Shown one piece after another: positions 1 to 64,000 of a stretch of DNA of 64,000 nt. The DNA is from an uncultured Clostridia bacterium. Lineage in GTDB: Bacteria > Bacillota > Clostridia > Lachnospirales > Anaerotignaceae. The notes beneath the pieces are model-generated. The model searched no databases and was not told where the DNA came from. It saw only the letters and a program-made list of their open reading frames with translations. The stretch is taken from the NCBI GenBank assembly GCA_944378105.1, contig CALWGC010000019.1, forward strand, positions 1 through 64,000. The letters are read 5' to 3'. The stretch's first letter is position 1, and every line of letters begins with the position of its first letter. The position numbers and the translations under genes were made by a program.

Positions 1-2
1 GC

Positions 3-1877
3 TCTGGAAAGACTTTTACAATGGCTAATATTGTAGAGAAATTACAAAAGCCTACACTGGTCATTGCACATAATAAAACCCTTGCTGCACAGCTTTACAG
101 CGAGTTTAAAGAGATATTCCCAGAAAATGCGGTGGAATATTTTGTCAGCTATTATGATTATTACCAACCAGAGGCCTATGTCCCTTCCACCGATACGTAT
201 ATCGAAAAGGATTCGGCCATCAATGACGAGATTGATAAGCTGCGTTATTCGGCCACGTCTGCTTTGATCGAGCGCAAAGACGTGCTGATTGTGGCCAGTG
301 TGTCTTGTATCTATGGTTTGGGGGATCCTTCGGACTATAAAAATTTGATGATTTCTTTGCGGCCTGGCATGATCAAAGACCGGGATGAAGTGATGCGTCA
401 ACTGATCGACATTCAGTACGACCGAAACGATATGGATTTCCAGCGGGGTACCTTCCGGGTGCGGGGGGACGTGCTGGAAATTTTCCCGGTGATGAACAGC
501 GATAAAGCCATCCGTGTGGAGTTTTTTGGAGATGAAATTGACCGAATAACGGAAATTGATGTGCTGACGGGAGAAATTTTGGGCACCAGAAACCATGTCA
601 GCATCTTCCCGGCCTCCCATTATGTGACGCCGCCGGAAAAAATGAATCTGGCCATCCAGCGCATTGAAGCGGAGTTGGAAGAGAGATTGAAAGAATTGAA
701 GCGGGAAGACAAGCTGTTGGAAGCCCAGCGGTTGGAGCAGCGGACAAGGTATGACATGGAAATGCTGCGGGAAGTGGGATTTTGCAGTGGCATTGAAAAC
801 TATTCCCGCCATTTGGCCCTGCGGGAAGCCGGCAGTACCCCCAGCACCCTCATCGATTTCTTCCCCGATGATTTTCTCATCATTGTGGACGAAAGCCATG
901 TGACCATTCCCCAGGTGGGCGGGATGTACGAAGGGGACAAAAGCCGAAAGACGACGCTGGTGGAATATGGGTTCCGGCTGCCTTCGGCGTTGGACAACCG
1001 GCCGCTCAAATTCAGTGAATTTGAATCGAAAATCCATCAGATGCTCTTTGTATCGGCCACCCCTTCCAAATATGAAGCGGCCCACAGCCAACAGACGGCA
1101 GAACAGATTATCCGCCCCACGGGGCTTTTGGACCCGGAAATCACCTTAAAACCGGTGGAAGGGCAAATTGACGACCTGTTGGGCGAAATCAACCGCACTG
1201 TGGCCGACGGCAGCAAGGTGTTGGTGACGACATTGACCAAGCGCATGGCCGAACGGTTGACGGACTTTTTGCGGGAGTCCGGCGTGCGGGTGCGGTATCT
1301 TCATTCCGATATTGACACGTTGGAACGGTTGGAAATCATCCGAGATTTGCGGATGGATGTGTTTGATGTACTGGTTGGTATCAACTTATTGCGGGAAGGG
1401 TTGGACATTCCGGAGGTGGCCTTGGTGGCCATTTTGGATGCCGACAAGGAAGGTTTTTTGCGTTCGGAAACATCGCTGATCCAGACCATTGGCCGGGCGG
1501 CCCGAAACGCCAAAGGCCGGGTGGTGATGTATGCCGATGTGGTGACCGATTCCATGCGCCGGGCCATCGATGAAACCAACCGCCGCCGCGCCATCCAGAT
1601 GGAATATAACGATTTGCACGGCATTACGCCAAAAACCATTGAAAAGAAAGTCTTTGAAGTGATTCAGGCCACCAAAGCGGTGGAAGAAAAACAGAAATTT
1701 GGCTTCACCAAAGAGCCAGAAAGCATGAACGAAGACGAATTGAAGAAGAATATCGAAAAGCTGAACAAGGAAATGAAGGCGGCGGCAAGGGATTTGCAGT
1801 TTGAGCGAGCTGCCGAATTGCGCGATGCCATCCTTCAGCTGAAAAAAGTAATGCAGGAGAATGAGGGAACAAAATGA
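3..1877 (+). CDS. uvrB: UvrABC system protein B, 5' truncated by window edge
   Basis: UvrB is the damage-verification helicase of nucleotide excision repair; it is loaded by UvrA and recruits UvrC. The open frame is already running at base 3, where it encodes SGKTFTMAN, the end of the Walker A loop, so the first ATG at 21 is internal and roughly 40 N-terminal residues lie outside the window. Visible are the [12 protein letters not shown] beta-hairpin region, the DESH helicase motif [12 protein letters not shown] and QTIGRAARN (motifs V and VI) and a C-terminal UVR domain ([12 protein letters not shown]) that contacts UvrC. The stop overlaps the uvrA start as ATGA, so the two are translationally coupled. 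Identity is certain. Confidence 0.98.
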
Positions 1878-4723
1878 GTAAAGACAAAATCGTCATTCGC
1901 GGTGCCAAAGAGCACAATTTGAAAAATATTGATTTGGAAATTCCAAGGGAAAAACTGGTGGTGTTCACCGGGGTGAGCGGTAGCGGCAAGTCGTCTTTGG
2001 CCTTTGATACTATCTTTGCCGAAGGCCAGCGGCGCTATGTGGAAAGCCTTTCCAGCTATGCCCGGCAGTTTTTGGGCCAAATGGAAAAGCCGGATGTGGA
2101 AAGCATCGAAGGCCTTTCTCCCGCCATTTCCATCGACCAGAAAACCACCAGCCATAACCCCCGTTCTACGGTGGGGACGGTGACGGAAATTTATGACTAT
2201 CTGCGACTGCTCTTTGCCCGTGTGGGCATTCCCCATTGCCCCAAATGCGGCAAGGAAATCAAACGACAGACCATCGACCAGATGGTGGACCAGATGATGA
2301 CGTTGCCGGAGCGCACCAAGTTTTTGCTGTTGGCGCCCATTGTGCGGGGCAGAAAAGGGGAGCACGTGAAGGTGCTGGAAGACGCCAAAAAAAGCGGCTA
2401 TGCTCGGGTGCGGGTGGACGGCATTTTATATGACTTGTCAGAAGAAATCAAGCTGGAAAAAAACAAAAAGCATACCATTGAAATTGTGGTGGACCGTTTG
2501 GTGATGCGGGAAGGGATTCAAAAACGACTGACCGAGTCCATGGAAACGGTGATGGCCTTAACGGGTGGGCTTTTGGTGGTGCACTTGGTGGATACGGACG
2601 AAGAGATGGTTTTTAGCCAAAATTTTGCCTGCCCCGATTGCGGCATTTCGTTATCGGAAGTGGAGCCGCGTCTTTTTTCCTTCAATAACCCCAGCGGCGC
2701 CTGCCCCCATTGTGCAGGGCTTGGGATGCAGATGAAGTTTGACCCAGAGCTGGTGGTGCCAAATCCGGCCCTTTCCATCCGGCAGGGCGCCATTTCGGCC
2801 CCGGGGTATAACTCCATTTCCACCGGGGACACCATGAGCCGGGCTTTATTTGAAGCCTTGGCCCAGAAATATGACTTTTCTTTGGATACGCCCTTTGGGG
2901 AGCTGCCCAAAAAAGTCCAGGATATCATTTTTTATGGCACCGGCGGAGAGAAAATTTTGATTCAATACAAAAATGCCTCCGGCTCCGGCTCCTATGCCTA
3001 TCCCTTTGAAGGGGTGTTGAACAATTTACAGCGGCGCTATAACGAAACCAGCGAAAGTATGCGCCAGGAATATGAAGAATATATGACCAACATCACTTGC
3101 CCCGTTTGCCACGGCGACCGACTGAAGCCGGAAGTGCTGGCGGTGACGGTGGGAGGAAAGAGCATTTCCGACGTCACCCGGTTATCGGTGAAGGATTTAG
3201 CCGGATTTTTTGCTTCGTTGCAGCTGGACGCCAAAGGAACCATGATTGGGGAACAGATTCTGCGGGAAATCAAGGCCCGGATTGGATTTTTGGTGGATGT
3301 GGGGCTGGACTATTTGACGCTGGCCCGTTCGGCCGGCACCTTATCCGGCGGCGAGGCCCAGCGGATTCGTCTGGCGACACAAATTGGTAGTGGCCTGGTG
3401 GGTGTGGTCTATATTTTGGACGAACCCAGCATCGGGCTGCATCAAAGAGACAATGACAAATTGATTCGGGCACTGAAAAACCTGCGGGATTTGGGCAACA
3501 GTTTGATTGTGGTGGAGCACGACGAGGACACCATGCTGGAAAGCGATTTTATTGTGGACATCGGTCCAGCCGCCGGAGAAGAAGGCGGCCAGGTGATGTT
3601 TGCCGGGCCGGTGGAAGAATTATTAAAGTGTGAAAGTTCCATCACGGGGCAATATTTAAGCGGGAAAAAACAAATTCCTGTGCCAAAGGAAAGAAGACCG
3701 GTGACGGAGCAAGTGCTGACCGTCAAGGGGGCCAGAGCCAATAACTTGAAAAATATCGACGTAACCATTCCCCTGGGGATTTTCACCTGTGTCACCGGGG
3801 TCAGCGGCAGCGGCAAGTCCTCTTTGGTCAACGAAATTTTGTATAAACGACTGGCCAGAGATTTGAACCGGGCCAAATGCAAACCGGCGGAGCACGACGA
3901 CATTTTGGGCATCGGGGCCTTGGATAAAATCATCAACATCGACCAATCCCCCATCGGCCGCACCCCACGCAGTAACCCAGCCACCTATACAGGGCTTTTT
4001 GATCTGATTCGTGACGTCTTTGCCCAAACGCCGGAGGCCAAAATGCGGGGCTATCAAAAGGGACGGTTCAGCTTTAATGTCAAAGGCGGCCGGTGCGAAG
4101 CTTGCAGCGGTGACGGGATTTTGAAGATTGAAATGCACTTTTTGCCGGACATTTTTGTACCTTGCGAAGTGTGCGGCGGCAAGCGTTACAACCGGGAAAC
4201 GTTGGAAGTGAAGTATAAAGGAAAGACCATCAGCGATGTGTTGGATATGACGGTGGAAGAAGCGCTGGTGTTTTTTGAAAATTTGCCAAAGCTGAAAAAT
4301 AAGCTGCAAACCCTTTCTGATGTGGGGTTAAGCTATGTGCGGCTGGGGCAAAGCTCTACGACGCTTTCCGGCGGCGAAGCCCAGAGGGTAAAATTGGCCA
4401 CGGAATTAAGCCGTCGCAGCACCGGGCGCACCATGTATATTTTGGACGAGCCCACCACAGGGCTTCACACAGCCGATGTCCACAAGTTGGTGGAAATTTT
4501 ACAGCGCTTGACCGAAGGGGGCAACACCGTGGTGGTCATTGAGCATAATTTGGATGTGATCAAAACGGCCGACTACCTCATCGACCTGGGGCCGGAAGGC
4601 GGCGATGGCGGCGGAGAAGTGGTGGCGCAAGGCACGCCGGAAGAAGTTTGCGAAAATCCTCGCTCCTACACGGGAAAATATCTGAAAAAATATGTAAACC
4701 GGTTGACAAAGGATGGCAAATGA
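1874..4723 (+). CDS. uvrA: UvrABC system protein A
   Basis: UvrA is the DNA-damage sensor ATPase of excision repair. The 949-residue product has the normal two-ABC layout: Walker [15 protein letters not shown] near the N-terminus and [13 protein letters not shown] in the second half, with signatures [12 protein letters not shown] and [12 protein letters not shown], each followed by an ILDEP Walker B. Two zinc modules are intact (CPDCG...CPHC in the first half, CEAC...CEVCGG in the second). The ATG at 1874 overlaps the uvrB stop by 4 bp. Length and motifs are those of a full, functional protein. Confidence 0.98.
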
Positions 4724-4752
4724 TTGTACCATAAATAGGTACGAATTTTTTT
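4703..4752 (+). promoter_or_regulatory. possible promoter and weak terminator between uvrA and the small unknown gene
   Basis: TTGACA at 4703-4708 is followed after 18 bp by TACCAT at 4727-4732, a plausible sigma-A promoter for the next gene. The same bases can form GTACC(ATAAATA)GGTAC at 4726-4742 followed by a T7 run, which could instead end uvrA transcription. The two readings compete and neither is strong. Confidence 0.35.
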
Positions 4753-4788
4753 GAAACTAGATACCAATCATAAAGGAGAACGGGCACC

Positions 4789-5112
4789 ATGGCAAAGTCC
4801 AATTCCAGCAGCAGAGACTTGTTAAAGGGATATGTCAATGCAAAAAAAGAGCTGCTGCAATCGTTTCGTTGTGAAGAAGATTTTTATATCAAACCCTTGA
4901 CCGATTGTTTTTGGAACATCAAAACAGACGGCGACTTCCATTTTTTGCGCTTTTGGAGAGAAGGGGAAGAAAAAACCAACGATGTGGTTGTGGTGCGCAA
5001 ACAGGGTGAGCCATTGATCTATCGCAACGATCCCTATACGATGGTCATTGGCATCGATTGTATCAAAACAGGTTTTGTGTTCCATAATGGCAACAAACGC
5101 AACCGTTGGTAG
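4789..5112 (+). CDS. hypothetical protein, 107 aa
   Basis: I do not recognise this small soluble protein. It starts at ATG 4789 behind AAAGGAG (about 4771-4777). It has a polar N-terminus, an alpha-helical stretch (LLKGYVNAKKELLQSF), then a beta-rich part with several aromatic residues (DCFWNIKTDGDFHFLRFW), and ends in GNKRNRW. There are no signal peptide, membrane segment or metal-binding cysteine pairs. It stands alone between uvrA and the valine T-box leader with its own ribosome site and possible promoter. Codon use matches its neighbours, which supports a real gene. Function unknown. Confidence 0.75.
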   Translation: MAKSNSSSRDLLKGYVNAKKELLQSFRCEEDFYIKPLTDCFWNIKTDGDFHFLRFWREGEEKTNDVVVVRKQGEPLIYRNDPYTMVIGIDCIKTGFVFHNGNKRNRW

Positions 5113-5134
5113 ACAAAGCCAAAAAAAGAAACAT

Positions 5135-5430
5135 CTTGACAAAGCGCGACAGTTGCCATAGAATAAATAGCAACGCAATAGCCAAAAAACGTGGAGCAAG
5201 AGGAGTAGGCAAGACCTTCCATCCCCAGAGAGAAAGCCGTTTGGTGCAAGGCTTTTGATGGAAACTGGCCGAAGGTAGCTTGTGAGTTTCGGCGCCGAAA
5301 CAACAGTAAGTGTCGACGGGTGGCTTCGTTATGGGCCAACAAAGGCACAGGTGACTGTGCAAAAAAAGGTGGTACCGCGGACGTTCGCCCTTTTTCCAAC
5401 ATGGAAATGGGGCGGAGGTCCTTTTTTTGA
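5135..5430 (+). promoter_or_regulatory. T-box leader (valine), tRNA-sensing riboswitch of valS
   Basis: The T-box sequence AAGGTGGTACCGCGG is at 5366-5380, immediately before a terminator: GGAC...CGCCC pairs with GGGCG...GTCC, then T7 at about 5421-5427. Upstream is a Stem I with the conserved CAGAGAG-type terminal-loop element (about 5226-5232) and GGTGCAAGG (about 5243). The likely specifier is GTA (Val) at 5275-5277, just before GCTTGTG at 5278-5284, which can close Stem I with GACAAAGC near 5138. By known T-box mechanism, uncharged tRNA-Val stabilises the antiterminator and allows valS transcription. The T-box itself is certain; the exact specifier register is inferred from the position of the gene and the stem. 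Confidence 0.92.
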
Positions 5431-5482
5431 TGACAACGACGACAAAAGAACGTTGTTAAGACAAGTAGGAGGAGTCAAACAA

Positions 5483-8113
5483 ATGATCAAAGAACTGGAA
5501 AAGGTATATGATCCATCGGTGGTAGAAGAAAGATGGTATCAGACCTGGCTGGACAAAAAGTATTTCCACACAGAAGTGGACAAGAGCAAAAAACCATTTA
5601 CCATTGTGATGCCGCCCCCCAATATCACCGGGCAGCTGCACATGGGCCACGCCTTGGACAACACCATTCAGGATATTTTGATCCGTTGGAAACGGATGAG
5701 CGGCTATAACGCCCTTTGGGTGCCTGGCATTGACCATGCTTCCATTTCCACAGAGTTGAAAGTGGTGGAAAAAATGGCAAAAGAAGGTCTGCGCAAAGAA
5801 GACGTGGGCCGGGAAGGATTCCTGAAACGGGCCTGGGAATGGAAAGAAGAATACGGCGGCATTATTTTGAAACAGCTGCGGAAAATGGGTAGCTCCTGTG
5901 ACTGGGACCGGGTGCGGTTTACCATGGACGAAGGCTGCTCGGAAGCAGTGCTGGAAGTATTCACCAGACTTTACAACGAAGGTTTGATTTATCGTGGGGA
6001 AAAATTGGTCAACTGGTGCCCAAAATGCCAGACCACCATTTCCGACGCCGAAGTGAACCATGTGGATAAACAAGGCCATTTCTGGCACATCAAATATCCG
6101 ATTAAAGACAGCGATGAATTTTTACAGCTGGCCACCACGCGTCCCGAAACCATGCTGGGTGATACGGCTGTGGCTGTGCATCCAGAAGACGAACGGTATC
6201 AGCATTTGATTGGAAAAACCTGTATTTTGCCTCTGGTGGGTCGGGAACTGCCCATCATTGCCGATAGCTATGTGGAAAAAGATTTTGGAACTGGCGTCGT
6301 AAAAATCACACCGGCCCATGACCCCAACGACTTTGAAGTGGGTGTACGTCACAATTTACCTCGTATCAACGTCATGAACGACGATGGTACCATCAACGAA
6401 AACGGCGGCAAATATCAAGGCCTGGACCGTTACGAAGCAAGAAAACAGATGGTGGCCGAATTGGAAGCACAGGGCCTTTTGGTGAAGGTGGAAGACATCA
6501 ACCATGCTGTGGGTGTGCATGAACGGTGCAACACCGTGGTGGAACCACTGATTAAACTGCAATGGTTTGTGAAGATGGAAGAACTGGCAAAACCTGCCAT
6601 TGAAGTATACAAGAACAATCAGTTGCGGATGATCCCAGACCGGTTTGGGAAAATCTATCTCCACTGGCTAGAAAACATCCGGGATTGGTGTATTTCTCGC
6701 CAGCTGTGGTGGGGCCACCGGATTCCTGCTTATTACTGCGACGACTGCGGCCATATCACCGTGAGCAAAACGGCGCCGGCTGTTTGTGAAAGCTGTGGCA
6801 GTGCCCATATCCACCAGGATGAAGATACGCTGGACACCTGGTTCTCCTCTGCTTTGTGGCCATTTTCCACACTGGGCTGGCCAGAAAAGACGGAAGAACT
6901 GGAACAGTTCTACCCAACCAGTGTGCTGGTAACGGCTTACGACATCATTTTCTTCTGGGTGATTCGTATGGTCTTCAGCGGCCTCAAACAAATGGGCGAA
7001 GTGCCATTCCATGATGTATTCATCCATGGCTTGATCCGCGATGACCAAGGCAGAAAGTTCAGCAAATCCTTGGGTAACGGCATTGACCCATTGGAAGTCA
7101 TTGAAAAATATGGTGCAGACGCGCTGCGTTTGACATTGATTACTGGTAACGCCCCTGGCAATGACATGCGTTTTTATTGGGAAAGAATGGATGCCAGTCG
7201 CAACTTTGCCAATAAGCTGTGGAACGCATCCCGGTTTGTGCTGATGAATTTGGAAGACGACGACAGCGACGATTTGCTGCTGTTGACCCCAGCGGATAAA
7301 TGGATTTTGAGCAAGGTAAACCACCTGGCCAAAGAAGTGACCGAAAACATGAACCACTATGAATTGGGTCTGGCCGTGGATAAGATTCATAACTTCTTGT
7401 GGGATGAATATTGTGACTGGTATATTGAAATGGTGAAACCTCGGTTGTATAACAAAGAGGACAGCACCAGAAAGGCAGCCCTTTGGACGTTAAAAGAAGT
7501 GCTGATCAACGCCCTGAAACTGCTGCACCCTTATATGCCATTTATCACCGAAGAAATCTTCCAGCATCTGCAAAGCGACGAAGAAACCATCATGTTGAGC
7601 AAATGGCCAGAATATAAGGAAGAATGGAACTTTGCCCAACAGGAAGCAGAGATGGATCAGATTAAAGAAGCCGTGCGCAATATCCGTAATATTCGGGCCG
7701 AACGCAACGTGCCACCTTCCAAAAAGGCCAAAGTGTTTGTGGTTTCCCAAAACGAAGAAACACGGTTGATGTTTGAACATGCAGAAGTGTTCCTGAAAAC
7801 ATTGGCTTCCGCTTCGGAACTTTGCGTACAGGCGGACAAAGACGGCATTGAAGAAAATGCGGTAAGCTGCGTCATCGAAAACGCCGTGCTGTATATCCCA
7901 TTGGAAGAACTGGTGGATATGGCAAAGGAAAAAGAACGTCTGTTAAAAGAACAGGAAAAAATGAAAAAAGAAATTGATCGGGTGGAGAAAAAACTCTCCA
8001 ACCAAGGTTTCTTGGCCAAAGCGCCCCAGGCCGTCATCGACGAAGAAAAAGCAAAAGAAGCGAAATATCGCGATATGCTGGCCCGGATTGAAGAACAACT
8101 GGCACAGATGTAA
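5483..8113 (+). CDS. valS: valine--tRNA ligase
   Basis: Class I synthetase charging tRNA-Val. I place the start at ATG 5483 behind AGGAGG (about 5467), because the 67 codons upstream in the same frame lie inside the T-box leader. The 876-residue product has the HIGH variant HMGH within [15 protein letters not shown], a CP1 editing domain, the KMSKS variant KFSKS ([14 protein letters not shown]), zinc-type Cys pairs (CPKC; CDDCGH...CESCGS), and a C-terminal coiled coil ([20 protein letters not shown]) typical of ValRS. Expression is set by the T-box in the leader, and an intrinsic terminator follows at 8130. Confidence 0.98.
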
Positions 8114-8129
8114 CCCAAAAAGAAAAGTT

Positions 8130-8169
8130 GCCCTCTTGGCTGTTTTTGAACAGCCGGGAGGGCTTTTTT
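8130..8169 (+). terminator. intrinsic terminator of valS
   Basis: GCCCTCTTGGCTGTT pairs with AACAGCCGGGAGGGC across a short T-rich loop and is followed by T7. Confidence 0.93.
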
Positions 8170-8240
8170 TGGTCCAGGGAGGGGCATAACTGTTTTTCAT
8201 CGGACATAGACTACCAAAAAGAGAAAAAAGGAGCGTTTTT

Positions 8241-9407
8241 GTGATGCAAAGACGAAGAAAAGGATGGGTGGTGTTGTTGGTTGCGCTTTTGGTCAGCCTC
8301 TGCTCCGTGGAGGCCTGGGCCCAGGAGGCAGCACTCAACCTAGAAAGTCCTTCGGCCATCTTGATGGACGGGGCCACGGGACAGGTGTTGTTTGAAAAAA
8401 ACAGCAACGAACAGCGGCCCCCGGCCAGTGTGACAAAAATCATGACATTATTGCTGATTTATGAAGCGGTGGACGATGGAAAGCTGGCCTGGGATGAGCT
8501 GGTGACCGTCAGCGACCATGCCTCTTCCATGGGCGGAAGCCAAGTGTACTTAGAACCCCAGGAGCAACAGACGGTGCAGGATTTGGTGAAGTGTATCTCT
8601 ATCGCCAGCGCCAACGATGCCTCTGTGGCCATGGCCGAGCGGATTGGCGGCAGCGAAGAGGGGTTTGTGGCCATGATGAACGAAAAGGCCAAGGAATTGG
8701 GCATGAACGACACCAACTTTGTCAATGCCTGTGGTTTGGAGGCAGAGGGCCATGTGACAACGGCCCACGACATCGCTCTCATGAGCCGGGAGCTGATTAC
8801 AAAATATCCGGATATTTCCACCTATGCCACCACCTGGATGGATGAAATCACCCACACCACCAGAAAGGGAACGTCCACCTTTGGGTTAACCAACACCAAT
8901 AAATTGGTAAAATGGTATCCTGACGCCACAGGGTTAAAAACGGGGTTTACCAGTGATGCCATGTTTTGCCTTTCGGCAACGGCCACCCGGGATGGGCGAA
9001 GTCAAATTGCCGTCATTATGGGAGCCCCAGACAGCAACACCCGCTTTAAAGAGGCCATGGCCCTTTTGGATTATGGTTTTGCCAATTACATGTTGCTGGA
9101 AGGGGAAGACGAGGAAATCTCCTGCGGGCAGGTGGCCGTGGAGAAAGGAGAGGTACCAGAAGTGGGTGCCAAATTGGCAGAAAAATTTCAGTACCTGGCA
9201 GAAAAAGGAAGTGACAATTTGACATGGGAATATCACTGTTTGGAAACATTGCCAGCCCCCGTTGCCGCCGGTGATGTTGTGGGAGAAGCAGTGTATTTCT
9301 ATGGAGGACAGGAAGTGGGCACTGTGCCATTAGTTGCGGCAGAAACCGTAAATCGTTCCAATTTTACGCAGACTTTGGAAAAAATGTCCACACTGTGGGT
9401 GCAATAG
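8241..9407 (+). CDS. dacF: D-alanyl-D-alanine carboxypeptidase (DacF/PBP5 family)
   Basis: Serine peptidase of family S11 that trims the terminal D-Ala from peptidoglycan stem peptides outside the membrane. The signal peptide is clear (basic MMQRRRK, a hydrophobic core, then AWAQEA). The catalytic triad motifs are SVTK (SxxK, about residue 63), SAN (SxN, in SIASANDASVA) and KTG (GLKTGFTSDA), followed by the beta-rich PBP5 C-terminal domain. The final residues are not obviously an amphipathic anchor. Either GTG 8241 or ATG 8244 may start it, both behind AAAGGAG. It is monocistronic between two terminators. The symbol is by family similarity; in Bacillus dacF precedes spoIIA, which is not the case here. 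Confidence 0.9.
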   Translation: MMQRRRKGWVVLLVALLVSLCSVEAWAQEAALNLESPSAILMDGATGQVLFEKNSNEQRPPASVTKIMTLLLIYEAVDDGKLAWDELVTVSDHASSMGGSQVYLEPQEQQTVQDLVKCISIASANDASVAMAERIGGSEEGFVAMMNEKAKELGMNDTNFVNACGLEAEGHVTTAHDIALMSRELITKYPDISTYATTWMDEITHTTRKGTSTFGLTNTNKLVKWYPDATGLKTGFTSDAMFCLSATATRDGRSQIAVIMGAPDSNTRFKEAMALLDYGFANYMLLEGEDEEISCGQVAVEKGEVPEVGAKLAEKFQYLAEKGSDNLTWEYHCLETLPAPVAAGDVVGEAVYFYGGQEVGTVPLVAAETVNRSNFTQTLEKMSTLWVQ

Positions 9408-9417
9408 AGGAGAAAAG

Positions 9418-9447
9418 AGCAGGTTTTGACCCTGCTTTTTTCTTTTT
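9418..9447 (+). terminator. intrinsic terminator of the carboxypeptidase gene
   Basis: AGCAGG (9418-9423) pairs with CCTGCT (9431-9436), followed by a long T-rich tract. Confidence 0.85.
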
Positions 9448-9865
9448 TTGGGGCTGTTTTTTGGTTTTTGTTTGGGCGGTGGCACCATTTTTTGTGGAGA
9501 AAAAAGTCTTGCATTGGGCAACTATTGGTTGGAATTTGCAGATATTCTGCTTTTTATTGGTTGTTTTCTATAACAAAAGGATGGTTTTCCTAGTAATAAT
9601 TATGAATTTTCTGTAAATACTATCAGAATCACCAAAGATATGGAAAAAAATTATGAAATAGACGCAAATACTGTTCATTTTTCTAACAAAGTCACCGAAA
9701 ACGGAAATTTGTTTTCGGTAAAAATACAAATAGGTGTAGAATAACGGAAATGTATTTATGTCAAAAAACTTTTAGTGAAAAAGTACATTTACTAAAAATT
9801 TTTTTACTTGTATAATGAGCTTGTAAATCAAGGAAGACCGACTTGGGGAAAGGAGGACAGCGGCT
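9448..9865. other. AT-rich gene-free stretch upstream of the serine dehydratase operon
   Basis: No coding frame here looks real. A perfect inverted repeat ACCGAAAAC(8 nt)GTTTTCGGT spans 9694-9719; it is not followed by a T-run, so it looks like an operator or a structured RNA rather than a terminator. The sda promoter and a second inverted repeat lie at 9770-9816. Confidence 0.7.
9770..9816 (+). promoter_or_regulatory. sda operon promoter with overlapping inverted repeat
   Basis: A -10 hexamer TATAAT (9811-9816) lies 17 bp after TTTACT (9788-9793). TTTTAGT at 9770-9776 and ACTAAAA at 9791-9797 form an inverted repeat whose right arm overlaps the -35, the expected place for a repressor or activator site. 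The promoter is seen directly; the operator role is inferred. Confidence 0.75.
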
Positions 9866-10528
9866 TTGGATGTATTTGATATTGTAGGCCCCATCATGGT
9901 AGGCCCATCCAGTTCCCATACGGCAGGGGCGGCGCGCATTGGCAAGTTTGCGTTGACCATTTTAGGGCAACCACTTCAGGCAGCCAAAATCTATTTCAGC
10001 GGTTCCTTTGCAAAAACGTATCGGGGTCATGGAACAGACAAAGCAATCATCGGCGGACTGTTGGGTATGGATACGGATGATATCCGGATTCGAAACAGTT
10101 TGAAACTGGCAAAAGAAAAGGGCTTACAGTTTCAGTTTTTTGAAACTGAAATTGATAATGCTCACCCCAATACGGTGCAACTGGAGCTTGCGGGAACGGA
10201 AGGAAAAACCGTTGTGGTGCAAGGTGCTTCGGTGGGCGGCGGCAATATTTTGATTACAAAAATCGACGATACGGAAGTGAGTATCACGGGAAAAGCCACC
10301 ACCTTAATTGTTCCCCACAAAGACGTTCCAGGGATGATTTCTGATGTGACCAACATCTTGGCCCGGCGCGGCGTCAACATTGGCCGTTTTGAATTAAAGC
10401 GCAGCCAAAAAGGCGGCACGGCGGTGATGATCATTGAAGTAGATGGCACGGTGGATGCAGAAGTCAATGAAATGATTGCGCATTTTCCCAATGTCATAGA
10501 TTCTACGGTGATTGCAGCCATCGGATAG
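9866..10528 (+). CDS. sdaAB: L-serine ammonia-lyase, iron-sulfur-dependent, beta subunit
   Basis: Beta subunit of the two-subunit, [4Fe-4S] L-serine dehydratase that converts serine to pyruvate and ammonia. The N-terminus has the family hallmark VGPIMVGPSSSHTAGAARIG, and the C-terminal third is an ACT domain (VPHKDVPGMISDVTNILARR). The start is TTG 9866: AGGAGG at 9851-9856 is 9 nt upstream, and the nearby ATG at 9870 is in another frame. The length of 220 aa is normal for the split enzyme. The alpha subunit follows after 12 bp in the same operon. A consensus promoter precedes it. Confidence 0.95.
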   Translation: MDVFDIVGPIMVGPSSSHTAGAARIGKFALTILGQPLQAAKIYFSGSFAKTYRGHGTDKAIIGGLLGMDTDDIRIRNSLKLAKEKGLQFQFFETEIDNAHPNTVQLELAGTEGKTVVVQGASVGGGNILITKIDDTEVSITGKATTLIVPHKDVPGMISDVTNILARRGVNIGRFELKRSQKGGTAVMIIEVDGTVDAEVNEMIAHFPNVIDSTVIAAIG

Positions 10529-10540
10529 AAAGGAGTGCCT

Positions 10541-11443
10541 ATGAAATATGATTCTGTGGCAGAGCTTTGTGCTTTGGCCAAAGAAAAAGGTTGCCTGATT
10601 TCTGATATCGTGATTACAGAGCAGGCCAAGGCCCAGGAAGTGACCGAAGAGGCACTGGTGGAACGGATGGAAAAATCCTTTGCAGTCATGGAAGAATCGG
10701 TGGCCAGTGGGTTTGAAGAAGGTTTGGTTTCTGCCAGTGGTTTGACTGGTGGGGCAGCTTACAAGATGAAACAAGCGGTGGACGAAGGAAAAACCATTTG
10801 CGGAAAATTCTTTGGCGAGGCCTTAGCAAAGGCTTTGGCCGTTTCGGAAACCAATGCTTGTATGGGCAAAATTGTGGCGGCGCCAACGGCAGGCAGTTGC
10901 GGGATTTTACCGGCGGCTTTGCTGACGCTGATGGAAGAAAAACAACTGCCAAGACAGACCATGGTCCGGGCCCTTTTTACGGCGTCGGCTGTGGGAATGG
11001 TGATTGCCAAAAACGCCAGCATTGCTGGGGCCGAAGGCGGTTGCCAGGCAGAATGCGGCAGTGCCTCAGCCATGGCGGCAGCTGCTTTAGTGGAAGCGTG
11101 TGGCGGCACGGTGGATATGGTATCCCATGCTTGTGCCATCGCCATCAAAAATATATTAGGGCTTGTTTGTGACCCTGTGGCAGGGTTGGTGGAAATTCCT
11201 TGTACCAAACGCAATGCGGCGGGCGTAGCCAATGCTTTTGTGGCCGCTGAATTGGCGTTAGCAGGGATTGAAAGTGCCATACCGGCAGATGAAGTAATCT
11301 GGGCCATGAAAAAAGTGGGTGACAGTATGTCGGCGGCTTTGAAAGAAACGGCCGAAGGCGGTTTGGCCGCCACACCTACGGGCAAACGGTTATGTCGTCG
11401 TGTATTTGGTGAAAGAACATGTAACGGAGGTAAGGAATTATGA
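10541..11443 (+). CDS. sdaAA: L-serine ammonia-lyase, iron-sulfur-dependent, alpha subunit
   Basis: Catalytic alpha subunit carrying the iron-sulfur cluster. Conserved stretches are CMGKIVAAPTAGSCGILPAA, GGCQAECGSASAMA and VCDPVAGLVEIPC, with the cysteines expected to bind the cluster. I choose ATG 10541 (300 aa) over GTG 10535, because AAAGGAG at 10529-10535 would overlap the GTG but is well spaced from the ATG. It ends with TTATGA overlapping the next start by 4 bp, so sdaAB, sdaAA and the PLP lyase form one translationally coupled unit for hydroxy-amino-acid breakdown. Confidence 0.95.
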   Translation: MKYDSVAELCALAKEKGCLISDIVITEQAKAQEVTEEALVERMEKSFAVMEESVASGFEEGLVSASGLTGGAAYKMKQAVDEGKTICGKFFGEALAKALAVSETNACMGKIVAAPTAGSCGILPAALLTLMEEKQLPRQTMVRALFTASAVGMVIAKNASIAGAEGGCQAECGSASAMAAAALVEACGGTVDMVSHACAIAIKNILGLVCDPVAGLVEIPCTKRNAAGVANAFVAAELALAGIESAIPADEVIWAMKKVGDSMSAALKETAEGGLAATPTGKRLCRRVFGERTCNGGKEL

Positions 11444-12627
11444 TTTCATTGGAAATGCTTTATGATGCACAGCGGGTATTGCGGGATGTGGCACGGTTGA
11501 CACCAGTCTTTTCGGCACCAAAAATTGGTGAAAACATTTATATCAAAGCAGAAAATCAACAGTTGACCGGTTCTTTTAAATTAAGAGGCGCTTTTAACAA
11601 AATCCATAGCCTTACCCCAGAAGAAAAGGCCAAAGGCGTCATCGCTTGCTCCGCCGGCAACCATGCCCAAGGCGTTGCCCTTTCTGCCACCAGAAATGGC
11701 ATCAAAAGTGTCATCTGTATGCCAGAAGGCGCTCCTCTTTCAAAAGTAGAAGCAACGAAAGCCTATGGCGCAGAAGTGGTATTGGTGCCAGGGGTGTATG
11801 ATGATGCCCATGACAAGGCAGTGGAATTGGCCGAAGAATATGGCTATACGTTTGCACATCCTTTTGATGATGAATATGTGATTGCAGGGCAAGGGACCAT
11901 CGGTCTGGAAATTTTGCAACAGCTGCCAGATGTGGACACTGTGGTTGTTCCCATCGGTGGCGGCGGCTTAATCAGTGGTGTGGCTTATGCCATCAAAGCC
12001 ATCCGTCCAGAATGCAAAGTCATTGGCGTGCAGGCCGCCGGGGCTCCAAGCATGTATACATCGAGAAAGAACGGAAAGATTACCAAACTTGACAGTGTTT
12101 CTACCATCGCCGATGGTATTGCTGTAAAAGAACCAGGCGAATTGACCTTTGAACTGTGCCAGAAATATGTGGATGACATCGTAACGGTAACGGAAGATGA
12201 AATTGCCACCGCCATTTTGGCATTGATGGAAGGCCAAAAAACAGTAGCAGAAGGCGCCGGGGCCACGTCTGTTGCTGCAGCCATGTTCAAGAAATTTGAT
12301 ACTTCGGGAAAAGTAGTTTGCGTAGTTTCTGGTGGTAACATCGACGTAAACATCCTTTCCAGAGTGATCACCAAGGGCTTGACCAAATCCGGCCGCATCA
12401 CCGAAATTACAACAAAGGTGCTGGATAAACCGGGCCAGTTGATCAACTTGCTGCAAGTGGTGGCACAGACTGGGGCAAATATTATGAGTGTGAGCCACGA
12501 AAGAGAAGCGGAAAAATCGGAAATCAACTCCTGTGTCGTTTCGATGGTGCTGGAAACCAGAAACCCAGCCCATGTGGCAGAAATCAAAGGCGCTTTGCAG
12601 TCGAAAGGCTATGAATTGCTGGATTGA
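11440..12627 (+). CDS. ilvA: threonine ammonia-lyase (PLP-dependent), with ACT-like domain
   Basis: Fold-type II PLP enzyme that deaminates threonine (and usually serine) to 2-oxobutyrate (or pyruvate). The PLP lysine lies in GSFKLRGAFNKI, followed by SAGNHAQGVA and the glycine-rich phosphate loop PIGGGGLISG. At 395 aa it is the short form with one C-terminal ACT-type domain (TTKVLDKPGQLINLLQVVAQ), the form common to catabolic enzymes and to many Gram-positive IlvA. With sdaAA/AB before it and an amino-acid symporter after it, a catabolic role feeding fermentation is the better inference; tdcB would be an equally fair symbol. Confidence 0.93.
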   Translation: MISLEMLYDAQRVLRDVARLTPVFSAPKIGENIYIKAENQQLTGSFKLRGAFNKIHSLTPEEKAKGVIACSAGNHAQGVALSATRNGIKSVICMPEGAPLSKVEATKAYGAEVVLVPGVYDDAHDKAVELAEEYGYTFAHPFDDEYVIAGQGTIGLEILQQLPDVDTVVVPIGGGGLISGVAYAIKAIRPECKVIGVQAAGAPSMYTSRKNGKITKLDSVSTIADGIAVKEPGELTFELCQKYVDDIVTVTEDEIATAILALMEGQKTVAEGAGATSVAAAMFKKFDTSGKVVCVVSGGNIDVNILSRVITKGLTKSGRITEITTKVLDKPGQLINLLQVVAQTGANIMSVSHEREAEKSEINSCVVSMVLETRNPAHVAEIKGALQSKGYELLD

Positions 12628-12675
12628 TTTATTGACAGGATCTAGACAACAAACCGTATTCTATTTTTAAAAAAA

Positions 12676-12721
12676 GGAGGGGCAGCAGGAGCAAAAGCCT
12701 CCTGGTGCAAATAAAATTATG
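12676..12721 (+). promoter_or_regulatory. unusual translation initiation region of the symporter gene (hairpin between Shine-Dalgarno and ATG)
   Basis: A strong AGGAGGGG (12676-12683) is about 35 nt before the only possible start, ATG 12719; no ATG, GTG or TTG is in frame between it and a stop at 12668. Between them CAGGAGC (12686-12692) and GCCTCCTG (12697-12704) form a hairpin with an AAAA loop and one bulged C, which also buries a second AGGAG. The hairpin could bring the distant ribosome site close to the start, or block initiation. Confidence 0.55.
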
Positions 12722-13891
12722 AAGAAAATAGGTTTATTGCCACGCTTAATCATTGCTATTATCCTTGGTATTATTGTGGGTTCTTTTGCGCCGGAAATTG
12801 TGATTGCCATCGGTGCAACCTTCAACGGCATTTTCAGTAACTTCCTCAACTTCAGTATTCCTTTGATCATCATTGGTTTCGTTGTGCCTGGTATTGCAGA
12901 TCTGGGTCAGGGTGCAGGAAAAACATTGGCAATCACCGCAGGGATTGCTTACTTGTCCACCATCATGGCCGGTACTTTGGCTTACTTTACCGATATCACC
13001 CTGTTCCCCAACTTCTTGGAAGTGGGCTCCATCGTGCTGGACAATGCACAAAATGCAGAAGAAACCATGATCTCTGGTTTGTTCACCATCGAAATGCCAG
13101 CTGTAATGGGTGTTATGACTGCTTTGTTGATGGCCTTCTTACTGGGCCTGGGCATTGCCGTAACCAAGAGCCAGCCTTTGAAAGCAATCTTTGATGACTT
13201 CCAGGAAATCATCACCAAACTGGTGAAAAACATTATCATTCCTTTGTTGCCATTCCATGTATATGGTATTTTTGCAAACTTGACCTTTGCTGGTACGGTA
13301 TTTGAAATTATGTCCGTATTCATCAAAGTATTCGGTATCATCATTGTGCTGCACATTGTGATTATTGTGATTCAGTATGCCATCGCTGGTGTATTTGCAA
13401 AGAAAAATCCATTTGTGATGATCAAAAACATGCTGCCTGCATACTTCACCGCCATTGGTACTCAGTCTTCTGCTGCTACCATCCCTGTTACCATCAACGC
13501 AACAGAGAAAAACGGTGTACGTGCAAAAATTGCAGAATTTGTTTGCCCTCTTTGCGCAACCATTCACCTTTCCGGTTCTACCATTACTTTGACCAGCTGC
13601 TCCATCGCCATCATGTTGTTGAACGGTTGGGATATCTCCTTTGGCCAGATGTTCCCATTCATCATGATGCTGGGCGTGACCATGGTTGCTGCTCCTGGCG
13701 TTCCTGGCGGTGCTGTTATGGCTGCTTTGGGTATCTTGGATGGTATGCTGGGCTTCAATGAAACCATGCTTTCTTTGATGATCGCTCTTTACATTGCACA
13801 GGATAGCTTTGGTACTGCTTGCAACGTGACAGGCGACGGCGCTATTGCAGTATTGATGGATGCCATCACTCCAAAAGAAAACGAAGCATAA
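12719..13891 (+). CDS. dicarboxylate/amino acid:cation symporter (DAACS family), probably serine/threonine uptake
   Basis: Polytopic membrane protein of 390 aa that couples Na+ or H+ to uptake of an anionic or small amino acid. Family features visible are the hydrophobic N-terminal hairpins, the serine-rich reentrant motif TQSSAATIPVTINATEKNGV (HP1 region) and the CATIHLSGSTITLT segment followed by PGVPGGAVMAALG (HP2 region). It follows the serine and threonine deaminases by 91 bp with no terminator between, so serine/threonine is the likely substrate, as in SstT-like carriers. Specificity is inferred from context only. An intrinsic terminator ends the operon at 13924. Confidence 0.87.
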   Translation: MKKIGLLPRLIIAIILGIIVGSFAPEIVIAIGATFNGIFSNFLNFSIPLIIIGFVVPGIADLGQGAGKTLAITAGIAYLSTIMAGTLAYFTDITLFPNFLEVGSIVLDNAQNAEETMISGLFTIEMPAVMGVMTALLMAFLLGLGIAVTKSQPLKAIFDDFQEIITKLVKNIIIPLLPFHVYGIFANLTFAGTVFEIMSVFIKVFGIIIVLHIVIIVIQYAIAGVFAKKNPFVMIKNMLPAYFTAIGTQSSAATIPVTINATEKNGVRAKIAEFVCPLCATIHLSGSTITLTSCSIAIMLLNGWDISFGQMFPFIMMLGVTMVAAPGVPGGAVMAALGILDGMLGFNETMLSLMIALYIAQDSFGTACNVTGDGAIAVLMDAITPKENEA

Positions 13892-13923
13892 CCCATGCAT
13901 CGAAAATAAAACTCCCCGGCAGG

Positions 13924-13965
13924 TCTCGGCAAAGAGGCATTCTTTGCCGGGACTTTTACTTTTTC
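13924..13965 (+). terminator. intrinsic terminator of the sda-ilvA-symporter operon
   Basis: TCTCGGCAAAGA (13924-13935) pairs with TCTTTGCCGGGA (13941-13952), a 12-bp stem with one G-U pair, followed by a T-rich tract. Confidence 0.92.
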
Positions 13966-14007
13966 CCTTATGTCATAAAAAGCGAGGAAAGAAAAAAAGA
14001 GAATTTC

Positions 14008-14035
14008 TTGAAAATAGGGGAAATTATGGTATAAT
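14008..14035 (+). promoter_or_regulatory. sigma-A promoter of the secreted stalk-domain gene
   Basis: TTGAAA (14008-14013), 16 bp spacer, TATAAT (14030-14035), about 42 bp before the start codon. Confidence 0.8.
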
Positions 14036-14076
14036 GCAAGCGGGAAGATTAAAAACAAACCAAGGGAGGAATTGAC

Positions 14077-15012
14077 ATGAAGTTTTGGTGGAAGTCATTG
14101 CTTGCGGGGGTTTTGGCAGTATCTACGTTGGCAACGCCAGTTTTTGCGGCGGAGACGGTGAAAATCAACGGGTATCAGCATTACGAAGTTGGTTATGGGG
14201 CTATTACGGCAGAATATCAAATCAGCCTTTCTAACGTTGTAAAAGAAGAAGGCACCGACACGGGGTATGCGGTTGGAACTTATTACTGCCAAGGTTCGAC
14301 AGAAGTGGTGGCGCTGGATCAGCTCGATGCGTTTGGCGTTTCTAAGGCGGCCAAGGTGCCCGATGGGGATTACTATCTCGAAACAGAATTCTTGGTGCCG
14401 GATGGATACACCACAGAGGAGTGGGAAACCTTATATTATGAAGAAGACAGACCGGTGCCAAAAGGAACCAAGTATACATTGGGACCTGGTGTTTATTATG
14501 CATACGGCAACTATGGCCCTCTGGATGGCGGTATTAACGTTTTGGTGATGGTGGAAGCAGGGGAAGGTCAGGTGCAAAGCCAGCCTACAACCAATCAAAT
14601 CCAGGCAATCTATAATTCTGCTACCGTATCTTTGAATGGTCAGCCCATGGAATTTGAAGCTTATAACATCAATGGAAATAACTATTTTAAATTGCGGGAT
14701 GTTGCCATTGCATTGGCCAACACACCACAGTGTTTTGATGTGGCATGGGACCAGGAAAAACAGGTGATCAATCTGGTTTCTGGTCAAACGTATTCCAGAG
14801 CACAGACGGATACCATTGCAAAAGGCGATGGACAAAACAAAACGGCCACGGCCTATGAAAGCGGGATTTTGCTAAATGGCAATCCGGCCGCGTTAGAGGC
14901 CTACACCATCAACAATAACAATTTCTTTAAATTGAGAGATTTGTGTGATTTATTTGGGGTAGAAGTGCAATGGGATGCGGCAAAGAATCAGATTACTTTG
15001 ATTGCAAAATAA
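14077..15012 (+). CDS. secreted protein with two copper-amine-oxidase-N-like (stalk) repeats
   Basis: Exported protein of 311 aa whose enzymatic role, if any, is unknown. It has a signal peptide (KFWWKSLLAGVLAVSTLATP, then VFAAET). The first half is an unrecognised beta-rich domain. The second half has two copies of a short module, LNGQPMEFEAYNINGNNYFK (from about residue 180) and LNGNPAALEAYTINNNNFFK (from about residue 264), each followed by LRD. This is the Cu_amine_oxidN1/stalk module common in clostridial surface proteins; it does not imply amine oxidase activity. The same module ends the GHL10 protein at 47120. GGGAGG lies 7-8 nt before the ATG, and the gene is flanked by its own promoter and terminator. 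Confidence 0.85.
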   Translation: MKFWWKSLLAGVLAVSTLATPVFAAETVKINGYQHYEVGYGAITAEYQISLSNVVKEEGTDTGYAVGTYYCQGSTEVVALDQLDAFGVSKAAKVPDGDYYLETEFLVPDGYTTEEWETLYYEEDRPVPKGTKYTLGPGVYYAYGNYGPLDGGINVLVMVEAGEGQVQSQPTTNQIQAIYNSATVSLNGQPMEFEAYNINGNNYFKLRDVAIALANTPQCFDVAWDQEKQVINLVSGQTYSRAQTDTIAKGDGQNKTATAYESGILLNGNPAALEAYTINNNNFFKLRDLCDLFGVEVQWDAAKNQITLIAK

Positions 15013-15041
15013 GGCTTTACAAAAAGTAAAATGGATCTTTT

Positions 15042-15075
15042 GGCAGGGGGAAAAATCATCCCTCTGCCTTTTTTT
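15042..15075 (+). terminator. intrinsic terminator of the stalk-domain gene
   Basis: GGCAGGGGG (15042-15050) pairs with CCCTCTGCC (15060-15068), then T7. Confidence 0.9.
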
Positions 15076-15121
15076 ATCCGGGAGAAAGGTCCAAGGAAGG
15101 AGCCGTTTTTTTCTGTCGGAC

Positions 15122-15150
15122 TTGATTATTCTGCTAAAAAACAGTATAAT
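15122..15150 (+). promoter_or_regulatory. sigma-A promoter of trpS
   Basis: TTGATT (15122-15127), 17 bp spacer, TATAAT (15145-15150). No T-box or trp-leader structure follows; only about 35 nt of leader precede the ribosome site. Confidence 0.85.
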
Positions 15151-15192
15151 ATACGAGATGTTTTTACTTTTGTAGATAAAGAGGCGATCAAT

Positions 15193-16200
15193 ATGGCAGA
15201 AGAAAAAAAGACAATTTTTAGCGGTATGCAGCCTTCGGGGTTGATTACTTTAGGGAACTATTTGGGCGCATTACGCAACTGGACACAGTTGCAGGACGAA
15301 TATAATTGTTTGTACTGTATTGTAGATTTGCACGCCATTACCGTGCGCCAGGACCCGGCCAAATTGCGCCGGGCATCCAAGGAAGTGTTGATGCAATACA
15401 TTGCTGCTGGGCTGGACCCAGAAAAAAATATCATTTATTATCAAAGCCATGTGCCGGCCCATGCAGAGCTGGGTTGGATTTTAAACTGCTTTACTTACAT
15501 GGGCGAATTAAGCCGTATGACGCAGTTTAAAGAAAAGAGCCAAAAACATGCCGACAACATCAATGCAGGGTTGTTTACTTATCCAGTTTTGATGGCGGCT
15601 GATATTTTGCTGTATCAGACAGATTTGGTGCCAGTGGGTGAAGACCAACGGCAGCATTTGGAAATCGCAAGGGATATTGCCGGACGGTTTAACAATCTGT
15701 ATGGCGATGTATTCCGAATTCCGGAAGCCTATATTGGAAAAGTCGGGGCACGTGTTATGGCTTTACAGCAGCCTGACAAAAAAATGAGCAAGTCCGACGA
15801 AAACAAAAACAATACCGTTGCCTTGTTGGACGAACCAGCAGTGATTTTGAGCAAGTTCAAAAAAGCCATGACGGACTCGGAAAATGAAGTACGGTATGAT
15901 CCGGAGCAGAAACCGGGGGTAAGCAATTTGCTGAACATTTATTGTGCCGTAACGGACAAAACCATTGCCGAAGCAGAACGAGAATTTGCCAACAGTGGTT
16001 ATGGCAACTTCAAAGTGGCCGTAGGGGAGGCTGTGGTGGAAAAATTGGAGCCAATCCAAAAGAAAGTGGCAGAGCTGGATAAGAACAAAGATTATCTGGA
16101 CCAGATCATTGCCATGAACACCGAGCGGGCCAGCGCCATTGCTTATAAGACTTTGCGGAAAGTACAAAAGAAATTGGGCTTTGTGCCAAGGGTAAGATAA
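15193..16200 (+). CDS. trpS: tryptophan--tRNA ligase
   Basis: Class I synthetase charging tRNA-Trp. ATG 15193 is chosen because the longer frame from 15031 runs through a terminator and the promoter. The 335-residue product has the TrpRS signature FSGMQPSGLITLGNYLGAL, where the GNYLG stretch replaces HIGH, the adenylate loop VGEDQRQHLEIARD, and a canonical KMSKS (KKMSKSDENKNN). Length is normal for bacterial TrpRS. It is monocistronic, with its own promoter and a strong terminator. Confidence 0.97.
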   Translation: MAEEKKTIFSGMQPSGLITLGNYLGALRNWTQLQDEYNCLYCIVDLHAITVRQDPAKLRRASKEVLMQYIAAGLDPEKNIIYYQSHVPAHAELGWILNCFTYMGELSRMTQFKEKSQKHADNINAGLFTYPVLMAADILLYQTDLVPVGEDQRQHLEIARDIAGRFNNLYGDVFRIPEAYIGKVGARVMALQQPDKKMSKSDENKNNTVALLDEPAVILSKFKKAMTDSENEVRYDPEQKPGVSNLLNIYCAVTDKTIAEAEREFANSGYGNFKVAVGEAVVEKLEPIQKKVAELDKNKDYLDQIIAMNTERASAIAYKTLRKVQKKLGFVPRVR

Positions 16201-16210
16201 GAAGAAAAGA

Positions 16211-16254
16211 AAATAGCTGGAATCCATGCAAGAAGGGATTCCAGCTATTTTTTT
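16211..16254 (+). terminator. intrinsic terminator of trpS
   Basis: AAATAGCTGGAATCC (16211-16225) pairs with GGATTCCAGCTATTT (16236-16250), then a T-run. Confidence 0.93.
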
Positions 16255-16316
16255 GATGAAACTTCGTTTGAAATAGATTGTTTTGGTTGGAGCATTGTTT
16301 TGAAAGAAAGGTCAAG

Positions 16317-16351
16317 AAAAAATTCCGCTTCCAAATGGAAACGGAATTTTT
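16317..16351 (-). terminator. intrinsic terminator of CDF gene 1 (minus strand)
   Basis: Read on the minus strand, AAATTCCG-TTTCC pairs with GGAAG-CGGAATTT and is followed by T-rich sequence, directly after the stop of the minus-strand gene. Confidence 0.85.
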
Positions 16352-16356
16352 GCGTT

Positions 16357-17265
16357 TTATTTTACAGGGTTTACATGTACCATGCAGTGTTTTACTTTGG
16401 TTACATGTTCTTCTACTTCTTCATGTACGGATTCTGCGATTTCGTGACCTTGTGCTACGGTCAAATCTGCATCAACAGCAATTTCCACGTCGGCATAGAC
16501 ACGAGGGCCATGCAGTCTGGTTTTCAGGTCGTCTACACGAACAACGCCAGGTACGCTATGGATGGTTTCGATGATTTCATCTACGGTTTCTTTGTCAGCA
16601 GCTGCGTCTACCAACTGTTTGAAGGAAGAAATATAGATGTCAATAGCAACTTTCAAGATCAAGAAAGCAACGATCAAGCAAGCCAATGGGTCCAGGATAG
16701 GGAAGCCGATCATAGCACCGCCGATACCGATGAAGGTACCGATGGAGGAGAAAGCGTCAGAACGGTGATGCCATGCTTCTGCTTTCAAAGCTTCACTCTG
16801 AATTCTCTTTGCAACACGAACGGTATAGTGGTACATCCATTCTTTTACAACGATGGACAAAACGGCAGCAAACAAAGCCAGACCAGTTGGTGTGGTAAAT
16901 TCGCCGCTCATGATGGTTTTTACTGCATTTACAGCCAGAGTTACACCTACGGAACCAAGGATGATGGCCAAAATTTTTGCTACAGCAGATTCGATTCTTT
17001 CATGACCATATGGGTGAGAAGAGTCGTCCGGTTTGGAAGCAAAGAAAAGACCGATGATTACAATAATGGTTGCCAAAATATCGCTGGCAGAGTGAATACC
17101 GTCAGAAATCATTGCGGCAGAATGACCTACAAAACCAGCAATGATTTTGAAAGTTGACAAAAATAAGTTAACAACAATACTTACACGGTTTACTTTATCC
17201 GCTTGTTTAAAGCGATCCCCTGTCAACACTTCATCACTGTGTGTTGGCCCATGCATTAGTTTCAT
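16357..17265 (-). CDS. cation diffusion facilitator (CDF) metal efflux protein, paralog 1
   Basis: Proton-coupled exporter of divalent metal from the cytoplasm, 302 aa. Six membrane segments precede a cytoplasmic ferredoxin-like domain (about residue 210 to the end). The metal-site motifs are HxxxD in TM2 (DGIHSASD) and HxxxD in TM5 (WHHRSDAFSS), a His/Asp set typical of Zn(II)-type CDFs, so zinc or a similar ion is the best inference. The N-terminal tail MKLMHGPTHSDE has only two histidines, fewer than in the two downstream paralogs. It is the first of three tandem copies with the same orientation but separate promoters and terminators. Confidence 0.93.
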   Translation of the reverse strand: MKLMHGPTHSDEVLTGDRFKQADKVNRVSIVVNLFLSTFKIIAGFVGHSAAMISDGIHSASDILATIIVIIGLFFASKPDDSSHPYGHERIESAVAKILAIILGSVGVTLAVNAVKTIMSGEFTTPTGLALFAAVLSIVVKEWMYHYTVRVAKRIQSEALKAEAWHHRSDAFSSIGTFIGIGGAMIGFPILDPLACLIVAFLILKVAIDIYISSFKQLVDAAADKETVDEIIETIHSVPGVVRVDDLKTRLHGPRVYADVEIAVDADLTVAQGHEIAESVHEEVEEHVTKVKHCMVHVNPVK

Positions 17266-17308
17266 AAAATACTATCTCCTTTCAAAACAATCTTTTGGTG
17301 AGTTCGTT

Positions 17309-17366
17309 CCCGGGTTACTGCTATTTTATGATATATGTCACATGGGAGTCAATGCTAACATTTTGT
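17309..17366 (-). promoter_or_regulatory. CDF gene 1 promoter with shared 15-bp box and CCCGGG element
   Basis: On the minus strand: box ACAAAATGTTAGCAT (17366-17352) abuts -35 TTGACT (17352-17347), 18 bp spacer, -10 TAAAAT (17328-17323), five bases, then TAACCCGGG ending at 17309. The same arrangement precedes the other two CDF genes. Confidence 0.85.
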
Positions 17367-17396
17367 AAAATTGTACTTAAAGAAATACAAAATGTG

Positions 17397-17423
17397 TTTG
17401 TTAGTTTATGCTAAACTAACAAA
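17397..17423. repeat. 27-bp perfect palindrome upstream of CDF gene 1
   Basis: Arms TTTGTTAGTTTA (17397-17408) and TAAACTAACAAA (17412-17423) are perfect inverted complements around TGC. It is 31 bp upstream of the 15-bp promoter box. A degenerate copy (GTTAGTTTATGCAAAACTTA, 19013-19032) lies about 33 bp upstream of the same box of CDF gene 2. The shape suits a dimeric metal-sensing repressor or activator of the DtxR/MntR or ArsR type, but which one is unknown. Confidence 0.85.
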
Positions 17424-17858
17424 GAAGTTAGTCTAATATACATTGAAGATTGTCTATGACTATGGAAACGGGACGAAAAAGCAGAAAAACAGTAGCAAAT
17501 CGGTGGAAAAGGAAAATAATAATTCAAAAGAGAAGGAAAACCATTGATAAAAGAATAAAAAGGGCAAAATTAGAAAAAAAGAAAGACAAAAAACAAAGAT
17601 TGTTCCATAACGTTGCTTGTGGAACAACGTGTTAAGGAAAGGGAAGACGGATTTATAAAATTAGAAAAAAATGATGAAGACAGGAAAAAAGAGGGGGAAA
17701 AGCCACTTTTAGAGACGGGATTTCTAAGGATTCAATGTGGATTCAGGCAGAAAGACATAAAAAAACCACCCATCTAAAGCGGTTTCCTAAGAAGAAAACA
17801 TTGTTTTTGTTTTTTCTTCTTGGAAATTGCGACAGCAGTCTTCAGAAGAAAATGACCT

Positions 17859-17918
17859 CAGCAAAAATAAGATGTCTGCAATCCTTTATATTTCAAGGAT
17901 CACAGACATCTTTGTTTT
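17859..17918 (-). terminator. terminator of CDF gene 2 (minus), potentially bidirectional
   Basis: AAGATGTCTG-CA-ATCCT (17869-17885) pairs with AGGAT-CA-CAGACATCTT (17896-17912). On the minus strand it is followed by TTATTTTTG, and on the plus strand by TTGTTTTC. Confidence 0.9.
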
Positions 17919-17955
17919 CTTATGAAGCTGCGCCAAAACCATGAGTAGTTTTTGT

Positions 17956-18876
17956 TTATTTTGCAGGGTTTACATGTACCATGCAGTGTTTTACTTTGGT
18001 TACATGTTCTTCTACTTCTTCATGCACGGATTCTGCAATTTCATGGCCTTGTTCAACGGTCAAAGTAGCATCAACAGCAATTTCCACGTCAGCATAGACA
18101 CGAGGACCATGCAATCTTGTTTTCAGGCTGTCAATGCGAACAACACCTGGTGTTTCGTGGATGACATGCATTATCTCGTCTTCCGTTTGTTGGTCAGCAG
18201 AACTATCTACCAGTTGTTTAAAGGAAGTAATATAAATATCGATTGCAACTTTCAATACCAAAATAGCAACGATCAAGCAAGCAATTGGATCTAAAATTGG
18301 AAAACCAATCATAGCACCGCCAATACCAATAAACGTACCAACGGAAGAAAGTGCATCAGAACGATGATGCCAAGCATCTGCTTTCATAGCAGCACTATCG
18401 ATTTCTTTGGCTGTGTGCAGGGTAAAATGGTACATCCGTTCTTTGACAACGATAGACAATACAGCGGCAGACAGGGCCAAGGCCGTAGGTGTAGCATAGT
18501 CTCCGCTCATGATTTTTTCCACGGCATCAACACCCAGCATAACAGCCGTAAAACCAAGCATAATGGCTAAAATTTTTGCCACAGCAGACTCGATTCGTTC
18601 ATGGCCATAAGGGTGGCTTTTGTCGTCTGGTTTAGAGGAAAAGAACATCCCAATCATAACGACGATGGTGGAAAGTACGTCACTACCAGAATGGATACCG
18701 TCGGAAATCATGGCAGCACTATGACCAATGACACCAGCGAGAATTTTGAAAATCGAAAGAACAATATTCACCAAAAGACTAATTTTATTTACTCTGTCTG
18801 CTTTTTTGAACCGGTCGCCAGTTAACGTTTCGGCGGGACCGTGATCATGACCATGAGGTCCATGCATTAATTTCAT
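17956..18876 (-). CDS. cation diffusion facilitator (CDF) metal efflux protein, paralog 2
   Basis: Second copy of the tandem CDF set, 306 aa, closely similar along its length to paralogs 1 and 3. TM2 has DGIHSGSD and TM5 WHHRSDALSS, so the HxxxD/HxxxD metal site is intact. The N-terminal tail MKLMHGPHGHDHGPAE is the most histidine-rich of the three (four His within the first ten or so residues), a likely metal-binding or sensing tail. The C-terminal domain ends CMVHVNPAK as in paralog 1. It has its own promoter with the common 15-bp box (one change in its -35, TCGACT) and its own terminator. Confidence 0.93.
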   Translation of the reverse strand: MKLMHGPHGHDHGPAETLTGDRFKKADRVNKISLLVNIVLSIFKILAGVIGHSAAMISDGIHSGSDVLSTIVVMIGMFFSSKPDDKSHPYGHERIESAVAKILAIMLGFTAVMLGVDAVEKIMSGDYATPTALALSAAVLSIVVKERMYHFTLHTAKEIDSAAMKADAWHHRSDALSSVGTFIGIGGAMIGFPILDPIACLIVAILVLKVAIDIYITSFKQLVDSSADQQTEDEIMHVIHETPGVVRIDSLKTRLHGPRVYADVEIAVDATLTVEQGHEIAESVHEEVEEHVTKVKHCMVHVNPAK

Positions 18877-18921
18877 AAAAGAAATCCCCTTTCAAAATAA
18901 TAAATTATGATTCCTTCCAAA

Positions 18922-18979
18922 CCCAGGTTATCCCTATTCTATGTCAAAAAGCATAAAAGAGTCGATGCTAACATTTTGT
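18922..18979 (-). promoter_or_regulatory. CDF gene 2 promoter with shared 15-bp box
   Basis: Minus strand: box ACAAAATGTTAGCAT (18979-18965), -35 TCGACT (18965-18960), 18 bp spacer, -10 TAGAAT (18941-18936), five bases, TAACCTGGG ending at 18922. It is weaker than copies 1 and 3 in both hexamers. Confidence 0.8.
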
Positions 18980-19195
18980 TAGATTTGAAATATAAAATGG
19001 GCATATTTAAGTGTTAGTTTATGCAAAACTTATAATAAAGAACGGGGAATATCCAATTTCTGTATTTTTCTATTTGGTATTTTGCTGTGAAAATGATAAA
19101 AAATCGTATATGTTTTGTATTTCCTATTATTTCGCTGAAAATGGGTGGAAAATCAGAATATTTTGGATTATTTGGCAGATGGAAAGGGAAAAGAA

Positions 19196-19227
19196 AAGGA
19201 CGCCTTTTCGTTAGAAAAAGCGTCCTT
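19196..19227 (-). terminator. intrinsic terminator of CDF gene 3 (minus strand)
   Basis: AAGGACGCCTTTT pairs with AAAAAGCGTCCTT. Read on the minus strand, the tract after the stem is TTTCTTTTCC. Confidence 0.85.
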
Positions 19228-19277
19228 GTTTGAGAAAGAGAAATTGTATTGGAAAAAATACAACATGAGTTTGCAAT

Positions 19278-20192
19278 TTATCTTGCTGGATTGACATGAA
19301 CGGTGCAATGTTTCACCTTTGGCACGTGTTCTTCGATTTCTTCATGAACGGCCTCTGCAATTTCATGTGCTTCGATGACGTTCATCAATGGTTCTACAGC
19401 GATTTCTACGTCAGCATAAATCCGAGGACCATGAAGTCTGGTTTTCAGGCTGTCCACACGCACAACGCCAGACACTTCATGGATGGCATGCATCATTTCT
19501 TCTTGCACATCTTTATCAGCAGCGCAGTCTACCAGCTGTTTGAAAGAAACAATATAAATATCCACTGCCACTTTGAAGACCATCAAAGCAACGATCAAGC
19601 AGGCGATTGGGTCCAAAATAGGCAAACCAATCATAGCGCCGCCAATACCGATGAAGGTACCAATGGAGGAGAAAGCATCGGAACGATGGTGCCAAGCGTC
19701 GGCTTTCATGGCTTCACTGTTGATGGCTTTGGCTGTGTGCATGGTATAGTGATACATCCATTCTTTTACCACAATGGAGATAACAGCAGCAGCCAATGCG
19801 ATGGCCGTTGGCGTGGTATAGTCGCCGCTGATGATTTTTTCTACGGCGTCGGTTGCCAAATGGAATGCCGTAAAACCAAGCATAATGGCCAAGATTTTTG
19901 CTACAGCAGATTCGATTCTTTCATGGCCATAAGGATGGGATTCATCCTCTGGTTTGGAAGAAAAGAACATACCAATCATAACGACGATGGTAGAAAGTAC
20001 GTCGCTGGCGGTATGAATACCGTCGGAGATCATGGCAGCACTTTTGCCGACAACGCCGGCAAAGATTTTGCCAACGGCAAGGATCAAATTGACTGCCAAA
20101 GAAATTTTATTTACCCGATCCGCTTTTTTCCACCGATCCCCAGTTAAGTGTTCTTCCGGACCATGTTCGTGTGGGCCGTGCATCAATTTCAT
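19278..20192 (-). CDS. cation diffusion facilitator (CDF) metal efflux protein, paralog 3
   Basis: Third tandem CDF paralog, 304 aa. Metal-site motifs are DGIHTASD (TM2) and WHHRSDAFSS (TM5), both intact. The N-terminal tail MKLMHGPHEHGPEEHL has four histidines spaced with glutamates. Its cytoplasmic domain differs most from the other two (MNVIEAHEIAEAVHEEIEEH where the others have TVEQGHEIAESVHEEVEEH), which suggests divergence in regulation or partner rather than transport. GGAAAGGGGA is the ribosome site. Promoter architecture is as for copies 1 and 2. Confidence 0.93.
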   Translation of the reverse strand: MKLMHGPHEHGPEEHLTGDRWKKADRVNKISLAVNLILAVGKIFAGVVGKSAAMISDGIHTASDVLSTIVVMIGMFFSSKPEDESHPYGHERIESAVAKILAIMLGFTAFHLATDAVEKIISGDYTTPTAIALAAAVISIVVKEWMYHYTMHTAKAINSEAMKADAWHHRSDAFSSIGTFIGIGGAMIGLPILDPIACLIVALMVFKVAVDIYIVSFKQLVDCAADKDVQEEMMHAIHEVSGVVRVDSLKTRLHGPRIYADVEIAVEPLMNVIEAHEIAEAVHEEIEEHVPKVKHCTVHVNPAR

Positions 20193-20241
20193 AGAAGTAA
20201 TCCCCTTTCCAACAAAATTGTAAAATTCATATGATATCCAT

Positions 20242-20299
20242 CCCGGGATATTGTTATTTTATGACAGTGGTTTGGGAGAAGTCAATGCTAACATTTTGT
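20242..20299 (-). promoter_or_regulatory. CDF gene 3 promoter with shared 15-bp box
   Basis: Minus strand: box ACAAAATGTTAGCAT (20299-20285), -35 TTGACT (20285-20280), 18 bp spacer, -10 TAAAAT (20261-20256), five bases, TATCCCGGG ending at 20242. Confidence 0.85.
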
Positions 20300-20389
20300 G
20301 CAAAAACGTTGAAAAATTACAGAACAAAATAGAATAATTGTCCACTAACCACAAAATGCCATGGAACTGTTTTGTAAAAAAAGATTGGG

Positions 20390-20418
20390 TTTACCAGAGT
20401 AAGTTACTATGATATACT
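20390..20418 (+). promoter_or_regulatory. promoter of the cysteine synthase gene
   Basis: TTTACC (20390-20395), 17 bp spacer, TATACT (20413-20418), then AAGGAGG close before the ATG. No T-box or SAM riboswitch is visible. Confidence 0.7.
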
Positions 20419-20446
20419 GGAGCAAAAGAGATAAGGAGGTATCGTT

Positions 20447-21385
20447 ATGGCTCAGATCAAAAACAGTTTGATGGAATGCATTGGCAACACGCCGCTGGTT
20501 CGATTGGGCGGCTGGATGAAAAAACAAGGGGTGGAGGCAGAACTGCTGGCCAAGGTGGAATCGTTCAATCCCTTGGGGTCGGCCAAGGACCGGGCGGCTT
20601 ACTATATGATGGAAGACGCCAAGGAAGCGGGAATTTTGAAAGAAGACACGGTGATTATCGAGCCAACCAGCGGCAATACCGGCGTTGGGCTGGCCTTTTT
20701 GGCTGCCATTGGCGGATATCGGTTGATTTTGACGATGCCAGAAACCATGAGCATAGAACGGCGCAAGCTGTTACAGATGCTGGGGGCAGAGATTGTATTG
20801 ACCGAAGGCAAAAAGGGCATGAGCGGGGCCATTGAGAAGGCGCAGGAATTGGCCCAATCCTTTGCCAGTGCTTGGATTCCCAACCAATTTGAAAACCCTT
20901 CCAATGCCAAGGCCCATGTTTGCACCACAGGGCCAGAGATTTGGCGGGACACCGATGGAAAGGTGGACGTGTTTGTGGCCGGGGTTGGCACAGGCGGCAC
21001 GTTGACGGGGGTTGGAACGGTTTTAAAAGAAAAAAATCCAGCGGTGGAAATTGTGGCCGTAGAACCGTTTGGCAGTGCCGTTTTAAGTGGCGAAGCAGCA
21101 GGTCCCCATGGGTTACAGGGCATTGGGGCCGGGTTTGTGCCGGGCGTATTAAAGACGGATTTGATTGACCGGGTGGTTAAAGTCAAAGACGAAGAAGCGC
21201 TGAAAACAGGCCAGGAAGTGGCCAAGACCGACGGGCTTTTGGTTGGTATCTCTTCGGCGGCAGCTTTGTTTGCCGCCACACAGTTGGCCAAAGATCCTGC
21301 ATACAAGGGAAAAACCATTGTGGTTTTGTTGCCAGATACAGGGGAACGCTATCTTTCCACGGCACTTTTTGATGAAACGAAATGA
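20447..21385 (+). CDS. cysK: cysteine synthase (O-acetylserine sulfhydrylase) family
   Basis: Fold-type II PLP enzyme making cysteine from O-acetylserine and sulfide, 312 aa. The N-terminus NSLMECIGNTPLVRLGG is typical, and the PLP lysine sits in NPLGSAKDRAA (usually NPxGSVKDR). PTSGNTGVGLAF is the asparagine loop and GTGGTLTGVG the phosphate loop. The motif set is that of CysK/CysM; cystathionine beta-synthase of the short type cannot be excluded by eye. It is monocistronic with its own promoter and an AAGGAGG ribosome site, divergent from the CDF genes. Confidence 0.92.
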   Translation: MAQIKNSLMECIGNTPLVRLGGWMKKQGVEAELLAKVESFNPLGSAKDRAAYYMMEDAKEAGILKEDTVIIEPTSGNTGVGLAFLAAIGGYRLILTMPETMSIERRKLLQMLGAEIVLTEGKKGMSGAIEKAQELAQSFASAWIPNQFENPSNAKAHVCTTGPEIWRDTDGKVDVFVAGVGTGGTLTGVGTVLKEKNPAVEIVAVEPFGSAVLSGEAAGPHGLQGIGAGFVPGVLKTDLIDRVVKVKDEEALKTGQEVAKTDGLLVGISSAAALFAATQLAKDPAYKGKTIVVLLPDTGERYLSTALFDETK

Positions 21386-21603
21386 CTTTGGTAAAAATAG
21401 ATAAAAAAACTAAATTTATTTCTGATTTCATGTGAAAAAAGTATGCTAATTTAACAAAATGAAAAAAATATAAAAATTTAAAAGGATTTTTTGCACGGAA
21501 AGAGAATTAAAAGAGTATCAAGAATCAAAACAAAAGGAAATAGAAACAACTGTTATCCTTTCATCACAGCGATACGATTCGCACCGAAAAGGGGGAGATT
21601 GTA

Positions 21604-22014
21604 ATGATTCAGATTATTGCAGGTGAAAAAGGCGAAGGAAAAACAAAACGTCTGCTCGAAATGGCAAACGCAGCTGGCAAAGTGGCCAATGGCCATGTGG
21701 TCTTTATCGATGACGACAATCGCCACATGTATGACCTCCACTACAACATCCGTTTTGTAAGAACGAACTTCAAAATGACACGGCAAGAAACCTTCTTTGG
21801 TTTCATTTGCGGTATCGTGAGCCAAGACAGCGACATCGAGCAGATCTATATCGACGGTCTTCACAATATCATTTCTGGATTGGACAATGCCGGTCTGGAA
21901 GCATTTATCACCTTGTTGGAAAAATTCTCGGTGGAAGAAAGCGTAGACTTTACCATGATTATCAGTGCAAAAGTGGATGATCTCCCAGAAAATGCGAAGA
22001 AATATGTGATTTAA
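21604..22014 (+). CDS. small P-loop ATP-binding protein, unknown role
   Basis: A 136-residue protein that opens directly with a Walker A loop (IIAGEKGEGKTKRLLEMAN) and has a hydrophobic strand ending in acidic residues (VVFIDDD) and another possible Walker B (IEQIYIDGLHNI). It resembles a minimal RecA/twitching-motility-type nucleotide-binding core without further domains. I recognise it only as a conserved clostridial-type P-loop protein and do not assign a function. GGGGGAG precedes the ATG. It is monocistronic and ends at a strong terminator. Confidence 0.82.
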   Translation: MIQIIAGEKGEGKTKRLLEMANAAGKVANGHVVFIDDDNRHMYDLHYNIRFVRTNFKMTRQETFFGFICGIVSQDSDIEQIYIDGLHNIISGLDNAGLEAFITLLEKFSVEESVDFTMIISAKVDDLPENAKKYVI

Positions 22015-22035
22015 TTTTTTAGAGAAACGAGAAGA

Positions 22036-22088
22036 AAAACGCCTGTCCTGCTTTGGAAACAACAAAGTAAGGACAGGCGTTTTGTTTT
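22036..22088 (+). terminator. intrinsic terminator after the P-loop gene
   Basis: ACGCCTGTCCT (22039-22049) pairs with AGGACAGGCGT (22070-22080), then TTTTGTTTT. Confidence 0.92.
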
Positions 22089-22129
22089 GGAAAAACAGAT
22101 GGGAAAAATTACAAGCAAAATTCACATTT

Positions 22130-22163
22130 TTGTCAAACAATTTTTGGTAACTTATGATATAAT
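22130..22163 (+). promoter_or_regulatory. promoter of the 22234 secreted-protein operon
   Basis: TTGTCA (22130-22135), 17 bp spacer, TATGAT (22153-22158). A TATAAT overlaps it at 22158-22163 but has no -35 at a proper distance. Confidence 0.7.
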
Positions 22164-22233
22164 AACAACGATTGTCCTGTCTTTGGATGGGGGCAAAAGA
22201 GGAGTGCGTATCACGCAGGAAGGAGCCGAGCGT

Positions 22234-22695
22234 ATGAATAAAAAGGTATTTGCGGCGGTGGCGGCAACGGCGGTGTTGTCGGTATCGATGCTGTTTCAAG
22301 CGGCGGCCTCGGGCGGTGACCCCGGCAGCAGCACAGACCCATTGGTGACCAAAAGCTATGTGGATCAATCCATCAGCAATTTGATGACGGCCTTAAGCGG
22401 CAGCGCTTCCACCGGCACAGGCGCAATGCCCGTCTATGAACCGGTGCAGCTGGTGTATGGGCAGAGATTGCAAGGCGGCGAAGGGGCCGAAATCATTATG
22501 CGCAGCGGGTCTGGCAGATGTTTTTCGGCGGTGGAAAGCGGCTTGGTGGATGTCACAGGCGGCAGAGAGATTTTTGATGGACAAACGGTGGAACAAAATC
22601 ACATGTTAATCGTATCAAGAGCAGACGGGCGTGGTGTGGAAGTGACCAGCGACGATGCTTGGTTTATTGTGCGAGGCAGTTACACCATTGAGTAA
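22234..22695 (+). CDS. exported protein of unknown function, 153 aa
   Basis: ATG 22234 follows AAGGAG (22220-22225); the longer frame from 22087 covers the terminator and promoter upstream. It has a signal peptide (NKKVFAAVAATAVLSVSMLF), an Asp/Ser/Thr-rich linker, then the segment PLVTKSYVDQSISNLMTAL, which resembles the short coiled helix seen in some Gram-positive surface proteins. The C-terminal half is a compact beta-rich domain (GQRLQGGEGAEIIMRSGSGR). No enzyme motif is seen. It is followed after 24 bp by the large phosphodiester glycosidase gene, apparently in the same operon. Confidence 0.8.
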   Translation: MNKKVFAAVAATAVLSVSMLFQAAASGGDPGSSTDPLVTKSYVDQSISNLMTALSGSASTGTGAMPVYEPVQLVYGQRLQGGEGAEIIMRSGSGRCFSAVESGLVDVTGGREIFDGQTVEQNHMLIVSRADGRGVEVTSDDAWFIVRGSYTIE

Positions 22696-22719
22696 GGGAA
22701 GAAACGAAGGAGAAAGAGT

Positions 22720-25515
22720 ATGAAAAAAAAGAGAGTAGCGGCGTTGTTGCTTTCCATGGCAATGTTAGCCACCTCGGCTTTGCCGGCCTATGGGGCAACG
22801 ACGATTTTTCAGCAAACGACAACGCAAGATGTGGTCAAGGGCGTGACCTATCAGCAAAAAATTAGATTGACGGAAGACGGTTGGCTGGATTTATACATAC
22901 TGACCATTGATTTGAGTAACGAAAACTTATCGGTGGAGCCGGTGGAATCGAAAACAGAGGCTGGGCTGCGGGAGACAGTATCCAAGCTTTTGACCGATAA
23001 CGGCGCCCTGGCCGGTGTCAATTCTGCCTATTTTGGCATGACCGGCAACTATTCTGCTGCCTTTGGGCCACAAATTGCAAACTGTACCATTTTATCCATG
23101 GACGGCGATAAAAACTTAAGCGGGAACCAATTTGGGTCCTATTATGAATTGGTGGACGGTACCCAGCATTTTGATTATTTTAAAACCACCATCAAGTTTT
23201 ATGTGGGTGGCGAATTTTTCTTTGAACTGGCAGGGTTAAACACCATTACGCAAATGGTTTACCCCATGTATTTGGACCGGACGGCCGCCACGGACACGTC
23301 AAAAATCGACGCCAGATTTTCGGATTTGACCAAAATTGTGGTGCAAAACGACCAGATCACCAAAATTTCGGCCAAAGGCGAAACGGTGACCATTCCGGAA
23401 GACGGGTATGTGATTGTATTAAGCAGTCAGTATGCCGATACTTATGTACCAAAAATGTCCGTGGGACAGCGGGCCATTACACAGATTAACACCAATTTGG
23501 ATGTGGAACAAATTGAAACGGCCATCACCGGCGGCGGAATTATTTTGCAAAACGGGCAAAAACCAGCCAATTACGGCGAAATGGCTTCCGGCCGGCAGCC
23601 AAGAACATTGCTCGGGCTTTCTCAAGACGGAAAGACCATGAAACTGATTGTGGCAGACGGCAAGCGTACTGGCGGCAGCAATGTGAGCATTGGGCTGACG
23701 GTGGATGAAGCAGTGGCACTGTTAAAAGAAGAGGGAATGTACCAGGGGTTAAACTTAGACGGCGGCGGTTCCTCTTTGATGGCAGTAAAAACGGCCGATG
23801 CAGATACGGTTTCCACGGTTTCTTCTCCGGCAGAAGGCAGCGAGAGAAAAGTCATGGCCGCGGTGGGTGTCTTTGATGATAGCCCTGTGGGGGCCATTAC
23901 CCAACTGGTGGTAGAGCCGGTGGATAGCCGCGTGTTGGCCGGCGGCAGTACGCAAATTCAAGTTTTTGGATACGACGAAAACTTACATAAAATTGCGGTG
24001 GATATGGGTCAGGTGACGTTGGAATGTGACGGCGACTATGGCCAGATTTCCGGTACCACCTTTACCGGCTTAAAGCAAGGAAAAGCCCATATCACGGCCA
24101 ACTATCAAGGGATCATTGGCGTGGGAAGTGTGGATGTGGCCGACATTGGTTCTTTACAACCACACCAAAGCGAGTTGTATTTGAATGTGGGCGAAACAAG
24201 CCAGATTGTGGTGGATGCTGTGACCACAGATGGGTATACGTTGGATGCCACCAATAAAGTAAGCTTGTCCACCAACATTGGTTCTCTGAACGGTACCACC
24301 TTTACGGCCACGGACAAGGGCACAGGTTACATCACCATTTCTTATGGCAATTTGCGTTCTTACATCAAAGTGGTGGTGGGAACGGAAGAAAAGAAAGTGG
24401 ATTCCTTTGAAAACGTGAAATACTTGAACTATTCCAGCTATCCATCGGGGATTTCTGGCATTTCTGGCGTTTCTCAGGCCGTGGTGCAAGATGGCAGCAA
24501 ATCGGTGGCCATCAGCTATTACATGAAGGAAAGCACAGAAACCCAGGCCGTTTATTTGGGCTTGGCTGAACCAATCACCATCCCCGGCGAACCGAAAGGA
24601 CTGACCTTATCCATCAAAGGCAACGGTACAGGCCAATGGGTGCGGGGGAAGATTGTGGATGCCAACGGCACAGAAAGCGTCATTGATTTTTCCAGAAACG
24701 TCAACTGGACCGATTGGCAAAGTGTGACGGCACAGTTGCCGGAAAACGTGGCTTACCCTGTGAAGCTGAACACCATTTATGTGGCGGCTCTTTCCAACAC
24801 TAACACCAATCAACAGGTGATGTATTTTGATAATCTGCGGGGCCAATATGCCACGGAAACGGCTGTGGATGTGCCGGAAACGGTGCGGGTGGCCGATGCA
24901 CTACAAGCAGATTTGTCTACCAAAGAAAGCGGCTATACCTATATCAACTTTACCGGCAATGTGACCAGCGGTACGGCGTCGGCCAGCCAGTATGATAGCG
25001 TGCGTAACCAGGTGAACACCACACTGGGCCAAAACACGGATTATGCATTCTTTGCTGGCAAAAACGATATTTCTGCTGCCAACGGCGCCCAGACGCTGCA
25101 ATGGAAAGAAGGATACAGCAAAACAGAGTTGGCCAATGTGACCATACTGAACATGTTTGCCAAGTATGGCGGTTTCTTCCAGACACAAAAGAGCCAGTGG
25201 AGCTCTTTCCAGCAGGATGCATTGAACACGGCAAATCAAAACGTGATTGTGGTGATGGATAAAAACCCAGCTTCTTTCAGCGACGCCAGAGAGCAGGAAG
25301 TCTTTGAAAATGCATTAAAGGCTGTGGTGGATGCAGGCAAGACGGTCTTTGTCCTTTATTGCGGTGACGAGGACTTTTCGGTGACGGCCAAAGACGGGGT
25401 GCGATATTTATCGCTGCCGAATTTGTGGCTGGAAAATGGTGCGGTCAACGACGAGTATCAAATGATCCGGATTCAGGCCGGGCCAAACAGCATGTATTTT
25501 GACTTAGTGGGATAA
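22720..25515 (+). CDS. secreted NAGPA-type phosphodiester glycosidase with Ig-like and carbohydrate-binding-like domains
   Basis: Exported protein of 931 aa. After a signal peptide (residues 1-25) comes a domain of the phosphodiester-alpha-N-acetylglucosaminidase (NAGPA, DUF2233) type: AGVNSAYFGM, then GGGIILQNGQ, RQPRTLLGLSQDGK and LNLDGGGSSLMA are its conserved parts, ending near residue 390. Two bacterial Ig-like (Big2) segments follow (to about 550), then a jelly-roll-like domain (about 560-710, with SIKGNGTGQWVRGKIVDANG) and an unassigned C-terminal domain with an alternating alpha/beta pattern. In other Firmicutes such enzymes remove GlcNAc-1-phosphate-type caps from wall polymers; that would suit the surface-polymer genes that follow, but this is inference. 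Confidence 0.85.
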   Translation: MKKKRVAALLLSMAMLATSALPAYGATTIFQQTTTQDVVKGVTYQQKIRLTEDGWLDLYILTIDLSNENLSVEPVESKTEAGLRETVSKLLTDNGALAGVNSAYFGMTGNYSAAFGPQIANCTILSMDGDKNLSGNQFGSYYELVDGTQHFDYFKTTIKFYVGGEFFFELAGLNTITQMVYPMYLDRTAATDTSKIDARFSDLTKIVVQNDQITKISAKGETVTIPEDGYVIVLSSQYADTYVPKMSVGQRAITQINTNLDVEQIETAITGGGIILQNGQKPANYGEMASGRQPRTLLGLSQDGKTMKLIVADGKRTGGSNVSIGLTVDEAVALLKEEGMYQGLNLDGGGSSLMAVKTADADTVSTVSSPAEGSERKVMAAVGVFDDSPVGAITQLVVEPVDSRVLAGGSTQIQVFGYDENLHKIAVDMGQVTLECDGDYGQISGTTFTGLKQGKAHITANYQGIIGVGSVDVADIGSLQPHQSELYLNVGETSQIVVDAVTTDGYTLDATNKVSLSTNIGSLNGTTFTATDKGTGYITISYGNLRSYIKVVVGTEEKKVDSFENVKYLNYSSYPSGISGISGVSQAVVQDGSKSVAISYYMKESTETQAVYLGLAEPITIPGEPKGLTLSIKGNGTGQWVRGKIVDANGTESVIDFSRNVNWTDWQSVTAQLPENVAYPVKLNTIYVAALSNTNTNQQVMYFDNLRGQYATETAVDVPETVRVADALQADLSTKESGYTYINFTGNVTSGTASASQYDSVRNQVNTTLGQNTDYAFFAGKNDISAANGAQTLQWKEGYSKTELANVTILNMFAKYGGFFQTQKSQWSSFQQDALNTANQNVIVVMDKNPASFSDAREQEVFENALKAVVDAGKTVFVLYCGDEDFSVTAKDGVRYLSLPNLWLENGAVNDEYQMIRIQAGPNSMYFDLVG

Positions 25516-25920
25516 GGGTACTCCGATTTCCGTTCAAACGCTGTTATTTTTTCCGATGGAAAGGATAACAGCGTTTTTTTCGTAGGCTTTGACCAAAAAA
25601 AAGTGAGGGAAAAAAAGAAAAAAACGCGAACGAAACGAACAAAGAGCCGTTTTTGCCAAACAAAACGGGAAAAAACTATGAATTTATTGCAAAAAAGCTA
25701 CCTTTTTGTTACAAATGAAGGTATAATAAGAACAAACCAAAAGGAATTGCTTTTTGTGCGTTTTTCTGATTGCAAGGCCAAAAAGCCTGCGGTCGAAGAA
25801 AAGAGAGGCAAAGCTGTTTGCAAAAATAAGAACGTGAAACCATGCAGCATGGGCGGGCCCATTTGTGGCGGACCAGCTTTCTTTTGTGCTGTGTTTGAAA
25901 CGAAAGATGGGGATGAATGG
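25516..25920. other. leader and gene-free stretch before murJ
   Basis: It contains the terminator of the preceding gene and a TATAAT at 25722-25727 with only a weak -35. About 190 nt of leader would then precede murJ. An open frame runs through it from 25603 but is a low-complexity Lys/Arg-rich extension not expected in MurJ. GGGCGGGCCC-type palindromic sequence near 25850 is the only other structure seen. Confidence 0.6.
25537..25580 (+). terminator. intrinsic terminator after the NAGPA gene
   Basis: AACGCTGTTAT (25537-25547) pairs with ATAACAGCGTT (25565-25575), followed by T7. Confidence 0.92.
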
Positions 25921-27525
25921 ATGAGCGAGACGACAAACCAACTGACCAAAACCGATAGCCTTCCAGAAACAGAGGGCCACGCGGTCAAGGCCATCAGCAT
26001 GATGATGATCATTACGCTGGTGGGGAAAGTGCTGGGACTGGTGCGGGATCAGTTTTTGGCCGGGAATTATGCCGTAGGGATGGAAGCCGATGCATTTTTA
26101 ACGGCCAGCCGAATCCCGCGCATTTTTTTTGATGTGGTATTTGCATCGGCTATATCGGCCAGTTTTATACCGGTGTTCACCGAGTATTTGGGAAAGAAAG
26201 GAAAGAAAGAGGCCTATACCCTTTCCCATCGGTTTATTACGCTGATTGGTGTACTGACTTTGGCGGTGACGGTGCTGGGAATTGGGTTTGCGCCGTTATT
26301 GACGGAATTATTTGCCGATGGGTTTGATGCCGAGACGGCAGCTCTTTGCACCAGGTTGTTGCGGATTTTGTTTCCGGCCACGTTTTTTACGGGGTTAGCC
26401 TTTTGTTTTGTGGGGCTGTTACAGTCCATGGACGAGTTTAATGTGCCGGCGGCCATGAGCATTGCCTCCAATGTGGTGATTATTCTTTACTATGTATTTT
26501 TCAACGATACCTTTGGCATTTACGGCTTGACGGTGGCCTTTTTGATTGGCTGGGCCATGCAGGCGTTGATGCAGGTACCGGCGTTGATAAAAAAAGGATA
26601 TTACTTTCGGCTGGATTTTCATGTCAAAGGCGAAGGAATGAAAAAGATTGTGGCGCTGATGCTGCCGGTGATGGTCAGTACTTGGGTGCAGCCCATCAAC
26701 TTGGCCATCAACACCAAGTATGCCTCTAGGCTTTTGGAAGGCGGCGTATCGGTGGTGGAATATGCCAACACGGTTTATTCCATCATTGTGGGCGTGTTTG
26801 TGCTTTCGGTGGCCAATGTGATTTTTCCGAAGCTTTCTAGGTTACAAACAAATGACGATACCCAAAGCTTTGGAAAGACGGTGGGGACGACGATGGAAGT
26901 GATGTCCTATTTATTGCTGCCGATGACAGCGGGGCTGATGTGTTTGAGTATTCCGGTGATTCGGCTGATTTATCAGCGGGGGGCCTTTGACGATGCGGCA
27001 GCCCAGATGACGGGACAAGCTTTATTCTTTTTTACCATGGGTATGATGGGATATGGATTACAGACTATTTTAAGCCGCGCCTTTTATGCAAGACAAGAGG
27101 GGCGGGCGCCGCTACTGAGCGGGCTGGTTTCCATTGTACTGAACTTATTGCTTTGTGCCTGGCTTTCGCCACGGATGGGCGTCAGCGGTCTGGCCCTTTC
27201 CAGCACGCTATCGTTGACCATTTCGGCGTTGCTGTTGGTGATTCCCATGCAAAAACAGGGAAAAGTCATCACCAGAGGAATGCTTTGGCAAGTTTTGAAA
27301 ATGTTTGTGGCGGCGGTACTGATGGCCGTGGTGGTGCTTGGGTGCAAGAGATTGTTGGAACAAAGTCTTGGCACAAACTTTTTTGGCACGCTGCTTTTGG
27401 TGGCCATCCCGACGGCTGTGGGCGTGTTGGTGTATTTTGTGTTGACGTTACTCTTTCGGGTGCCCTATGCGAAGATGGCGTTGGAGTATGGAAGAAATTT
27501 TTTGCAAAGGAAGGTTGAGAGATGA
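25921..27525 (+). CDS. murJ: MurJ/MviN-family lipid-linked precursor flippase
   Basis: MOP-superfamily membrane protein of 534 aa that flips lipid II, or a related lipid-linked glycan, across the membrane. The family core follows the start: MMMIITLVGKVLGLVRDQFL, then EADAFLTASRIPRIFFDVVF, with about 14 membrane segments and the conserved IYQRGAFDDAA region late in the protein. ATG 25921 is chosen because GGGGA lies 7 nt upstream and the in-frame sequence before it does not fit MurJ; GTG 25891 is the alternative. It begins an operon of surface-polymer genes, so it may serve that polymer rather than peptidoglycan. Confidence 0.9.
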   Translation: MSETTNQLTKTDSLPETEGHAVKAISMMMIITLVGKVLGLVRDQFLAGNYAVGMEADAFLTASRIPRIFFDVVFASAISASFIPVFTEYLGKKGKKEAYTLSHRFITLIGVLTLAVTVLGIGFAPLLTELFADGFDAETAALCTRLLRILFPATFFTGLAFCFVGLLQSMDEFNVPAAMSIASNVVIILYYVFFNDTFGIYGLTVAFLIGWAMQALMQVPALIKKGYYFRLDFHVKGEGMKKIVALMLPVMVSTWVQPINLAINTKYASRLLEGGVSVVEYANTVYSIIVGVFVLSVANVIFPKLSRLQTNDDTQSFGKTVGTTMEVMSYLLLPMTAGLMCLSIPVIRLIYQRGAFDDAAAQMTGQALFFFTMGMMGYGLQTILSRAFYARQEGRAPLLSGLVSIVLNLLLCAWLSPRMGVSGLALSSTLSLTISALLLVIPMQKQGKVITRGMLWQVLKMFVAAVLMAVVVLGCKRLLEQSLGTNFFGTLLLVAIPTAVGVLVYFVLTLLFRVPYAKMALEYGRNFLQRKVER

Positions 27526-28934
27526 TAGAAAACAGCGTGGTATATCGCTTTTTTGCTGGATTGGGCGCCTTTTTGTTGGGCTCGTTACAGCAAAGTGCCC
27601 TCGTTGGCGTCTTTTTGACGGACAACCGCAACCAGGTGATTGCAGCAAGGCGTAGTGTACTGGGCCGACTCTTTCGCGCCGTTTGCCGGTTTTTCCAACG
27701 CTTTTTTCGTGTGTTTGGACTGGACCGTCTGCTTCTGGGAAGCATTTTTAAACAATGTTATCTTTGGATGTTTTTACCGGTGGTGTTGGCGCCATTTTTG
27801 CCGACGATGCTGGTGATTTTATTGAGTGTGGCCGGATTTTTCTCGGTGGCGCTGCGGTTATTTGCAGAGCGGAGAAGACGGTTACTGAGTCACCCCATGG
27901 TGGTTTATATTGTGGGGTATGCCCTGATTTATACGGCGGCCATTTTCACGTCGGTGACCATTTCGGGCAGTTTATATGGCGGGATGGTGACGGTTTGTTT
28001 TGTGCTGTTTTCGCTGGTGGTCTTTAACGCCATTGAGTCGAAGCGGCAAGTGCAGGTATTGTTATTTTGCTTGACGGCTGGCGGCGTTTTGGTGGCACTG
28101 TATGGGTTTTATCAATTTTTATTCCAGGACAAGTTTGGCGGTGTTTGGGTGGATACGGACATGTTTGAAGGGATGTTCCGGGTTTATTCCACATTCCAAA
28201 ACCCCAATGTGCTGGGGGAATATTTTTTGCTGATGGTGCCTTTGGCTGTGGCCGGGTTTTTCATCTCCAAGTCGTTGGTGATGCGGCTTTACTATTTGGG
28301 CAGTGTGGGCGTGATGATGCTTTGCCTGGTTTTGACGTATTCCCGCGGGTGTTATTTGGGCATTTTGGCGGCGGCCTTCTTGTTTTTGGTGCTGTTAGAC
28401 AAGCGGTTTGTTTTGTTGGGCGTTGTGGGGCTTTTGTTGTTGCCCTTTGTGTTACCGGAAAGCATTTTAAACCGATTTATGAGTATTGGTAACTTGGAAG
28501 ATTCTTCCACGTCTTACCGTGTTTATATTTGGCTTGGCACCATTGCGATGTTAAAAGATTATTGGATTAGTGGCGTTGGGCCAGGGGAAGCGGCTTACAA
28601 TATGGTGTATCCTGTGTATGGCTATAACGGCATCAGTGCACCCCATGCCCATAACACGTTTTTACAGGTGACTTGTGACACAGGGTTTTTTGGACTGGCG
28701 CTGTTTTTGTGCCTGTTATATCAATTCTTTAAGGCCGTATTCCGTAGCTATTTACAGACGGAGGACCGGACGGGACGGCTTTTGATGATTGGTGTCATGA
28801 GTGCCGTGGCCGGATTTTTGGTACAAAGTTTGTTTGATTATACCTTCTATAACTATCGGGTGATGTTCTTGTTCTGGGCCATGATTGGGTTTGGCATGGT
28901 CATCAGCCGGTATGATCGGCTGCGGGAGGTGTAA
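27522..28934 (+). CDS. O-antigen ligase/polymerase (Wzy/WaaL)-like membrane protein
   Basis: Polytopic protein of 470 aa with about 10-12 membrane segments and a large external loop (about residues 320-380, with the SSTSYRVYIWLGTIAMLKDY region) ending in HAHNTFLQVTCDTGFFGL; the H(x)HN...L...G pattern is typical of the Wzy_C/O-antigen ligase family. It would polymerise or ligate the polymer made by the neighbouring glycosyltransferases outside the membrane. It overlaps the murJ stop by ATGA, showing translational coupling. Whether it acts as polymerase or ligase cannot be told from sequence. Confidence 0.88.
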   Translation: MIENSVVYRFFAGLGAFLLGSLQQSALVGVFLTDNRNQVIAARRSVLGRLFRAVCRFFQRFFRVFGLDRLLLGSIFKQCYLWMFLPVVLAPFLPTMLVILLSVAGFFSVALRLFAERRRRLLSHPMVVYIVGYALIYTAAIFTSVTISGSLYGGMVTVCFVLFSLVVFNAIESKRQVQVLLFCLTAGGVLVALYGFYQFLFQDKFGGVWVDTDMFEGMFRVYSTFQNPNVLGEYFLLMVPLAVAGFFISKSLVMRLYYLGSVGVMMLCLVLTYSRGCYLGILAAAFLFLVLLDKRFVLLGVVGLLLLPFVLPESILNRFMSIGNLEDSSTSYRVYIWLGTIAMLKDYWISGVGPGEAAYNMVYPVYGYNGISAPHAHNTFLQVTCDTGFFGLALFLCLLYQFFKAVFRSYLQTEDRTGRLLMIGVMSAVAGFLVQSLFDYTFYNYRVMFLFWAMIGFGMVISRYDRLREV

Positions 28935-28938
28935 AGCC

Positions 28939-30054
28939 ATGATCAAAGTGATGCAGATTATCAGCGACAGCAACATCGGCGGAGCCGGGCGCTGTGTCCT
29001 GAATTTTTTGAAATATTATGACAGAAGCCAATTTTCCATGGTTGTGGTGGTGCCGACGGGCAGTTTATTGATCCCGGCCCTCAAAGCATTGGACACCCCA
29101 TACCGGGAGGCGGCCTATATTGCAGAGACTTCCTTTGACAAACGGGCCGTAGGCGTGTTAAAGAAAATCATTCGGGAAGAAAACCCGCAAGTGGTCCACA
29201 CCCATGGGAATTTCAGTGGACGGGTGGCGGCCAAGCTTTGCGGCAAAAAAATTGTCTATACCCGTCATTCTGTGTTTCCCGTCAGCCCCCGGATTAGTCA
29301 CGGGGTGGGAAAATGGGTGAACAAAACGGCCAACGAGTTTTTTTCCGATCAGATTTTGGCGGTGGCCGAAGCAGCCAAAGACAATTTGACCGAAGGCGGC
29401 ATTTCGCCAAAGAAAATCAAAGTGATTTTAAACGGCGTTGAGCCGGTCAAAGTTGCCGAAGAAGCGGCCAAGGAAGCGGCAAGAAAGACCTATGGCATTG
29501 AAAAAGGACAATTTGCCGTTGGCATTTTGGCCCGGATTGAGCCTTACAAAGGGCATCAGTATTTACTGGAGGCAGCCAAGGTTTGGAAAGATCATGGGCG
29601 GCCGGTACGGGTGATTATTGCAGGGATGGGGCCTTATTTGGAGGAACTGAAGCAAATGGCAAAGAAGCTTGAAGTGGAAGATGTGGTTTGCTTTGCCGGG
29701 TTTGTCACCGATATCCAAAGCCTGCTTTCGGTGTTAGATGTGCAGGTCAACGCCTCTTATGGCACAGAAGCCACCAGTTTATCGTTATTGGAGGGCATGA
29801 GTTTGGGCCTTCCGGCCGTGGTCAGCAATTATGGCGGAAACCCCGGTGTCATCACCGACGGACAAAACGGGTTTTTGTTTGAGCAAAAAGATAGCCAGGC
29901 CTTGGCAAAGGCGGTGGAGCGGCTGATGGATGAGCCTTTGACGAGAAAAAAACTACAAGAAGGGGCAAGAAAGCGGTTTTTACAGGAGTTTACGGCGGAG
30001 ATTTATGCCAGAAACATCGAAGAAGTGTACCGGGCTGTGACGGAAAGGAGATAG
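28939..30054 (+). CDS. glycosyltransferase family 4 protein
   Basis: GT-B fold cytoplasmic glycosyltransferase, 371 aa. The N-terminal domain has the SDSNIGGAGRCVLNFL loop and HTHGNFSGRVAAKL; the C-terminal donor-binding domain starts near VGILARIEPYKGHQYLLEA and has the ESLSLLEGMSLGLPAVVSNY-like E(x7)E region as ATSLSLLEGMSLGLPAV, followed by GGNPGVITDGQNGFL. ATG 28939 is 4 bp after the previous stop, behind GGGAGG. It probably adds a hexose or N-acetylhexosamine to the lipid-linked polymer; the sugar is unknown. Confidence 0.92.
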   Translation: MIKVMQIISDSNIGGAGRCVLNFLKYYDRSQFSMVVVVPTGSLLIPALKALDTPYREAAYIAETSFDKRAVGVLKKIIREENPQVVHTHGNFSGRVAAKLCGKKIVYTRHSVFPVSPRISHGVGKWVNKTANEFFSDQILAVAEAAKDNLTEGGISPKKIKVILNGVEPVKVAEEAAKEAARKTYGIEKGQFAVGILARIEPYKGHQYLLEAAKVWKDHGRPVRVIIAGMGPYLEELKQMAKKLEVEDVVCFAGFVTDIQSLLSVLDVQVNASYGTEATSLSLLEGMSLGLPAVVSNYGGNPGVITDGQNGFLFEQKDSQALAKAVERLMDEPLTRKKLQEGARKRFLQEFTAEIYARNIEEVYRAVTERR

Positions 30055-30060
30055 GAAGAC

Positions 30061-30525
30061 GTGGAAAAAAGAAAGCACAAAATCAACTGGTTTGATATTG
30101 TCATTTTTGTGCTGGTGCTCATTGTGGCAGTGGTGGGGTATCGGTTTACCCATAAAGAAGTGGCAGTGGAAACAAGAAACATTCAATATACCTTTGAATT
30201 GGTGGATAATCCGGAAGGGTTTCATGAATTGATTCACGAAGGGGATACCATCACCGATAATGTGAAAAATTATTATATGGGCCAAGTGGTTTCGGTGGAA
30301 GCCATCCCTTATAAAAAACAAGTCAACGACACCGTAAACGGCGTCATCCGGGAAGTGGAAGTGCCAGGACGGGAAACGGTTTTGGTGACGGTGGAAGCGC
30401 CGGTGTCGGAAAACGGCGGGAATTTGAAAGTCAATGGTTATTTCCTGGTGAAAACGGGCTTGGAAGTGGCCATCAAAGGCAACGGCTATGCCGGACGCGG
30501 CTATATTTTGCAAATGGATCGATAG
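30061..30525 (+). CDS. DUF4330 family membrane-anchored protein, first of two
   Basis: A 154-residue protein with one N-terminal membrane segment (WFDIVIFVLVLIVAVVGYRF) and an extracytoplasmic beta-rich domain. The N-terminal NWFDIVIF pattern and the layout match DUF4330 proteins, which accompany wall-polymer genes in Clostridia; their function is unknown. The start is GTG 30061, since AAAGGAGATAGG lies just upstream and no ATG fits. It lies between a GT4 gene and a second DUF4330 gene 15 bp downstream, in the same operon. Confidence 0.8.
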   Translation: MEKRKHKINWFDIVIFVLVLIVAVVGYRFTHKEVAVETRNIQYTFELVDNPEGFHELIHEGDTITDNVKNYYMGQVVSVEAIPYKKQVNDTVNGVIREVEVPGRETVLVTVEAPVSENGGNLKVNGYFLVKTGLEVAIKGNGYAGRGYILQMDR

Positions 30526-30540
30526 GAGGGCAAACACAGG

Positions 30541-31041
30541 ATGAAATGGATTGATAACAAAGGAAAATTGTTTGGCAAAATCAACGCCATCGACCTGGTT
30601 GTGGTGATTCTTGTGGTGGCCCTTGGGTTTGGCGCGTATTATAAATTTGGCGTGATGGATAAAACCAGTGCGACAGCCGCCACGCAGCCGGTTAGTTATG
30701 TGGTGAAAATTGAACGGGTGCGCAGTACTTCTTTGGATAATGTGGCAGCGGGGGATACGTTGTACGACGAAACATCGGGCAATGCCATTGGCACCATCAC
30801 CGCCGTCAACAGTCAGCCCTCCCAGATGGTGATGGATTGTCCAGACGGGACGGTGAAACTGGCGGATGTGGAAAACCGGATTGACTTATATCTGACGGTG
30901 GAAGCGGACGCCGTAGTGAACAACAGCGGCACGTTTGTCAACAAAACCTACGAATTGCTGGTGGGTTCGAAAAAGAAATTTTATACCAAATATATCAGCT
31001 GCGAAGGCAGCGTTTCGGAGATTCATAACGGCACAGAATAA
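30541..31041 (+). CDS. DUF4330 family membrane-anchored protein, second of two
   Basis: A 166-residue protein with the canonical DUF4330 opening WIDNKGKLFGKINAIDLVVV, a single membrane segment, and an external domain with VKIERVRSTSLDNVAAGDTL. It is paralogous in layout, though only weakly in sequence, to the gene before it. AGGAGGG precedes ATG 30541 by about 9 nt. A pair of such proteins next to glycosyltransferases suggests a heteromeric accessory of polymer export or assembly; this is inference. Confidence 0.85.
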   Translation: MKWIDNKGKLFGKINAIDLVVVILVVALGFGAYYKFGVMDKTSATAATQPVSYVVKIERVRSTSLDNVAAGDTLYDETSGNAIGTITAVNSQPSQMVMDCPDGTVKLADVENRIDLYLTVEADAVVNNSGTFVNKTYELLVGSKKKFYTKYISCEGSVSEIHNGTE

Positions 31042-31053
31042 GGGGTAGAAACG

Positions 31054-33300
31054 ATGTATCAGCAATATTCCATTTTGATGGCTTTGATGGGGCTGGAAAT
31101 TGGCGGGGCAGAAACCCATGTGGTGGAGTTGGCCAAACAGCTGCACAAAGAGGGGTTTCGCATTGTGGTGGCATCCAATGGCGGGGTGTATGTCAAGGAG
31201 CTGGAAGAGGCCGGCATCCGTCATTATAAAGTGCCCATGAACAAACGGAATTTGATTAACCTGCGCAAATCCTATTATTTATTGCAAGAGATCATAAAAA
31301 AAGAAAAGATTGATATTGTCCATTCCCATGCCCGCATCCCCAGTTTCCTTTGCGGCCTGCTGCACAAAAAAATGAAGTTTCCTTTTGTCACCAGCGCCCA
31401 CTGGGTGTTTTATACGGGAATGGGGTTAAAATATCTGACTAACTGGGGCCAGAAAACGGTGGCCGTCAGCGACGACATCAAAGCGTATTTGATGGATAAT
31501 TACGGCGTGAAGGCCCACGATATCTTTGTCACCATCAACGGCATCGATACCGATAAATTTTCTCCACAGGTGGACTGTCAGGTACAAAAGCAGGAATTCT
31601 CCATTGCCGAAGAGGACAATGTGGTGGTCTATGTCAGCCGGATGGATGAGGACCGGGCGTTGGTGGCCCGGCAGCTCATTGAAATTGCACCCCAGCTGGC
31701 CAAGGACATCAAACGGCTGCGTTTGGTGATTGTAGGCGGCGGCAATGTGTTTGAGAAACTATCCCAAATGGCCGTCGAAGCCAATAAGAAAATTGGCTAT
31801 GACTGCATTGTGATGACAGGCGGACGGACGGACATCAACCGTCTGGTGGCCATGGGCAAAGTCTTTGTGGGGGTCAGTCGTGCGGCCTTGGAAGCCATGG
31901 CCGGGCAAAAGCCGGTGATTATTGCCGGAAACGAAGGCTATATTGGGCTGTTTGGCGAAGAAAAGCTGGCCTTGGCCCAAGAAAACAATTTCTGTTGCCG
32001 CGGTTGTGCCATGTCAGACAAAGAGCAGTTGCGGCGGGATTTGGTCTATGCCATGAACACCTTAAGCGACGAAGAGCGGTTGAAACTGGGGCAATATGGC
32101 CGACAGGTGATTTTTGACCATTATTCTGTCAAGAAAATGGCAGCCGACTGTGTGAAGGCTTATGATGCGGCATGGAAGAAAAACAATTTGCCGGAATATA
32201 AAGTGTTGATCAGTGGGTATTATGGATTCCAAAACTGTGGTGATGATGCCATCTTATTGGCCATGGGGAATAATATCAGGGCCATGGAAGAAAATATCTC
32301 CATCCGGGCCTTGGCCAATAAGCCAAAGGAAAGCCGCAAGCGTTATGACATGGATGTGGTCAACCGCTATAATGTGTTTCAAATTATGCGTGCCATCGGG
32401 CAGTGCGATGTGTTAATCAGCGGCGGCGGAAGCCTGTTGCAGGATAAAACCAGCGCACGCTCTATTTTATATTATCTCACCATCATCCGCTATGCCAAAT
32501 GGAAAGGCAAAAAAGTGATGATGTATGCCAATGGGATTGGGCCTGTGAAAAAGTCAAAAAACAGGCAGTTGGTGGGTGATGTGGTCAATCGGGTGGATGT
32601 GATTACGTTGCGGGAAAGTTCTTCGCTGGAAGAGCTGAAGGCCATGGGGCTGACCAATCCCCGCACCTTTGTCACCGCCGATCCCGTTTTTACCCTGCCT
32701 TCCATTGGCAAAGAGAAAGCGATGGACATTTTAAAGAGGAATGGGATTCCCACCGACAAACCGCTTTTGTGTGTGTCGGTGCGCAGTTGGAAAGGAACGG
32801 ATTTCTTTTTCCATCAATTTGCCCAGATTTGTGACCGGGTGGTAACACAGTTGGGGCATCATGTGGTGTTTATCCCCATGCAGATGCCAAATGATATTAT
32901 CACCAGCCGTCTGGTGCAAAACAAAATGAAAGAACCGTCCTTCCTGCTGGAGGAGGCGCTGACGCCGGGGGAAACAATGGGCGTCATCGGATGTATGAAT
33001 TTTGTGATGAGTATGCGGCTGCATACGCTGATCTTTGCGGCAAAGGAGAGAGTGCCGTTGATGGGCTTCAGTTATGATCCAAAGATTGATTATTATTTAA
33101 GGGATTTTGCCATGCCGTCGGGAGGGACAGTGGAAAGCTGCAATGTGGAAGAAGCAGTGGAAAAAATGGCGGCCCTTTTGGCAAAGCGACAAGAAAGTAA
33201 AGACTGTCTTGAGGCAAAGGCCAAGGAATTGGAGCAGCTGGCCCACCAAAACGAACAGTATTTGAGGGAGCTTTTTTTGGAAAGTAGGCTTGCAAAATGA
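31054..33300 (+). CDS. csaB: fusion of a GT4 glycosyltransferase and CsaB-type polysaccharide pyruvyl transferase
   Basis: A 748-residue two-domain enzyme. Residues 1 to about 375 form a GT-B glycosyltransferase (MGLEIGGAETHVVELAKQL, SHARIPSFLCGLLHKK, GVSRAALEAMAGQKPVI). From about residue 382 the sequence is a CsaB pyruvyl transferase: VLISGYYGFQNCGDDAILLA, ISGGGSLLQDKTSARSILYY, YANGIGPVKK and a late MSMRLHTLIFAAKERVP. CsaB adds a 4,6-ketal pyruvate to the secondary wall polymer, the usual receptor for SLH domains. CsaB normally stands alone at about 360 aa. The fused form would couple sugar addition with pyruvylation. Confidence 0.92.
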   Translation: MYQQYSILMALMGLEIGGAETHVVELAKQLHKEGFRIVVASNGGVYVKELEEAGIRHYKVPMNKRNLINLRKSYYLLQEIIKKEKIDIVHSHARIPSFLCGLLHKKMKFPFVTSAHWVFYTGMGLKYLTNWGQKTVAVSDDIKAYLMDNYGVKAHDIFVTINGIDTDKFSPQVDCQVQKQEFSIAEEDNVVVYVSRMDEDRALVARQLIEIAPQLAKDIKRLRLVIVGGGNVFEKLSQMAVEANKKIGYDCIVMTGGRTDINRLVAMGKVFVGVSRAALEAMAGQKPVIIAGNEGYIGLFGEEKLALAQENNFCCRGCAMSDKEQLRRDLVYAMNTLSDEERLKLGQYGRQVIFDHYSVKKMAADCVKAYDAAWKKNNLPEYKVLISGYYGFQNCGDDAILLAMGNNIRAMEENISIRALANKPKESRKRYDMDVVNRYNVFQIMRAIGQCDVLISGGGSLLQDKTSARSILYYLTIIRYAKWKGKKVMMYANGIGPVKKSKNRQLVGDVVNRVDVITLRESSSLEELKAMGLTNPRTFVTADPVFTLPSIGKEKAMDILKRNGIPTDKPLLCVSVRSWKGTDFFFHQFAQICDRVVTQLGHHVVFIPMQMPNDIITSRLVQNKMKEPSFLLEEALTPGETMGVIGCMNFVMSMRLHTLIFAAKERVPLMGFSYDPKIDYYLRDFAMPSGGTVESCNVEEAVEKMAALLAKRQESKDCLEAKAKELEQLAHQNEQYLRELFLESRLAK

Positions 33301-34025
33301 GGAAAACGACGGAAATTTTATCGGTACCATTTACGGTGTGCACCATGGAGGAAGCCGTGGAAGAGGTCATGGGCTTTTTTGCCGATGGCAGACAGCATAT
33401 CATCTGTACGCCCAACCCGGAAATTGTGATGGAGGCCCAAACGGACCGGCAGTTGATGCAGATTTTAAAAGCGGCCGATTTGGTGGTGCCTGACGGTATT
33501 GGCGTGGTGTGGGCATCGAAATACACCAAGCATCCGGTGCCAGAGCGGGTGGCAGGGTTTGACCTTTGCCAGCGGATTTTGGCCAACTTGGCCAAGGAAG
33601 GAAAAAGCGTTTACTTTTTTGGCGGCGCGCCTTCCGTGGCGGCCACGGCAGCCAAACGGGCGGCCAAGATGTATCCGGGGCTTGTCATCTGCGGCACCCA
33701 TAACGGTTATTTTGATGCCAAGGAAGAAAAGGAAATCATCCGACAGATCAAAACATTGCAGCCAGATCTGCTTTTGGTTGGCTTGGGAGCGCCAAAACAG
33801 GAAAAGTGGATTTATGAAAACTTGCGCTTTACGTCGGTGAAAGTAGCCATTGGCGTAGGGGGCAGCTTTGATGTGATGGCCGGCAATGTGAAGCGGGCAC
33901 CAAAGATGTTCCAAAAACTGGGCCTGGAATGGTTTTATCGCCTCATCACCCAGCCAACGCGCTGGAGAAGAATGATGCGCTTGCCCAAATTTGTGTTGAC
34001 GGTGTTAAAAAACAAGGGAAAATGA
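33297..34025 (+). CDS. WecG/TagA/CpsF family glycosyltransferase (GT26)
   Basis: A 242-residue enzyme of the family that transfers N-acetylmannosamine (TagA) or ManNAcA (WecG) onto lipid-linked GlcNAc, an early step of wall teichoic acid or similar polymers. Conserved segments are PNPEIVMEAQTD, DGIGVVWASKY, VAGFDLCQRIL, FFGGAPSVA, LLVGLGAPKQEKWI and GVGGSFDVMAG, followed by RAPKMFQKLGLEWFYRL. The start overlaps the previous stop by ATGA. The gene name is left open because the sugar is unknown. Confidence 0.92.
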   Translation: MRKTTEILSVPFTVCTMEEAVEEVMGFFADGRQHIICTPNPEIVMEAQTDRQLMQILKAADLVVPDGIGVVWASKYTKHPVPERVAGFDLCQRILANLAKEGKSVYFFGGAPSVAATAAKRAAKMYPGLVICGTHNGYFDAKEEKEIIRQIKTLQPDLLLVGLGAPKQEKWIYENLRFTSVKVAIGVGGSFDVMAGNVKRAPKMFQKLGLEWFYRLITQPTRWRRMMRLPKFVLTVLKNKGK

Positions 34026-34044
34026 TTCCCCAAAAGGAGGAACT

Positions 34045-34923
34045 ATGACAAAGAGGCTTGGCTTAAAACAGGCGACAGAAGCGTTGTTTATTTTGTTAGG
34101 CACTTTTTTCATCATTGTATCCATCAACGTGTTTTTTTCTCCCAACCGCATCATCACCGGTGGCTTTACGGGGATTGCGATTATCATTCAAGAAGTGACA
34201 CAAGGGCTTTGGCCCGGCGGGATTCCCAAAGGGGTTTCCAACTTTGTATTGAATTTGCCTTTATTTGCCTGGGCCTATGTGGTGCTGGGCAAAGAATACT
34301 TTGGGCGGGCATTTTTGACCAATGTGGTATTTAGCATTGGTTTGGAAGTTTTTACGTTTTTGCCGGTGTACCAAGGGGATTTTTTGTTGGCGGCGCTGTA
34401 CGGCGGTCTTTTTGACGGCGTGGGCGTGGGGCTTGTGCTGCGGGGGCTTTCGGGCACCGGCGGCGTGGACTTACTGGGCGCCATCATTCACCGGCTGAAA
34501 CCGCACTTGCCCGTTTCTGGTATCATGTTTGTCTGCAATGCAGGGATCATTTTGACGGGGTTTTTTGTCTTTGGTGCCGAGCGTACCATGTATGGCATTT
34601 TGGCCGTTTTTGTCATTAGCAAAGTGGTAGACATTGTCTTGGAAGGGCTTTCTTTTTCCAAGGCTGCGTTCATTATCTCGGAAAAAAATCAAGAAATTGC
34701 CCAGGAAATTATGCGGCGGCAAAACCGTGGGGTGACAGGCCTCAACGGGATTGGCATGTATACGGGCAAGGAAAAACAGGTGTTGCTTTGTGTCTTTCGG
34801 CAAAAGGAAATCACCATGGTCAAAAACATCATCCGCCAGGTGGACCCAAAGGCCTTCTTGATTTTATCGGATGTGAAAGATGTGCTGGGCAATGGCTTTA
34901 AAAGTTTGGACGAAGTGGACTAA
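34045..34923 (+). CDS. YitT family membrane protein (DUF161 plus DUF2179)
   Basis: A 292-residue protein with five or six N-terminal membrane segments (NRIITGGFTGIAIIIQEV and LRGLSGTGGVDLLGAII are family motifs) and a C-terminal soluble DUF2179 domain (GVTGLNGIGMYTGKEKQVLL, DPKAFLILSDVKDVLGNGFK). Function is unknown; the family is widespread in Firmicutes. AAAGGAGG lies 4-11 nt before ATG 34045. It is 19 bp after the WecG-type gene, so it may be read from the same transcript, though the family is not tied to wall polymers. Confidence 0.9.
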   Translation: MTKRLGLKQATEALFILLGTFFIIVSINVFFSPNRIITGGFTGIAIIIQEVTQGLWPGGIPKGVSNFVLNLPLFAWAYVVLGKEYFGRAFLTNVVFSIGLEVFTFLPVYQGDFLLAALYGGLFDGVGVGLVLRGLSGTGGVDLLGAIIHRLKPHLPVSGIMFVCNAGIILTGFFVFGAERTMYGILAVFVISKVVDIVLEGLSFSKAAFIISEKNQEIAQEIMRRQNRGVTGLNGIGMYTGKEKQVLLCVFRQKEITMVKNIIRQVDPKAFLILSDVKDVLGNGFKSLDEVD

Positions 34924-35224
34924 GGATTCTTTCTTTTTAGGAAAACTAGCCAATGAAAAACCAGCTCTTTTCCTGTTATAGACTGCCAATTCTGCCAGAA
35001 AAATTGCACATTCTTCGGATAATGCAAAGGGGAATAGAAAAAAAATAAAAAAATGTCATTTTTTTATGGATTTTTATTTTCTTTTTTGGTATTATCTTAT
35101 AAAGTGTTTTTTTTAGAGGGAAAAAATCGGCGGCGCAATCTTTCTGGCAAATCAAGAAGAATTGTTAGTTTTTAACAAGAAAGCCGCGGCCATTATGTAC
35201 AATAACGATATAGGGGTGAAGAAC
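34924..35224. other. gene-free stretch before the PucR-type regulator
   Basis: It holds an imperfect hairpin AGGAAAA...TTTTCCT (34939-34974), a very AT-rich stretch with AAAAAATG-T-CATTTTTT symmetry near 35050, a TATTAT/TATAAA pair near 35090-35103 that may be the -10 of the regulator, and TTGTTA-GTTT-TAACAA near 35162-35178. None is strong enough for a firm call. Confidence 0.5.
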
Positions 35225-36316
35225 ATGATTTCCAATCAGATTTTGCAAAGCACCATTGAAGGGTTGAAAAACATTACCAGAAAAGACCTGAGCGTCATTG
35301 AAAAAGAGGGCAAGGTGATTGCAACGACGGAAGAAGCCATGCTTGCCAAACAGATCGACGACCTGGAAGGCTTTGTCAATTCTCCCGCCGAAAGCCAGCT
35401 GGTGCAAGGCTACCAGTATTTCAAAGTCTATGACAACAATGCGCCTGAGTATGTGGTGCAGGTAAAAGGAGAAGATGAAGAAGGGTATCGCATTGGTAAG
35501 ATTACGGCGTTCCAGATCCAAAGCCTTTTGGTGGCGTACAAGGAACGGTATGACAAAGACAACTTCATCAAAAACTTGTTGCTGGATAACTTGTTGTTGG
35601 TGGATATCTACAGCCGCGCCAAAAAACTGCATATTGAAAACAACGTAAAGCGGATTGTCTACCTCATTGAAACCAGCATCGACAAAGACATGAACATTGT
35701 GGAAATCGTCCGCAACATCTTCCCCTCCAAAACGAGAGATTTTGTGACAGCCGTGGATGAACACTGCATTATTTTGGTTAAGGAATTGCGGGAAAAAGAA
35801 ACCATGGAAGACGTGGAAAAAATTGCAAAACAAATTGCAGAAACCCTCAATAACGAAACCAACAGCAAAACATTCATTGCCATCGGCACGGCCGTCAACG
35901 ACTTGAAAGATGTTTCCCGTTCCTTCAAAGAAGCCAAAATGGCGTTGGAAGTGGGCCGCATCTTCTATAGCGACAAACATATTGTTAACTACGAACAACT
36001 GGGTATTGGCCGGTTGATTTATCAGCTGCCTTTGCCGCTATGTAAAATGTATATCAAAGAAGTGCTGCATGGGTTGACCATCGACGACTTTGACGAAGAA
36101 ACCTTGGCCACCGTCAGCAAGTTCTTTGAAAACAATCTGAATGTTTCCGAAACAAGCAGACAGCTTTACATTCACCGCAATACATTAGTTTATCGTCTGG
36201 ACAAACTGCAGAAAATGACAGGTTTGGACCTGCGTAATTTTGATGATGCCATCATTTTCAAAATCACATTGATGGTAAGCAGCTACATGCTGTATATGGA
36301 AAAAATGGCGTACTAA
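35225..36316 (+). CDS. PucR/CdaR-type transcriptional regulator
   Basis: A 363-residue protein. Residues 1 to about 130 resemble the sugar-diacid-recognition type N-terminal domain (NQILQSTIEGLKNITRKDLS, VIEKEGKVIATTEE), the middle is a GGDEF-like region without catalytic motif, and the C-terminus is the PucR family helix-turn-helix (NNLNVSETSRQLYIHRNTLV, YRLDKLQKMTGLDLRN). This suggests a ligand-responsive activator, but no ligand can be named: the following genes are ftsE and ftsX, not catabolic. ATG 35225 is chosen because GGGGTGAAGAAC precedes it and the upstream extension lies in promoter-like AT-rich DNA. Confidence 0.87.
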   Translation: MISNQILQSTIEGLKNITRKDLSVIEKEGKVIATTEEAMLAKQIDDLEGFVNSPAESQLVQGYQYFKVYDNNAPEYVVQVKGEDEEGYRIGKITAFQIQSLLVAYKERYDKDNFIKNLLLDNLLLVDIYSRAKKLHIENNVKRIVYLIETSIDKDMNIVEIVRNIFPSKTRDFVTAVDEHCIILVKELREKETMEDVEKIAKQIAETLNNETNSKTFIAIGTAVNDLKDVSRSFKEAKMALEVGRIFYSDKHIVNYEQLGIGRLIYQLPLPLCKMYIKEVLHGLTIDDFDEETLATVSKFFENNLNVSETSRQLYIHRNTLVYRLDKLQKMTGLDLRNFDDAIIFKITLMVSSYMLYMEKMAY

Positions 36317-36366
36317 TTTTTTGTTTGTTGCAAAAAGAGACGCCGAGAAAGGAAGTACTTTTACCC

Positions 36367-37053
36367 ATGATCGAAGTTCGAGACGTGACGAAAATTTATC
36401 CAAACGGTGCAGAAGGTGTAGAAAACGTCTCCATTTCCATCGAAAAAGGAGAATTTGTGTTTTTTGTCGGCTCCAGCGGTTCCGGCAAATCTACGCTGAT
36501 TAAGTTGCTGATGAAGGAATTGAATCCTACCAGCGGCCAAATTTTGATTAACAACATCAACACCACCACCATGCGCCGCAGCCAGATTCCCTATCTGCGC
36601 CGAAACTTAGGCATTGTGTTTCAGGACTTTCGTCTCCTGCCCAATAAAACGGTCTATGAAAACGTGGCCTTTGCCATGCAGGTGATTGAAGCCCCCAGCC
36701 GGCAAATTCGCCGCAACGTACCAGCGGTGCTGGCCTTGGTTGGGTTACAGCACAAGGCGAAGGCTTATCCCAACGAGTTATCCGGCGGGGAGCAGCAAAG
36801 AACTGCCTTGGCCAGAGCCATCGTCAACAACCCACCCATCTTGATTGCCGACGAACCGACGGGGAACTTGGACCCGGAAACGGCTTGGGAAATTATTTAT
36901 CTGCTGGATGAAATCAACCGGCGCGGGACAACCGTTGTCATGGCTACCCACGCCAAAGACATTGTCGATGTCATGCAAAAACGTGTGGTGACGCTCAAAG
37001 ACGGCCACATTATCCGAGATATCAGAAAAGGTGGTTACAACGATGAGGCCTAG
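36367..37053 (+). CDS. ftsE: cell division ATP-binding protein FtsE
   Basis: ABC ATPase of 228 aa that with FtsX controls peptidoglycan hydrolases in division or, in some Firmicutes, sporulation and elongation. Walker A is GSSGSGKSTLIKLL, the signature LSGGEQQRTALARA, Walker B ILIADEPTGNLDPET, with the FtsE-typical VFQDFRLLPNKTVYENVAF. ATG 36367 starts a product of usual length behind AAAGGAAG; upstream codons in frame are not FtsE-like. It overlaps the ftsX start by 11 bp. Confidence 0.96.
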   Translation: MIEVRDVTKIYPNGAEGVENVSISIEKGEFVFFVGSSGSGKSTLIKLLMKELNPTSGQILINNINTTTMRRSQIPYLRRNLGIVFQDFRLLPNKTVYENVAFAMQVIEAPSRQIRRNVPAVLALVGLQHKAKAYPNELSGGEQQRTALARAIVNNPPILIADEPTGNLDPETAWEIIYLLDEINRRGTTVVMATHAKDIVDVMQKRVVTLKDGHIIRDIRKGGYNDEA

Positions 37054-37942
37054 TTCCATACGCTATTACTTTAAAGAAGGCTTCACGGGCCTTTTGAAAA
37101 ACAGATTGATGACGGTTGCCTCCATTGCAACGGTGGCCGCCTGTTTATTGATTGTGTCGTTTTCCTGGTGCTTAATTAGCAATTTGGATTCCATGCTGCA
37201 CCAGATTGAAGACAACATTGGCATTTCGGTTTTCCTCGATGACGAGGTGGATGCCGAACAGATTACAGAAATCAAAGATGCCATGGAGCAGTTGGATCAT
37301 GTGACAAGCGTGATCTATGTTTCCCCAGAAGAGGGCTTGGAAAGTTTGAAAGAAGAGCAAGGCTTGGGCGAGATTTTGGACGGTTTTTCCGGCGAAAATA
37401 ACCCCTTAAGCCATGCCTTTACCATTTCCTTAGACAGCATTGAAAACCAGGATACCGTTTTGGCGGAACTGGAACAAGTTTCTGGCATCCGTAATATCAC
37501 AGCAGCCCAAACAGAAACGGATATTTTGCTTCGAGTCAACAAAATCATCAGTGTCGTTGGGGTGTTGGTGGTGGCCATTTTGGCCGTGATTTCTGTGGTG
37601 ATTATTATGAACACCATTAAAATTTCGGTGTATACCAGAAGAACAGAAATCAACATCATGAAATATGTGGGCGCGACGGACTGGTTTATCCGTTGGCCGT
37701 TTATCATCGAAGGCGCCTTGATTGGCATCATTGGGGCCTTGATCCCCATTGCCATTTGTTGGCCGGTGTATGGCAAAGCCATCCAGCTGTTAAACGACTA
37801 TTTGCCGATGGTGCAAAATTTGGTGACCTTTGTCGATAGTTACAGCATATTTTCTGTATTGTTGCCGGTATCGTTTTTGGGCGGGATTGCTTTGGGCGTC
37901 ATCGGCAGCGTTTCTTCCATCCGAAAGTATCTGCGGGTGTGA
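37043..37942 (+). CDS. ftsX: cell division protein FtsX
   Basis: Permease-like partner of FtsE, 299 aa, with a cytoplasmic N-terminus (SSIRYYFKEGFTGLLKNRLM), one membrane segment, a roughly 110-residue external domain (IEDNIGISVFLDDEVDAEQI onward) that binds the hydrolase activator, and three further membrane segments at the C-terminus. ATG 37043 (AAGGTGG 10 nt upstream) is inside the ftsE end, so both are coupled. The extracellular domain is expected to contact the M23 protein encoded next. Confidence 0.95.
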   Translation: MRPSSIRYYFKEGFTGLLKNRLMTVASIATVAACLLIVSFSWCLISNLDSMLHQIEDNIGISVFLDDEVDAEQITEIKDAMEQLDHVTSVIYVSPEEGLESLKEEQGLGEILDGFSGENNPLSHAFTISLDSIENQDTVLAELEQVSGIRNITAAQTETDILLRVNKIISVVGVLVVAILAVISVVIIMNTIKISVYTRRTEINIMKYVGATDWFIRWPFIIEGALIGIIGALIPIAICWPVYGKAIQLLNDYLPMVQNLVTFVDSYSIFSVLLPVSFLGGIALGVIGSVSSIRKYLRV

Positions 37943-37960
37943 CGAAAAGGAGGCAAGAAC

Positions 37961-39133
37961 ATGAACCACTCTTTCTGTCGTGCTGCTGCATGGGCGTGTG
38001 TATTTGCCCTGACGGTGGGCGGCGTTGTGACGGCTGTACCCAATGAAATGGCATATGCAAAATCGCTATCGGAATTACAGCAAGAACAAAAAGAAATTCA
38101 GCAAAAGCAAAAAGATGCACAGGCTTCTTTGGAGACGGCCAAAACCAATCAGGAAAAAGTTTCGGCGGAAATTGCAACGCTGGATACCCAATTGGCGGCA
38201 GCGCAAAATGAGCTGGACATTGTGGAAACCCAGTTAAACGACGCTGAGACCCGTTTGGCCGCTTCGGAAGAAAGTCTGGCCCAGGCGCAAGAGGCCAGCG
38301 AGGACCAATTTGACGCCTTTAGCGAGCGGATTCGTTTTATTTACGAAAACGGCTCGTTGGGTTATCTGGAAGTAATTTTGGAAAGCCAAAGCATCAGCGA
38401 CTTTTTCATTCGCTTGCAATATGTCAAAGACATCATGCAATATGATGAAGAGCTTTTGGCTCAACTGCGGGAAACGGAAGCCGTCATTGAAGAACAGACG
38501 GAAGCCATTGCAGAAGAAAAAGCAGCCATTGAAGTGTTGGTCAACGACCAACAGGTGAAAACGGCGGCTTTGGAAAGCAAACGCGATGAAAAACAACAGT
38601 TGATGGAACAGTATCAGCAAGACGAAGCTACATATGCAGCATTAGTAGAGCAGATGGAAGAAGCGAGCAAAGAAGTGGAAGCGCTGATCAAAAAAGCCAC
38701 CAGCAGCTCCGCAGCCAGCGGCAGAGTTTACTATACCGGCGGCCAATTTGAATGGCCGGTACCCGGCTGGTATAATATCTCCAGCGGCTTTGTTACCCGT
38801 AACAGGCCCATCGGCAGCGGTATTGAGTTTCATACCGGTTATGACATCCCGGCTAGCTATGGTTCAAGTGTCGTGGCGGCTGAAGCCGGCACTGTCATTT
38901 ATTCTGGCTGGATGAACGGATATGGTTATACGATCATGATTGACCATGGCGGCGGACTGGTAACGTTGTATGGCCACAATTCTTCTTTGGTGGCCAGCGT
39001 GGGACAAACGGTTTCCCGTGGCTCTGTGGTGGCCAAGATTGGCAGCACAGGCAATTCCACCGGTAATCATTGCCACTTTGAAGTACGTCTGAACGGCTCG
39101 CCCGTGAGTCCACAATCCTATTTAGGGGTATAA
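37961..39133 (+). CDS. secreted coiled-coil M23 peptidase, probable FtsEX-controlled murein hydrolase (EnvC/PcsB role)
   Basis: A 390-residue exported protein: signal peptide (about residues 1-34), a long coiled coil (about 40-245, e.g. LSELQQEQKEIQQKQKDAQA, rich in Gln/Glu/Lys heptads), and a LytM/M23 domain (about 265-390). The catalytic zinc motifs HTGYD (HxxxD) and HCHFEV (HxH) are intact, so it should be an active endopeptidase rather than a degenerate activator like E. coli EnvC. It lies 18 bp after ftsX and AAAGGAGG precedes its ATG, which supports FtsX docking through the coiled coil. It ends at a strong terminator. Confidence 0.92.
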   Translation: MNHSFCRAAAWACVFALTVGGVVTAVPNEMAYAKSLSELQQEQKEIQQKQKDAQASLETAKTNQEKVSAEIATLDTQLAAAQNELDIVETQLNDAETRLAASEESLAQAQEASEDQFDAFSERIRFIYENGSLGYLEVILESQSISDFFIRLQYVKDIMQYDEELLAQLRETEAVIEEQTEAIAEEKAAIEVLVNDQQVKTAALESKRDEKQQLMEQYQQDEATYAALVEQMEEASKEVEALIKKATSSSAASGRVYYTGGQFEWPVPGWYNISSGFVTRNRPIGSGIEFHTGYDIPASYGSSVVAAEAGTVIYSGWMNGYGYTIMIDHGGGLVTLYGHNSSLVASVGQTVSRGSVVAKIGSTGNSTGNHCHFEVRLNGSPVSPQSYLGV

Positions 39134-39142
39134 TGGAGAAAG

Positions 39143-39191
39143 AAAAAGCACAACATTCTTTTGTATGTCAAAAGAAGTTGTGCTTTTTTTT
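39143..39191 (+). terminator. intrinsic terminator of the ftsEX-peptidase operon
   Basis: AAAAGCACAAC pairs with GTTGTGCTTTT around an inner TTCTTTTG/CAAAAGAA stem, followed by T8. Confidence 0.93.
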
Positions 39192-39291
39192 GAAAAATTT
39201 TACTTGATTTTGGTTGCAATGGAGGAATCATTGTGCTAAGATATGGGTATAATAGAATATAGTTTTTAATACTACATGTGGAGGTGTTAAG

Positions 39292-39957
39292 ATGGAACAA
39301 GTCAAGCAAAAATATGGAATTTGGCGTTGGAGAGATCCCATGAGCGCTTTGACGCATATGATAGGCTTTTTCTTGGCCATTCCCTTTGGCATATTGTTGA
39401 TTGTGCAGCAGGCGTTACAAGAAAATACGGCCGGTGTGGTGGGGTGTACGGTGTTTGTGTTATCGGTGTTGTTGTTATACGGGGCCAGCACCTATTACCA
39501 CATGGCCCAAGGGACACCGGAACAGATTGCCTTTCGGCGTAAAGTGGATCATATGATGATTTTTGTGTTGATTGCTGGGTCGTATACACCAGTATGTCTG
39601 GTGAACTTATCCGGTTTTTGGGGCAATTTGCTGCTTTGCCTGGTTTGGGGCATTGCCTTTGGCGGATTGTTTTTGAAGCTATTTTGGTTGGATGCACCCA
39701 GGTTGCTTTCGACGACCATTTATGTGGCGATGGGATGGCTGGTACTGGTGGCGTTTTACCCCTTGTTACAGGCGGTGGACTTGGCAGGCATTTTGTTGTT
39801 AGCCGCAGGGGGAATGATGTATACGCTGGGGGCTGTGATTTATGCCACTAAGTGGAAACGGCTGAAGATGCGGTATTTTGGGTTCCATGAAATTTTTCAT
39901 TTGTTTGTGATGGCAGGGACAGCACTCCATTTTGCTTATATGTTTTTGTTTCTCTAA
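39292..39957 (+). CDS. hemolysin III family (YqfA/AdipoR-like) membrane protein
   Basis: A 221-residue, seven-membrane-segment protein of the HlyIII/PAQR superfamily. The zinc-ligand residues are visible: DPMSALTHMIGF near the N-terminus, STYYHMAQ after segment 2, KVDHMMIFVLIAGSYTP and the C-terminal GFHEIFHLFVMAGTALHF. In bacteria the family is linked to membrane fatty-acid composition or ceramide-type hydrolysis; the exact role is not known. TATAAT at 39248-39253 may be its -10 and GGAGG is close to the ATG. Confidence 0.92.
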   Translation: MEQVKQKYGIWRWRDPMSALTHMIGFFLAIPFGILLIVQQALQENTAGVVGCTVFVLSVLLLYGASTYYHMAQGTPEQIAFRRKVDHMMIFVLIAGSYTPVCLVNLSGFWGNLLLCLVWGIAFGGLFLKLFWLDAPRLLSTTIYVAMGWLVLVAFYPLLQAVDLAGILLLAAGGMMYTLGAVIYATKWKRLKMRYFGFHEIFHLFVMAGTALHFAYMFLFL

Positions 39958-39962
39958 AAAAG

Positions 39963-40002
39963 ACACCTTGCAGCTTTCGGAAGCGGCAGGGTGTTTTTTT
40001 TT
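39963..40002 (+). terminator. intrinsic terminator after the hemolysin III gene
   Basis: ACACC-TTGC-AGCTT pairs with AAGC-GGCA-GGGTGT, then T9. Confidence 0.9.
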
Positions 40003-40092
40003 GTATGAAAAATTGGTAAAATCGCTAAAAAAAATTTGATTTCCCAGTCTGTTTTATCTGTTTTGAGAGTGTCTTTTGGGGCAAAAAAATGG

Positions 40093-40196
40093 TATACTAT
40101 TACTGTTTGAATCAATCCCGTTGTTTGGACTGCTTCTGATGAAAAAAGGCAATGAGGAACATGCCGAAGGAGGAGGGCCCAGACTCCTTTTTTTGT
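40093..40196 (+). promoter_or_regulatory. promoter -10 and mid-leader terminator-like hairpin upstream of the nitroreductase
   Basis: TATACT at 40093-40098 looks like a -10 with a poor -35. About 65 nt later GGCA...TGCC (40148-40165) is followed by AAGGAG (40167-40172) pairing with CTCCTT (40184-40189) and a T8 run ending near 40195. It is 100 bp before the nitroreductase start, so it is either an attenuator or the end of a roughly 90-nt small RNA. I could not match it to a known riboswitch class. Confidence 0.5.
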
Positions 40197-40296
40197 AGCC
40201 CTTTGGCTTTCCAAAAGAAGGGGGAGGATTGAGAAGAAGAGACCGCAGGCTATCGCGGTGTACGGAAAAGAGAAAGAGTGCGAAAGGAGGCGCAAA

Positions 40297-40872
40297 ATGG
40301 AAACAAAGGACGTTATTTTTGGCAGACGCAGCATTCGAAGATACACCGATCAACCCATTTCGGACGCAGATTTGGAGGACATCATTCAAGCAGGGCTTTA
40401 TGCCCCTTCCAACATCAATTTTCAGCCATGGTATTTTGTGGTGGTGCGCAGTGAAGAGAAGAAGAAAGAGATGCTGGAATTTATGGCGACGGTTTCCAAA
40501 CTGTTTCATCCTGTTTTGGAAAGCCGGTTTGCCAAAAATCCGGAAGCCATTGAAGAAACGGAAACGTTTTTCAAAGGTTTGGGCGGGGCCCAGGTGTATA
40601 TTTTGGTCTTTTTGCTGAAACCAGACTATCCTGACTTGTCCAGCGTGACCCAAAGCACGGCGGCGGCCATTGAAAACATGTTGCTGATGGCCAAGGACAA
40701 AGGCATTGGCAGTTGCTGGCTGACGGCGGCGGTGCGCGTGGGCAAAGACGAAGAAATCCGTCAGCATTTTGCGCCGGACAAAGGGCCATTTTTGGCCATG
40801 GTGACGTTGGGATACCCGGCGGAAGAAAAAACAGCGCCACCAAGACGAGGTGGACGGTTTGAAGTGATTTAA
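40297..40872 (+). CDS. nitroreductase family protein
   Basis: FMN-dependent NAD(P)H oxidoreductase, 191 aa. The family opening is clear (DVIFGRRSIRRYTDQPISDA, LEDIIQAGLYAPSNINFQPW), as is the C-terminal GIGSCWLTAAVRVG...FLAMVTLGYPAEE. ATG 40297 is chosen because AAAGGAGG is 6-7 nt upstream; the frame opens earlier at 40258 but lacks family sequence. Substrate is unknown. A terminator-like hairpin in the leader suggests conditional expression. hflX follows after 33 bp. Confidence 0.92.
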   Translation: METKDVIFGRRSIRRYTDQPISDADLEDIIQAGLYAPSNINFQPWYFVVVRSEEKKKEMLEFMATVSKLFHPVLESRFAKNPEAIEETETFFKGLGGAQVYILVFLLKPDYPDLSSVTQSTAAAIENMLLMAKDKGIGSCWLTAAVRVGKDEEIRQHFAPDKGPFLAMVTLGYPAEEKTAPPRRGGRFEVI

Positions 40873-40905
40873 TGTTTCTACCCAGGCAGAAAGGAGGCGC
40901 AGCCA

Positions 40906-42189
40906 ATGGCGCGGGAAACGGTGTTACACACACTGAAGGAAGAAGAAGAACGGGTGATTTTGGTAGGCGTGGACCGGCAAGAGGACAGCCAACAAGCCGA
41001 AGCCTGTTTGGACGAGCTGGAAGAGCTGGTGAAAACGGCCGGCGCCGTAGCGGTGGGGCGGATGCTGCAAAAGCGGGAAAAGCCACACCCAGGGCTGTAC
41101 CTTGGGACAGGCAAGGTGGAGGAATTAAAACAGATGATTTCTTTGTTGGAGGCCACCGGCGTGGTCTGCGACGATGAACTTTCCCCGGCCCAGTTGCGAA
41201 ACTTGGAGCGGGAGTTGGACACGAAGGTGATGGATCGCACCATGGTGATCCTGGATATTTTTGCGGCGAGGGCTGCATCCAGTGAAGGGAAAATCCAAGT
41301 GGAGCTGGCCCAGCTGCAATACCGCCTGACGCGATTAACGGGCATGGGCGCTTCTATGAGCCGGTTGGGCGGCGGGATTGGTACCCGTGGCCCGGGAGAA
41401 AAGAAGCTGGAAGTGGACCGGCGATATATCAAAGACCGGATTGCAGAGTTGAAAAAAGACTTGGCAGAAGTGAAAACCCATCGTTCTTTACTGCGGCAGC
41501 AGCGAAAGAAAAAGGGACAGCCGGTGGTGGCTTTGGTGGGGTATACCAATGCAGGCAAAAGCACCATTTTAAACGGGCTGACCAAGGCAGGGGTATTGGA
41601 AGAAGACAAGCTGTTTGCGACGCTTGATACCACGACGCGGACGGTGACATTACCGGAAGGCCACGAAATCTTCTTGACGGATACGGTTGGGTTTATTCAA
41701 AAATTGTCTCATCATTTGGTGGACGCCTTTAAGGCCACCTTGGAAGAGTTAAGGTATGCCGATCTTTTGCTCCATGTGGTGGATAGCTCCAATCCCAACC
41801 GGCAAACTCACATGGACGTGGTTTATCGCACGTTGGAGGAATTGGGCTGTGGTCAAACGCCGGTGATTACGGTTTTTAACAAAGTGGACCGCGACGTGGA
41901 GTATCCATTGCCCAATGACCAAACGGCCAGAAGCACCATTGCCATCTCGGCCAAGCGGGAAGAGGACTTGGCGGCTTTACTGGCAAAAATTGAAGAAGTC
42001 ATCAAAAGTTTTCGACAAACAATGACGATTTTATTGCCATATTGTGAAGGTGGAAAGCTGGCGCAGATTTATGGCCGCACCACAGTTTTAGAAGAAGAAC
42101 ACCGGGAAGACGGGATTTTACTGACGATTACGGTGGATGAAGAATTGGAAAACCGTTTCAAAAATTACATGATTGATGATATATTTTGA
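40906..42189 (+). CDS. hflX: GTPase HflX
   Basis: Ribosome-associated GTPase that splits stalled 70S ribosomes, 427 aa. The N-terminal HflX domain (GAVAVGRMLQKREKPHPGLY, LGTGKVEELK) is followed by a coiled linker (GGGIGTRGPGEKKLEVDRRY, a strong family signature) and a G domain with G1 GYTNAGKST, G3 DTVGFI and G4 NKVD. A C-terminal domain completes the normal length. AAAGGAGG precedes ATG 40906. Confidence 0.97.
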   Translation: MARETVLHTLKEEEERVILVGVDRQEDSQQAEACLDELEELVKTAGAVAVGRMLQKREKPHPGLYLGTGKVEELKQMISLLEATGVVCDDELSPAQLRNLERELDTKVMDRTMVILDIFAARAASSEGKIQVELAQLQYRLTRLTGMGASMSRLGGGIGTRGPGEKKLEVDRRYIKDRIAELKKDLAEVKTHRSLLRQQRKKKGQPVVALVGYTNAGKSTILNGLTKAGVLEEDKLFATLDTTTRTVTLPEGHEIFLTDTVGFIQKLSHHLVDAFKATLEELRYADLLLHVVDSSNPNRQTHMDVVYRTLEELGCGQTPVITVFNKVDRDVEYPLPNDQTARSTIAISAKREEDLAALLAKIEEVIKSFRQTMTILLPYCEGGKLAQIYGRTTVLEEEHREDGILLTITVDEELENRFKNYMIDDIF

Positions 42190-42261
42190 GAGAATGACGA
42201 GGGAGTGCCTGTAATTTACCACAAATTGACAGAAAGATGGATTTATCCCAAATATTTTCCA

Positions 42262-42290
42262 TGGCATATTTACAAAACTTTCGTTATACT
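42262..42290 (+). promoter_or_regulatory. possible promoter of the DUF6514 gene
   Basis: TATACT (42285-42290) with a poor -35 (TGGCAT, 42262-42267) 17 bp upstream. A TTGACA at 42226 is too far away. Confidence 0.45.
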
Positions 42291-42328
42291 GAACTTGTTT
42301 TTCAACAAAAAGGCAAGGAGGTATGGGT

Positions 42329-42592
42329 ATGAAGGAATTGTATCAAGCAAGCATATTGGCGGATGACGGCAGGGAGTATTTGCTTTGCTATTACTTGCTG
42401 CGGCAAGACCGCTTTTATGGCGTTTTGGTGAAAAAGTCCTATCGGGGGAATGTGGTTGAGCAGGCGGAGATCACGTATTTAGGGGAAGCAAACGATCATA
42501 CGCTGGGGCTGATTTACAAATTGGGACGCAACACTGTAACGCCTTGCGTGCTTGCACAACTGGCAGACGAATGGCTGGAAGAGCCTCTCTGA
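42329..42592 (+). CDS. DUF6514 family protein
   Basis: An 87-residue cytoplasmic protein recognisable as the small clostridial DUF6514 family by its layout: strands around DGREYLLCYYLLRQDRFYGV, VEQAEITYLGEANDHTLGLI and a C-terminal CVLAQLADEWLEE helix. Function is unknown. Two ATGs are possible; ATG 42329 is preferred because AAGGAGG (42315-42321) sits 7 nt before it, whereas ATG 42323 is only 1 nt from it. The msrAB gene begins about 80 bp downstream. Confidence 0.8.
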   Translation: MKELYQASILADDGREYLLCYYLLRQDRFYGVLVKKSYRGNVVEQAEITYLGEANDHTLGLIYKLGRNTVTPCVLAQLADEWLEEPL

Positions 42593-42673
42593 CGGATGTG
42601 CTTTCTGTGCCCGGGATGGGGACAGGCCAAAAAGCAGCACCAGCACAGGTAGGGTTTGGAGGTAGAAGTGGAA

Positions 42674-43609
42674 ATGGAAAAAGAAATCTATTTGGCTGGT
42701 GGCTGTTTTTGGGGGACGGAACATTTTTTTCGGCATAGTTCCTTTATTTTAGAGACGGAAGTGGGGTATGCCAACGGGAGTATCACGGATCCCACCTATG
42801 AACAAGTCTGTAGTGGTACGACAGGTTTTGTAGAGGCGGTGCGGTTGACATACGATTCGGCCATCATATCCTTGCCACAAATTTTGGACCTTTTTTTCCT
42901 TACCATCGATCCAACCAGCGTCAACCGTCAAGGAAATGACATTGGGGAGCAATATCGGACGGGAATTTATTATACCGACCCTGCCGATGCGCCAGTGATT
43001 GCGGCCGCCTTAACCCGTTTGGAACAGATGGTAGGCGCGCCCATTGCGGTGGAACAAAAGCCACTTCAAAACTTCTATCGGGCCGAGACCATGCACCAAA
43101 ATTATCTCAACAAAAACGTCTTTGGCTATTGCCATATTGACCGCAGCTTGTTTTCCCTTGCCAAAGAATATACGCCAAAGGAAACGGTGGACCGGGACGA
43201 AAAGGGAAATTATCTTCCTTTTTTGACTTATAAGGTGACCCAATTTGGCTGTACCGAAAAGCCCTATGAAAACGCCTATTGGGATTGTTTTGACGACGGG
43301 ATTTATGTGGATGCGGTGACGGGCACACCGGTTTTTACATCCAAAGAAAAATTCTTTTCCGACAGTGGCTGGCCGGCTTTTACGGCACCCATTACGCCAG
43401 AGGCCGTGGTGGAGCGGCCGGTGGAATGCAGCTGTTGCCAAAAGGTACGGCTGTTTAATCGGGCACAAAATGCTTATTTGGGAGTTGTCTTTAACGACGA
43501 TGCCTCAGACGGGGCCCATTACTGCATCAATAGCGCAGCACTGCGCTTTGTGCCAAAGGAAGCATTGGAGGAAGAGGGCCTGGGCGAATTTCGGTCGCTT
43601 TGGGCATAA
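42674..43609 (+). CDS. msrAB: bifunctional peptide methionine sulfoxide reductase MsrA/MsrB
   Basis: Fused repair enzyme of 311 aa that reduces both stereoisomers of methionine sulfoxide. The MsrA half starts with the catalytic GGCFWGTEHFF; the MsrB half (from about residue 185) has FTSKEKFFSDSGWPAFTAPI and the catalytic Cys region HYCINSAALRF. A pair of zinc cysteines typical of one MsrB class is reduced here to a SCCQK segment, so the zinc site is uncertain. ATG 42674 follows GGAGG by 11 nt; GTG 42668 or TTG 42656 are in-frame alternatives. Confidence 0.95.
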   Translation: MEKEIYLAGGCFWGTEHFFRHSSFILETEVGYANGSITDPTYEQVCSGTTGFVEAVRLTYDSAIISLPQILDLFFLTIDPTSVNRQGNDIGEQYRTGIYYTDPADAPVIAAALTRLEQMVGAPIAVEQKPLQNFYRAETMHQNYLNKNVFGYCHIDRSLFSLAKEYTPKETVDRDEKGNYLPFLTYKVTQFGCTEKPYENAYWDCFDDGIYVDAVTGTPVFTSKEKFFSDSGWPAFTAPITPEAVVERPVECSCCQKVRLFNRAQNAYLGVVFNDDASDGAHYCINSAALRFVPKEALEEEGLGEFRSLWA

Positions 43610-43625
43610 AAATTTTGAGAAAACC

Positions 43626-43654
43626 TTGCCTAATTGGCTTGGGTGTGATATAAT
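43626..43654 (+). promoter_or_regulatory. promoter of rpsB-tsf
   Basis: TTGCCT (43626-43631), 17 bp spacer, TATAAT (43649-43654). It overlaps the end of msrAB's downstream DNA by design of compact spacing. Confidence 0.85.
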
Positions 43655-43660
43655 TTGAGC

Positions 43661-43760
43661 GTTGCAAAAAAACACACCTGTTTTTGATGCCGGTTGGTGC
43701 TTTGCAAATGCAAGGTTTGCCGGAGAAAGAAAACGGGGAGGACAAACCAAATTTAGGAGG
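43661..43760 (+). promoter_or_regulatory. structured 5' leader of rpsB
   Basis: About 110 nt of leader: hairpin AAAAACA-CACC-TGTTTTT (43668-43685), then CCGG (43690-43693) that can pair with CCGG (43720-43723) enclosing a TTGCA/TGCAA stem. Ribosomal protein leaders often bind their own product; whether this one binds S2 is an open question. Confidence 0.4.
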
Positions 43761-43768
43761 AAAAAAAC

Positions 43769-44500
43769 ATGAGCGTAATTTCTATGAAACAACTGCTGGA
43801 AGCTGGTGTGCACTTTGGCCATCAGACAAGAAGATGGAACCCTAAAATGGCTCCTTATATCTTCGCTGAAAGAAACGGGATCTACATCATCGACTTGCAG
43901 AAAACCGTGAAAAAAGTAGACGAAGCTTATGCAGCAGTAGCTGACATGATCGCTGACGGCGGCGAAATCCTGTTTGTTGGTACCAAAAAACAAGCACAGG
44001 ATTCCATCAAAGAAGAAGCTGAAAGATGCGGTATGTTCTATGTAAACCAGAGATGGTTGGGCGGTATGCTGACCAACTTTGAAACCATCAAAACCAGAAT
44101 TGCTAGACTGAAAGCATTGGAAAAAATGCAGGAAGATGGTACCTTTGAAGTTCTGCCCAAAAAAGAAGTTGCTAACTTGATGCACGAAATGGAAAAATTG
44201 GAAAAGAACTTGGGCGGTATCAAAGAAATGACCAAAATTCCTGATGTCATGTTCATCGTAGACCCAAGAAAAGAAAGAATTGCAATCCAGGAAGCACACA
44301 CTTTGGGCATCCCTGTCGTTGCAATTGTTGATACCAACTGTGATCCAGAAGAAGTTGATTACGTTATCCCGGGCAATGACGATGCAATCCGTGCCGTAAA
44401 ACTGATTGCAGGCAAAATTGCTGACGCTGTCATCGAAGCAAAACAGGGTGCACAGGAAGAAGCTTCTGCAGAAGCTGAAGAAGCACCTGCTGAAGCATAA
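43769..44500 (+). CDS. rpsB: 30S ribosomal protein S2
   Basis: Small-subunit protein of 243 aa, beginning [32 protein letters not shown]-type sequence ([14 protein letters not shown] is diagnostic) with [14 protein letters not shown] and [20 protein letters not shown] later, and an Ala/Glu-rich tail. Strong codon bias and a perfect TAGGAGG ribosome site show high expression. It is transcribed with tsf. Confidence 0.99.
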
Positions 44501-44513
44501 GATAAGGCTTTGC

Positions 44514-44551
44514 ATGGCTTCAGTTTCTCGTTTTTCAGAGGCTGAAGCCAT
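44514..44551 (+). promoter_or_regulatory. hairpin between rpsB and tsf
   Basis: ATGGCTTCAG (44514-44523) pairs perfectly with CTGAAGCCAT (44542-44551). It is not followed by a T-run, so it is more likely an RNA-processing, stability or partial-attenuation element than a full terminator. Confidence 0.75.
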
Positions 44552-44593
44552 TTCACGCTGGAAGGAAAACCAAACGTACGGGAGGAAAAGATT

Positions 44594-45523
44594 ATGGCTA
44601 TTACCGCAGCAATGGTAAAAGAATTGAGAGAAATGACCGGTGTTGGTATGCTGGATTGCAAAAAAGCACTGGCTGAAACCGATGGCAACATGGAAGCTGC
44701 CGTAGAATACTTGAGAGAAAAAGGTCTGGCTGCTTCTCAGAAGAAAGCTGGCCGTATTGCAGCAGAAGGTATCGTAGATATCCTGCTTTCCGCTGACAAC
44801 AAAAAAGGCGTTGTCGTAGAAGTAAACTCTGAAACCGACTTCGTTGCCAAAAACCCTGTGTTCCAGGAATTTGTAGGACAAGTAGCTGCGCAGGCTTTGG
44901 ACAGCAACGCTGCTGATGCAGAAGCTTTGTTGGCAGAAGCTTGGAAACTGGACAACACCATGACGGTAGCTGACGCTTTGAGCCAGAAAGTGGCCGTGAT
45001 CGGCGAAAACCTGCAGATTAGACGTTTTGAAAAAGCAGAAGCACAAAACGGCAGACTGGTTTCTTATATCCATGGCGGCGGCAAAATCGGTGTTATGGTA
45101 CAGCTGGCTTGTGAAAAAGACGCACCAGAACTGGAAGAAGTGGGCAAAAACGTGGCAATGCAGATTGCAGCCATGAATCCTAAATTCGTGAAAACCGATG
45201 ACGTTCCAGAAGAATTCATCAACCACGAAAAAGAAATCCTGACCAAACAGGCACAGGAAGATCCAAAAAATGCAAACAAACCTGCAAACATCATCGAAAA
45301 AATGATCGTAGGCCGTCTGAACAAAGAATTGAAAGAATTCTGCTTGGTAGAACAGCCTTATGTAAAAGATGGCGATATGAGCGTAAAACAGTATGTGGAT
45401 TCTGTGGCAAAAGCCATTGGTACTCCAATTTCTGTAGAAGGCTTTGTTCGTTTTGAAACCGGCGAAGGTCTGGAAAAGAAAAACGAAAACTTTGCAGACG
45501 AAGTTGCAAAAGCAATGCAATAA
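44594..45523 (+). CDS. tsf: translation elongation factor Ts
   Basis: Nucleotide-exchange factor for EF-Tu, 309 aa. The N-terminal UBA-like domain (VKELREMTGVGMLDCKKALA, ETDGNMEAAVEYLREKG) and the core (VEVNSETDFVAKNPVFQEFV, YIHGGGKIGVMVQLAC) are canonical. It follows rpsB by 93 bp, the usual arrangement in bacteria. Codon bias is strong. A terminator follows. Confidence 0.99.
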   Translation: MAITAAMVKELREMTGVGMLDCKKALAETDGNMEAAVEYLREKGLAASQKKAGRIAAEGIVDILLSADNKKGVVVEVNSETDFVAKNPVFQEFVGQVAAQALDSNAADAEALLAEAWKLDNTMTVADALSQKVAVIGENLQIRRFEKAEAQNGRLVSYIHGGGKIGVMVQLACEKDAPELEEVGKNVAMQIAAMNPKFVKTDDVPEEFINHEKEILTKQAQEDPKNANKPANIIEKMIVGRLNKELKEFCLVEQPYVKDGDMSVKQYVDSVAKAIGTPISVEGFVRFETGEGLEKKNENFADEVAKAMQ

Positions 45524-45557
45524 GCAACAACAGCGACAAGAGAGAAAAGCGAGAAGA

Positions 45558-45598
45558 AATGGGTTTTGTGGTCCTTGGACTACAAAGCCCATTTTTTT
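45558..45598 (+). terminator. intrinsic terminator of rpsB-tsf
   Basis: AATGGGTTTTGT-GGTCC pairs with GGAC-TACAAAGCCCATT, then T7. Confidence 0.93.
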
Positions 45599-45661
45599 GT
45601 GGTCCAAAAACAACTTTTTGTTTTTTGCATAGGATAGCAAAAAATGGAAAGGAGTGTTTTT

Positions 45662-46447
45662 ATGGATGCAATGATGTGGGCGGCGGCCGGGACGGGATTT
45701 ACGTTTTTGATGACGTCGTTGGGCGCTGCCATGGTGTTTTTTCTGCGAAAACCGCCTTCGGCCCAGGTCCAGCGGGTGTTTTACGGCTTTGCGGCCGGGG
45801 TGATGATTGCCGCTTCCATTTGGTCGCTGCTGTTACCGGCCATGGAGCGGGCCGAGGAGATGGGGATGGTGGTTTGGCTACCGGCGGCCGGCGGGGTGAT
45901 TTGTGGTTTATTTTTCCTGTTGGCGCTGGATGCGGCGCTGCCTTCCATTTGCCGGAAGATGGGGAAGGTACGTCAAGACCGGGCTTTTTTACGCAATACG
46001 CTGTTCTTTTCGGCGGTGACGCTGCATAATGTGCCGGAAGGGATGGCCGTAGGGCTGGCCTTTGCGTTGGCTGCCACCGATCCTTCGCAGGGTACCTTTG
46101 CGGCGGCAGCGGCACTGGCCTTTGGCATTGGGATTCAAAACTTTCCGGAAGGCGCCGCCATTTCTTTGCCGTTATTGCAAGAAGGAAAACGGCCCCGCCG
46201 TGCTTTTTTTATGGGGATGCTTTCGGGGGCGGTGGAACCGTTATTTGGGATTTTGGCCGTGGCCATTGGCGCGGCCACGTCGGCTGCCATGCCCTGGATG
46301 CTCAGCTTTGCCGCCGGAGCCATGTTATACGTGGTGGTGGAAGAACTGATTCCCCAGGCCCATTGGGAAGAAGCCGGCAGCATTGGCACCATTGGGGTGA
46401 TGGCCGGATTTTTGGTGATGATGATACTGGATGTGGCGCTGGGATAA
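45662..46447 (+). CDS. ZIP family metal transporter
   Basis: A 261-residue membrane protein of the ZIP/ZupT family (zinc or related ion uptake). Eight membrane segments with the family's binuclear-site motifs: FSAVTLHNVPEGMAVGLAF (segment 4) and FGIGIQNFPEGAAISLPLL (segment 5), each with HN/QN...PEG. The second motif has QNFPEG in place of the common HNxPEG/HxxxE set, as in some other bacterial ZIPs. ATG 45662 is chosen, 7 nt after GGAAAGGAG; an upstream ATG 45644 lacks a ribosome site. It complements the CDF efflux genes functionally, though unlinked. Confidence 0.93.
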   Translation: MDAMMWAAAGTGFTFLMTSLGAAMVFFLRKPPSAQVQRVFYGFAAGVMIAASIWSLLLPAMERAEEMGMVVWLPAAGGVICGLFFLLALDAALPSICRKMGKVRQDRAFLRNTLFFSAVTLHNVPEGMAVGLAFALAATDPSQGTFAAAAALAFGIGIQNFPEGAAISLPLLQEGKRPRRAFFMGMLSGAVEPLFGILAVAIGAATSAAMPWMLSFAAGAMLYVVVEELIPQAHWEEAGSIGTIGVMAGFLVMMILDVALG

Positions 46448-46489
46448 AAGGGTAATCCCATGGGAAAAACAGGGTTTTTGAAAAAAAGA

Positions 46490-46518
46490 TTGGCATAGGA
46501 ACGATTATCGGGTATAAT
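46490..46518 (+). promoter_or_regulatory. near-consensus plus-strand promoter antisense to the 46594-47019 gene
   Basis: TTGGCA (46490-46495), 17 bp spacer, TATAAT (46513-46518). The transcript would begin near 46525 with the hairpin GGGAAGTCGT-GACAA-ACGGCTTCCC (46530-46554). It runs toward the minus-strand gene with no plus-strand gene before 47120. Confidence 0.65.
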
Positions 46519-46552
46519 ATGATATTACGGGAAGTCGTGACAAACGGCTTCC

Positions 46553-46583
46553 CATAAAAAAACCCATATCGAGTCGATATGGG
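46553..46583 (-). terminator. intrinsic terminator of the small membrane-protein gene (minus strand)
   Basis: The near-perfect palindrome CCCATATCGA-G-TCGATATGGG (46563-46583), read on the minus strand, is followed by T7. Confidence 0.9.
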
Positions 46584-46593
46584 AAAGATGGGT

Positions 46594-47019
46594 TTAGCCC
46601 ACCAGAGAGTTTTGGATGTATCCAAAGTAAAAATAGGACAGGTCATAGGCAATCAATGCCAAGTTGATGGTAGAAACCAGCGCCAACAAGGCCCGATGTT
46701 TGGATTGGGTGGCTTTTTTCAAATTGACATAAAAAAAGTCATAAAAAACAGGGGGCAGCGCAAAGGCACAAACAATCAGGGCCAGCCAACGAATGGCCCC
46801 AATGGGCACCAGGGTGCCGATGAGTAAAGATGGGATATGGATGATTGCGCTTTTACGAAAATGGCGGTGGGTGGCATCGATTTCTTCTGTCTCCTGTTCC
46901 AGCAATTCATTGGATGCGATGAGACATTTTTGGGTGTGGGCCTTTTGCACAATGCGGTAGGTCCATTCGGAAAGCAAAAGACCAACGACCCAGATGAGTA
47001 AGATTCTTAGCAAAGCCAA
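46594..47019 (-). CDS. small integral membrane protein of unknown function, 141 aa
   Basis: I do not recognise the family. It has an N-terminal membrane segment (ALLRILLIWVVGLLLSEWTY), a charged cytoplasmic helix (NELLEQETEEIDATHRHFRK), two central segments (IIHIPSLLIGTLVPIGAI, LALIVCAFALPPVFYDFFYV) and a C-terminal one (LVSTINLALIAYDLSYFYF). The start is TTG 47019: AAAGGAG lies 9 nt upstream and no ATG fits. It is the only minus-strand gene in this stretch, has its own terminator, and is opposed by a plus-strand promoter reading into its 3' end. Confidence 0.82.
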   Translation of the reverse strand: MALLRILLIWVVGLLLSEWTYRIVQKAHTQKCLIASNELLEQETEEIDATHRHFRKSAIIHIPSLLIGTLVPIGAIRWLALIVCAFALPPVFYDFFYVNLKKATQSKHRALLALVSTINLALIAYDLSYFYFGYIQNSLVG

Positions 47020-47119
47020 ACGTATTCGCTCCTTTCTGGGTGCATTCTGTTGGTATTATACAACAACGATAAAGAAAGCACAAGAAAAGGCGGCGAAAAA
47101 AGAAAGGAGAACCGAGTTT

Positions 47120-48742
47120 ATGTTGAAAAAACGATGGATGGCACTTTTTTTGAGTGTGCTGTTACTTTTGCCTTGCAGTGCTTCTTTGGCTTCGGAACAA
47201 GAAATGCGGGGAATTTGGGTGGCCACGGTAAGTAACATTGACTTTCCTTCCCCCAGCGCCAAAGGCAACGCCCAGGCCCAGCAGGCAGAGATCACAAACA
47301 TGTTGGACCAATTTCAAGCGGCAGGGCCGAACACCGTCTTTTTCCAGGTGCGGCCGAAGGCAGATGCACTGTACCGGTCCAATATCGAACCTTGGAGTGA
47401 CGTACTGACTGGTACCAGCGGGAAGGACCCGGGCTATGACCCTCTGGCCTTTTTCATTGACGAAGCCCATAAACGGGGGATGGAACTGCACGCCTGGCTA
47501 AACCCCTACCGGGTGACCATGGCCAACACGGACGTTTCCACATTGGCCGAAAACCATGTGGCCAAAACCCATCCCGAATGGCTCATTACTTATAACAATT
47601 CCCTGTATCTGAACCCGGCGCTTCCGGAGGTACGGGATTATATCACTTCTGTGGTGTTGGATATTGTCAACAACTATGATGTGGACGGGATTCATTTTGA
47701 CGATTATTTTTATCCCAACGGCTATCCTCTGACGGAAGGGGACGGCGACGGAGCCGAAGCCGATGCCAGACGGCAAAACGTGAATCTGTTGGTGCAGCAG
47801 GTGCATGACGCCATCAAAGGCGCCGATGCATCGGTGGAGTTTGGGATCAGCCCTTCGGGGATTTATAAAAACACCGATACCATCCGGGGCAGCCAAAGCT
47901 ATTATACGGTCTATGCCGATACCTTAGCCTGGGTGCAAAATGGTTGGGTGGATTATATTGCGCCCCAGGTGTATTGGGAAACCACCCATGCCACGGCGGC
48001 CTATGAAACGGTGGCCAAGTATTGGAATGAGGCCGTGGCCGGTACGGGAGTGACGTTGTATTTAGGGGAAGCACTGTACAAAGAACAGGTGGCGGCGGAA
48101 ATCGATGACCACATTGCCATTAGCCGCAATCTTTCCAATGTCAGCGGCAATATTTTCTATAACACCAGTTCCTTTTTGAATAACGTGGGCGGTGGCAAAG
48201 ACTTACTGACAGCCGTGTATCAGGCCGGCGGCAGCACCCAAACGCCGCAAGAATCCCAAACAGAAGAAACGAAACCGGAAGAAACAAAACCGGAACCAAA
48301 GCCACCGGTGACAGCCCAGGCCCTGCCCAGCAGTGTGACGGTGCTGGTCAACGGCGTGGCAGAAGATTTTGAAACGTATAACATCAACGACTATACCTAC
48401 TTTAAACTGCGTGATATTGCCTATGGGGTGCAAAACACCGATAAGCAATTTAACACCCTTTGGGATGCTTCGGCCAATACCATCACTTTGGCGCTGCAAA
48501 CGCCTTATGTGCCTGCGGGCGGGGAGCTGAGTAAAAGCGGCACCAGCGGCACAAAGACGGCCGTTGAGAGCGATGTGACGGTGTTGGTGGATGGAAAAGA
48601 GGTTTCCTGCGAAAGCTATAATATCGATGGCTATACGTATTTTAAATTACGGGATGTAGCCCAAGCAGTAGACTTTGGCGTCAGCTGGAGCGACGCCACA
48701 CAGACCATTGGGATTGTAACCCTGGTGGGTTATGAACAATAA
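47120..48742 (+). CDS. secreted GHL10-family glycoside-hydrolase-like protein with two stalk repeats
   Basis: A 540-residue exported protein. After a signal peptide (KKRWMALFLSVLLLLPCSAS) comes a TIM-barrel GHL10 (DUF187) domain to about residue 365: MRGIWVATVSNIDFPSPSAK, FFQVRPKADALYRSNIEPWS, LHAWLNPYRV and VDGIHFDDYFYPNGYPL, the last with the acidic FDDYFYP site. A Pro/Glu/Lys linker (TEETKPEETKPEPKPP) leads to two Cu_amine_oxidN1-like modules from about residues 404 and 483, each with NI(N/D)xYTYFKLRD, as in the 14077 protein. The natural substrate is unknown; peptidoglycan or a wall glycan is likely. ATG 47120 follows AAAGGAGA. Confidence 0.9.
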   Translation: MLKKRWMALFLSVLLLLPCSASLASEQEMRGIWVATVSNIDFPSPSAKGNAQAQQAEITNMLDQFQAAGPNTVFFQVRPKADALYRSNIEPWSDVLTGTSGKDPGYDPLAFFIDEAHKRGMELHAWLNPYRVTMANTDVSTLAENHVAKTHPEWLITYNNSLYLNPALPEVRDYITSVVLDIVNNYDVDGIHFDDYFYPNGYPLTEGDGDGAEADARRQNVNLLVQQVHDAIKGADASVEFGISPSGIYKNTDTIRGSQSYYTVYADTLAWVQNGWVDYIAPQVYWETTHATAAYETVAKYWNEAVAGTGVTLYLGEALYKEQVAAEIDDHIAISRNLSNVSGNIFYNTSSFLNNVGGGKDLLTAVYQAGGSTQTPQESQTEETKPEETKPEPKPPVTAQALPSSVTVLVNGVAEDFETYNINDYTYFKLRDIAYGVQNTDKQFNTLWDASANTITLALQTPYVPAGGELSKSGTSGTKTAVESDVTVLVDGKEVSCESYNIDGYTYFKLRDVAQAVDFGVSWSDATQTIGIVTLVGYEQ

Positions 48743-48761
48743 ACATTTGGAGGAAAGAACA

Positions 48762-49592
48762 ATGACAAAAGAAAAACAGACCTTTGCCGGAAGTGCCGAT
48801 TATGTGGTTAGCCCACAGCTGATGAATGCGGTAAACATTGCCATGGCCCTGCAAAAACCATTGCTGATCAAAGGGGAGCCGGGCACGGGAAAAACGATGC
48901 TGGCCGAAGCCGTTTCCAAGTCCTTGGGCAAAAAATTGATTATCTGGAACATCAAATCCACCACAAAGGCCCAGGATGGGCTCTATGTCTACGACGTGGT
49001 ACAGCGGCTTTATGATAGCCAGTTTGGCGGCGAAGGCGTGGACGATATCAAAAAATATGTGAAGCTTGGCAAACTGGGCGAAGCTTTCTCTTCTGACGAG
49101 CAGGTGATTTTACTCATCGATGAAATTGATAAAGCCGATTTGGAATTCCCCAATGACTTGCTTTGGGAATTGGACAAAATGGAGTTTTATATTCCAGAAA
49201 CGAAAGAAACCATCAGCGCAAAGACGCGGCCCATTGTGATTATTACGTCCAATGCGGAAAAAGAATTGCCAGATGCCTTTTTGCGCCGCTGCATTTTCCA
49301 TTATATCGAGTTCCCCGATCAGGAACTGATGGAAGAAATTGTGAAGGTGCATTTCCCAGACTTGGAAGAAACGCTGTTGAAGTCTGTGATGGATACGTTC
49401 TATTGGATTCGTGACTTGGATGTGCAGAAAAAACCAAGCACGTCCGAAGTCATCGACTGGATTCAGGCCCTTTCCATTGGCGGCATCCATCCCGATACCA
49501 TCAAGGCCGAAGTGCCCTTTGCCGGTGTATTGCTGAAAAAGAACGAAGACTTGACCGTGCTGGAGCGGGCCAAACGCCGGTTGAAATTTTAA
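48762..49592 (+). CDS. MoxR-type AAA+ ATPase
   Basis: A 276-residue AAA+ ATPase of the MoxR branch, chaperone-like proteins that insert metals or assemble complexes together with VWA proteins. Walker A is GEPGTGKTMLAEA, Walker B VILLIDEIDKADLEFPNDLL, sensor 1 VIITSNAEKELPDAFLRRC. ATG 48762 has GGAGG 11 nt upstream. A VWA-domain gene follows after 12 bp, the classic MoxR-VWA pairing. The client is unknown; no metalloenzyme gene adjoins it. Confidence 0.92.
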   Translation: MTKEKQTFAGSADYVVSPQLMNAVNIAMALQKPLLIKGEPGTGKTMLAEAVSKSLGKKLIIWNIKSTTKAQDGLYVYDVVQRLYDSQFGGEGVDDIKKYVKLGKLGEAFSSDEQVILLIDEIDKADLEFPNDLLWELDKMEFYIPETKETISAKTRPIVIITSNAEKELPDAFLRRCIFHYIEFPDQELMEEIVKVHFPDLEETLLKSVMDTFYWIRDLDVQKKPSTSEVIDWIQALSIGGIHPDTIKAEVPFAGVLLKKNEDLTVLERAKRRLKF

Positions 49593-49604
49593 GGGGGGAA
49601 AGGT

Positions 49605-50801
49605 ATGTTTAGCGCCTTTTTCTACTTGCTGCGGGCAAAGGGGCTGGATGTGTCCCTCAATGAGTGGCTGACGCTGATGGAAGCGTTGGAAAAGGATCTG
49701 GCCCACAGCAGTTTGACTTCGTTTTACTATTTGGCCCGGAGCATTCTGGTCAAAAGCGAGACAGAATATGATATGTTTGACGGGGCATTTTTGGAATTTT
49801 TTAAAGACATTCAACAGTTTGAAGAACTGCCCAAAGAGCTGTTGGATTGGCTGAACAATCCGAAAGAAAAGCCCAATAATTACGACAAGGACCAGGACGA
49901 ATATAACCGCAGTCTTTCCATGGAGCAGATTCAAAAGATGCTTTTGGAGCGTTTGCAGGAACAAGACAGCGAGCATAACGGCGGCAAGTACTGGATTGGT
50001 ACCGGCGGTATGAGTGTCTTTGGAAACGCCGGCAATGCCACAAACGGCATCCGGGTGGGGGGCCAGTCCATCCGCAAAAGCGCCATGCAAGTGGCCAGCG
50101 AGCGGAAATTCCACGATTTTCGAAACGATACAGTGCTGGATACGAGACAGTTTCAAATGGCCTTTCGCCGTCTGCGCCAGTTTTCCAGTCGCATTGACGC
50201 CCCAAAAACGGAATTGGATGTGGACCACACCATTGAGGAGACGGGCAACAATGCCGGCAATTTGAAATTGGTGTATCAGCGGCCAAGACAAAACACCGTG
50301 AAGGTGCTTTTGTTGATGGATAGTGGCGGGAGCATGGATTATTATTCGTCCCTTTGCACCTCCCTGTTTCAGGCCGTCAGCAAGTCCAACCACTTTAAGG
50401 ACTTGAAAGTGTATTATTTCCACAACTGTATTTATTCCAAGCTCTATACCGATCCCTATTGCATTCCCGGCCAGTGGATTGACACCAACTGGGTGCTGGA
50501 TAATTTGAGCAGTGAATATAAAGTGATTATTGTGGGCGATGCCTCTATGGACCCCAGCGAGCTGTTGGGACGCAGTTATTATAACTATGGCGCCAGAACA
50601 GAAGTGACGGGGATGGAGTGGCTCAAACGGTTCCAGGCCAAGTATTCCCACATGGTATGGCTGAACCCCATTGTGGATATGGGGTGGCGCAGCGCCTTTT
50701 GGCGGCAGACTTACGACATCATTGACAAAGAATTTGACATGTACCCACTGACCATCAGCCACCTGGAACAGGCTTTGAAAAAATTGATTGCAGCCAAATA
50801 A
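49605..50801 (+). CDS. VWA-domain protein, CoxE-like partner of MoxR
   Basis: A 398-residue cytoplasmic protein. The N-terminal half is helical (SAFFYLLRAKGLDVSLNEWL and onward); the C-terminal half is a von Willebrand A domain with the metal-ion-dependent adhesion motif LLLMDSGGSMDYY (DxGGS), and the later D of the site in VIIVGDASMDPSEL. The CoxE-like family is known to act with MoxR ATPases in complex maturation. It is translationally close to the MoxR gene and behind GGGGGG-A ribosome sequence. A terminator follows. Confidence 0.9.
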   Translation: MFSAFFYLLRAKGLDVSLNEWLTLMEALEKDLAHSSLTSFYYLARSILVKSETEYDMFDGAFLEFFKDIQQFEELPKELLDWLNNPKEKPNNYDKDQDEYNRSLSMEQIQKMLLERLQEQDSEHNGGKYWIGTGGMSVFGNAGNATNGIRVGGQSIRKSAMQVASERKFHDFRNDTVLDTRQFQMAFRRLRQFSSRIDAPKTELDVDHTIEETGNNAGNLKLVYQRPRQNTVKVLLLMDSGGSMDYYSSLCTSLFQAVSKSNHFKDLKVYYFHNCIYSKLYTDPYCIPGQWIDTNWVLDNLSSEYKVIIVGDASMDPSELLGRSYYNYGARTEVTGMEWLKRFQAKYSHMVWLNPIVDMGWRSAFWRQTYDIIDKEFDMYPLTISHLEQALKKLIAAK

Positions 50802-50808
50802 GAAACCG

Positions 50809-50840
50809 AGAGCGCCGGCCCAAACAGCCGGCCTCTTTTC
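50809..50840 (+). terminator. intrinsic terminator of the MoxR-VWA pair
   Basis: GAG-GCCGGC type stem: GCCGGC (50814-50819) pairs with GCCGGC (50827-50832) with flanking pairs, followed by CTCTTTTCC. Confidence 0.75.
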
Positions 50841-50891
50841 CATCCGTACCCAGTTGTTACCAGGGCGCAAGGTGCCGATGGGAGGAAACGT

Positions 50892-52676
50892 ATGAAAAAA
50901 CAAGTGACCATATTGACCATATCGCCGGCGGTGGGGGCCTTTTATGCCCAACTGCTGGCCGATTTATTTGAAGGCAGAATTGAAAGCACCTGTTACAGTG
51001 TGGAAAATAATGATTTTTATTCCATCTTGCCGCCGGCAGACTTGTTTGCCGTGGCCACCACGTCTTCGGACATGTTTCAGTATGTCATGTCGTTTATCCC
51101 GCCGGGCAGCAACATATTGCTTTTGAAAGTTTCGTTGCAAAAAAAGGCGGTGGAACAATTATTGGAGCTGCCGAAGGGGACAAAGGCCATGTTGGTGAAT
51201 TTGAGCGAAAACATGGCCATTGAAACCATTGCGGAGCTGCACCGGTTTGGCGTCACCAATATTGAGTTTTTCCCGGTCTATCCGGGACTAACGGTGTTTC
51301 CCGATACGGATTTGGCCATAACGCCGGCCGAAAGCCGGTTTGTGCCGCCCCATGTGACAAAGGTGATTGACATTGGGCACCGGGTGCTAAGTGCCAGCTC
51401 CATTACGGAAATCGCACTGAAACTAGGGTTTAACCATGTGTTGGAGACAGAGTGGGTGCACCAATACATGGACGAGTTGATGGAATACGATTACAGCATC
51501 AGCGCCCTGACCAACTATAGTTTCAACATGGAAAACAAGTTTGAAATCTTGTTGGAGGCACTGGATGTGGGCATTGTGGGTAGCGACGATGAAGGCCGCG
51601 TTTTTGCCTGTAACCGGGCGGCTGCAGAGATTTTGCAGACGAAAAAAGAAACGGCCTTGGGGATGCAGGTGGAGCGGCTTTTACCGTTTATGCAGCGCCT
51701 TGGCACAGAGTTTTTGCCAGAAGAGATGGATACCAGGTTATTGACCATTGGCGGCACCTATGTCAATGCGTCGGTGACGCCCATTTTTCGCCAGGACCGG
51801 TTTATGGGTTACTTCATCACACTGCAACGGTTTTATGATGAAGAGAACAAGCAGCATAAATTGCGGGCGCAGATGTTAGGCGGCGGCCACGTTTTCAAAT
51901 ACACCTTTGACGACATTGTGGGCGAAAGCGAGTGTATGCGCAAAACCAAAAGCATTGCCATGAAGATGGCCAAGACCGAGTCCTCCATTTTGCTCACCGG
52001 CGAAAGTGGCACGGGAAAGGAATTGTTTGCCCACTCCATTCATCATAGCTCGCCCCGCAGCGCCATGCCCTTTGTGGCCATCAACTGCGCAGCTCTGCCG
52101 GATACGCTTCTGGAAAGCGAATTATTTGGCTATGGCGACGGGGCCTTTACGGGGGCAAAAAAAGGCGGCAAGATGGGGCTTTTTGAATATGCCCACAATG
52201 GTACGCTGTTTTTGGATGAAATCGAAGCCATGAGCCCCAATTTGCAGGTAAAGCTATTGCGGGTACTACAAGAAAAGGAAATCATGCGAGTGGGGGAAAA
52301 CAAGATCATTCCCGTCAATGTCCGTATCATTGCGGCCAGCAATGAAAACATCCATTCCATGGTGGAAAAGGGGACGTTTCGTAAAGATTTATACTATCGC
52401 CTCAATACCTTACCCATCGATTTGCCGCCTCTTCGTGCGCGGGGCAGTGATTTGTTTTTGATTATGGAAAAGATGAAGGCGGAAGTGGGCGTGTCGTTTC
52501 GGCTGACGGAAGAGGCAAAGCGGGCCTTACTTTGCCATTCGTGGGACGGTAATATTCGAGAACTGCGCAATATGGTAGAGTATTTGCAGTTTATGGAATT
52601 GGAGGAAGTGGACGTGGAGGATTTGCCCGATGCGGTGCGAAACGGCGCCAAGATGCTGCAAAAAATTTTCTCCTGA
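50892..52676 (+). CDS. sigma-54-dependent transcriptional regulator, C-terminal DNA-binding domain out of frame
   Basis: An enhancer-binding protein of 594 aa as read. Residues 1 to about 215 are an unassigned sensory domain, about 220-330 a PAS domain (NMENKFEILLEALDVGIVGS), and about 335-575 the AAA+ core: Walker A GESGTGKELFAHS, GAFTGA sigma-54 contact loop (GDGAFTGAKKGGKMGLFEYA), Walker B GTLFLDEIEAMSP. The frame stops at 52676 right after the core, with no DNA-binding domain. The next 80 codons in the +1 frame encode a winged helix that should be its C-terminus (next entry). Removing one A from the A6 run at 52660-52665 restores one 676-residue protein. It probably controls the downstream operon. 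Confidence 0.9.
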   Translation: MKKQVTILTISPAVGAFYAQLLADLFEGRIESTCYSVENNDFYSILPPADLFAVATTSSDMFQYVMSFIPPGSNILLLKVSLQKKAVEQLLELPKGTKAMLVNLSENMAIETIAELHRFGVTNIEFFPVYPGLTVFPDTDLAITPAESRFVPPHVTKVIDIGHRVLSASSITEIALKLGFNHVLETEWVHQYMDELMEYDYSISALTNYSFNMENKFEILLEALDVGIVGSDDEGRVFACNRAAAEILQTKKETALGMQVERLLPFMQRLGTEFLPEEMDTRLLTIGGTYVNASVTPIFRQDRFMGYFITLQRFYDEENKQHKLRAQMLGGGHVFKYTFDDIVGESECMRKTKSIAMKMAKTESSILLTGESGTGKELFAHSIHHSSPRSAMPFVAINCAALPDTLLESELFGYGDGAFTGAKKGGKMGLFEYAHNGTLFLDEIEAMSPNLQVKLLRVLQEKEIMRVGENKIIPVNVRIIAASNENIHSMVEKGTFRKDLYYRLNTLPIDLPPLRARGSDLFLIMEKMKAEVGVSFRLTEEAKRALLCHSWDGNIRELRNMVEYLQFMELEEVDVEDLPDAVRNGAKMLQKIFS

Positions 52677-52920
52677 AAAAACGTCCTTTGACCCCAAGAG
52701 TAGGGCCGTGCTGTTGGCCCTGGGACAGGCCCAAGGGCCCATGGGCCGCAAGCAGATTGCAAACCACACAGAAGAAAATGGCTGTCTGTTATCGGAGCAA
52801 GAGGTGCGCCATGTGATGAAGCATCTAGAAGAGCAAGGATTGCTGTTGATTTCCCGCGGGCGCAGCGGCAGTCGATTGACGGAAAAAGGAAAAGAATTGG
52901 TTCGAAAATTGGTGAAATAG
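52630..52920 (+). pseudogene. winged-helix DNA-binding domain of the sigma-54 regulator, in the +1 frame
   Basis: From about 52669 the +1 frame encodes GRKQIANHTEENG, LSEQEVRHVMKHLEEQGLLL and SRGRSGSRLTEKGKELVRKL, a winged helix-turn-helix fitting the missing C-terminus of the preceding gene. Two readings are open: a single-base change (or sequence error) in A6 at 52660-52665 has split the gene, or the domain is made separately, because GGAGG (52616-52620) sits 9 nt before an ATG at 52630 in the right frame. Transcript slippage at A6T4 is a third option. I list it as a broken part because its sequence reads smoothly only as a continuation. Confidence 0.8.
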
Positions 52921-52926
52921 GTTCAT

Positions 52927-52968
52927 AAAAAGGTTTTATTGGGTCATTCAACCAATAAAACCTTTTTT
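52927..52968 (+). terminator. intrinsic terminator of the sigma-54 regulator gene
   Basis: AAAAAGGTTTTATTGG (52927-52942) pairs with CCAATAAAACCTTTTT (52952-52967), with a terminal T-run. It insulates the regulator from the operon it probably controls. Confidence 0.93.
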
Positions 52969-53030
52969 GTATGGGATGGTATGGGTGAAAAATATAGCAA
53001 TCTGCGCAAAAAAAGAGAAAATATCGTCCC

Positions 53031-53058
53031 AAAACGCCCCTATCTTTTTCAAAAACGC
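53031..53058 (+). repeat. AAAACGC direct repeat 21 bp apart upstream of the sigma-54 promoter
   Basis: AAAACGC occurs at 53031-53037 and 53052-53058, two helical turns apart and about 55-80 bp before the expected transcription start. It is a candidate enhancer site for the neighbouring regulator; the evidence is positional only. Confidence 0.35.
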
Positions 53059-53084
53059 ACAATCCTATGGAGAAGAAGGTGTTT

Positions 53085-53100
53085 TGGCATGACACTTGCT
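53085..53100 (+). promoter_or_regulatory. sigma-54 (-24/-12) promoter
   Basis: TGGCATGACACTTGCT matches the sigma-54 consensus TGGCAYR-N4-TTGCW at every defined position, with GG and GC correctly spaced. The transcript would start near 53111, just upstream of the AGGAGG at 53123 and ATG 53137. A sigma-54 regulator gene lies immediately upstream. Confidence 0.9.
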
Positions 53101-53136
53101 TTTCTAATGGGCAAACGAAAACAGGAGGTGCGTTTT

Positions 53137-54306
53137 ATGAACGACTGCTTTGATCGCGTGGTGGACCGGAGCAATAATTTTGCGGCTAAAGTGGAAGAAA
53201 GTGTGCTGCATTATGGCACCAACGACTTGATTCCCCTTTGGATTGCCGATATGGATTTTCCAACGGCAAAACCCATTACCGACGCCATCATCCGTCGGGC
53301 CCAGCAAGGTATTTATGGCTATACCTACCGGCCGGATGCTTATTTTGAAACCATTGCCGCTTGGCAAAAAAGAAGAAACGGTTGGCAGGCCGACCCGGCA
53401 AAAATGGCTTTTGCGCCGGGGGTGATTCCAGGGATGCGGCTTTATTTACAGCTGTTTACCAATCCCGAGGATAAATGTATCATTCAACAGCCGGTGTATC
53501 ATCCCTTTGCCGATATTTTGCAAAACACCGGCCGAACCATGTTGGTAAATCCTTTGAAAGAGGAAAACGGATATTATACCATGGATTTGGAAGACTTGGA
53601 AGAGAAGGCAAAAGAGGGAGCAAAGTATTTGATTTTGTGTAATCCCCATAACCCAGTGGGACGGAGCTGGAAAAAAGAAGAGCTGGAACAGGTGGCCGAC
53701 CTTTGTCTGCGCTATGGCATCGAAGTGCTCTCCGACGAAATCCATGGCGATTTGATGCTCTTTGGGCATCGCCATACGCCTTTTGCTTCTCTAAGCGAGG
53801 AGGTGGCAAAAATCACCACCACATTCACAGCTCCAAGCAAGACATTCAACCTGGCGGGGTTACAATCCTCCACCATTCACTTTGCCGACGAAGCAAAGAA
53901 AGAGCGGTATATCAAAACCTTAAAGGAAATGGACATTGCCCGCAACAACTGCTTTAGTTTGGTGGCCACCATGGCGGCCTATGAAGAAGGCGAAGGGTGG
54001 TTAGAAGAACTGAAAACCTATTTGGAAGGCAATATGAATGACTTGGAACAATTTTTCCAACAAGAATTGCCACAGGTGAAGTTTTTGAAACCGGAATGCA
54101 CGTATCTGGCCTGGCTCAATTTTAACGGACTGGGGTATTCGGCCGATGAAGTGAAACGGCGGTTGGTGGAAAAGGCCAAAGTGGGCTTAAGTGATGGGCG
54201 CGAGTTTGGGTTTGACGGCGAAGGATATTTTCGCTTGAATGCGGCAACACCAAGGGTGATTTTAGAGCGTGCTTGTGCACAAATCAAAGAGGCTATGACA
54301 ATGTGA
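53137..54306 (+). CDS. patB: MalY/PatB-family aminotransferase, probable cystathionine/cysteine-conjugate beta-lyase
   Basis: Fold-type I PLP enzyme, 389 aa. The MalY/PatB opening is clear (VDRSNNFAAKVEESVLHYGT, then IPLWIADMDFPTAKPI). GIYGYTYRPDAYFETIAAWQ, NPHNPVGRSW and SDEIHGDLML follow, and the PLP lysine is in TAPSKTFNLAGLQSS. Family members cleave C-S bonds in cystathionine or other cysteine S-conjugates, giving pyruvate, ammonia and a thiol. AGGAGG is at 53123-53128 and the sigma-54 promoter at 53085. It heads an operon with an antiporter and an M20 amidohydrolase. Confidence 0.92.
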   Translation: MNDCFDRVVDRSNNFAAKVEESVLHYGTNDLIPLWIADMDFPTAKPITDAIIRRAQQGIYGYTYRPDAYFETIAAWQKRRNGWQADPAKMAFAPGVIPGMRLYLQLFTNPEDKCIIQQPVYHPFADILQNTGRTMLVNPLKEENGYYTMDLEDLEEKAKEGAKYLILCNPHNPVGRSWKKEELEQVADLCLRYGIEVLSDEIHGDLMLFGHRHTPFASLSEEVAKITTTFTAPSKTFNLAGLQSSTIHFADEAKKERYIKTLKEMDIARNNCFSLVATMAAYEEGEGWLEELKTYLEGNMNDLEQFFQQELPQVKFLKPECTYLAWLNFNGLGYSADEVKRRLVEKAKVGLSDGREFGFDGEGYFRLNAATPRVILERACAQIKEAMTM

Positions 54307-54339
54307 TGATGGGAAACGAATAACAGAGGGGGTTTTTGT

Positions 54340-55695
54340 ATGGAACAAGGAAAGAAGCAGCCACAAGAACAAAAAACCTATGGATTTTGGGCGTTTATTC
54401 CAATTTTAGTCTTTTTATTGGTCTATATCGGCGGCGGGTTGATTTTTTCAGTCCTGGGGTTTGAATCTCCGTTTAAACAAATTCCAAGAGAAACATCGTT
54501 ACTGATTGGTGTTTTGGCGGCTTTATTTATGAGCCGTAAGATGAACATCGACGACAAGATTGAAATGATTTCCAAACATGCCGGACAGCCAGGTGTCATG
54601 ACCATGGTGCTGATCTTTTTGGTGGCCGGGGCTTTTTCTGGCGTTTGTACGGCAACGGGCGGGGCAGAATCGGTGGTTAATATTGGTTTGACCTACATTC
54701 CAAAACATTTTATGGTTTCTGGTATTTTTATTGTTTCGGCCTTCCTTTCTACGGCCATGGGTACCTCCACAGGTACGACGGTGGCCCTGGCGCCCATTGC
54801 AGTGGCCGTTTCTCAAGCAGCCGGTATCTCTCCGGCCGTGGCCTTGGCTGCCATGACAGGTGGTGCTATTTTTGGCGATAACCTTTCGTTTATTTCCGAT
54901 ACAACCATTGCCGCAACCAAGGGCGTTGGGGCAGAGATGAAAGACAAGTTTAAAATGAACTTATTGATTGCCATTCCGGCAGCCATTATTGCCATCATTT
55001 TGTATTCTCGCGTACCCATCAGCGCCGATACGGTGGGCGAAATTGGGCCTTACAACATGATTCATCTGTTGCCTTATTTGGTGGTTATTGGCACGGCTTT
55101 GACGGGTATGAATGTATTGGTGGTACTGTTTTTGGGTATTGCCACAGCCGGAGTCATTGGTTTGGTGCTGGGCACGGTGGATATACTTGGTATTTTGCAG
55201 GCAGCAGGCTCCGGTATGAACGGCATGGTTTCCATCTCCATCGCTTGTATTTTGATTCGTGGTTTGGTTGGTGTCAGCCAGGAATTGGGCGGCATTGATT
55301 GGTTGGTGGCCACCATCATCAAACGAGCCAAAACAAGAAAAGGCGCCGAATACAGCATTGGCGCTTTGGCAGGGCTGCTTTCCTTGGCCATGGCCAATAA
55401 TACCCTTTCCATTTTGATTTCGGCACCTTTGGCAAAAGAAATCGGCGATTCCTTCCATATTGCACCAAAACGGATGGCCAGCTTGTTGGATATTTCCGCT
55501 TGCGTGTTTTTGGCCTTTGCACCACACACCGGCAGCATGGTTTTGATGACGGGCTTAGCGGAATGCTCCCCAATCCATATCATCAGCGGCGCTTATTATA
55601 CCATTGCATTGGGTATTTGCACCATCATCACCATCCAATTTGGTTTGATGCGGACAAAAGAAGAAAAAGAATACGACGCCAAACAAAAGGCATAA
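54340..55695 (+). CDS. NhaC-family Na+/H+ antiporter-like transporter
   Basis: A 451-residue membrane protein with about 11-12 segments. Family features include GAFSGVCTATGGAESVVNIG, FLSTAMGTSTGTTVALAPIA, TGGAIFGDNLSFISDTTIAA and AMANNTLSILISAPLAKEIG. NhaC members exchange Na+ for H+ or, like MleN, malate-2H+/Na+-lactate. Inside a catabolic operon a solute-exchange role (substrate in, product out) is as likely as pH control. It is 33 bp after the C-S lyase gene. Confidence 0.9.
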   Translation: MEQGKKQPQEQKTYGFWAFIPILVFLLVYIGGGLIFSVLGFESPFKQIPRETSLLIGVLAALFMSRKMNIDDKIEMISKHAGQPGVMTMVLIFLVAGAFSGVCTATGGAESVVNIGLTYIPKHFMVSGIFIVSAFLSTAMGTSTGTTVALAPIAVAVSQAAGISPAVALAAMTGGAIFGDNLSFISDTTIAATKGVGAEMKDKFKMNLLIAIPAAIIAIILYSRVPISADTVGEIGPYNMIHLLPYLVVIGTALTGMNVLVVLFLGIATAGVIGLVLGTVDILGILQAAGSGMNGMVSISIACILIRGLVGVSQELGGIDWLVATIIKRAKTRKGAEYSIGALAGLLSLAMANNTLSILISAPLAKEIGDSFHIAPKRMASLLDISACVFLAFAPHTGSMVLMTGLAECSPIHIISGAYYTIALGICTIITIQFGLMRTKEEKEYDAKQKA

Positions 55696-55710
55696 GAAAG
55701 AAGGTAGCTT

Positions 55711-56892
55711 ATGACAGTTTTGGAACAAGCAAAAGCACTGGGGCCTTATATGGCCTCCATTCGAGAAACCATCCATGCCTATCCGGAATTGGGCAATGAA
55801 GAGCACCAGACGGCCGGCGTCATTGCGCGGGAGTTAAAACGGCTGGGGATTGGCTATCAAACAGGCGTAGCCAATACCGGCGTTGTGGGGCTTTTAAAAG
55901 GCGAGAAGGAAGGGGAAGAAAAGACCATCCTGCTGCGGGCCGACATTGACGCTTTGCCCATTCAAGAGCAAAATGACTTGCCCTTTGCCTCTCAAAATGC
56001 AGGAAAAATGCATGCCTGTGGCCATGATGTGCACACGGCCATGCTGCTGGGAGCAGCGGAAATTTTGGCCTCCCGCAAAGATTTGTTTAGCGGCAATGTG
56101 AAGTTTTGTTTCCAGCCGGCAGAAGAAGCGCCGGAAGGCGGGGCAGAGCTGATGGTAAAAGAAGGGGTGTTGGAAAATCCGAAGGTGGATTTTGCCATGG
56201 GGCTTCATGTAAACCCCACCTTCCCCATTGGTCAGTGCGCCGTGACGGAAGGACCGGTGACGGCCTGTCCAGACTTTTTTACCATTGAGTTTTTGGGCAA
56301 AGGCGGCCATGGCTCCCTGCCCCATTTGGCTAAAGATCCCATTGCACCTTTGGCCCAGTTTGTAACCCAGCTGCCCCAGGTGCGTACCAAGATCAACGCG
56401 CAGCATCCTTGTGTGATCCAGCTTTGCTCCTTCCATGGGGGCACAGCTCCGGCGGTGATTCCCGATTGCTGTAAGGGGGAAGGCACGGTGCGGGTGTTCC
56501 AGAAAGAAGATAGTTTTCAGGCGGAAGCAGAACTGAAACAACTGGCGGAGGCCATTGCCCAGGCCTATGGCGTTACCTGCCGTTTCCATTACCGCAGACG
56601 TTGTTTTTCGGTGGTCAATGATCCTGCTTTTGCAGCACGGGTGCGGCAAAGCACGGCAGACATTTTTGAACAGGGATTTCGGGAACATCGCGACATGGGC
56701 GGAGACGACTTCTGCTTTTTCAGCGACAAAGTTCCATCCATCTATATGCCCATCGGTAGTTACGATGGCACAGAAAAAACGGCCTATCCACTGCATCATC
56801 CCCAATTTAACATTGGCTATGGCGTCTTAGAAAAAGGCGCAGCGGCGTTAGCCCAATGTGCGTTGGACTTTTTAAGCGGTGTTTGGCAATAA
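55711..56892 (+). CDS. M20D-family amidohydrolase (N-acyl amino acid deacylase type)
   Basis: A 393-residue di-metal hydrolase of the IAA-amino-acid hydrolase/hippurate hydrolase group. Metal ligands are visible in ADIDALPIQE, MHACGHDVHTAMLLGAAEIL, the EE pair in FQPAEEAPEGG, and the late HHPQFN. A dimerisation domain sits in the middle. Such enzymes cleave amide bonds in N-acyl amino acids; with the adjacent C-S lyase it could first deacylate an N-acyl-S-conjugated cysteine. It starts 15 bp after the antiporter stop. A terminator follows. Confidence 0.93.
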   Translation: MTVLEQAKALGPYMASIRETIHAYPELGNEEHQTAGVIARELKRLGIGYQTGVANTGVVGLLKGEKEGEEKTILLRADIDALPIQEQNDLPFASQNAGKMHACGHDVHTAMLLGAAEILASRKDLFSGNVKFCFQPAEEAPEGGAELMVKEGVLENPKVDFAMGLHVNPTFPIGQCAVTEGPVTACPDFFTIEFLGKGGHGSLPHLAKDPIAPLAQFVTQLPQVRTKINAQHPCVIQLCSFHGGTAPAVIPDCCKGEGTVRVFQKEDSFQAEAELKQLAEAIAQAYGVTCRFHYRRRCFSVVNDPAFAARVRQSTADIFEQGFREHRDMGGDDFCFFSDKVPSIYMPIGSYDGTEKTAYPLHHPQFNIGYGVLEKGAAALAQCALDFLSGVWQ

Positions 56893-56927
56893 ATTGGGAT
56901 TGGTTTTGTAAGGAAAGAAGAACAAGG

Positions 56928-56960
56928 AAAGAGGACCGGCAAGTGCGTCGGTCCTCTTTT
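56928..56960. terminator. bidirectional terminator between the sigma-54 operon and sigG
   Basis: AGAGGACCG (56930-56938) pairs with CGGTCCTCT (56949-56957), with TTTT on the plus side and a T-rich CTTTCC tract on the minus side. Confidence 0.85.
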
Positions 56961-56972
56961 CTGTGTTTGGGA

Positions 56973-57743
56973 TTACATATATTTTCGCATATGCTGTAAG
57001 GCGCTTTTTTCCAGGCGAGAAACCTGGGCTTGGCTGATGCCAATTTCACTGCTGACTTCCATTTGGGTTTTTCCTTCAAAAAAGCGAAGGTTTAAAATAT
57101 ACCGTTCCCGGTCGTTTAAATGCTTCATGGCTTGGGAGAGGGAAATGTTGGTGACCCATTGTTCGTCTTTATCTTTTTCATCCCGGATTTGATCCATGAG
57201 ATAGAGGGTGTCGCCGCTATCGTGGAACACTGGCTCATAGAGGGAGACGGGGTCTTGAATGGCATCTAAGGCCAGCACCACATCTTCAGGTGCGATGTCC
57301 AGTTCCTTGGCAATTTCTTCTGCCTTTGGCTCGCGGGAGAGCTTGGCAGTCAGGCGCTCTTTGGCTTGCAGGGCCTTATAGGCCGTATCCCGCACGCTGC
57401 GGCTAACGCGGATGGGGTTATTATCCCGTAAATACCGCCGCACTTCCCCGATGATCATGGGGACGGCATAGGTGGAAAATTTCACATCCAATGTGGTATC
57501 GAAATGATTGATGGCTTTGATGAGTCCAATGCAGCCTACTTGAAACAAGTCGTCCATCTGCTCGCCGCGGTTGGCAAAGCGTTGAATGACGCTCAGTACC
57601 AGACGCAAATTGCCATAAATCAGTGTCTGTTTGGCCTCCTCATCGCCCTGTTTGATTTTTTCAAACAAGGAAACTTTTTCCTCCTGGCTTAAAATGGGCA
57701 GCTGTGAGGTATTGACGCCGCAAATCTCCACTTTCTGATACAT
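56973..57743 (-). CDS. sigG: RNA polymerase sporulation sigma factor SigG
   Basis: Late forespore sigma factor, 256 aa. The N-terminal VEICGVNTSQLPILSQEEKV is the SigG hallmark. Region 2 (NLRLVLSVIQRFANRGEQMD, DLFQVGCIGLIKAINHFDTT), region 3 (VSRSVRDTAYKALQAKERLT) and region 4 (GKTQMEVSSEIGISQAQVSR) are complete. It stands alone on the minus strand rather than in the usual spoIIGA-sigE-sigG cluster, but only about 0.9 kb from the spoIIA-sigF operon, and its upstream DNA has a sigma-F-like promoter. GGAGGAGAAAG precedes the ATG. Confidence 0.95.
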   Translation of the reverse strand: MYQKVEICGVNTSQLPILSQEEKVSLFEKIKQGDEEAKQTLIYGNLRLVLSVIQRFANRGEQMDDLFQVGCIGLIKAINHFDTTLDVKFSTYAVPMIIGEVRRYLRDNNPIRVSRSVRDTAYKALQAKERLTAKLSREPKAEEIAKELDIAPEDVVLALDAIQDPVSLYEPVFHDSGDTLYLMDQIRDEKDKDEQWVTNISLSQAMKHLNDRERYILNLRFFEGKTQMEVSSEIGISQAQVSRLEKSALQHMRKYM

Positions 57744-57780
57744 GGCTTTCTCCTCCTTTTTTGGTCTGCGCTTCTAAAAA

Positions 57781-57809
57781 AAGTGTTTCCAGCAAAGGGC
57801 GATTTATAC
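57781..57809 (-). promoter_or_regulatory. sigma-F-like promoter of sigG (minus strand)
   Basis: Minus strand: GTATA (57809-57805), 14 bp, GGAAACACTT (57790-57781), matching the sigma-F consensus GYWTA and GGNRANANTW; the spacer is 14 where 15 is typical. spoIIIG/sigG is known to be sigma-F dependent in Bacillus, which fits. Confidence 0.65.
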
Positions 57810-57858
57810 AGCAGGGAAGGAGCAGGTTTTTGGCTGTTTTGGAAAAAAATGTATTTCT

Positions 57859-57888
57859 TTGACTTTTTGGCCGTCTTTGCAGTATAAT
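57859..57888 (+). promoter_or_regulatory. promoter of the isochorismatase-family gene
   Basis: TTGACT (57859-57864), 18 bp spacer, TATAAT (57883-57888). Confidence 0.85.
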
Positions 57889-57924
57889 GAACACAGACGA
57901 ACATGGAGAAAGGATGTGGACTTT

Positions 57925-58467
57925 ATGCGGATTCGTCCAGAAGAAGCCATTGCCATTGTGGTGGATTATCAAGAAAAATTGATCCCTGTCATTCATGAAC
58001 AGGAAACGGTGGTACAGCATACCAAAATACTGTTGGAAGGGTTAAAGGAATTGGAAGTGCCCATGATTATCAGCCAGCAGTATACCAAAGGGCTGGGTGA
58101 GACCATTGCGCCCATCCGAGAAGTGGTGGGAGAGGAAAAGGCCTTTGAAAAAACCACCTTTAGCCTTTGGCAGACCGAAGACATTCGCCGGGCCATCACG
58201 GAAACGGGACGGAAGAAAGTGATTTTGTGTGGCGTGGAAGCGCATATTTGTGTGCTGCAAACGGCCATTGATTTATTGGCAGAAGAATACCAGGTGTATT
58301 TGGTGCAAGACTGCATTGGTTCCAGAAAACCAAACGACAAAAAGTTTGCCTGCAAACGGGCGATGCAGGAAGGCGCTTTTTTGACCACCTACGAAGCCAT
58401 GTTATATGAGCTGACCATAGGCGCCAAAAACCCGCACTTCAAAGCCATTTCCAAACTGACCAAATAA
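57925..58467 (+). CDS. isochorismatase-family hydrolase
   Basis: A 180-residue cysteine hydrolase with the DYQEKLIPVIHE opening (catalytic Asp), K in the middle (EKTTFSLWQTED) and the nucleophile in CGVEAHICVLQTAIDLLAEE; this is the nicotinamidase/isochorismatase fold. The members closest in length act on small amides or unknown substrates, and true isochorismatases are longer, so the substrate is left open. ATG 57925 follows AAAGGAT; the frame start at 57859 is inside the promoter. Divergent from sigG. Confidence 0.9.
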   Translation: MRIRPEEAIAIVVDYQEKLIPVIHEQETVVQHTKILLEGLKELEVPMIISQQYTKGLGETIAPIREVVGEEKAFEKTTFSLWQTEDIRRAITETGRKKVILCGVEAHICVLQTAIDLLAEEYQVYLVQDCIGSRKPNDKKFACKRAMQEGAFLTTYEAMLYELTIGAKNPHFKAISKLTK

Positions 58468-58476
58468 AGGTGTTTG

Positions 58477-58515
58477 ATACCGCAAGCCGAAAAAACGGGT
58501 TTGCGGTATTTTTTT
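58477..58515 (+). terminator. intrinsic terminator after the isochorismatase-family gene
   Basis: ATACCGCAA-CCG pairs with CGG-TTTGCGGTAT, then T7. Confidence 0.93.
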
Positions 58516-58539
58516 GTCTTTTTTTAATGGAAAAATATG

Positions 58540-58566
58540 GAAGGAAATAAGAGGACAAGGGCGAAC
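58540..58566 (+). promoter_or_regulatory. sigma-H-like promoter of the spoIIA operon
   Basis: GAAGGAAAT (58540-58548) matches the sigma-H -35 RWAGGAXXT fully; 13 bp later CGAAC (58562-58566) is one base from HGAAT. The spoIIA operon is sigma-H driven in Bacillus. Confidence 0.55.
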
Positions 58567-58603
58567 AAGAAAGGTAGAGATTTCCATGCAAAGGAGGACA
58601 ATC

Positions 58604-58939
58604 ATGGACTGGAATTGTAACGTGGAAGGAAACCGTCTGCTGGTATCCATCCGGGGTGAAATTGATCATCACACGGTGCAAGCGTTGAAGGCAGAGGTGG
58701 ATCAGTTGTGCCAAAGGCACAGAATCAAACACATTATTTTGGATTTTGAAGGCGTGGATTTTATGGATAGCGCCGGGATTGGATTATTGATTGGGCGATA
58801 CCGGTATACGGCGGCCCAGGGGGGATTGACGGTGGCGGCCTGTGTGGGAAAGAGCCTGCGGCGGATTTTTGCCCTTTCGGGCCTGGGAAGATTGATTCCC
58901 GTTTATACGACAGTGGAAGAAGCCAAACAAAGTATTTAG
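58604..58939 (+). CDS. spoIIAA: anti-sigma F factor antagonist SpoIIAA
   Basis: STAS-domain protein of 111 aa that, when dephosphorylated, binds SpoIIAB and frees sigma F in the forespore. The phosphorylated serine is in VDFMDSAGIGLLIGRY. ATG 58604 follows AAAGGAGG; the frame opens upstream at 58514 but that DNA holds the promoter. spoIIAB follows after 10 bp. Confidence 0.96.
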   Translation: MDWNCNVEGNRLLVSIRGEIDHHTVQALKAEVDQLCQRHRIKHIILDFEGVDFMDSAGIGLLIGRYRYTAAQGGLTVAACVGKSLRRIFALSGLGRLIPVYTTVEEAKQSI

Positions 58940-58949
58940 GAGGAACAAC

Positions 58950-59405
58950 ATGGATAACGAAATGACGCTCATTTTTCCAAGCAAGGGCCCCAATGTGGCA
59001 TTTGCCCGGACGGCGGTGGTGGCCTTTTTGCTGCCCTTGGACCCGACGGTGCTGGAGTTAAACGATATCAGAACGGCTGTCTCGGAGGCGGTGACCAATG
59101 CCATCATCCACGGCTACGGCAATAAAACAGGGACCATCACACTGCGCTGCACCCTGCGGGAAAGACGGATTGTGATTACCGTTTCCGACACGGGGGCGGG
59201 GATTAGCGATGTGCAAAAAGCCAGGGAGCCGCTTTTTACCACTCGTCCGGCAGAAGGATGCGGCTTGGGCTTTACGGTGATGGAAAGCTTTATGGATAAG
59301 CTGACGGTGACAAGCCGTGTGGGCGAAGGCACCCAGGTGCGGATGGAAAAGGAACTGACCGGGCAGAGGGAAGAGGAGGAAGAAGGGGAAAGAGACGATG
59401 AATGA
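58950..59405 (+). CDS. spoIIAB: anti-sigma F factor SpoIIAB
   Basis: GHKL-type kinase/anti-sigma factor, 151 aa, that holds sigma F inactive and phosphorylates SpoIIAA. The ATP-binding N-box (DIRTAVSEAVTNAIIHGYG), G1 box (VSDTGAGISDVQKAREPLFT) and G2 (ECGLGFTVM as GCGLGFTVMESFMD) are intact. It overlaps the sigF start by 8 bp, giving the stoichiometric coupling usual for this operon. AGGAGG precedes ATG 58950. Confidence 0.96.
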   Translation: MDNEMTLIFPSKGPNVAFARTAVVAFLLPLDPTVLELNDIRTAVSEAVTNAIIHGYGNKTGTITLRCTLRERRIVITVSDTGAGISDVQKAREPLFTTRPAEGCGLGFTVMESFMDKLTVTSRVGEGTQVRMEKELTGQREEEEEGERDDE

Positions 59406-60105
59406 TCCGGCCGTTTTCCTGCGGGCCCAGGCGGGGGAAGAGGCAGCGCTGGCACAGTTGGTGGAAGAAAACAGGGGATTGATTTATCAAGCGGTGCGGC
59501 GGTTTTTGGGCCGGGGCGTGGAAGAGGAGGATTTATATCAGTTGGGGGCCATGGGATTGGTCAAAAGCATCAAACAATTTGACATCCACTATGGCGTACA
59601 GTTTTCTACTTATGCAGTGCCGTTGATTTTTGGCGAAATTAGGCGGTTTTTTCGGGATGAGGGCATGATTCATGTGGGCAGGCGATACCGCTCTTTGGCG
59701 GCCAAGGCCAGGCAAAAGGAAGAAGAGTTGAAACAGAAAATGGGAGAAGAGGTGCCCATTTCCCTTTTGGCCAAGGAGATGGGGGTGGAGAAGGAAGAAT
59801 TGGCCCAGGCCCTTTCGGCTTCTCAACAGGTGCTTTGTTTGGATGCGCCGCTTTCGGCCCAAGAAGAAGGCACGCTTTCGGATGTGGTGGCCGATCCAAA
59901 GACGATAAGGCAGCAAGAGCGGCTGGAAATTTCGGAAGGGCTTTCGGCTTTATCCAGCCGAGAACAAAAACTCATTGCCCTGCGCTATTTTCAGGACTAT
60001 ACCCAAACGGAGACGGCCAAGGTTTTGGGCGTTTCCCAGGTGCAAGTGTCACGGCTTGAGAAAAAAGCGTTGCGACAGTTGCGGGAAAAAATGAAAGAGA
60101 CTTAA
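59398..60105 (+). CDS. sigF: RNA polymerase sporulation sigma factor SigF
   Basis: First forespore-specific sigma factor, 235 aa. Region 2 (NRGLIYQAVRRFLGRGVEEE, DLYQLGAMGLVKSIKQFDIH), region 3 (VGRRYRSLAAKARQKEEELK) and region 4 (YTQTETAKVLGVSQVQVSRL) are complete. It is the third gene of spoIIA and overlaps spoIIAB. The sigma-F-like site upstream of sigG at 57781-57809 is a likely target. Confidence 0.96.
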   Translation: MNDPAVFLRAQAGEEAALAQLVEENRGLIYQAVRRFLGRGVEEEDLYQLGAMGLVKSIKQFDIHYGVQFSTYAVPLIFGEIRRFFRDEGMIHVGRRYRSLAAKARQKEEELKQKMGEEVPISLLAKEMGVEKEELAQALSASQQVLCLDAPLSAQEEGTLSDVVADPKTIRQQERLEISEGLSALSSREQKLIALRYFQDYTQTETAKVLGVSQVQVSRLEKKALRQLREKMKET

Positions 60106-60196
60106 GAAAATTTTTGTTTCGTAAAACACAATTCTGTGCTATAATAAGACACAATGGAAAGAAATTGTAGTTTCAGAAAGGATTGTGTGGAAAACT

Positions 60197-60808
60197 ATGG
60201 GTTATAAGAACAACGTTTCCGTGCGTGTTTGCGGCAAGACGATGACTTTGACCGGCAATGAATCGGTGGAATATATGACAAAAGTCGCAAACTACATCGA
60301 AGAAAAAGCGGAAGAAATTCGCCGCAGCGATAGCTCCCGCACCTTAAACCCCAACTTGATTTCTGTGCTCACTTCCTTGAATATTGCCGACGATTATTTC
60401 AAAATGAAGGAAAAAAGAGATGCCTTGGAGCAACAGTTGGCCAAGCTGAAGGAAGAAACACAGGCTTTGGGCAGCTCTCCGGAGGAATTGGAGCAGAAAA
60501 ACAAAATGCTCTCGTTAGAAGAAGAAAAATTGGAAGTGGAAAACCGGTCTTTGCTGCAACAATTGGAAGAGGCCAAGGCTTCTTTGGCCCGTCTGCAAGA
60601 AGAAAAGATGGTCTTGCAGGCCCAGTTGAAAGAAAAAAATCACAAGATTGGATTGCTGGAAGAAGATTTGAAAGATAAAATCGCAAAAATCAATCACATC
60701 AAAACGGTGGAGCACAAGCGGATGCTGGCCAGAGCTGCGCGGGCGGAGGAAGCGCAGCGGCCTATGGATGCAGAGGCAGACGCCCAGGCAAAACCGATGG
60801 AAGGATAA
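60197..60808 (+). CDS. zapA: cell division protein ZapA with long coiled-coil extension
   Basis: FtsZ-ring-associated protein. Residues 1 to about 90 match ZapA (NNVSVRVCGKTMTLTGNESV, EYMTKVANYIEEKAEEIRRS, ISVLTSLNIADDYFK). The rest is a Glu/Lys/Leu-rich coiled coil to 203 aa, roughly twice the length of E. coli or Bacillus ZapA. Such long forms occur in Clostridia. ATG 60197 is taken; AAAGGA lies 14 nt upstream, and GTG 60185 is an alternative with poor spacing. TATAAT at 60140-60145 is its likely -10. The U32 protease follows. Confidence 0.9.
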   Translation: MGYKNNVSVRVCGKTMTLTGNESVEYMTKVANYIEEKAEEIRRSDSSRTLNPNLISVLTSLNIADDYFKMKEKRDALEQQLAKLKEETQALGSSPEELEQKNKMLSLEEEKLEVENRSLLQQLEEAKASLARLQEEKMVLQAQLKEKNHKIGLLEEDLKDKIAKINHIKTVEHKRMLARAARAEEAQRPMDAEADAQAKPMEG

Positions 60809-60817
60809 AGAGGAGAG

Positions 60818-60842
60818 GGGAAGTCGGCAAGACTTCCCTTCT
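60818..60842 (+). terminator. hairpin between zapA and the U32 gene, weak terminator
   Basis: GGGAAGTC-GGCAA-GACTTCCC (60818-60838) followed only by TTCTT; termination may be partial. Confidence 0.6.
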
Positions 60843-60883
60843 TAGTGTAAAATTTTGGAATTTTTTAGAGAAAGGGTTTTATC

Positions 60884-63313
60884 ATGAAAGAACGAATGAT
60901 GCCGGAACTGCTTTCGCCGGTGGGCAGCATGGAAAGTTTGCGGGCAGCCGTCAATAACGGCGCCGATGCGGTGTATTTGGGCGGAAAACAATTTGGCGCC
61001 AGAGCGTATGCCAATAATTTTGGACTGACCGAATTGGCCGAGGCCATGGACTATTGCCATTTGCGCGGTGTGAAAGTCTATGTCACCGTCAACACCATCT
61101 ATAAAGACAGCGAGCGGCAAGCCTTGCTGCAATTTGTCCATAGTCTGTATACCATGGGCGCCGATGCCCTGATTCTGCAGGATTTGGGGGCCGCCGAAGA
61201 GATTCACCGCCTGTTTCCCGATTTGCCGTTACACGCCAGCACACAGCTGACGGCCAACAGCCGCCAGGATGTGGAGGCGCTGCAACAGCTGGGATTTCAA
61301 AAGGTGGTATTAAGCCGGGAATTGAACTTGGCAGAAATTAAGACCATTGCATCCCAGGTGGATGTGGAACTGGAAACGTTCATCCACGGGGCTCTCTGCG
61401 TTTCCTATTCGGGACAATGCATCATGAGCAGTATGCTGGGCGGCAGAAGCGGTAACCGCGGCCGTTGTGCCCAGACATGCCGTCTGCCCTTTGGGCTGTA
61501 TGAAGGGTATACGAAAAAAGCAGAAGGCCATTTGCTTTCCACCAAGGACATCGAAACCATTGCCATTTTGCCCCAGCTGATCGAAAGCGGCATTGCTTCT
61601 TTCAAAATCGAAGGCCGTATGAAAACGCCGGAATATGTGGCAGGGGTGACGGCTATTTATCGGAAATATATGGATTTGTATGCCAAAAATCCAGCGGAAT
61701 ATGCGGTGGAAGAAGCCGACCAAAAGCGTCTATTACAGCTTTTTAACCGCGGCGGTTTTTCGGAAGGATATTACTTCACCCATTCTGGGCTAGATATGAT
61801 GAGCCCCAAACGGCCCAAAAGCTGGGGGCTGAAACTGGGGTTTGTGGATAGTTATGACAAAAAGCACGGCCGTGTGACCATCCGCACCCGGGAGCCCATG
61901 GTGCCTGGCGACGGCATTGAAATTTGGACCCAATCGGAACCCCATGTGGGCTCCAACATCAACAAAGCCTCCCGGGCCGGGGAAGTGATTAGCCTTTCCA
62001 TGCAGGGGGATATTCAGAAAAATGACGTGGTGTATAAAACCAACGACAAGGCACTCAATGATTTTCTGAAAACGACCTATGCCAAAGATACCAGGACAAA
62101 AGCCATCTATGGCGCATTTTTTGCAAAACCTGGAAGCCCTATGACGCTGAAAGTATGGGATGGAGACGGCAATGAAGGCTTCGCCGTGGGAGCCGTGGCC
62201 CAGGAGGCCCAAAATCAGCCTTTAAGCGAAGAAAAATTGAAAAGCCAGTTAAGTAAAACAGGGGGCACTTCCTTTGCCATGGAAGAAATGACCATCACCA
62301 CCGAAGGCAATCTCTATGTGCCCATGGGCGAACTGAACCAACTGCGGCGGGACGCCATTGCGGATTTGGAAAAGAAATTGCTGGAAAAAAGCCACCGCAA
62401 GGGCCTGGAAAAACTGCCAAAGGTACAGGTGCAAAATGCCCAGTTCTATTACGAAAAAATGTTGACGGTGCTGGTGACCACCCATGCCCAATTTATGGCC
62501 GCCGTTACCCACAGCTCCATTGGGCGGCTGTATGTGGAAATCAATCAGGAAACGGAACCACTGTTTGACGAGATGATTGCAAAGGCCCACCGGGTGGGAA
62601 TTGCTCTTTATGCGGCGTTACCACGGGTATTCCGTGCCTATGGCAAAAAACGGTATGAAGCGTTACTGAACCACTTATCCCAAAGTGAACTGGACGGATT
62701 TTTGGTGCGGTCGTTGGGACAGTTGGAAGACTGTCGCAAGACGGGAAAACAGTTGGTGGTGGATTTTTCGCTCAATGCCTTTAACTCTGCTGACGTGGCG
62801 TTTTGGAAGGAACAGCAGGTGCAAAGCGTTTGTCTTTCGCCGGAAATGAACTTGACCGAAATCAACGAAGCGGCCACAAGACAATGCGAAATGGTGATTT
62901 ATGGCCATTTGCCACTGATGACCACCCATCAATGTCCCATCGGCAACTTTGCCGGAAACAAAGAAAGCGGCATGTATTGCGACTTGCGCCATAACGGCGG
63001 GCAGTGGTATTTGAAAGACCGAAAGGGCGAAGAATTTCCGCTTTTGACGGACTGTGAACTTTGTGTTTGCTCGGTGTTAAACGGAAAGCCGTTATTTACG
63101 CTGAAATTCTTTGAAGAACTGCTGGCGACACCCACAGGTAGTGTTCGTCTGCAATTTACCCTGGAAGATGCAGCCCAGACGGACCGCATCATTGAGGCCC
63201 ACGAAAGTGCCTTGGAAGACTGGGTAGATTTGAAACCGGCCGTGCGCAGCCTGATTCGAGAAATGGGCGATAAGGGCAGCACAAAGGGCCATTATTTCCG
63301 CGGCATTGAATAA
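60884..63313 (+). CDS. U32 family peptidase (two-domain form with DUF3656)
   Basis: An 809-residue protein. The N-terminal U32 domain has PELLSPVGSMESLRAAVNNG, GADAVYLGGKQFGARAYANN and the iron-sulfur-type cysteine cluster region CVSYSGQCIMSSMLGGRSGN followed by RGRCAQTCRLPF; the C-terminal part is the DUF3656 extension typical of long forms. The RlhA/TrhP branch hydroxylates RNA bases, while others are collagenase-like; the long Firmicutes form may act on RNA, but this is not shown. zapA-U32 is a common neighbour pair. AGAAAGGG precedes ATG 60884. Confidence 0.93.
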   Translation: MKERMMPELLSPVGSMESLRAAVNNGADAVYLGGKQFGARAYANNFGLTELAEAMDYCHLRGVKVYVTVNTIYKDSERQALLQFVHSLYTMGADALILQDLGAAEEIHRLFPDLPLHASTQLTANSRQDVEALQQLGFQKVVLSRELNLAEIKTIASQVDVELETFIHGALCVSYSGQCIMSSMLGGRSGNRGRCAQTCRLPFGLYEGYTKKAEGHLLSTKDIETIAILPQLIESGIASFKIEGRMKTPEYVAGVTAIYRKYMDLYAKNPAEYAVEEADQKRLLQLFNRGGFSEGYYFTHSGLDMMSPKRPKSWGLKLGFVDSYDKKHGRVTIRTREPMVPGDGIEIWTQSEPHVGSNINKASRAGEVISLSMQGDIQKNDVVYKTNDKALNDFLKTTYAKDTRTKAIYGAFFAKPGSPMTLKVWDGDGNEGFAVGAVAQEAQNQPLSEEKLKSQLSKTGGTSFAMEEMTITTEGNLYVPMGELNQLRRDAIADLEKKLLEKSHRKGLEKLPKVQVQNAQFYYEKMLTVLVTTHAQFMAAVTHSSIGRLYVEINQETEPLFDEMIAKAHRVGIALYAALPRVFRAYGKKRYEALLNHLSQSELDGFLVRSLGQLEDCRKTGKQLVVDFSLNAFNSADVAFWKEQQVQSVCLSPEMNLTEINEAATRQCEMVIYGHLPLMTTHQCPIGNFAGNKESGMYCDLRHNGGQWYLKDRKGEEFPLLTDCELCVCSVLNGKPLFTLKFFEELLATPTGSVRLQFTLEDAAQTDRIIEAHESALEDWVDLKPAVRSLIREMGDKGSTKGHYFRGIE

Positions 63314-63366
63314 GCAGGGCCAAAACAGCAGAAAACAGGATACAAAAGAAATTAGGTGATACCCAT

Positions 63367-64000
63367 ATGTTTGAGTTGATGGTCAATTTCAGCCGGATAC
63401 TTTTTTTGCTCTATCTTCTTATTTTTCTCTATAGCGGCGTGTTGCTGATGCTGGATGAAGCCGGTTTTACCAACGAGCCCCACGGCAGTGCCATCTTTTT
63501 GGGCCGGATTATGATTATTTTGACCCACATCACCGCCTTTTTGATTTTGGCCTATGACAAGGAGGCCATTGGGTTTGACTGGAAGGTGCTGGCGGTGGCG
63601 GCGGTCAGTTTGCTGTTTTTCATACTGGCCAATCATTTGGCCAATATCTTGTTTGAAAAAAGTTTTCCGCTGATTTGGAATTGTGTGTTTTTTCTGCTGG
63701 ATATTGGGCTGATTATGTTGTGGCGCCTCAACAGTGCCTTGGCCTACAAGCAGCTGGTGTGGATGGTGCTGGGCTTTTTTGTGGCTATGTGGATTCCGTT
63801 TATTTTGCGGCTGATTCCTCGGTTTGAGCAATTCCAGTGGCTTTATATTATTGTTAGCTTTGTGCTGGTGATTGCAACGCTGGCTTTGGGGCAAACCCAG
63901 TATGGCTCCACCAACTGGATTAGCTTTGGCTTTGTCAGCTTCCAGCCGTCGGAAATTGTAAAGTTCCTGTTCATTTTCTATCTGGCCAGTGTGTTTCGCA
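63367..64000 (+). CDS. FtsW/RodA/SpoVE family protein, 3' truncated by window edge
   Basis: The frame from ATG 63367 stays open to the window end (211 codons). At least six hydrophobic segments are followed by GQTQYGSTNWISFGFVSFQP and SEIVKFLFIFYLASVFR, the SEDS-family signature (GAxxWI...xxxQPSEhxK). It is a lipid-II polymerase of the FtsW/RodA/SpoVE type; which of the three cannot be told here. The N-terminal region before the SEDS core is longer than in E. coli FtsW. AGGTG lies about 13 nt before the ATG. Confidence 0.88.
   Translation, partial: MFELMVNFSRILFLLYLLIFLYSGVLLMLDEAGFTNEPHGSAIFLGRIMIILTHITAFLILAYDKEAIGFDWKVLAVAAVSLLFFILANHLANILFEKSFPLIWNCVFFLLDIGLIMLWRLNSALAYKQLVWMVLGFFVAMWIPFILRLIPRFEQFQWLYIIVSFVLVIATLALGQTQYGSTNWISFGFVSFQPSEIVKFLFIFYLASVFR

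Follow-up and report, generated by a model that had tools for sequence, protein, structure and literature searches.

What controls three tandem CDF metal exporter genes whose promoters carry the same short box, and to which metal do they answer? We addressed this for a triplet within a window of 64,000 nucleotides (the whole stretch of DNA analysed) from an uncultured Clostridia bacterium.

The CDF triplet and its history

A preliminary description of this locus reported three full-length, intact paralogues in tandem on the minus strand, and both the open reading frames and the two CDF domains confirm it:

16357-17265, minus strand: CDF gene 1, intact ORF, 302 aa; PF01545 152.8 bits, PF16916 80.5 bits
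17956-18876, minus strand: CDF gene 2, intact ORF, 306 aa; PF01545 151.6 bits
19278-20192, minus strand: CDF gene 3, intact ORF, 304 aa; PF01545 163.1 bits

PF01545 and PF16916 both score far over cut-off in all three genes, which places them in the CDF family, and the TIGR01297 scores are 239-246 bits against a cut-off of 82. PF01545 has no other match in the 2.04 Mb genome. The proteins are 72-78% identical pairwise, and their N-terminal tails hold two, four and four histidines, as originally counted.

Like FieF/YiiP, MamB/MamM and MntE, the three proteins combine PF01545 with PF16916, and MamB and MamM are the top-scoring named NCBIfam models (203-222 bits). Unlike those transporters, they reach none of the FieF, MamB, MamM, MntE or Cdf31 equivalog cut-offs; the best score is 222 against 350 bits for MamB, with FieF, MntE and Cdf31 lower still. 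They also differ at the metal sites. Aligned to FieF, all three copies and nearly all relatives carry an H-D-H-D membrane tetrad where FieF/YiiP has D-D-H-D (D45-D49-H153-D157), and two C-terminal FieF histidines are replaced by D and E in all three copies. As judged from this alignment, the CDF residues do not fix the exported metal, and the tetrad is no pointer to iron. The eleven metal-site positions compared with FieF have the same letters in every copy; a division of labour between metals, one of two explanations first offered for the triplet, is thus unsupported, and we rejected it on these residues.

The preliminary description had also proposed dating the duplications with a CDF tree that includes relatives. 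In this tree, genes 1 and 3 each group with one of the two genes from a sister species, and gene 2 branches as the sister of the gene-3 pair (SH-aLRT 95, quick tree). Taken with the identity of the closest paralogues (78%) versus that of orthologues (92-96%), this places both duplications before the species split, so that the sister species has most simply lost gene 2. Retention of three copies therefore holds for this species only: the sister species has just the orthologues of genes 1 and 3, which means that three copies are no fixed requirement.

Operators in the CDF promoters

The 15-mer ACAAAATGTTAGCAT, previously noted as common to the three promoters and fused to their -35 elements, occurs exactly three times both in the window and in the genome, each time overlapping the -35 of one CDF gene. 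All other genome matches have at least two mismatches (the next best two or three) and occur no more often than matches to the reversed control pattern. The invariant promoter block is longer than the 15-mer and extends through the -35 (ACAAAATGTTAGCATnGACT). The -35 reads TTGACT, or TCGACT in the middle gene, and is followed by the 18-bp spacer and the -10 (TAAAAT or TAGAAT) already described. Read against the operators described below, the 15-mer is not a free-standing motif but half of a predicted DtxR-type operator, TTAG-N6-CTAA, fused to the -35 (TTAGCATTGACT). We refer to this operator as box A. Ranks in the following lists come from a family matrix of 119 sites, none of them at a CDF gene, scanned over about 64,000 window positions.

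17345-17358, minus strand: box A of gene 1, TTAGCATTGACTCC, degenerate predicted operator; family matrix rank 5 of about 64,000; -35 at 17347-17352, 15-mer at 17352-17366
18958-18971, minus strand: box A of gene 2, TTAGCATCGACTCT; rank 6; -35 at 18960-18965, 15-mer at 18965-18979
20278-20291, minus strand: box A of gene 3, TTAGCATTGACTTC; rank 19; -35 at 20280-20285, 15-mer at 20285-20299
17323-17328, minus strand: -10 of gene 1, TAAAAT
18936-18941, minus strand: -10 of gene 2, TAGAAT
20256-20261, minus strand: -10 of gene 3, TAAAAT

Box A holds one good half-site only; its right half is a poor operator match. As a genome-wide regulon motif, box A alone was rejected, no further site rising above chance.

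Further predicted operators lie upstream of box A in each promoter:

17401-17419, no strand assigned: box B of gene 1, TTAGTTTATGCTAAACTAA; a perfect TTAG-N6-CTAA at 17401-17414 and a one-mismatch site 5 bp on, at 17406-17419; family matrix ranks 1 and 4
19014-19027, no strand assigned: box B of gene 2, TTAGTTTATGCAAA, one mismatch; rank 2; 56 bp from box A
20335-20348, no strand assigned: weak box B of gene 3, minus-strand TTAGTGGACAATTA; rank 26; 57 bp from box A; at the same place in the sister species
18979-18992, no strand assigned: possible box C of gene 2, weak, 21 bp upstream of box A; rank 83

Box B is a better operator than box A; both it and its gene-2 copy had previously been overlooked. 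Around the gene-1 box B runs a palindrome (17397-17423) with perfect 12-bp arms at 17397-17408 and 17412-17423, which contains TTAGTTTATGCTAA. Box C is even weaker at gene 1 (17366-17379) than at gene 2 and is missing at gene 3. Boxes A and B are 56 bp apart at genes 1 and 2 and 57 bp apart at gene 3, and the sister species has spacings of 56 and 57 bp; this spacing is no multiple of 21. The DNA between the boxes is poorly conserved and largely diverged, and the boxes are kept. In the window, boxes B and A together take ranks 1, 2, 5, 6, 19 and 26, which are not independent tests because the three copies are paralogous. With an earlier matrix built from nine sites of the genome itself, box A had ranked 16-48; the 119-site matrix moved it to 5-19.

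Two other features accompany these promoters. A conserved CCCGGG palindrome, also overlooked before, lies at each predicted transcription start, and the genes are followed by terminators or a hairpin:

17307-17317, minus strand: CCCGGG palindrome at the predicted start of gene 1, TAACCCGGGAA; present in both sister-species promoters too
18920-18930, minus strand: CCCGGG palindrome at the predicted start of gene 2, TAACCTGGGTT
20240-20250, minus strand: CCCGGG palindrome at the predicted start of gene 3, TATCCCGGGAT
16318-16351, minus strand: hairpin after gene 1, possible terminator; absent from the terminator-scan list
17869-17912, minus strand: strong terminator after gene 2, 18 pairs (terminator scan)
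19196-19227, minus strand: strong terminator after gene 3, 14 pairs (terminator scan)

The claim that each gene has its own terminator thus stands for genes 2 and 3, while gene 1 has only the hairpin. An Rfam search of the CDF locus gave no match near any gathering score, which argues against a known riboswitch there.

We then compared these promoters with those of relatives. Across 58 genomes from the same taxonomic family, all seven box-A matches with at most one mismatch lie before CDF genes, about 90-106 bp ahead. Box A is retained in five promoters of two species, as well as in other genera. Both CDF genes of the sister species (L034/L005), orthologues of genes 3 and 1 (96% and 92%), carry an exact box A, and the gene-1 orthologue combines box B and box A with a good box C placed 21 bp ahead of A. 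In L008 and L011, from another genus, box A is joined to TTGACT and is preceded, exactly 21 bp upstream, by a second, strong site; in L009 and L010 the -35 carries a complete site, TTAGTATTGACTAA. Box A is present in a Lachnospiraceae relative (L062) too, and is found at CDF genes of other genera at 57% protein identity. When the promoters of CDF relatives were compared, most of those in other clades had no boxes, which limits the operator link to one CDF clade and the single Lachnospiraceae case. The 15-mer is thus neither scattered at random sites nor missing from orthologous promoters, although many CDF relatives of other clades have no box. The co-regulation first suggested for the triplet is strongly supported by the top-ranking operators, the conservation of box A and the seven of seven near-exact sites at CDF genes.

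Since the three genes are paralogous and their promoters would have been copied along with them, the identical box might be a leftover of promoter duplication with no regulatory role. This is hardly credible, being already contradicted by boxes that persist while the copies have drifted to 72-78% identity and the inter-box DNA has largely diverged, and by the occurrence of box A in those other genera.

The operator family and its candidate regulator

The genome contains 16 perfect TTAG-N6-CTAA sites (34 for the reversed control), and all 16 are intergenic. Three of them belong to a DUF2325-DUF3793 operon that neighbours a DtxR-family gene. Flavodoxin genes, feoA-feoB, and a locus that combines a heavy-metal P-type ATPase with DUF6110 and an AraC-type gene have two each, and one stands at the CDF triplet; the few remaining, by LysR, AraC, purM-like and peptidase genes, may be chance occurrences. 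The extended operator AGTTAGN6CTAACT was found in 42 of the 58 family genomes and 15 of 17 genera, with few reversed-control matches. Of the 74 sites in the 67 loci read around family sites, 70 fall outside ORFs of at least 150 aa. The neighbours recognised most often are DUF2325-DUF3793-flavodoxin operons, feoB and genes related to the DtxR-like gene on contig C20. The idea that one genus (g13) had lost the operator along with the CDF box was dropped, as its feoB loci keep TTAG-N6-CTAA-like sites.

The operator resembles that of the actinobacterial IdeR/DtxR regulon. The core bound by one DtxR/IdeR dimer is 14 bp long, TTAGGNNNNCCTAA (PMC8464063), and the gene-1 box B has its TTAG-N6-CTAA geometry, with T, A or C in place of the G/C adjacent to the half-sites. 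Direct control of the three CDF genes by a DtxR-family metalloregulator is well supported by these predicted sites.

Two DtxR-family proteins are encoded in the genome, on contigs C20 and C16. Their MntR equivalog scores, 86 and 95 bits, fall below the cut-offs of 153. The C20 protein (L118, 149 aa) consists of two domains only, PF01325 and PF02742, and does not have the C-terminal SH3-like domain of DtxR/IdeR. The DtxR primary ligands M10, C102, E105 and H106 appear in it as M-C-E-H; its relatives have Asn or Asp for the Met and keep Cys-Glu-His. Asp27, which MntR requires for activation, is present. The intergenic region between its gene and the divergent DUF2325 operon holds three operators, and genes for its relatives are often neighbours of an operator-carrying operon. 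The C16 protein (L117) is nearer MntR, and its gene promoter has no operator. At the MntR D8 and E99 positions, the C16 protein has D8 and C99, and the C20 protein M8 and C99. Judged by these features, the C20 protein is the most likely binder at the CDF operators, a role that the C16 protein could fill instead. Classical Fur was rejected as the regulator, the genome's only Fur-family protein being nearest PerR.

Operator position and the proposed circuit

Operators at feoA, flavodoxin and DUF2325 sit on or directly after the -10. Counting site centres from the start predicted from the -10, 37 of the 50 non-CDF family sites for which a promoter could be recognised fall at 0 to +19, versus 6 of 48 random positions in the same loci; this is a repressor position. 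At the CDF promoters the centres fall at about -35.5 (box A), -56.5 (box C) and -91.5 (box B).

Several activated promoters offer precedents. IdeR-repressed genes have the box at the -10 or the start, and the activated bfrB has four upstream boxes, one over the -35 (PMC10317159). MntR activates mneP through four dimers on 18-bp sites 1 bp apart, with site 1 over the -35 (PMC11275975). DtxR acts both ways in C. glutamicum, repressing iron uptake and, through sites upstream of the -35, activating storage genes (PMC1382209). A layout of the mneP/bfrB type, with several upstream sites and one over the -35, is clear at genes 1 and 2; at gene 3 the second site is weak. Given these precedents and the site positions, activation of the CDF genes is the best inference.

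Box A, at -35.5, would compete with RNA polymerase if bound alone, and the regulator might then repress the CDF genes. Such repression is improbable: it would switch the exporters off at high metal, family repressor sites are located after the -10, and multi-site upstream arrays of IdeR and MntR with one site on the -35 activate.

Compared with B. subtilis mneP/mneS (PMC11275975, PMC9993123), the triplet is alike in comprising CDF exporter genes with several upstream DtxR-family sites, one over the -35, and in half-site geometry (6 bp between cores). It differs in having a TTAG/CTAA core rather than the MntR core, in its spacing (21 bp from A to C and 56-57 bp from A to B, against 18-bp sites 1 bp apart), and in sharing its operators with feoAB and flavodoxin instead of Mn importers. 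With the actinobacterial IdeR/DtxR regulon (PMC10317159, PMC8464063, PMC1382209), it shares TTAG-N6-CTAA in the one-dimer IdeR-box geometry, repressor sites at the -10 or start, and activator sites upstream with one on the -35, as at bfrB. It departs from that regulon in its short, SH3-less regulator, in T or C for G after TTAG, in having CDF exporters instead of ferritins as targets, and in its Clostridia lineage.

We favour a circuit, at a probability of roughly 0.6, in which one DtxR-family metalloregulator represses iron import and activates the three CDF exporters at metal surplus. When the metal, probably Fe2+, is abundant, regulator dimers would bind the TTAG-N6-CTAA operators. Transcription of feoAB, flavodoxin and the DUF2325-DUF3793 operon would be blocked by dimers at or just after the -10. 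At the CDF promoters, dimers would occupy box B at about -91, box A at -35.5, where the right half of the box merges into the -35, and in some copies also box C at about -56; there they would help RNA polymerase start, so that exporters are made in metal excess.

The same circuit could have manganese as signal and cargo, with the MntR-like C16 protein or the C20 protein activating MneP-like Mn exporters. The mneP/mneS architecture is the closest match to the triplet, the C16 protein has Asp8 and is nearest MntR, and the short domain build is MntR-like. This reading gains weight from reports that the MntR-controlled CDF exporters MneP and MneS also export iron (PMC9993123) and that SH3-less DtxR proteins described so far show no in vivo response to iron (PMC7762939). 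We nevertheless consider it unlikely: the operators stand at feoAB and flavodoxin, typical genes of the low-iron response; the genome has no Nramp gene, a marker of manganese regulons; both DtxR-family proteins have Cys at the MntR Glu99 position; and no operator accompanies the C16 gene. Iron is thus the likelier signal. A literature search of partial coverage found no DtxR-controlled iron exporter in Firmicutes, which is weak evidence.

The sequence itself establishes the operators' identity, rarity, conservation and spacing, and that their positions differ between uptake and export genes. Within the favoured circuit, activation, iron as signal, iron as exported ion and the identity of the binding protein are steps that we infer. 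Their full combination is tentative, at somewhat less than even odds: a short, SH3-less DtxR-type protein would act as global iron regulator in a family of uncultured Clostridia, repressing feoAB, flavodoxin and DUF2325-DUF3793 from sites after the -10 and activating a ferrous-iron CDF exporter triplet from an array that ends on the -35.

The conserved promoter architecture is real, and it belongs to a metal homeostasis circuit of a known kind, in a new variant. Little is known of how iron is exported, and of how this is controlled, in gut-type Clostridia that have a PerR-like protein as their sole Fur-family member. The variant offers a testable operator code, in which the same site would be placed after the -10 to repress uptake and at the -35 to activate export. 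Gene activation by DtxR/IdeR and the role of single-dimer sites are listed as open questions (PMC10317159), and the CDF promoters are natural test cases for both.

A palindrome at the predicted start site of the CDF genes

A palindrome, TA[AT]CC[CT]GGG[AT][AT], lies at the predicted transcription start of each of the three tandem, minus-strand CDF metal-exporter genes:

17307-17317, palindrome of gene 1
18920-18930, palindrome of gene 2
20240-20250, palindrome of gene 3

It is conserved in 3/3 of these genes and in both CDF genes of the sister species, while the rest of the 64-kb window contains no further match (0.29 expected). The DtxR-type operator (TTAG-N6-CTAA) does not account for this palindrome, which is perhaps the site of a second regulator.

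Gene 3 shares a divergent intergenic region (20300-20447) with a cysteine-synthase-like gene that starts at 20447 and has a promoter-like site at 20390-20418. The weak upstream operator of gene 3, its box B, sits inside this region and could affect the cysteine-synthase-like gene too.

CDF loci in other lineages

Two CDF loci of another genus (L009 and L010) have a possible attenuator between promoter and gene: a hairpin with a T run after it, GGGACAATTTTTT...AAATTGTCCC. Two CDF genes also stand in tandem in a genome of another taxonomic family (G029, locus L012). This pair does not belong to the same clade as the window genes and thus represents a separate, further case of tandem CDF copies.

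Operators at other genes

Operators were also read at the following loci:

L210, 2004-2021, another genus: fully palindromic version of box A, the operator fused to the -35 (AGTTAGTCAATGCTAACT; other strand, AGTTAGCATTGACTAACT)
L173, 3511-3524: perfect self-complementary operator (TTAGTTTAAACTAA); a gene for a PreP-like M16 peptidase lies downstream
L175, 3622-7472: two operators beside an AraC-type gene; downstream, genes for a DUF6110 protein and a heavy-metal P-type ATPase
L152, 3799-4649: DUF2325-DUF3793-flavodoxin operon with operator

The peptidase gene is a possible further operator target. The N-terminal tail of the L175 ATPase may resemble that of ferrosome-type ATPases; the same DUF6110-ATPase pair occurs at L224, with operators upstream of the pair. 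Because the operator was found at DUF2325-DUF3793-flavodoxin operons across the family, at L152 and many other loci, its distribution points to a role in low-iron life for DUF2325 and DUF3793, both uncharacterised families.
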